Source of the DNA: a virus
Strand: one strand, 5' to 3'
Length of the DNA stretch: 20,747 nucleotides
IMG/VR virus record: IMGVR_UViG_3300027782_000442
Span: 1 to 20,747 of that record
The position numbers were made by a program, and so were the translations under genes. Of this stretch, positions 1 to 20,747 are shown in pieces. Under the pieces are notes generated by a model. That model was not told the DNA's origin and ran no database searches. It saw only the letters and a list, made by a program, of their open reading frames with translations. The number at the start of each line of letters is the position of its first letter. Positions within the stretch are counted from its first letter, which is position 1.

Positions 1-14
1 CTAGCTAAGTATAG

Positions 15-80
15 CAATATACTATACTACTTTACTATACTATACAACAATATACTATACCAACTTACTATACTGTATAG
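15..80. repeat. 33-bp AT-rich tandem repeat, two copies
   Basis: Copy one is 15-47 and copy two 48-80. The first 13 bases (CAATATACTATAC) are identical and the whole unit matches at 27 of 33 positions. The heptamer ACTATAC occurs at 21, 34, 39, 54 and 67. The right end includes a 13-bp palindrome at 68-80 (CTATAC-T-GTATAG). Many TATACT-like hexamers mean it could hold promoters, but no -35 partner is convincing. It lies upstream of terS next to the window edge, so it may be a control or packaging region. Confidence 0.7.
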
Positions 81-86
81 CTATAT

Positions 87-113
87 GGGGGGAGGGGGTA
101 GCAACGGGGGGGG
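87..113 (+). other. G-run cluster (G6, G5, G8)
   Basis: Runs of G at 87-92, 94-98 and 106-113 follow directly on the AT-rich repeats. The runs could in principle split to give four G tracts for a quadruplex on this strand. Closeness to the window edge means an assembly or poly-G sequencing artefact cannot be excluded. Confidence 0.5.
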
Positions 114-120
114 ACAGCAC

Positions 121-347
121 AATTGAGATTGATCCATAAGCCATTTTAAAAAAATCACAGATGTTTGGCCCAACTCGCCATAGCCGCTGTCCTTGGCGTA
201 AGCTCTAGTTTACGCGGGTAGAGGATTAAACAGAGGTCGCGTCAACACAGTTGCGACGTAAGTTGCTGTAAAGGACGGGAGAAAGGGTGTAAAGGTTGTG
301 GATTAATTTGAGATAGTTGTAATGTAGTTATGTTCATAGAGATAGGT
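121..347. other. Non-coding leader upstream of terS
   Basis: No convincing gene is seen before 408. Two small hairpins are visible: GCGTAA/TTACGC at 196-201 and 210-215, and a bulged stem at 236-257 (GTCG-cgt-CAAC, loop ACA, GTTG-CGAC). Promoter-like hexamers (TTGTGG at 296-301 with TGTAAT at 318-323, 16-bp spacer) are weak. The strip could hold the terS promoter or a packaging site, but nothing in it proves this. Confidence 0.4.
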
Positions 348-371
348 AGTTTGTTTTATTACGAACAAACT
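348..371. promoter_or_regulatory. Inverted repeat upstream of terS
   Basis: Perfect 8-bp arms AGTTTGTT (348-355) and AACAAACT (364-371) flank an 8-base loop, ending 36 bases before the terS start. No T tract follows on either strand, so it is not a typical terminator. It could be an operator, an mRNA leader hairpin or part of a packaging site. Confidence 0.35.
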
Positions 372-407
372 GCTTGCATATCTAAGGGAATATGAAATAG
401 ATGGGGT

Positions 408-929
408 ATGCCTAAGAGGAAGATTAGTGATCTATCTAAGTCGGTAGCCGCAAATGCAAACAATGTTGGTAACTTCATTGAGAGGCGTGATCCGGCGTTG
501 GCAATTAAGGCACTAGAGATGTTGGCCGAAGGGGAGAGTTTTAATAGCATTAATAAGAAGCTGGGAATGAAGTGGGAAACTGTGGCTCGGCTGAAAGCGC
601 GGCATAAGATGGCTCTCAATGAACGCAGGGCTTCGCTGGCAGAGGATGCCCTAGACATTGTAGAGGGGTTGCGGCTCTTGCAGAAGGAGAAGATGCGGAT
701 GCTAGCGGAAGACCCAGAGCAATTGGCTAGGACTAACATACGAGACCTTACACTTCCGTGGGGGATAGCTAATGATAAGTTCCTGTCGGCTATGGGAGAG
801 AACAGGGTTGTGGTTGAGCATAAGACCAGTGCCCCGAGTTTAGAGGATGCTATGAAGGCTATTGAGCAGGCTAGGGCCAACATGAAGGCGTCGTCTATTG
901 AGGCGGTAGTAACCGAGATAAAGGAATGA
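408..929 (+). CDS. Terminase small subunit-like protein (HTH)
   Basis: The 173-residue product has a helix-turn-helix-like segment at about residues 35-68 (ALEMLAEGESFNSINKKLGM followed by KWETVARLK). A long charged helical stretch (about 75-110) and an acidic helical tail follow. Small terminase subunits have this plan: an N-terminal DNA-binding domain that picks the packaging site, then oligomerisation helices. The stop overlaps the terL start by four bases (ATGA at 926-929), the usual terS-terL coupling. A GGGG run lies a few bases before the ATG, one of the few SD-like sequences in the window. The function rests mainly on position and HTH character, since small subunits diverge strongly; another DNA-binding protein is possible. 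Confidence 0.7.
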   Translation: MPKRKISDLSKSVAANANNVGNFIERRDPALAIKALEMLAEGESFNSINKKLGMKWETVARLKARHKMALNERRASLAEDALDIVEGLRLLQKEKMRMLAEDPEQLARTNIRDLTLPWGIANDKFLSAMGENRVVVEHKTSAPSLEDAMKAIEQARANMKASSIEAVVTEIKE

Positions 930-3505
930 GTTTGCTTTGGGCCTACCATGAAGTGTTGAAGCCGCCGAGTGATGCGGAGCTGGCTTCCATGTCCCCAGAG
1001 GATGTGCTGAAGCTGCATGAGCTCTATCACTCGGCAATTGCGAATAGCAAACGAGATAACTATCGCTATGGCTGGAAGTTGCCGCATTGGAAGGATGCCG
1101 AGGAGTTGATGGCTTTGCATTCCGAGCTTCTGGTTAGCGGAGGCAATCGGTGTCTAGCTGGAGAGCAGGAAGTCTACGATCCCGTGCAAAAGAAAGGCCT
1201 CCGCGTTGATGGAATCACGGAGGCCTTTCATGTTGAGGCGTGGGATGAGTCTACGCAGCAATTTGTGGTAGCTCAAGCCGAGAAGCCTTTTCAAAAGCCT
1301 GCTCAGCGGTTAGTCCGTTTTTCTCTAGCCAATGGACAAACTCTATCTTGCTCGGAGCAACATCTAGTTCTAACTCCTTTTGGATGGAGAGAAGCAGGCT
1401 GGCTAAATGAAGGAATGAGCATTTGCGGGCCTCTGGAAAACCTTTTAGAATTGCGGAAGCCCGAATCCGAGCTAACCCAACCGGAGTCCACTTCGGACAT
1501 TGCCCAGCTAGCGTCTTTGCCAGATGCTTTGCATTTGAGTCAAACAACTCAAGGTTCTCTATCCGATTGTCCTTTTTGTCGTTGTTCTTGTGATGAACGA
1601 CTTCTGTTGGCAGAAGGTTGCGACCCAAGTGTTTCTCCATCACGATCCGATGCTCTTGGATGTATTTCTCCTTTCGGTAGTAGCGACCATCAGCTTTTAT
1701 CCGGCGAGCCTCATTTAGCCTTTGGCATTCAGGATGATCTGGACACCAAATGTGGATATACCCATTCTTATCCACAATCCGTCCGCCTTTCCATTCTGGA
1801 TGCTCTTCGCCAGCGCGGGGACCCGTTCGCTGACACTCTATGCCGTGCTTCCGGCACGCCTTGTAGATCGACTTGGCGCTTATTCGTGGATCGACTTCGG
1901 CAGCTAGTTTGTCGGAAATCTTCTGTTGAGTCCAACCAGCGGAAATCAATCCGCGAATGCTATCAATCGGGTAATCAATGCGATGTTTCATACGGTGTTA
2001 ATAGTGTAGCACACATTCGCATTGTCAAGGTCGATTACCTCCGAAATGATATTGTGTGGGATTTTGAGGTGCCAAAGTACAGGAACTATGTTGCGGGCGG
2101 AGTCATCTCACACAACTCTGGGAAAACGTGCTTTGCCGCCAATGCCATTGTGAAGTCGGCTGTTGAGAACCATAATTCCACCATCATGTGCTTTGCACAG
2201 AATGCGGATGTGTCTATTCGCCAGCAGCAGTCTGCAATCTATGATGCCTTGCCCGAGGAATACAGAGTGAAGGTGCTGGGCACAGAAGAGAACATCTCTT
2301 ACACGCGGAAGAATGGCTTTAGCAAGTCGAGCCTCATCCTGCCTAACAGCAAGAGTTCAATCATCTTCAAGACCTATGCACAGTTCTTGAACAACGACAC
2401 CATACTTGAAGGTGCTGAGTTGGGATGCCGCGATCCTAAATGGCTCAACATTGGAGCGTGGTGCGACGAGTATTTGATTGGGCCTGAGCTTCTGGCTACG
2501 CTACGGTTCCGCTTGGCTACACGCAATAGCAAGCTTGTGGTTACGTTTACGCCCATTGATGGCTACACAGAGGTTGTGCGTGACTATGTGCAGGGGGCTG
2601 AGACGTTGCGTTCTAAGGAGGCAGAGCTTCTTTCTGGACGTGCCGTGCCCTATTTGCAGAAGTCTAAGAATCGTGATGCTGGCATCATCTACTTCCACAG
2701 CAAAGACAATCCCTTTGGAGGATATGAGCGTATCTCAAAAGACTTGGCTGGTAGACCGGAGAATGAGATTCTAACCCGTGCGTATGGCATTGCAACGAAG
2801 TCAATGTCCACGAAGTTCCCCAACTTTTCCCGCGAGGTGAACGTCATTCCCCATGAGAAGATTGACCTAAAGAACAAGACCAAGTATATGGTTCTTGATC
2901 CTGCTGGCAGAAAGAACTGGTTCATTTGCTGGGTGGCTATTGACGAAAGCGACACTTGGTTTGTCTATCGTGAATGGCCGGACAGCAACGTAGGTGATTG
3001 GGCTAAGTGGCATGGCGGCAAGTGGTCAAGCGGAGAGGCCGCAAAGGGACTAGGCTATGGCATCAAGGACTATGTTGAGTTAATCACCGGAATGGAGTCT
3101 GAGACAAACGACATCATTTTTGAGCGGCTTATTGACCCACGGCTAGGTGCTGCCAAGTACCAGACGCAAGAGGGCGCGTCGTCCATCATAGAAGACCTAT
3201 CGGATGCTGGGCTTGTGTTCATTCCCGCTCCCGGCATTGACATTGAGGATGGGCTTCAAGCGTTGCAGACCAAGATGTCTTACAACAAGAAGAAGCCAAT
3301 TGATTCAATCAATAGACCGCATTTCTATATTTCAGATAGATGCCAAAACATCATATCGGCATTGCAGGAATACACAGCAGAGGGCGGGCAAGAAGAAGCT
3401 TGGAAAGACCCTATTGATGTGATACGATACTTGGCGGTGAGCGGGGCTAATTATGTTTCTCCAGATTCTATGAAAACCAAGGTTGTATCACAAGGCGGCT
3501 ACTAA
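926..3505 (+). CDS. terL: Terminase large subunit, precursor containing an intein
   Basis: The 859-residue precursor carries an intein at residues 76-397; splicing would leave a 537-residue terminase, a normal size. After splicing, the N-extein end SGGNR joins SGKT to give Walker A (GGNRSGKT). Walker B is AWCDEYL (D514, E515), the coupling motif is VVTFTP (about 538-543), and likely nuclease acidic residues are D658 (MVLDPAG), D737 (RLIDPRLG) and D828/D831 (DPIDVIRY). The protein packages phage DNA into proheads through the portal and cuts concatemers. Because the intein splits the ATP-binding loop, unspliced protein should be inactive as a motor. It overlaps terS by four bases and the next gene by one (TAATG). 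Confidence 0.95.
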   Translation: MSLLWAYHEVLKPPSDAELASMSPEDVLKLHELYHSAIANSKRDNYRYGWKLPHWKDAEELMALHSELLVSGGNRCLAGEQEVYDPVQKKGLRVDGITEAFHVEAWDESTQQFVVAQAEKPFQKPAQRLVRFSLANGQTLSCSEQHLVLTPFGWREAGWLNEGMSICGPLENLLELRKPESELTQPESTSDIAQLASLPDALHLSQTTQGSLSDCPFCRCSCDERLLLAEGCDPSVSPSRSDALGCISPFGSSDHQLLSGEPHLAFGIQDDLDTKCGYTHSYPQSVRLSILDALRQRGDPFADTLCRASGTPCRSTWRLFVDRLRQLVCRKSSVESNQRKSIRECYQSGNQCDVSYGVNSVAHIRIVKVDYLRNDIVWDFEVPKYRNYVAGGVISHNSGKTCFAANAIVKSAVENHNSTIMCFAQNADVSIRQQQSAIYDALPEEYRVKVLGTEENISYTRKNGFSKSSLILPNSKSSIIFKTYAQFLNNDTILEGAELGCRDPKWLNIGAWCDEYLIGPELLATLRFRLATRNSKLVVTFTPIDGYTEVVRDYVQGAETLRSKEAELLSGRAVPYLQKSKNRDAGIIYFHSKDNPFGGYERISKDLAGRPENEILTRAYGIATKSMSTKFPNFSREVNVIPHEKIDLKNKTKYMVLDPAGRKNWFICWVAIDESDTWFVYREWPDSNVGDWAKWHGGKWSSGEAAKGLGYGIKDYVELITGMESETNDIIFERLIDPRLGAAKYQTQEGASSIIEDLSDAGLVFIPAPGIDIEDGLQALQTKMSYNKKKPIDSINRPHFYISDRCQNIISALQEYTAEGGQEEAWKDPIDVIRYLAVSGANYVSPDSMKTKVVSQGGY
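1188..1229 (-). terminator. Antisense rho-independent terminator of the HNH gene, inside the intein
   Basis: A perfect 12-bp inverted repeat, GAAAGGCCTCCG (1192-1203) and CGGAGGCCTTTC (1218-1229), has a 14-base loop. Read on the minus strand the stem ends in CCTTTC and runs into TTTTG (1191-1187), a terminator tail. Read on the plus strand it is followed by ATGTTGAGG, with no T tract. It begins 21 bases after the HNH stop codon (1251-1253). The same DNA encodes intein residues just after block A on the sense strand. Confidence 0.8.
1251..1991 (-). CDS. HNH homing endonuclease nested antisense in the terL intein
   Basis: The 246-residue product has an HTH-like N-terminus (residues 8-50, with GLISAGWTQQKISDKLA), a linker typical of phage HNH enzymes (HPEWKGGRIVDKNGYIHIW, 64-82) and an HNH_3-type core at 112-156: QEHRIVMEKH, then EVVHHKNNDKKDNRIENLELF and DSNAKH. 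Likely catalytic or metal residues are among His114, His133/His134, Asn142, Asn146 and His156. Such enzymes nick or cut an unoccupied target so that the element is copied in; here the target should be intein-free terL. The start is fixed by an in-frame TAA three codons upstream (1998-2000). No SD is seen. The last 60 or so residues lie opposite the intein N-terminal splicing segment and may be a fortuitous extension. The gene lies wholly inside the intein. Confidence 0.93.
   Translation of the reverse strand: MKHRIDYPIDSIRGLISAGWTQQKISDKLAAEVDPRISAKSIYKACRKHGIECQRTGPRAGEEHPEWKGGRIVDKNGYIHIWCPDHPECQRLNEARRIKADGRYYRKEKYIQEHRIVMEKHLGRNLLPTEVVHHKNNDKKDNRIENLELFDSNAKHLAKTLAGQCPKWTPVGLARIRASAILKGFPEARKCSFLHLASLLLSIQKELELDVAPSKIEFVHWLEKNGLTAEQAFEKASRLELPQIAA
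2001..2028 (-). promoter_or_regulatory. Candidate promoter for the antisense HNH gene
   Basis: On the minus strand a perfect TTGACA (2028-2023) is followed by an extended -10-like TGCTACACT (2011-2003), but the spacer to TACACT is only 14 bases. CACTAT (2006-2001) at 16 bases is an alternative. Either would start transcription within a few bases of the HNH ATG (1991), giving a near-leaderless message. The site lies in DNA encoding the intein C-terminal splicing blocks. The -10 is weak. Confidence 0.4.
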
Positions 3506-3801
3506 TGAAAAAAACTAAACTTAAAATCAAAGCTCCAGTTGACATTGAAGAGGCACAACCTATTGAGTTGGAGGCCGTAGAAGAACCAAAGCGTATGCAC
3601 GTCTTTGCGGCAAAGGTGCTAAGGCAAGCAATCAATCCACAGTGGATTTACTGCGTTGCCATTGAGCAAGACCTTGGATGCATCCATGTTGCTATCCCGC
3701 GCCGTATGACCAATAAGCTTGTCGGCAAAAACATTCAAGTTGAATCAATCACCGACATTACAGGAACCTCCTATCGCTATGTTCAAGGACAACCACATTG
3801 A
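3505..3801 (+). CDS. Small hypothetical protein following terL
   Basis: The 98-residue product begins with a Lys-rich stretch and an acidic Glu/Pro segment (about 11-30). A compact region follows with alternating hydrophobic residues (HVFAAKVLRQAINPQWIYCV, then a beta-like segment around CIHVAIPRR). Its start shares one base with the terL stop (TAATG), which implies translational coupling, and its 3' end overlaps the next gene by 23 bases. I do not recognise the family. No membrane segment or signal peptide is visible. Placement between terminase and portal fits the short accessory genes often found there. Confidence 0.75.
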   Translation: MKKTKLKIKAPVDIEEAQPIELEAVEEPKRMHVFAAKVLRQAINPQWIYCVAIEQDLGCIHVAIPRRMTNKLVGKNIQVESITDITGTSYRYVQGQPH

Positions 3802-4003
3802 TCCAACAACGGACAAGAAGTGGTTGTTAAGTCATTCTGATAGGCTTATAGCCTATGAGTATGCGGTTACGGCAAAGAACAATAGCACCGCAGAGGTTTT
3901 TCCTGACGAGCTTGCGGATAAGATAGGCCGTCCTAAAGAATACGTCACCAACATCATAAAGAACGCCATGTCTCACGCAAAAGCGTGCTATCATAACACC
4001 TAA
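3779..4003 (+). CDS. Small hypothetical protein, possible HTH
   Basis: The 74-residue product from ATG 3779 has a helical N-terminal half (DKKWLLSHSDRLIAYEYAV) and a helix-turn-helix-like segment FPDELADKIGRPKEYVTNII at about residues 41-60. A DNA-binding role is therefore possible but unproven. An upstream start at 3719 exists, but it would overlap the preceding gene by 83 bases in another frame; the 3779 ATG overlaps by only 23. It ends four bases before the portal gene. The family is not recognised. Confidence 0.6.
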   Translation: MFKDNHIDPTTDKKWLLSHSDRLIAYEYAVTAKNNSTAEVFPDELADKIGRPKEYVTNIIKNAMSHAKACYHNT

Positions 4004-4007
4004 CACT

Positions 4008-6098
4008 ATGCAAGAAACAAAGTCTCAGCACGCTCTCACATTTGTTGACCAAGAAGGTCCTGACGTTGTTGTGCTGCGCGGAGCGTATGATAAGACGCTC
4101 ACTGAGCTTTCTACCTATTTTAGCCAATGCATTAGCAGTGGGGATAATCGTCGTTGCAGTTGGCCGGGTAAGTCTATTGATATGCGTAAGCATGGGGCTG
4201 ACGCCTTCCCTTGGGAGGGTGCTTCTGACACTGAGGCACGCATTATTGATGAGCGGATTAATAACTATGTGTCTTTGTTTACGGCATCGCTTGCGCGTGC
4301 AAACATCCGCGCCTATCCTATTGAGCATTCTGACGCTGGTAGAGCACGGGTAGTTAGCGCATTCTTAAAGTGGATGGTGGCTTCTTACATTCCTCGCTTC
4401 AAAGAGGAGATGGAGCTTGGGGCAAACTACTTCCTAGAGCGTGGGCTAATGATCACCTACATTGGCTGGGAGCGCACAGAAAAGAAATATCTCCAGAAGA
4501 TTGATCTGAATCAAATTGCAACCAACTCGCCGGATTTGGCTAGGCTCATTATCGACGGCAAGAATGACGATGAAATCATCGAGATGTTCAAGTCGGTATA
4601 TCCAAACCTAGTAGACAAACGCGCAAAGAAGGCGTTGAAAGAGCTTCGCAATGAGGGCGTCAGTGAGATTCCCGTAACGCGAATGTCGGTTGATCGTCCG
4701 TTCTTGCAAAGCTGTGCTCCTGACGGAGACGTGTTCTTCCCGTCCTACTGCATTGACCCACAGCGCGCCCCGTATGTTTTCTATCGCACATTCCTATCGG
4801 TTCAGGAAGTGTTGTCCCGCGTCACCTCAAGCGGATGGGACGAGTCTTGGGCGGAATACATCTGTTCCAAATATCGGGGCGTAAACACCTACAATCTGGA
4901 TGGCGTGTACGGAAGTCGCGGCAGTACCAGCAATCGCACTCGGCAGCAATACAACGCCAGTGAACTCATTGAGGTTGTCTATTCGTTCCAGCGTCTCATT
5001 GATGACGAGGACGGCTCCGAGGGCATCTACTGCACGGTTTTTCACCCCAAGTTCTCTGGTGCCAGTGACGTAAAGGGGTATGCCAAGTTTGAGCTTCTGA
5101 ACGGGTACAACGACTATCCCTTCGTTGTCACACGCCTTAGCAACAGCTCCAAGCGGATGTATGACGTTGAGACGTTCTCCGACCTTCTTCGCGGGCCGCA
5201 GGATCAAGTGAAGGCAGAGCGTGATAGCCGGACCGATCGCAACAGTTTGGCAACTTTGCCGCCAATTCTCCATCCCCCCGGCAATGCGCCTACGGACTAT
5301 GGCCCCGGCAGATACATCCCGATTCGTCGTGCGGGCGAGATTAGCTTTGGCCCTACGCCACCCTACAATCCCGGCTCAATTGAGATGGAGCGCACAATGA
5401 TTAGTGCGGCGGATAAGATTGTCGGACTTGACGTTGCCGATCCCCTGTCTTCGATTCGCCAGCAGTATTTTGTAAACAAGTTTCTATCGCACACTCAGGA
5501 TGTCATCAAGATGGCGTTCAAGTGCTATCAGCGATTTGGCCCCGATCAAGTGTTCTTCCGCGTAACGGGAGTTGCTGATCCAATGCAATTCGATAAGGGT
5601 AATCCAGATGAGGACTTTGACATCAAGATTAGCTTTGATGTCTTGAATAATGATCCAGAAACGCATGAGGCGCGACTAGCTCAATTTGTTCAGTTGCTTC
5701 AATTGGACAAGAATGGCCGTATTAACACTGACAGTTTGCTTGAGCACATGGCTGGGTCTATTGACCCAATCATGGCTGACGCCGTTTTGCAGCCAGCAGA
5801 GCAAGCATCGCAGCAAGTGGTTAAAATGGTCACTGACGATTTGGCTAAGATTTTCGCTGGCATTGAGATGCCCGCACGTCCTAACGGTGCTCAAGTTGCC
5901 CTACAAGTGATCCAGCAATATGTCGCACAGCAAGACGTGGCTCAACGGCTAGAGCAGGACGAGACATTCCGTGGCCGTCTAGAGAAATACGCCCAGCAGT
6001 ACCAATTTGCCCTCACTCAGATGCAAAATGCTCAGATTGGCCGCATTGGAACAGCTCCAGCGCAAATGGGGCAAATGAACACCCAGAATGTTCAGTAG
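4008..6098 (+). CDS. Portal protein (P22-like)
   Basis: The 696-residue product lies directly downstream of the terminase genes and is close in size to the P22-type portal (about 725 residues). The N-terminal region contains FPWEGASDTEARIID (about 68-82), a hallmark of this portal group, followed by helical core segments. The C-terminal 100 residues are Gln-rich and helical (VIQQYVAQQDVAQRLEQDE, then KYAQQYQFALTQMQNAQIG), as expected for a barrel. Portals form the dodecameric ring at the packaging vertex, bind TerL during packaging and later carry the tail. No SD precedes the ATG. The start at MQETKSQHALTF leaves a four-base gap from the upstream gene. Function is inferred from motif, length and gene order. 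Confidence 0.88.
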   Translation: MQETKSQHALTFVDQEGPDVVVLRGAYDKTLTELSTYFSQCISSGDNRRCSWPGKSIDMRKHGADAFPWEGASDTEARIIDERINNYVSLFTASLARANIRAYPIEHSDAGRARVVSAFLKWMVASYIPRFKEEMELGANYFLERGLMITYIGWERTEKKYLQKIDLNQIATNSPDLARLIIDGKNDDEIIEMFKSVYPNLVDKRAKKALKELRNEGVSEIPVTRMSVDRPFLQSCAPDGDVFFPSYCIDPQRAPYVFYRTFLSVQEVLSRVTSSGWDESWAEYICSKYRGVNTYNLDGVYGSRGSTSNRTRQQYNASELIEVVYSFQRLIDDEDGSEGIYCTVFHPKFSGASDVKGYAKFELLNGYNDYPFVVTRLSNSSKRMYDVETFSDLLRGPQDQVKAERDSRTDRNSLATLPPILHPPGNAPTDYGPGRYIPIRRAGEISFGPTPPYNPGSIEMERTMISAADKIVGLDVADPLSSIRQQYFVNKFLSHTQDVIKMAFKCYQRFGPDQVFFRVTGVADPMQFDKGNPDEDFDIKISFDVLNNDPETHEARLAQFVQLLQLDKNGRINTDSLLEHMAGSIDPIMADAVLQPAEQASQQVVKMVTDDLAKIFAGIEMPARPNGAQVALQVIQQYVAQQDVAQRLEQDETFRGRLEKYAQQYQFALTQMQNAQIGRIGTAPAQMGQMNTQNVQ

Positions 6099-6195
6099 GC
6101 TCAGTGGCCTAAGTTGCCAGTGGCTTTCACTTCGTGATGAATCTTATTCGATCCTAATTTAAAGCGGGAATAGTTGCTACGCAAAATCAAAAGAA

Positions 6196-6212
6196 CCCCC
6201 AAAGAAAGGGGG
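6196..6212. terminator. C5/G5 hairpin after the portal gene
   Basis: CCCCC (6196-6200) and GGGGG (6208-6212) flank AAAGAAA. A second G5 at 6220-6224 offers an alternative pairing. On the plus strand AGTTTGAG follows, a poor tail. On the minus strand TTCTTTTGATTTTG follows, which is better, yet no minus-strand gene ends here. It may be a weak terminator or an mRNA-stabilising hairpin in the 191-base portal-to-6290 gap. Confidence 0.4.
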
Positions 6213-6253
6213 AGTTTGAGGGGGATTTGTGAGTTGTTGTCAAGCAAAAAGTG

Positions 6254-6277
6254 TTGACAGGTAATTTTTATTATTAT
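6254..6277 (+). promoter_or_regulatory. Promoter-like sequence upstream of the 6290 gene
   Basis: TTGACA at 6254-6259 is followed by an AT-rich stretch with TATTAT at 6272-6277, but the spacing is only 12 bases. An in-register -10 at 16-18 bases is not convincing. It lies 12 bases before the ATG at 6290, so it may be either a diverged promoter or chance. Confidence 0.25.
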
Positions 6278-6289
6278 TTCTGATAAGAC

Positions 6290-6547
6290 ATGAATATTTT
6301 CAATAAGAAGCATCCACTTGAGCAGCAGATGGCATTCCTCTCGGATCGCGAACAATTCTTGGATTTCTTAGATTGGATTTCCGCTGGTCGTGAAAGTGCC
6401 ATTAGCCAACTGCAACGAGCACCAGAAGGACGGCTTCGTGAGATTAGTGGAAAGATTCAGGTGTACGACGAAATCCTAGGGCTTTGCAATTACAACAATT
6501 TGTTAATGAAGCGTGCAGTTCGTATGTCTCACGGATTGCCCGCATAG
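6290..6547 (+). CDS. Small hypothetical protein upstream of scaffold
   Basis: The 85-residue product is predicted largely helical and charged (QQMAFLSDREQFLDFLDWIS, then LREISGKIQVYDEILGLCN), with no membrane segment or signal peptide. The ATG follows a 191-base non-coding gap and has no SD. It is a soluble head-region protein of unknown role; position suggests a head-assembly accessory. The family is not recognised. Confidence 0.7.
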   Translation: MNIFNKKHPLEQQMAFLSDREQFLDFLDWISAGRESAISQLQRAPEGRLREISGKIQVYDEILGLCNYNNLLMKRAVRMSHGLPA

Positions 6548-6552
6548 TCTTG

Positions 6553-6561
6553 TGATATACT
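6553..6561 (+). promoter_or_regulatory. Extended -10-like site upstream of the scaffold gene
   Basis: TGATATACT fits the TGn-TATAAT extended -10 pattern (five of six in TATACT). The best -35-like match, TTGCCC at 6536-6541, is only 14 bases away, but extended -10 promoters need it less. A start about seven bases downstream would lie 30-35 bases before the scaffold ATG at 6603. Similar TGnTA-type sites precede the 8725 and 13332 genes. Confidence 0.4.
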
Positions 6562-6573
6562 GACAACCTCGCA

Positions 6574-6596
6574 ATGCCCGTGGCGTAAAGACGGCA
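6574..6596 (+). promoter_or_regulatory. Mini-leader ORF with hairpin before the scaffold gene
   Basis: ATG CCC GTG GCG TAA (6574-6588) would encode Met-Pro-Val-Ala. It lies in a small stem formed by TGCC-(C)-GT (6575-6581) and ACGGCA (6591-6596), seven bases before the scaffold ATG. It could modulate scaffold translation, but with so few codons it may be chance. Confidence 0.2.
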
Positions 6597-6602
6597 ATCA
6601 TA

Positions 6603-7691
6603 ATGTCAAACGAAGTTCCAACGGCTAGCGCAGGAGCCGACCAAAAACCTGTGGTTAAGAATATATCTAGTAGCGAGCTAGTCGCTATGCGGTATCGGTC
6701 TATGTCTGATGCTCAAAAGGCGCAAAATCCGCCCAAACAGCAGCAGCAAGAGACCAAAGAGGTGGTTCCCGATGACACGGAAGCTCCAAAGGAAGAGGTG
6801 CGGCAAGAAGAGCCTGCTCCAATTTCTTCGGAACCAAATGTCAAAGAGGAACAAAGAGTTCTTTCTAAGGACGTTGATTTGGATTCCATGAGTGAGATAG
6901 AGCTTAGAGAGCTTTCCCAGAAACTCGGTAGCAAGGCTGTTGCCCGTTACGGTGAGCTAACCGCAAAACGAAAAGCTGCTGAGGAACAGTTGGAAGCTCT
7001 CAAGGCCGACATCGCTAAACGTAGTTCAAACCAGTTAGAAGCCACGGTTAAGGACAATCCTTATGCCAACATTGACAATGCTACTGACCTAAAGTCTAAG
7101 TATCAAGAAGTCACTGAGGTTATCGACTGGGCCGACGAATTGCTCGAAAAGGGCGAAGACCTCGGGGCCGAAGATGTTCTGACAAACGTCAACGGCAAGG
7201 ATTACAGCAAGCGCGAAATCAAGGACGCACTACGCAAAGCCCGAAAAGCTAAGGAAATCTACTTGCCCGATCAGGACAAGCAGATTAAAGTCGGAGAAGA
7301 ACGAAAGTCCTTCAAAGAAGCCTTGGTTAATCAGGCTAAAGCGGAGCTTCCTTGGTTGCAGGGAGAAGACAATGATGTGCGAAAGCAGTATGAGGCAATG
7401 ATTAGTGACGGGCGATTGAAGGACATCGAAAAGATGATTCCTGAACTTGCGCCGCAACTGCCCTACTTGTTGGCCCACGCAGCCAATAGCCTGTATGCAC
7501 GTCGCTCCGTTGACGTAAAACAATCGTCACGCATCTCCCCGCCATCTCCAGTGGTTAGCCAATCAGCAGATTCCAATAAGCCTGAAACCCGTCAGTCTAA
7601 GGCTTTAACTGATCTCTCCAGCCGCTTCGGTAAAAGCGGTAGCTACAAGGACTTCAAAGCAATTCGTGCTCTTCAACACTCTAAAATCTAA
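6603..7691 (+). CDS. Scaffolding protein
   Basis: The 362-residue product lies between portal and coat and is highly charged. Residues 40-90 are Gln/Glu/Pro-rich and probably disordered; about 95-140 is coiled-coil-like (EIELRELSQKLGSKAVARYG, then ELTAKRKAAEEQLEALKADI); the middle is helical and acidic; the C-terminus is basic (SKALTDLSSRFGKSGSYKDF followed by KAIRALQHSKI). This disordered-helical pattern with a basic C-terminal coat-binding tail fits scaffolds that guide procapsid assembly and leave before or during packaging. It ends five bases before the coat gene. Assignment rests on composition and position, not on a recognised sequence motif. Confidence 0.75.
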   Translation: MSNEVPTASAGADQKPVVKNISSSELVAMRYRSMSDAQKAQNPPKQQQQETKEVVPDDTEAPKEEVRQEEPAPISSEPNVKEEQRVLSKDVDLDSMSEIELRELSQKLGSKAVARYGELTAKRKAAEEQLEALKADIAKRSSNQLEATVKDNPYANIDNATDLKSKYQEVTEVIDWADELLEKGEDLGAEDVLTNVNGKDYSKREIKDALRKARKAKEIYLPDQDKQIKVGEERKSFKEALVNQAKAELPWLQGEDNDVRKQYEAMISDGRLKDIEKMIPELAPQLPYLLAHAANSLYARRSVDVKQSSRISPPSPVVSQSADSNKPETRQSKALTDLSSRFGKSGSYKDFKAIRALQHSKI

Positions 7692-7696
7692 CTATC

Positions 7697-8671
7697 ATGG
7701 CTTTTTCTAATACTTATAATGTTACTAATCCCGGCTCTGGGGTCTCCAATCGCGAAGACCTCACGGACGTTCTGACCATTCTGGCCCCCGAAGAGACTCC
7801 CGTTCTCTCGTTGGCTAACAAAAGCAAGGCTACGGCCACCTTCAATGAGTGGACTGTGGACACGCTGGCTACGCCATCGGCCACTGGCATTCAGGAGGGC
7901 GCGGATATTTCCTCCTTCACTGACAAGTTCACTGGCCGCGCTCGTCTCGGCAATTACATCCAACTGTTTCGCCGTGACTTCATGGTGAGCCAGCTCCAAC
8001 AGGCCGTTGAGTCGGTTGGTCCGGCTAAACTTGCCGAGGCCGAGGCGAAAGGCGTCCGCGAAATCAAGCGCGATATGGAAAAGGTGCTTTGCGGCGATCA
8101 AGACCGCTCGGTTGAAGACGGTTCTTCGGCCCGTTATGTCAGCCGTGGTTTGGGTCTCTGGACCTCTAACACGCCCGGCTCTGACGTTCCAAGCGGTTTC
8201 CGTACCCCCACCGCTTCCATTCATGGAACTGGCACGTTTACGGAAAATGCCCTCAACGGTTTGATTGCCTCCATCTACACGCAAACTGGTACGATTAACA
8301 AGCTCTCGCTTGTCGCTGGTACGGTTCTTCGTCGTACGATTAGTGGTTTTGCCCGTTCGGACAACAATAGTGCGGAAAGCGTCTATCACGTCAATCAAAT
8401 GGCGACTGACAAGGAAATCACGCTTGCAGTGAATACCTATGACAGCGACTTTGGCATCATTACGGTGATTAACGGCAATCCAGCGTGCTTGCCAGATTCG
8501 TCCCGTGGCTACATCATCAATCCCGACTATATCGGTGTTGCTGAGTTGATGAGCCTTGGTTCGACTCGGGTTCCCGATCAGGGTGGTGGTCAACGTGGGT
8601 TTGTTGACGCTGCTGCTGGTCTTCAGGTCTTCAGTCCTCTTGCCCACGGCAAGATTACTGTTGTCGCCTAA
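7697..8671 (+). CDS. Major capsid protein (SU10/DUF5309-like, HK97 fold)
   Basis: The 324-residue product follows the scaffold. The N-terminus (NREDLTDVLTILAPEETPVL then SLANKSKATATFNEWTVDTL) and the segment LGNYIQLFRRDFMVSQLQQ, then EIKRDMEKVLCG, match the SU10-type major capsid family (DUF5309), an HK97-fold lineage, as I recall it. It should form the icosahedral shell. Codon use appears biased as in a highly expressed gene: the opposite strand stays open for almost the whole length, because sense TTA, CTA and TCA codons are almost absent. No SD lies before the ATG; the context is CTAACTATCATGG. A strong terminator follows 17 bases after the stop. Confidence 0.88.
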   Translation: MAFSNTYNVTNPGSGVSNREDLTDVLTILAPEETPVLSLANKSKATATFNEWTVDTLATPSATGIQEGADISSFTDKFTGRARLGNYIQLFRRDFMVSQLQQAVESVGPAKLAEAEAKGVREIKRDMEKVLCGDQDRSVEDGSSARYVSRGLGLWTSNTPGSDVPSGFRTPTASIHGTGTFTENALNGLIASIYTQTGTINKLSLVAGTVLRRTISGFARSDNNSAESVYHVNQMATDKEITLAVNTYDSDFGIITVINGNPACLPDSSRGYIINPDYIGVAELMSLGSTRVPDQGGGQRGFVDAAAGLQVFSPLAHGKITVVA

Positions 8672-8679
8672 TTAAACAG

Positions 8680-8707
8680 TTGCTATCAAAAGCCCGTGTG
8701 GTAGAAT
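8680..8707 (+). promoter_or_regulatory. Promoter-like sequence overlapping the coat terminator
   Basis: TTGCTA (8680-8685) and TAGAAT (8702-8707) are separated by 16 bases, and TGG before TAGAAT gives an extended -10. Initiation near 8714 would leave a leader of about a dozen bases before the ATG at 8725, skipping the left terminator arm. The overlap with terminator DNA constrains both signals. Confidence 0.4.
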
Positions 8708-8724
8708 ACTGCACGGGCTTTTTT
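8688..8724 (+). terminator. Rho-independent terminator after the coat gene
   Basis: An 11-bp perfect stem AAAAGCCCGTG (8688-8698) and CACGGGCTTTT (8712-8722) with a 13-base loop ends in six T residues (8719-8724). It would stop much coat transcription before the next genes. The loop also contains a -10-like TAGAAT, so the next gene may have its own promoter there. Confidence 0.88.
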
Positions 8725-9036
8725 ATGGAAATCATTACGTCAATCCCAAGATATTCAGACGGTGAAGTCAATCGTGCGTTGATGCGCGAGATTACTACGG
8801 GCATTGCGCTGAAAGAGGCTTGGGAAAATGAGCGTGAAAAGATTTGCGCTCAAGAAGTTCAGAATATTAAAGACACACAGAAAGCTCGCGTTAAGGGAAT
8901 GCGTTGCGTTGCCGTTACGCCCGCATGGGAGTGGTTTAATATGCGGAAGAAGTATGGGCATGAGGCTATGCACGACAAGGGCTTCATCAAAGACTATCAA
9001 AAGCGTTTTCCGAATCTGACTCCAAATAAACTCTGA
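8725..9036 (+). CDS. Small hypothetical head-tail region protein
   Basis: The 103-residue basic product begins at the ATG directly after the terminator T run. A TTG at 8680 would extend it by 15 codons, but would place the start inside the terminator stem region, so it was rejected. The sequence is helical and charged (ALMREITTGIALKEAWENER, then KDTQKARVKGMRCVAVTPAWEWF). The end has Lys/Pro-rich character (KDYQKRFPNLTPNKL). It overlaps the next start by one base (TGATG). The family is not certain; the position between coat and adaptor suggests a head protein or regulator. Confidence 0.75.
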   Translation: MEIITSIPRYSDGEVNRALMREITTGIALKEAWENEREKICAQEVQNIKDTQKARVKGMRCVAVTPAWEWFNMRKKYGHEAMHDKGFIKDYQKRFPNLTPNKL

Positions 9037-9809
9037 TGCAAGAAGTCACTTACACCTCTATTTACGATCAGGTTCGTGCTCTTGCTGGTGTCTCTGATTT
9101 TACGACTGAGGAGCAGTCTCTAATTACGACGCTGGTTAATCGTCGCGCAAGGTTTGCGTATGAGGCTTCTGATTTCTGGCCACGTTGGTTGGTTGTGGGT
9201 GAACGGCGCACATACAGCGCAAATACGGTGAGTCAGCCATTCGTCATTGGTTCTACCTATACGATTTTGACGGTTGGCAACACGCCTTGGACTACCATTG
9301 GTGCTTCTTCTGCTACTATTGGCGTTACATTTGTGGCTACGGGGGTGGGTAGTGGTACAGGAACAGCAACGCTTAACAGCAACATCATCCCCTACGAGAA
9401 AGCTGGATCATCCACCATTGATACCTACCTCCGTATTCACAAAAGCTATCAGCCGTTCTTTCAATACTCCTCAGTGGAAGTTGAGTATTACGTCGATAGT
9501 TTGGGTGCTCACGTCATGGGCGATACGGCCCCAGCGAGCAGTGTTTTTGTGACGTATAAAAAAGAATTCGATGGTCCATATACGTCCAGCTCAACAAACA
9601 TTCCCGAGGAATGGTCCAACTATCTTGGTCACGCTGTTTTTGTAGACTTCCTTCGACTGGATGCTCAGAATGAGAAGGCATTGGTTGAGGAGAAAGTTGC
9701 AGAGAGTATTCTTAAAGATCAACTAATGAAAGTTGATGTAACGCGATCAGTCGGCGTTTTGGCCCATCGCATCTCAACTCACGGAAGCCGAGCCTATCGG
9801 CGCAACTAA
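9036..9809 (+). CDS. Head-tail adaptor-like protein with inserted beta module
   Basis: The 257-residue product has an N-terminal helical part typical of P22 gp4/T7 tube-type adaptors (IYDQVRALAGVSDFTTEEQS, then LITTLVNRRARFAYEASDFW). A C-terminal helical part is EEWSNYLGHAVFVDFLRLDA followed by QNEKALVEEKVAESILKDQL. Between them, at about residues 67-110, is a Gly/Thr-rich beta module (IGSTYTILTVGNTPWTTIGA, then SSATIGVTFVATGVGSGTGT) of a kind that recurs in unrelated phage virion proteins. Adaptors dock below the portal and seal DNA after packaging. The fit to length and position is good, but the family name is inferred. Confidence 0.65.
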   Translation: MQEVTYTSIYDQVRALAGVSDFTTEEQSLITTLVNRRARFAYEASDFWPRWLVVGERRTYSANTVSQPFVIGSTYTILTVGNTPWTTIGASSATIGVTFVATGVGSGTGTATLNSNIIPYEKAGSSTIDTYLRIHKSYQPFFQYSSVEVEYYVDSLGAHVMGDTAPASSVFVTYKKEFDGPYTSSSTNIPEEWSNYLGHAVFVDFLRLDAQNEKALVEEKVAESILKDQLMKVDVTRSVGVLAHRISTHGSRAYRRN

Positions 9810-9824
9810 CTGTTACTATCTATC

Positions 9825-10151
9825 ATGGCCAACGCTAAAATTGTAAACACCCCATCTCAGGCGATTCCTCAATATGGTGCGCCTCATACACAGGTAACCG
9901 TAGGTCTCACTGCTGTTGCTCTTCTTGGAACGCTGACGTTGAATGCAGATACGACGCACGTTCTCATTCAATTTACGGGAGCGAATGCTCGCGTTACTTT
10001 TGATGGTTCTACCCCAACAACGACGAAGGGCTTTATTTATTCAGACGGAAGTACAGCCTATCTAACACGCAATATGGCTAGTGCGGCAAAGGCAATCCGA
10101 GATGACAGCACCAATCTTATTGTAGAGATTCAGGAACTTAATTTCCTCTAA
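9825..10151 (+). CDS. Small virion-type protein
   Basis: The 108-residue product is Ala/Thr-rich and beta-like (VTVGLTAVALLGTLTLNADT, then THVLIQFTGANARVTFDGST), with GFIYSDGSTAYLTRN and a short C-terminal hydrophobic strand (LIVEIQELNFL). It resembles small decoration or fibre-associated proteins in general character, but I do not recognise a named family. Its stop overlaps the next gene (TAATG). No SD is seen; the context CTATCATGG matches that of the coat gene. Confidence 0.7.
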   Translation: MANAKIVNTPSQAIPQYGAPHTQVTVGLTAVALLGTLTLNADTTHVLIQFTGANARVTFDGSTPTTTKGFIYSDGSTAYLTRNMASAAKAIRDDSTNLIVEIQELNFL

Positions 10152-10471
10152 TGTCTAGTCCGTTTGAAAGTTCGATAAATTCAAAGCGTCAGTCGTATTT
10201 CTCTGGATTGCGTCCATCGTTTGCCGATCGTGAGTTTTGGTCGGATGTTTTGATGACCCCTTCAGATGCAATATCACCGGGCGAGTTTTATTCATTGATT
10301 ACTTCTTCGGGCGACGGATTTACTGACAATTCCTCCAACCCCTTAATTGCATTTACGGTTTTATCGGGACCAACAACCATTAACCCGCCTGATGTGTTAT
10401 ATTCATTAATCACCTCTTCTTCTGATAGAATGGTTGATAGTTCCTCCAATCCTTTAATCGCAGTTACATAA
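10151..10471 (+). CDS. Small protein with two internal repeats
   Basis: The 106-residue product contains a duplicated unit, FYSLITSSGDGFTDNSSNPL + IAFTV (residues 46-70, DNA 10286-10360) and LYSLITSSSDRMVDSSSNPL + IAVT (83-106, 10397-10468). The repeats share YSLITSS, D(N/S)SSNPLIA and a Thr/Val end. The first 45 residues (MSSPFESSINSKRQSYFSGL, then RPSFADREFW) differ. Function is unknown; a virion or fibre-related role is suggested by neighbours only. It starts at the overlapping TAATG of the preceding gene. Confidence 0.7.
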   Translation: MSSPFESSINSKRQSYFSGLRPSFADREFWSDVLMTPSDAISPGEFYSLITSSGDGFTDNSSNPLIAFTVLSGPTTINPPDVLYSLITSSSDRMVDSSSNPLIAVT

Positions 10472-10472
10472 T

Positions 10473-11285
10473 ATGGCCGACATTCGCATCAAAGACCTTC
10501 CAACCACGGCGTCACTAACAGCAAGTGATGACTTCATTGCTATTGATGGAACGACGAACGGCACGCGCAAGCTGAGTGCTGCCAACCCATCTGTCACCAC
10601 GCTTACAACCAGTGGTGTAATTGCGCCCGGCGGTAGTGTGCATGGAGCAAATGGTACGGCTGCCAATCCCAGCTTTGCGTTTCTATCCAACCAAAACACA
10701 GGGCTCTACCGTATTGGTTTAGACAACATTGGTGTAGCGGCTAACGGTGCAAAGGTGTTGGACATTGCAACGACGGGATTGACGGTTACGGGTGCGGTGA
10801 CGGTGGGCACAGGCGCAGCCGTAGGCGGTGCAACCGCTGGCGCGGGTGGTCTGGCGTTTCCAGCGACTGCCGTTGCTGTCGCGGACGCCAATACGCTGGA
10901 TGACTACGAGGAGGGGACTTGGACAGGGACAATGACAGGAGGCACAACGGCACCAATAACACCAGTTACCGCCACGGGGAAATACACAAAAATTGGTAAT
11001 GTGGTTACTGTTATTATTACTTTTAATAACAAAGATACTACCGGTGCAATTGGTCAACTACTTGTAACTGGATTGCCATTTACATCAACGAGTTCAATAA
11101 ACCAAATTGGTTCTGTTGGAGTTTATGGATTAAGTATCCCCAACAAAACATTAAATACTTGGATTACGGCTAGCACTACAACCATTGAATTTATTTCTGC
11201 TGCTGACAATGGCGCTTGGTCCTTTCCAAGCATTACGGCTGGTGCAAACAAATATGCACATATTACAGCGACATATTTAGTTTGA
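10473..11285 (+). CDS. Tail fibre-like protein
   Basis: The 270-residue product starts with an attachment-type motif (MADIRIKDLPTTASLTASDD then FIAIDGTTNGTRKLS) common in phage fibres. A Gly/Ala/Thr-rich middle has repeated VTVGTG/AAVGGATAGA segments. The C-terminal domain is DDYEEGTWTGTMTGGTT then GKYTKIGNVVTVIITF, a widespread fibre tip or trimerisation domain. It is likely to sit on the particle and touch the host or act as a fibre component. Domain architecture supports the call well; receptor specificity cannot be read from the sequence. Confidence 0.8.
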   Translation: MADIRIKDLPTTASLTASDDFIAIDGTTNGTRKLSAANPSVTTLTTSGVIAPGGSVHGANGTAANPSFAFLSNQNTGLYRIGLDNIGVAANGAKVLDIATTGLTVTGAVTVGTGAAVGGATAGAGGLAFPATAVAVADANTLDDYEEGTWTGTMTGGTTAPITPVTATGKYTKIGNVVTVIITFNNKDTTGAIGQLLVTGLPFTSTSSINQIGSVGVYGLSIPNKTLNTWITASTTTIEFISAADNGAWSFPSITAGANKYAHITATYLV

Positions 11286-11348
11286 GTTTTGATTGAACAC
11301 TTAACTAAAGAAAAATTACGTCACTTATTAAAAACTAAAATCATTCCT

Positions 11349-11600
11349 ATGCTAACCGAAATCACTTACATCAGCGAGTTTAACATCCAGCCCAACGGCT
11401 GCATCGGTGTTCGCAAAAACACCGACGTGCTCAAGGACGGCGAAGTCATTGCAACGAGCTTTTGGCGTTGCGTGCTGACGCCCAACGACCCGACAGCCGC
11501 CACGATGCTCGACGAGCCGTATTACGCCAAGATTGCAACGTATGCTTGGGGCCAGCCGTCGCCTAAGCCGTATGTGCCGCCGTCTGCTCCTGCGGTTTAA
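11349..11600 (+). CDS. Small conserved phage protein
   Basis: The 83-residue product starts at ATG 11349 (MLTEITYISEFNIQPNGCI). A TTG at 11289 would add 20 codons in an AT-rich leader, but the MLTE(x)TYI beginning is what I recall for this phage family (with dG.i.vR and HR.VL.P type segments), so ATG is preferred. Here the segments are NGCIGVRKNTDVLKDGEVIA and FWRCVLTPND. The tail is Pro-rich (QPSPKPYVPPSAPAV). The role is unknown; its position just after a fibre gene suggests a structural accessory. Confidence 0.7.
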   Translation: MLTEITYISEFNIQPNGCIGVRKNTDVLKDGEVIATSFWRCVLTPNDPTAATMLDEPYYAKIATYAWGQPSPKPYVPPSAPAV

Positions 11601-11614
11601 TCTAGCGTGACTAT

Positions 11615-11634
11615 TGCCGAGAGCTTTTTCGGCA
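11615..11634 (+). terminator. Possible terminator hairpin
   Basis: TGCCGA (11615-11620) and TCGGCA (11629-11634) form a 6-bp stem with an 8-base loop, followed by TTGTTTCG. It lies 14 bases after the stop of the 11349 gene and before the 11669 gene. The tail is only partly T-rich, so it is a weak candidate. Confidence 0.4.
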
Positions 11635-11668
11635 TTGTTTCGCGCACCTACGTCTGGTAGCCTTTAAC

Positions 11669-11815
11669 ATGGATGCAATTGAAATCCTTGTTAAAGGTTG
11701 GCCTATTTTTCTGGGTATGATTACCCTAATAATTGTATTAAGCAAACTGGATTTACGGGTGTCTGTTTTAGAGGAGAAGGCCAAGAGTCTATTTGATTTG
11801 TTTAATAAAAAGTAG
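11669..11815 (+). CDS. Small single-pass membrane protein
   Basis: A 48-codon ORF encodes a short N-terminus, one strong hydrophobic segment (WPIFLGMITLIIVLSKL, about residues 11-27) and a charged helical tail (VSVLEEKAKSLFDLFNKK). This resembles small holin-type or other lysis membrane proteins, but size and topology are the only evidence. No SD is seen. It lies among other small genes next to the likely holin at 12145. Confidence 0.55.
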   Translation: MDAIEILVKGWPIFLGMITLIIVLSKLDLRVSVLEEKAKSLFDLFNKK

Positions 11816-11878
11816 GCCAATTTAGGATTCCTATTCTTAACAGTTGACTTCTTAATTCACAGATTAACCATTTCTTTG

Positions 11879-12049
11879 ATGCCTATCATCCAAGCTCTAA
11901 ACAACCTCTATAACGCCAGCCGTCGTGCTGGCCTAACTGCTGATGAGCATGATTTGCTCAAGAAGTGCGCGGAACAGATTCTAGCCGAAATTCAGCCCAA
12001 AGAAGCCAAAGACGACAAAGTGGTCGAGTTCGCGGATAAGGTGCCTTAA
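11879..12049 (+). CDS. Small hypothetical helical protein
   Basis: The 56-residue product is mostly helical (MPIIQALNNLYNASRRAGLT, then ADEHDLLKKCAEQILAEIQP) with an acidic-basic tail (KEAKDDKVVEFADKVP). No membrane segment or known motif is visible. Absence of stops, a sensible start and location within a tightly spaced small-gene run support it, but its length makes the call uncertain. Confidence 0.5.
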   Translation: MPIIQALNNLYNASRRAGLTADEHDLLKKCAEQILAEIQPKEAKDDKVVEFADKVP

Positions 12050-12144
12050 AACGCAAGGAATGGGTGTTTAATGGGCCTCCTAATAGATAGCGCAATAGCC
12101 ATTAACCCCATAATCGGGCAATAAAGCATAAAATACGATCACTT

Positions 12145-12606
12145 ATGGACATTTCAACTCTGTTTGCTGGTCCATTAGGTGGTATTTTAGGACTAGGGGG
12201 AGCCATCTTCCAGAAATGGCTCTCCATGAAGGAGGCAAAGGACAAGCATTCCATGAAAATGGAAGAGCTTAAACTATCGTCTCAGATTGATTTACAGAAG
12301 GCAGAGTTCACCCTACGGCAAACAACGGAGGAGTCTAACGCAACACTCTTTGGCAAGGCCATTGACGCTCAAGCGGGTCTTCGCCCAAGTTCCAACATGG
12401 TCTCGGATGTTGTAGCCTTGTTTCGTCCCGGCCTCACTTTGGCCCTTTGGGTTAGCTCCACCGTTCTATCGGTGTGCTATCGTAATGAACACCCAGAGCT
12501 GATGAATTTCATTATTACGTCCACATTCGGTATGTTCTCTATTTCCGTAGGCTACTGGTTCGGCGTGAGAACCGAATACAAGATGTCACTGGGGTCTTCT
12601 AAATGA
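12145..12606 (+). CDS. Holin-like membrane protein (3TM GTA-holin type)
   Basis: The 153-residue product has a Gly-rich hydrophobic N-terminus (FAGPLGGILGLGGAIF) and a long charged helix (about 28-65). A conserved-looking RPGLTLALWVSSTVLSV segment and a third hydrophobic segment (MNFIITSTFGMFSISVGYWF, about 120-139) follow. This layout matches the family of holins of three transmembrane segments known from gene-transfer-agent release, as I recall it. It would sit in the inner membrane and permit lysis. No endolysin is visible in this window. The stop overlaps the next start by four bases (ATGA). Confidence 0.6.
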   Translation: MDISTLFAGPLGGILGLGGAIFQKWLSMKEAKDKHSMKMEELKLSSQIDLQKAEFTLRQTTEESNATLFGKAIDAQAGLRPSSNMVSDVVALFRPGLTLALWVSSTVLSVCYRNEHPELMNFIITSTFGMFSISVGYWFGVRTEYKMSLGSSK

Positions 12607-12785
12607 ACCATCCTAGGAGCGTAATTAGCGACGTTCTTGCCGTAGTTAGCGCATCATCTTCCATTGCCGCTTGGCAGGAACAGCTAGATTGGGCATTGCG
12701 AATCATTGCCTCACTGCTGGCCGTCACTGCTGGTATCTACTCAATCATTGCACGCTATCGTAACAACAAGAATGAACCCTCGTAA
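12603..12785 (+). CDS. Small membrane protein, possible second holin or antiholin
   Basis: The 60-residue product has one clear hydrophobic segment (WALRIIASLLAVTAGIYSII, about 30-49) followed by a basic tail (ARYRNNKNEPS). The start overlaps the holin-like gene by four bases (ATGA), so translational coupling is likely. The coupling and topology fit a lysis partner, but no family-specific motif is recognised. Confidence 0.55.
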   Translation: MNHPRSVISDVLAVVSASSSIAAWQEQLDWALRIIASLLAVTAGIYSIIARYRNNKNEPS

Positions 12786-13014
12786 TCTTCCGTGTAATAA
12801 GCCCCGACGAGATGTTCAGGGCGGTAAGAAGTCGGTTGTTCGCGCTTGTCAGGATGGTAAGTCAAAAGTAGTTCATTTTGGTGATGCCAATATGACTATT
12901 AAAAAGTCTTCTGCCGCTCATAAGGCGTCCTACTGCGCTAGGTCTGGTGGCATCAAGGGCACAGACAATAAGCTATCCGCCAACTATTGGAGCAGGCGCG
13001 CATGGGGATGTTAA
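12772..13014 (+). CDS. Small basic conserved phage protein
   Basis: The 80-residue product from ATG 12772 contains KKSVVRACQDGKSKVVHFGD then ANMTIKKSSAAHKASYCARS. This resembles a small phage family with HFGd.nM.IkK and a following basic K/R-rich part. The end is YWSRRAWGC. Cys10, Cys28, Cys57 and Cys80 are spaced too loosely to call a zinc site. The ATG overlaps the preceding gene by 14 bases. The function is unknown to me; such genes commonly sit near portal or tail genes in short-tailed phages. Confidence 0.65.
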   Translation: MNPRNLPCNKPRRDVQGGKKSVVRACQDGKSKVVHFGDANMTIKKSSAAHKASYCARSGGIKGTDNKLSANYWSRRAWGC

Positions 13015-13023
13015 AATTAAGCC

Positions 13024-13170
13024 ATGAGCAAAGCTAACGAGAAGTACAAGTCCAAGAAGCAAATGATGAAGCACGAACGCACGGAGAGTAAGCGCGATCG
13101 TATGATGGAATATGGCAAGGGCGGTAAGATGGCTGGCAATGGCTGCACCAACCGCAAATCTTGCAGTTAA
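13024..13170 (+). CDS. Small basic hypothetical protein
   Basis: The 48-codon product is very Lys/Arg/Met-rich (MSKANEKYKSKKQMMKHERT, then MMEYGKGGKMAGNGCTNRKS). The stop overlaps the start of the next small gene (TAATG), as in a coupled run. It could bind nucleic acid because of its charge, but no motif proves this. Confidence 0.5.
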   Translation: MSKANEKYKSKKQMMKHERTESKRDRMMEYGKGGKMAGNGCTNRKSCS

Positions 13171-13313
13171 TGCCACTCACTAAAAAGGGTAAGGCAATCT
13201 TTGCCGCTATGAAGTCTGAGTATGGCCCAAAGAAGGCCAAACAAGTCTTTTACGCGGCAGAGAACAATGGCACCATTAAAGGTGTTCATTACGCACGCAA
13301 AACTGTTCGCTAA
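13170..13313 (+). CDS. Small conserved phage protein (PLTKKG family)
   Basis: The 47-codon product MPLTKKGKAIFAAMKSEYGP continues KKAKQVFYAAENNGTIKGVH and ends YARKTVR. The pattern PLTKKG.kI...M...YG...ke.vFYA..n.GtIkGV is one I recognise from many phages, usually with virion genes; the role is unknown. It starts at an overlapping TAATG and ends 18 bases before the next gene, where an extended -10-like site lies. Confidence 0.7.
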   Translation: MPLTKKGKAIFAAMKSEYGPKKAKQVFYAAENNGTIKGVHYARKTVR

Positions 13314-13316
13314 GGG

Positions 13317-13325
13317 TGGTAGAAT
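13317..13325 (+). promoter_or_regulatory. Extended -10-like site just before the 13332 gene
   Basis: TGGTAGAAT is identical in nine bases to the site at 8699-8707; the shared string is GTGGTAGAAT. The ATG at 13332 is only six bases from its end, so transcription from here would give a leaderless or near-leaderless message. No clear -35 is seen. Confidence 0.3.
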
Positions 13326-13331
13326 GACGCA

Positions 13332-15308
13332 ATGCCAAGATATGCCTCATTCGGTCGGCTTGATAGTCAGCTAATTGACGATGGAGACACGGCTTTTGCC
13401 AGTCTCAATCAACGTCTTCGTCCCGACCAGCTTAAAGCGGGTGAAGTTGCCGTAAGCCAAAATGGGCGGATGGACGTAGATGGCTCTTGGCAGACGCGAA
13501 AGGGCTATCGGAACGTCTTTGCAAACATTGGCGTTGGCGCGGGAGGATTGGTGATTCCATTCGTCTTAACCACTTCTCCAGCACCCGCAATAAACGACTT
13601 GGCGGTAGTTGCCATTTACGGAACCTGTCTCTACTCGGATCAGTCTGCTGCCAACACTGAATACATCGTGTTGGCTACGGCGACAAAGGCAATCCTTGTA
13701 AAGACAAGCGATACATCTGTCTCTTACACCATAACCTATCCAGCTAGCAATACCGTTGAATCAACGTGCGAGGTTATTCAGTCGTTCAACTATCTGTTCA
13801 TATTCCGAGATGGAAAAGTGGCGTTTCAATGGGATGGAACTGCGCTAACCGGATCACCAGTATTTACGTTGGTTAATAATGGTACATATACGCAACCATT
13901 GGTTTATGACACAACTGGAAACACCGCAATTGTTAATGGAGTTGTAACTGTTACTGAAGCTGGACACGCAATTCTTGCTGGAGACTTGGTTATGGTTAGT
14001 GATGCTGGAAACACTGACCTAAATCCGCTAACGGAATATCGAGTATACGCTAAAACATCTGGAAACTTTTCATTTAAGGCGGATTCTAAGGATATTTCTG
14101 GGGCCACTATTTCAGTAGGCAAGCGGCAGTCAATTGGGCTTGGATTCACGCATATGCCAGCCCCTCCTTGGGCCACCTATCACCAGCGTAGGCTCTGGAT
14201 GCCTTTCAACTACTCGATGACCGGAACATCGGGTAGTCCTACGATTACGTCGCGCAATGTTAGCGATGAGCTAATTGCATCCGACATTCTGGATCAGAAC
14301 ACCTATGACCAGATTAAGAACCAGTTCAAAATGGCTTCTGGGTCTTCTGACTACATCGTTGGATTACAGGCGTTCGCAGAAGATGTGCTAGTTGTGTTTG
14401 CCCGCAACTCCATTCATTTGATTCGTGGAGTTGGTGGTGACTTGGATAATGCTAGCGTTCAAGAAGTGACGCGAGAGGTGGGCGCAGTTGCGCGTAAGTC
14501 CATCATGCAAATAGGGAATCAAATCCTGTTCCTTTCGGACAACGGGGTTTACAGCGTGGGCTTTGAGAACCTTTACAACCTACGCGGGGCGTCCGTTCCA
14601 ATGTCGGAGCCGATTAACCCAATCATGGGTAGAATCAACAAGGCATATGCGGCGAATGCCGTTGGGGTCTATCACGACAATCGCTACTACCTAGCGGTTC
14701 CGCTTGATTCATCCACGGTGAACAACGCAATCATCGTATTCAATCTCCTAAACAACGGCTGGGAGTCTCTTGATATAATCAATAACAGCCAATGGAACAT
14801 CATTGGATTCGTTCGATCTGGCGCGGGAACGGTTAATCGACTGCACACGGTGAGCAAAGAGGGTGGCATTCACATCATTGATGAAGCTGGCGACGGAGGA
14901 TCAGACGGTTACGACAATGTGTGCCTAAGTATGTCTTCCCCTCCCCTGATTAGCCAGCTAGATATTGACTCAATCCTTACGACTCGCCAATACACCTATT
15001 CGACAATGGACAGGAAGAGATTTAACTCGTATGAGCTACACGTTGAAAGTGCGGTAAATTCTGAGTCGGATGCAGACATTTCAGTGGAAGTGGAGAATCC
15101 CGATTCTAGCGTAGAACTAGGCAGCGTCTCTTCAGTGTTTGGAAGCCTCATTCCCGCCAATGAAGATGCGTCGATTCGCGGACGAATTGGTAATAGGGCT
15201 GGATATGGATCACAGTTTACGATTGCTCCAACATCAGGGCGACCCAAGATTAGGGCCGTGAAGATTACGGCTGCGCTTCAAAACGGATCAACGTCATCTG
15301 TTAAATAA
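13332..15308 (+). CDS. Large head-completion/tail protein, gp10-like beta-propeller candidate
   Basis: The 658-residue product begins with the pattern of this phage group (LNQRLRPDQLKAGEVAVSQN then GRMDVDGSWQTRKGYRNV). Repeated beta blades follow (YLFIFRDGKVAFQWDG, VVFARNSIHLIRGVGGDLDN, GNQILFLSDNGVYSVGFENL). Similar proteins (P22 gp10-type stabilisation or tube-B-like) close the portal channel after packaging. At about residues 210-250 there is an inserted beta module (AGHAILAGDLVMVSDAGN then YRVYAKTSGNFSFKAD), related in style to one in the next protein. The C-terminal third is also beta-rich. The broad structural call is safe; the exact name is inferred. Confidence 0.6.
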   Translation: MPRYASFGRLDSQLIDDGDTAFASLNQRLRPDQLKAGEVAVSQNGRMDVDGSWQTRKGYRNVFANIGVGAGGLVIPFVLTTSPAPAINDLAVVAIYGTCLYSDQSAANTEYIVLATATKAILVKTSDTSVSYTITYPASNTVESTCEVIQSFNYLFIFRDGKVAFQWDGTALTGSPVFTLVNNGTYTQPLVYDTTGNTAIVNGVVTVTEAGHAILAGDLVMVSDAGNTDLNPLTEYRVYAKTSGNFSFKADSKDISGATISVGKRQSIGLGFTHMPAPPWATYHQRRLWMPFNYSMTGTSGSPTITSRNVSDELIASDILDQNTYDQIKNQFKMASGSSDYIVGLQAFAEDVLVVFARNSIHLIRGVGGDLDNASVQEVTREVGAVARKSIMQIGNQILFLSDNGVYSVGFENLYNLRGASVPMSEPINPIMGRINKAYAANAVGVYHDNRYYLAVPLDSSTVNNAIIVFNLLNNGWESLDIINNSQWNIIGFVRSGAGTVNRLHTVSKEGGIHIIDEAGDGGSDGYDNVCLSMSSPPLISQLDIDSILTTRQYTYSTMDRKRFNSYELHVESAVNSESDADISVEVENPDSSVELGSVSSVFGSLIPANEDASIRGRIGNRAGYGSQFTIAPTSGRPKIRAVKITAALQNGSTSSVK

Positions 15309-15309
15309 A

Positions 15310-17295
15310 ATGGGGATTATCAAAAAAGGTTATACGTTTACGGACAGAAACGAGGATTGGGCTAGTAATAAAGCCACGGCAATCCGTCTGAATAAACTCA
15401 TTGATGAGTCTACTTGGGATGGAGCAATCAATTCCGATGCATTTGCTCCAGACGACGGAATAACCCCAAATAATCCAACCAGCCTATCATTCTCATCCGG
15501 TGTTGAATCAATTATTCTTAGCTGGCTTTGGACTCAGAATACCGCTCCGTTAAAGACATGGATTTACGAATCTATAAATACAACGCTTCCAACATCTACA
15601 TCATTTTTTGTCGGACAGGATCAAAAGACTTTCTTTAGAAATAATCTTGCTGCTGGTTCTATTCGATACTATTGGATAAAAGTAGAGGCTAGAAATGGTA
15701 GATTTTCATCAGTTGTTGGCCCATTGGCGGCAACCGTTGCCACTTGGCCCGTGACGGACACAATCACGGTTAATCTAGGAAAAAAGATTACCCGTTCATC
15801 CACTGCTCCAGCAAGTCCAAACGATGGGGATATTTGGATAAATACGAGTGATAATAATATTCTCTATCGTTGGGATACATCCTCATGGGTTCCATATGGA
15901 GATAAACGAGTAGATAGCATTGCCGATGAATATGTAATGATGGTTACGCCAACAGGTGCTGGTCCAAGTCAGCGCATCATGGGGTTTCGTGCAACCAATT
16001 TGGATTCAGGAAAGACGGTTAGCTCGGCAACACGATCCAGCAATGTTGTCACTATTACTACATCTTCGGCACACGGTTATTCTAACGCAGACTTGGTTAG
16101 TTTAACTGCTCTTGGATATTCTACCGTAAATCCAAACGGAAGTTATTTAATCACTGTAACAAACACTGTTACGTTTACATATATACTTCCAAGTGGAAGC
16201 GGGACTGAGGTGTATGGCATTTCAGGCGCATACGCTGCAAAAGGTACGGAGTTTGTAATTCAGGCTGATAAATTTGCGGTTATTGACTCAACTGGAGTTG
16301 GACAGATTGCACCATTTCAAGTTGTTGGCGGAACTACTTATATTAAAGATGCTTTAATAAAAGAGCTTTCAGCGGGTAAAATTACATCAGGAACGATAAC
16401 AAGCCAATCACTTACTATTTCAGATGGGTCTACCCCAAATTCCGGTATAATTCAATCTTCTGGATTTTCTGCAGGCTCTTCAGGATGGCGCATTCGCGGA
16501 ACGGGAGACGCAGAGTTCAACACGGTAACGGTTAGGAATGGAATCATTGCAACGCCAACGGTGACGGCCCCTACTATTACGGATGCCGTTTTTACCAATG
16601 CGCTTGTCATAAGTTCCACCATTGGCATTAGGCGTTCCACAAATGATGGTGTTTTGACAATTACGGGAGCATCAACAAACGGCTCTTCCAATGGAGCACA
16701 AATTGACTTGGTTGGAAACAACTTCGGGGGAACTGGCGCGGGCGGTTATCTGCTCCTGCAAGCGGGAAGCGGAACGGCATCTGAAATTAGGATGCACACC
16801 AATCTTAGTACATCCGCCAATGTTGGTGTTGAGCGAATGGTAATTGACACCTTTGGATTGGTTAATGTTGCTAGAAACCTTAGTTTTGGATCAGTCTTTA
16901 CCAAAGACTCTGGCAATCTCTGGGTTGACAGCAATCTTTCCGTTGGTAATAACGGGGCTGGTGACTCTCCTGAAAATGTAAATACATTAACTGGCGAAAT
17001 AAAGGCATCTGGATCAATTTATAGCACGGGTGCCGGTGCAACTCGCGTTGGATTTCTTGATGCAAATGCGGCATCGTCTCCAAATACATACGTTGGATTG
17101 CGTTATGATAGCGCAAATTCCAGAGCTGAGTTGAGGGCACTAAGCGGAGGAACGGCCTATCGCGATATTTCAATTGCAGAAGGAGCGCATATTATGTTTG
17201 GTGTTCACTCTGCAATTGGATTAAACCTAGTGACTGGATATATTGAAATAAAAGATAGTGCTGGAAATGTAAGGAAACTTGCTGTTGTATCTTAA
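15310..17295 (+). CDS. Tail fibre / receptor-contact protein with gpJ-like domains
   Basis: The 661-residue product begins with an anchor-like segment (KKGYTFTDRNEDWASNKATA then IRLNKLIDESTWDG), also present in the 17315 protein. A fibronectin III-like region lies at about 55-145 (LSWLWTQNTAPLKTWIYES, then YYWIKVEARNGRFSS). Next come a beta module (SSAHGYSNADLVSLTALGYS) and a lambda gpJ/DUF1983-type segment (FVIQADKFAVIDSTGVGQIA then PFQVVGGTTYIKDA). Gly/Ser/Thr repeats and a C-terminal fibre head follow. This is a likely host-recognition fibre. It begins one base after the preceding stop. Confidence 0.75.
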   Translation: MGIIKKGYTFTDRNEDWASNKATAIRLNKLIDESTWDGAINSDAFAPDDGITPNNPTSLSFSSGVESIILSWLWTQNTAPLKTWIYESINTTLPTSTSFFVGQDQKTFFRNNLAAGSIRYYWIKVEARNGRFSSVVGPLAATVATWPVTDTITVNLGKKITRSSTAPASPNDGDIWINTSDNNILYRWDTSSWVPYGDKRVDSIADEYVMMVTPTGAGPSQRIMGFRATNLDSGKTVSSATRSSNVVTITTSSAHGYSNADLVSLTALGYSTVNPNGSYLITVTNTVTFTYILPSGSGTEVYGISGAYAAKGTEFVIQADKFAVIDSTGVGQIAPFQVVGGTTYIKDALIKELSAGKITSGTITSQSLTISDGSTPNSGIIQSSGFSAGSSGWRIRGTGDAEFNTVTVRNGIIATPTVTAPTITDAVFTNALVISSTIGIRRSTNDGVLTITGASTNGSSNGAQIDLVGNNFGGTGAGGYLLLQAGSGTASEIRMHTNLSTSANVGVERMVIDTFGLVNVARNLSFGSVFTKDSGNLWVDSNLSVGNNGAGDSPENVNTLTGEIKASGSIYSTGAGATRVGFLDANAASSPNTYVGLRYDSANSRAELRALSGGTAYRDISIAEGAHIMFGVHSAIGLNLVTGYIEIKDSAGNVRKLAVVS

Positions 17296-17314
17296 TCTAA
17301 ACCAATAATAATTT

Positions 17315-17842
17315 ATGCCAATTCTATCTAAAGGACAGACGTTCGTAAACGGAGACACCGTAACCTCCACAAAGCTCAATAACCTTGTTGATAACGCTAC
17401 GTTTGCTTCTGGATGCGTTGATGGTGTCAGCACTACGCTAGTTGGCGGTCAAATCATTGTGAGGGATAGTGGGCTTCTTCCGGTAAAATTGAGCACGGGT
17501 GCGCCAACGTGGACAAGCGGAGGCAATGTTAATATGACTGGCAATGTCACCGCAGATGGCACACTTGCTACTGGCGGCAGTATTTCCTCGTCTAATTTTA
17601 TTCAATCGTTCGTTGGTTTTGAAAGCAACGGCTATCTCAATGTTGATGGAGCGTCAGCTTTTGCCGGAAATGCAACCTTTGAAGGATCAATTGTAGCCCA
17701 CGGTACATCAACGGGGCGAACTGTTCCATTGCAAACCGCATCGGCAACACCAAATGCTATTAGTTTTGGCTGGAATGCTGGAGACCTATTGGTTAAGATT
17801 GACGGAACTAATTGGAAGGTTACGCTCACATCGGTGCCTTGA
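17315..17842 (+). CDS. Second, shorter tail fibre protein
   Basis: The 175-residue product shares the N-terminal anchor of the 15310 protein: SKGQTFVNGDTVTSTKLNNL then VDNATF, with KG.TF, KLN.L and D..T in common. The rest is Gly/Ser/Thr-rich with fibre-like strands (GGNVNMTGNVTADGTLATGG, ESNGYLNVDGASAFAG, GNATFEGSIVAHGTSTG) and ends in a short beta domain. It may bind the same particle site, or partner with the first fibre. The TGA stop overlaps the next gene start in TTGA. Confidence 0.75.
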   Translation: MPILSKGQTFVNGDTVTSTKLNNLVDNATFASGCVDGVSTTLVGGQIIVRDSGLLPVKLSTGAPTWTSGGNVNMTGNVTADGTLATGGSISSSNFIQSFVGFESNGYLNVDGASAFAGNATFEGSIVAHGTSTGRTVPLQTASATPNAISFGWNAGDLLVKIDGTNWKVTLTSVP

Positions 17843-18195
17843 ACCCAATAGAAGAAGCCAAAGACTACTACAAATCCAAGGGATGGAGTTTTGAGCAGGA
17901 TTTGGGGTTCTATCTATGCCAAGGGTATGTTTTCAGCACTCCCGATAGGCTTCTTTTAGCAAAGCCAGTGAGAAAGGACGTTGGGGAGTCTGATTGGCAT
18001 CCAGAACACCCCGACTGTTGGTATGTTCATTACGCGGCGGGCAATGGCGTTTTAAGCTGGTTTGTAGCTCAAGCACCGTATAGCTTGCCATTCATGGGTT
18101 GGATGCGTAATAAGGGCAGCAATGATGGCTTTAGAGCCTATCCTACTAATCTCCTCTGTGCTAAACTAAGCCTCAAAGAATATGGCATCCGTTAA
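17839..18195 (+). CDS. Fibre-associated hypothetical protein
   Basis: The 118-residue product probably starts at TTG 17839, which overlaps the fibre stop as TTGA, the TTG analogue of ATGA coupling; a TTG at 17812 is less likely. Key segments are AKDYYKSKGWSFEQDLGFYL, DRLLLAKPVRKDV, DCWYVHYAAGNGVLSWFVAQ, and APYSLPFMGWMRNKGSN then FRAYPTNLLCAKLS. I recall similar small proteins (with a WYVH..aG and PY.LP.mgW.R pattern) beside fibre genes in short-tailed phages, but no biochemical role. It overlaps the next gene by 14 bases. Confidence 0.65.
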   Translation: MNPIEEAKDYYKSKGWSFEQDLGFYLCQGYVFSTPDRLLLAKPVRKDVGESDWHPEHPDCWYVHYAAGNGVLSWFVAQAPYSLPFMGWMRNKGSNDGFRAYPTNLLCAKLSLKEYGIR

Positions 18196-19270
18196 AACTC
18201 CAACTCCACCACCCGCACCGACCCCGATTAGCGCGGCGGATGAATATCGTAAGACGGCTGATATGATGTCTGATCCGGCGTTGCAGCAGAAGATGCTGGA
18301 CGTTGAGAAGCAGCTTCGTCCTCAATATGCTGCGCTCAATCTAGCTGACTTGCAGACCTATCAGGGCGGCTTGCTGGGCTTGCAGGAGGCCACCACCCGC
18401 CAATCTGCTGCATTGGAGCGTGAAACCATTGCTGCTCAACGTGCGGCAGACATTGGTGACGTGGAGCGTTATGGCGGGCGTGCAACGGCTGCAATGCGTG
18501 CTGCTGACCCCTATTCTACGCGCATGGCTGAGTTGAGCCAACAAGCGGCGGAAACTGCCTATGCGGCTTCTGGTCGGGTTACTCCTGAGCAGATGCGTGG
18601 GGCGCAACAGGCGGCACGGGCGGGCGGGCTTGCGCGTGGGCGCGTGGGCGATCAATCTACCATTGCTTCTGAGATTCTGGGGCGTGAGGACATCCTTGCT
18701 CGGCGTCGTGCGGAGGCTGCACAGGCTGGTCAGATGGCTTTTGGCATGAATCGGTCTATTAGTGCAGACCCATTCCAAGCCATTCTAGGGCGTCAATCTG
18801 GTGCCCTAGGCTATGGTGCTCAACAAATGGGTATGGCGCAGCAATTGGGTTCTCAGGCCATTGGGCCGCGTGCTGTGGACTACAACGCCGGATTGAACTT
18901 GGCTATGCAGAATGAGGCCAATCTTGGGCGTTACAACACGTCTATTTATGGTTCTCAGGCACAGGTTGCTGGGGCTAATGCTCAGGCTCGCGGGGCAATG
19001 ATTGGTGGTGCGTTGTCCGGTCTTGGTTCTGCTATTGGTTGCTGGGTAGCCCGCGAGGTTTACGGAGAAACCAATCCTAAATGGCGTCTGTTCCGTGAAT
19101 GGCTTGCGAACAATGCTCCAAAGTGGTTCCAAAACCTTTACAATAAGCATGGCGAGAAGTTTGCTGCTTGGATTGCAAACAAGCAACTACTCAAATCTGT
19201 CATCCGTAAATGGATGGACTCACGCATTGCAGTTGTTCTCAGCGTCAAGGGCGAATTGTCCTACAACTAA
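18182..19270 (+). CDS. Internal virion/ejection protein with C-terminal CWVAREVYG domain
   Basis: The 362-residue product has a Pro-rich start (TPTPPPAPTPISAADEY) and a long Ala/Gln-rich helical body with repeated AAQ/ARG segments (AAETAYAASGRVTPEQMRGA, then QQAARAGGLARGRVGD). A Gly/Ala hydrophobic stretch follows (MIGGALSGLGSAIG, about 276-289). The C-terminal domain is CWVAREVYGETNPKWRLFRE then NNAPKWFQNLYNKHGEKFAA. This ending, beginning with Cys-hydrophobic-x-A/R...YG and ending near a basic WMDSRI, resembles CFI-box-like endings and is shared by many phage internal proteins. It is probably packaged in the head and ejected into the cell. It is followed after five bases by the next ejection-type gene. 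Confidence 0.7.
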   Translation: MASVKTPTPPPAPTPISAADEYRKTADMMSDPALQQKMLDVEKQLRPQYAALNLADLQTYQGGLLGLQEATTRQSAALERETIAAQRAADIGDVERYGGRATAAMRAADPYSTRMAELSQQAAETAYAASGRVTPEQMRGAQQAARAGGLARGRVGDQSTIASEILGREDILARRRAEAAQAGQMAFGMNRSISADPFQAILGRQSGALGYGAQQMGMAQQLGSQAIGPRAVDYNAGLNLAMQNEANLGRYNTSIYGSQAQVAGANAQARGAMIGGALSGLGSAIGCWVAREVYGETNPKWRLFREWLANNAPKWFQNLYNKHGEKFAAWIANKQLLKSVIRKWMDSRIAVVLSVKGELSYN

Positions 19271-19275
19271 CTATC

Positions 19276-20631
19276 ATGGCTATTGCAACTGGCAGTCAAA
19301 TTAGACCTGAACTATCGGCTGTTGATTACACGCCGTTCTTGCAAGCGTCTGGACAAGCTGCTCAGATGCAGGCTCAGGGAATCACGTCTGCCGTTGGTGG
19401 AGCCTTGAAGGGCTTTGAAAGCTATCTTCAGAATAAAGAGAAGGATAAACAATATCTTGGCATCATTAAAGCTGCCGATACGCTAACAAAAGGATTTGAG
19501 CCAATTCTTGAAAAGGTAGACCCGCGCATTGCAACCGCATTGAGTGATTTGCGTTCTCGGATTACCGATCCTAATATTTCTACTGCTGAACGAGCATCTG
19601 CTGCTCAATCGTTCATGGCACAAGCTCCATCATTGCTTAATGCTGGCGTTAAAATGCTAGATACGCAAACCGTTGTTGACGCAAGAACAGCGCAACTTCA
19701 GGAGCGGCGTGATGCTCTTGCTGAAAAGAACATGATTGCGGCTGCTTCAAAAAATGTCGCACTAGGAAAAGAAGCGGGATTTAATTTAACACCAGATCAA
19801 GAAAGCGCGGTAACTATTGGTGCTGCTAAATTAATGAAAGAGGGTAAAACAACTGAACGAGTAGACAAAATTATTAATGGAAGAACCGTTCCCGTTGAAG
19901 TAACTACTAATTTAATTACTGGAAAAGTTTCTGAATCTGTAATTAGGGAGCCGTTCCAGAGTCCAGAAGACATAGCTAAGGGGGAAAGCAAAAAAGAATA
20001 TATTAAAGCGGGTGCCGAAACCCTTAAGAAACTAGATTCTGATCTTGAACAGGCAAGGACTCAAACTGAATTTGCCAATCAATTATCTGATGCAATCGAA
20101 TCCGGTGCAACTACGGGAGCATTTGCTTCGGTTTCTGGTGGCGTAAAAAACCTATTGGAATCTATTTTTGGAGGAGACTATGGTGCTTCAACTCAACGTC
20201 TTTTTGAGAAGGGCGCAAAGGGTTTGACGATGACTCAGATTAGGGCTATGTGGAAGGGTCTTGGCACAATGTCTGATACTGACTTAAAGGAAGGTATTAA
20301 AACCTACGGACTAATCAATGACCCTAAGAAGGCTCTTCAGTATTACATCGAGTCGGCAAAAGTAAATAAAGATCGACTTGAAGAAAGGAAGAAACTCTCA
20401 AAAGAGTTGATTCGTGGAGGCGCAACACAAGATGAAGTTGTAGCTAAACTTGATGATTTGATTTTGAGTGAAAGACCCATTTCTGAAATTGTTAAAGAAC
20501 AGCTTGGGCTGAACGCAAAGACCGACATTCCTGTTAATACAAGCACGCAATCTAATCAGCCAAAAGCAAACTTTCCGTCTCAAGAGGCTATTAGTGCGGA
20601 AATAGCAAGACGCCGTAAAGCTGGAAAATAA
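19276..20631 (+). CDS. Internal virion/ejection protein
   Basis: The 451-residue product, from ATG 19276 (context ACTATCATGG), is Ala/Gln/Lys-rich and nearly all helical (GQAAQMQAQGITSAVGGALK, then GFESYLQNKEKDKQYLGIIK). Coiled-coil-like charged segments lie at about 125-165 and 250-285. An ATG or other start at 19210 would overlap the previous gene in another frame by more than 60 bases and was rejected. The C-terminus is SQEAISAEIARRRKAGK. No enzyme motif is seen. Position and composition fit a pilot or internal core protein that is injected with DNA. Confidence 0.65.
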   Translation: MAIATGSQIRPELSAVDYTPFLQASGQAAQMQAQGITSAVGGALKGFESYLQNKEKDKQYLGIIKAADTLTKGFEPILEKVDPRIATALSDLRSRITDPNISTAERASAAQSFMAQAPSLLNAGVKMLDTQTVVDARTAQLQERRDALAEKNMIAAASKNVALGKEAGFNLTPDQESAVTIGAAKLMKEGKTTERVDKIINGRTVPVEVTTNLITGKVSESVIREPFQSPEDIAKGESKKEYIKAGAETLKKLDSDLEQARTQTEFANQLSDAIESGATTGAFASVSGGVKNLLESIFGGDYGASTQRLFEKGAKGLTMTQIRAMWKGLGTMSDTDLKEGIKTYGLINDPKKALQYYIESAKVNKDRLEERKKLSKELIRGGATQDEVVAKLDDLILSERPISEIVKEQLGLNAKTDIPVNTSTQSNQPKANFPSQEAISAEIARRRKAGK

Positions 20632-20640
20632 TATCAAATC

Positions 20641-20747
20641 ATGGCTATTGATCTAACGAAACTTAGCAATGAAGAACTTGTTGCACTTCAGTCGGGGGAT
20701 TTGAGCAAACTATCCGACGAAACGCTTAAGTTAATTGATGGTGGGTC
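20641..20747 (+). CDS. N-terminus of a further internal virion protein (cut by window end)
   Basis: The first 35 codons read MAIDLTKLSNEELVALQSGD then LSKLSDETLKLIDGG and the ORF runs off the window. The LS.eEL.aL..GdLs.LS...L.l. pattern is one often seen at the start of large internal virion proteins of short-tailed phages, including gp16-type and transglycosylase-bearing ones. The start is nine bases after the previous stop. The function beyond that is not visible. Confidence 0.5.
   Translation, partial: MAIDLTKLSNEELVALQSGDLSKLSDETLKLIDGG

Follow-up and report, generated by a model that had tools for sequence, protein, structure and literature searches.

In the viral DNA analysed here (the window, 20,747 nucleotides), the terminase gene terL very probably carries a mobile intein served, for homing into intein-free terL, by an endonuclease that has its own gene on the opposite strand. 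In the usual view of mobile inteins a single polypeptide has both activities, such that the dose and timing of the endonuclease are tied to the host protein; the antisense arrangement uncouples the endonuclease from it. The arrangement is present in well over a hundred different phage or prophage sequences; it is real, widespread, and apparently undescribed. The features of the window are as follows.

926 to 3505, plus strand: terL precursor gene, an open frame of 859 aa comprising N-extein, intein and C-extein
1151 to 2116, plus strand: intein of 322 aa (CLAGEQ...ISHN), Pfam Intein_splicing 4.3e-11, predicted Hint fold like solved inteins
1151 to 1435, plus strand: N-terminal splicing part, blocks A and B, with Cys1 and His71, pLDDT >90 over most of it
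1451 to 1999, plus strand: sense linker, intein residues 101-283, opposite the HNH gene, predicted disordered, diverging faster than the HNH
2003 to 2116, plus strand: C-terminal splicing part, blocks F and G, His-Asn then Ser+1, TIGR01443 match, pLDDT >90
1251 to 1991, minus strand: gene for the putative HNH homing endonuclease, 246 aa, ATG start, helical N-terminal region then HNH_3 domain
2023 to 2028, minus strand: TTGACA, an exact match to the -35 consensus, 37 nt upstream of the HNH ATG
2046 to 2075, minus strand: alternative promoter-like pair TTGGCA-18-TATCAT, 10/12 matches, P 0.036 versus synonymous shuffles
1186 to 1229, minus strand: terminator-like hairpin ~22 nt past the HNH stop, a stem of 14 bp followed by TTTT, -32.1 kcal/mol

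An intein in the Walker A motif of TerL

A preliminary description of this DNA, made from the sequence alone, had proposed intact intein splicing blocks on the plus strand, and a sense frame open across all 741 bp opposite the HNH gene. Both proposals hold, in that the plus strand has a Pfam intein match and an intein of the form Cys1...His-Asn|Ser, and the terL frame is uninterrupted from 926 to 3505. The C-extein can be aligned with the intein-free TerL of phage C75C1 and of viral relatives. The intein, which starts with Cys at nt 1151 and ends with His-Asn at nt 2116, followed by Ser, is located inside the Walker A motif of TerL (GGNR|SGKT); the joined exteins read GGNR-SGKT, identical to the sequence in intein-free relatives, so excision would restore the motif. 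The Walker A site is uninterrupted, and without an HNH there, in 76 of 80 close TerL relatives, as expected of an in-frame insertion.

The residues of a class 1 intein, i.e. Cys1, the block B His, the penultimate His, the terminal Asn and Ser+1, are all found in the window. The block B His (His71) is invariant in 20 relatives; Cys1 and His-Asn served as the rule by which inteins were extracted, and the invariance of these two among relatives is thus not independent. The TIGR01443 match of the C-terminal splicing part is close to the curated limit. The predicted Hint fold has 24 matches to solved inteins at E ≤ 0.001, e.g. 4o1r and 3ifj, and the AlphaFold prediction for the sense intein has pLDDT >90 for approximately residues 1-90 and 290-322, and <50 for almost all of residues 101-283. 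Sequence and modelling evidence together identify the sense product as a class 1 (Hint) intein with predicted self-splicing.

No endonuclease family was matched by the sense product in Pfam, PHROG and other profile searches, in agreement with the earlier claim that the linker carries no endonuclease motif, and the endonuclease domain that canonical mobile inteins have between blocks B and F of the same polypeptide is absent. Nor was any Rfam intron matched at E ≤ 1 between 900 and 2400, where a group I ribozyme was looked for. No relatives of the sense intein of the window were found in the phage collection at E 0.01.

The antisense HNH gene

Profile searches, which the preliminary description had suggested for both strands, matched Intein_splicing on the plus strand and HNH_3 on the minus strand. 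The 246-residue open frame is confirmed to lie wholly antisense between the intein splicing blocks, and because it is encoded on the opposite strand the enzyme is, as had been claimed, a protein separate from the TerL polypeptide. It had been described as an HTH-HNH enzyme. The HNH assignment is well founded, with a Pfam HNH_3 match of 7.6e-11 (residues 114-150, above the curated cut-off), PHROG HNH families matched at E down to 1.2e-20, and a motif of the form EVVHHKNN...DNR...SNAKH; the HTH assignment is weakly backed, by a match at E 0.0015 to an IS630 transposase model, in its HTH part, and by three predicted helices in the N-terminal part. Residues H133, H134, N142, N146, N153 and H156 are conserved in 20 relatives, position 133 being Asp in the Koroua/PHS3 clade described below. 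The AlphaFold prediction of the HNH has a mean pLDDT of 88.6, and its top match in a fold search is the HNH enzyme I-HmuI, albeit weakly (E 0.55, probability 0.91); a PDB sequence search with the HNH returned nothing relevant.

Two frames held open by selection

The length of an antisense open frame is alone no evidence in this DNA, since a long one (7688-8647, minus strand, 319 aa, in another codon phase) lies opposite the major capsid gene and is probably spurious. An antisense open frame opposite the small terminase gene (359-1120, minus strand) is also probably spurious. When the HNH codons of the window were permuted, the sense frame stayed open in 0 of 3000 shuffles, with a mean of 7.3 stops gained; permutation of the sense codons left the HNH frame open in 3 of 3000. 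Shuffling the HNH in 24 non-redundant relatives gave an open sense frame in 0/3000 for 22 and in 2/3000 for the other two. As neither frame stays open by chance in such shuffles, both are held open by selection. The codon phase is identical in all 24 relatives, HNH positions 1/2/3 lying opposite sense positions 1/3/2.

Summed over seven separate pairs, 259/189/568 substitutions fall at HNH positions 1/2/3, i.e. they concentrate at the HNH wobble position, which is sense position 2. In these pairs the fewest changes are at sense position 3 and the most at sense position 2, the reverse of constraint at the level of a sense protein. Between the window and L003 the HNH is 83% identical and the sense product over the same stretch 65%; for L012 the values are 69% and 37%, and in all pairs listed the HNH is at least as identical as the sense product. 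The HNH is under purifying selection, which acts on its amino acids. The substitution pattern, taken with the gap in identity, indicates that the sense linker must stay open, with no particular sequence apparently being required of it; the predicted fold of the HNH and the predicted disorder of the linker agree with the HNH as the constrained frame. Among homologues it is thus the HNH frame that is conserved and the sense linker that drifts, rather than a broken HNH frame facing a linker conserved as protein, and the HNH profile matches to the minus-strand product are strong; the absence of such matches, or the reverse pattern of conservation, had been named in the preliminary description as grounds for rejecting it.

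Recurrence among viral loci

Reverse-strand HNH genes in the terminase inteins of other phages, for which the preliminary description had suggested a search, proved to be common. The window HNH as query brought up nine viral loci, each of which shares the anatomy, and a profile scan of viral loci found the same arrangement and codon phase in 37 of 39. In a wider profile scan both splicing blocks lie opposite the HNH in 112 of 117 HNH-derived loci; of the other five, three show just the C block and two, which are distant HNH genes, show neither; a scan for a second clade, using Koroua and PHS3 queries, gave 80/80 loci nested antisense in a terminase-type intein in the same phase, these locus counts including metagenomic near-duplicates (the 238 loci hold 144 distinct HNH sequences). 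Every insertion context belongs to the terminase Walker A type. A search of plasmids gave only partial HNH matches.

A scan with the N-terminal splicing block, which is blind to the HNH, found 79 inteins with both blocks, of which 69 are full-length with an antisense HNH and 10 are mini-inteins (130-152 aa, two keeping HNH remnants); a same-strand HNH was found in 0 of the 79. All of the extracted full-length inteins keep an antisense HNH open frame of at least 157 aa. In two mini-inteins, of 148 and 136 aa (L122 and L139), an antisense HNH profile match remains, these being probable remnants of endonuclease loss. A further intein (L022, 3752-4384, reverse strand) has 211 aa and is without the block B region, the antisense HNH being open with an altered C terminus; it may reflect an internal deletion or an assembly join.

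Cultured phages, bacterial genomes and annotation

The second clade, the HNH of which is ~36% identical to that of the window, is carried by eight Pectobacterium/Dickeya phages (Koroua and relatives) and by Pseudoalteromonas phage PHS3, anatomy and phase having been read directly for Koroua, and anatomy only for PHS3. Bacterial genome contigs scanned with the window clade gave nothing; scanned with the second clade they gave seven loci, six of them with the arrangement, the carriers including Enterobacter cloacae DSM 26481 and an Acinetobacter. A prophage of E. coli MEI003 carries the antisense HNH in a terminase intein, and E. coli ET729 has an uninterrupted allele. One locus from a bacterial MAG (L368, 2313-4829) combines an intein N block resembling the window clade with an HNH that was found with the second clade, and may bridge the two.

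The antisense overlap defeats gene callers. In Koroua (L280, 1047-3311) only the TerL precursor is annotated, as hypothetical, and the HNH is omitted; in PHS3 (L281, 1043-3167) the HNH and a truncated TerL are annotated; in the RefSeq annotation of E. coli MEI003 (L370, 2601-5009) the HNH is kept and TerL is flagged as an incomplete pseudogene. The arrangement thus explains a systematic annotation error in which genes essential for packaging are misread. The paper on the Ymer genus makes no mention of an intein, HNH or homing.

Mobility

An empty allele (L042) has a C-extein 99% identical to that of the window and no intein. Its DNA differs from that of the window at 34 positions in the first 300 nt beside the site and at 28 in the 1080 beyond (Fisher 5e-9), and the near/far difference ratio of 4.4 is greater than in all 67 empty-empty control pairs (maximum 3.1). 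In sequence terms this divergent tract, a single case, has the appearance of the co-conversion trace that is expected beside a homing site. Two other loci (L261 and L263) have inteins that are 99.8% identical in TerL genes that are ~82% identical on both sides. A near-identical TerL without the insert, together with near-identical inteins in divergent terL genes, indicates that the element is mobile between alleles. Distance correlations among HNH, intein and extein (0.78, 0.75 and 0.63) were set aside as evidence of co-inheritance, as they distinguish it poorly from vertical descent.

Predicted expression signals in the intein

Of 24 representatives, 17 have an exact TTGACA upstream of the HNH, 34-39 nt from its start. 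In the window the -10 element that follows is weak (CACTAT, 16-nt spacer), relatives being closer to consensus, and the best promoter-like pair is TTGGCA-18-TATCAT. Many representatives have a TATNAT-like box ending 6-11 nt before the HNH start, without a Shine-Dalgarno sequence, which would be the pattern expected of a leaderless message; in other subclades a promoter-like pair is found 55-70 nt upstream of the HNH, together with a proper Shine-Dalgarno sequence. No Shine-Dalgarno sequence is present at the usual distance before the HNH of the window. The sense codons under TTGACA vary by subclade (IVK, VKW and, in another phase, LS-I/N), a point in favour of selection on the DNA. Promoter scores compared with synonymous shuffles fail to reach significance for L018, L028 and L031. 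Overall, most relatives have a predicted sigma-70-like promoter just upstream of the HNH.

The stretch containing the terminator-like hairpin of the window has a z of -5.4. Similar hairpins are present in L003, L005 and L012 (P 0.000-0.013 versus synonymous shuffles), with a compensating base-pair change in L005; a conserved terminator, when sought across the 24 representatives, holds only in the window and these three loci. In the window subclade the intein could contain the whole unit of promoter, gene and terminator. The preliminary description had suggested that the enzyme could be made early and independently of the late TerL, and this is plausible because a promoter-like element lies upstream of the HNH in most relatives and a terminator-like hairpin is present in the subclade of the window.

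An Rfam ctRNA match overlapping the hairpin was rejected as below threshold (28.5 bits, versus a gathering score of 50). A GGAGGT ~50 nt before the HNH start (2030-2060, minus strand) is followed by a short out-of-frame ORF that overlaps this start, and could encode a leader peptide or be due to chance. At 1-115 of the window, upstream of the small terminase gene, there is an AT-rich region with repeated TATACTA, then G runs.

Mechanism and alternatives

The explanation that best fits these results is that of an intein which homes by means of an enzyme encoded on its other strand. The plus strand would give the TerL precursor, from which the Hint domain would excise itself together with a functionless linker, so restoring the Walker A motif and a functional TerL. 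The minus strand would give the HNH endonuclease, probably from its own promoter inside the region coding for the C terminus of the intein, and in this subclade the transcript would end at the hairpin inside the region coding for its N terminus. The HNH would recognise insert-free terL and cut it at its Walker A codons; repair of the cut, with a copy that has the intein as template, would insert the element, i.e. homing. The observations further lean towards these elements being an old and separate class of mobile inteins that is widespread at the Walker A motif of terminases, in which splicing and homing are split between the strands and the endonuclease is a self-contained transcription unit with a host-type promoter, independent of the late gene that has been invaded.

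It is scarcely conceivable that the antisense HNH frame is spurious or decayed and the sense linker the functional sequence; spurious long antisense ORFs do occur in the window, e.g. opposite the capsid gene, but they do not account for the HNH profile matches, for substitutions being absorbed at HNH wobble positions while the sense linker drifts, or for the retention of the antisense ORF by full-length inteins. A role for the HNH as a packaging co-factor of the terminase, its location in terL then being a matter of gene packing, is very unlikely; phages are known to have HNH proteins that act together with terminases (cited in PMC11855218), but almost all close TerL relatives do without an HNH at the site, and the element moves between divergent TerL genes and decays to mini-inteins.

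The antisense transcript might instead serve mainly to regulate TerL, as an antisense RNA delaying a late gene, with the enzyme being secondary. Any HNH mRNA would be fully complementary to the terL mRNA, and the promoter-like and terminator-like elements in the intein would define such an RNA; the selection on HNH amino acids and the persistence of mini-inteins without the antisense gene nevertheless make this very improbable as the main function. Antisense regulation of TerL could be true in addition to homing.

Over >700 bp, each strand of these elements codes for a protein unrelated to that of the other, and a single codon phase is kept across very different TerL genes. They offer a clean example from nature of two genes fully overlapping in antisense, with both functions known in kind, and as cultured carriers exist the arrangement is open to experiment now.

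Comparison with known systems

No description of an antisense endonuclease in an intein was found in the searchable literature, a provisional result in that most subscription journals lay outside the search; the closest parallels, none of them among inteins, are a same-strand element, ShiLan, and the antisense endonuclease genes that some rDNA group I introns contain. In 2009 Dassa et al. reportedly described fractured genes in which split inteins are accompanied by a separate endonuclease gene; there too the endonuclease is encoded apart from the intein polypeptide, but its gene lies between the split halves, whereas that of the window overlaps one contiguous intein.

Canonical phage inteins, including that in the dCTP deaminase of cyanophage CL131, which has an in-frame HNH_3 (PMC6293099), and the mobile terminase inteins of mycobacteriophage TerL (PMC5050341), resemble the element of the window in having a Hint splicing domain, a sporadic distribution, and insertion in conserved motifs of phage genes, the TerL ATPase included; the CL131 intein also shares the HNH_3 type of enzyme. 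By contrast, their enzyme domain is part of the same polypeptide, whereas the enzyme of the window has its own gene, on the other strand.

The ShiLan element of actinobacteriophage methylases has a same-strand, out-of-frame HNH with no splicing domain found (PMC11855218). Like the element of the window, it hides an HNH in an insertion that is open in the frame of the host gene, and moves between phages. However, its HNH is on the same strand, in the third frame, whereas in the window the HNH is on the minus strand and a recognisable intein with a Hint domain is present. Group I introns of nuclear rDNA that carry a His-Cys endonuclease gene in antisense, e.g. Dsq.L2066 (PMC9548176), are similar in that a self-splicing element contains an antisense homing endonuclease gene expressed from the opposite strand. 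They differ in that the element is an RNA intron in a eukaryotic rRNA gene and the enzyme is of another family; since the host gene encodes rRNA, there is no second protein frame to keep open, as there is in terL.
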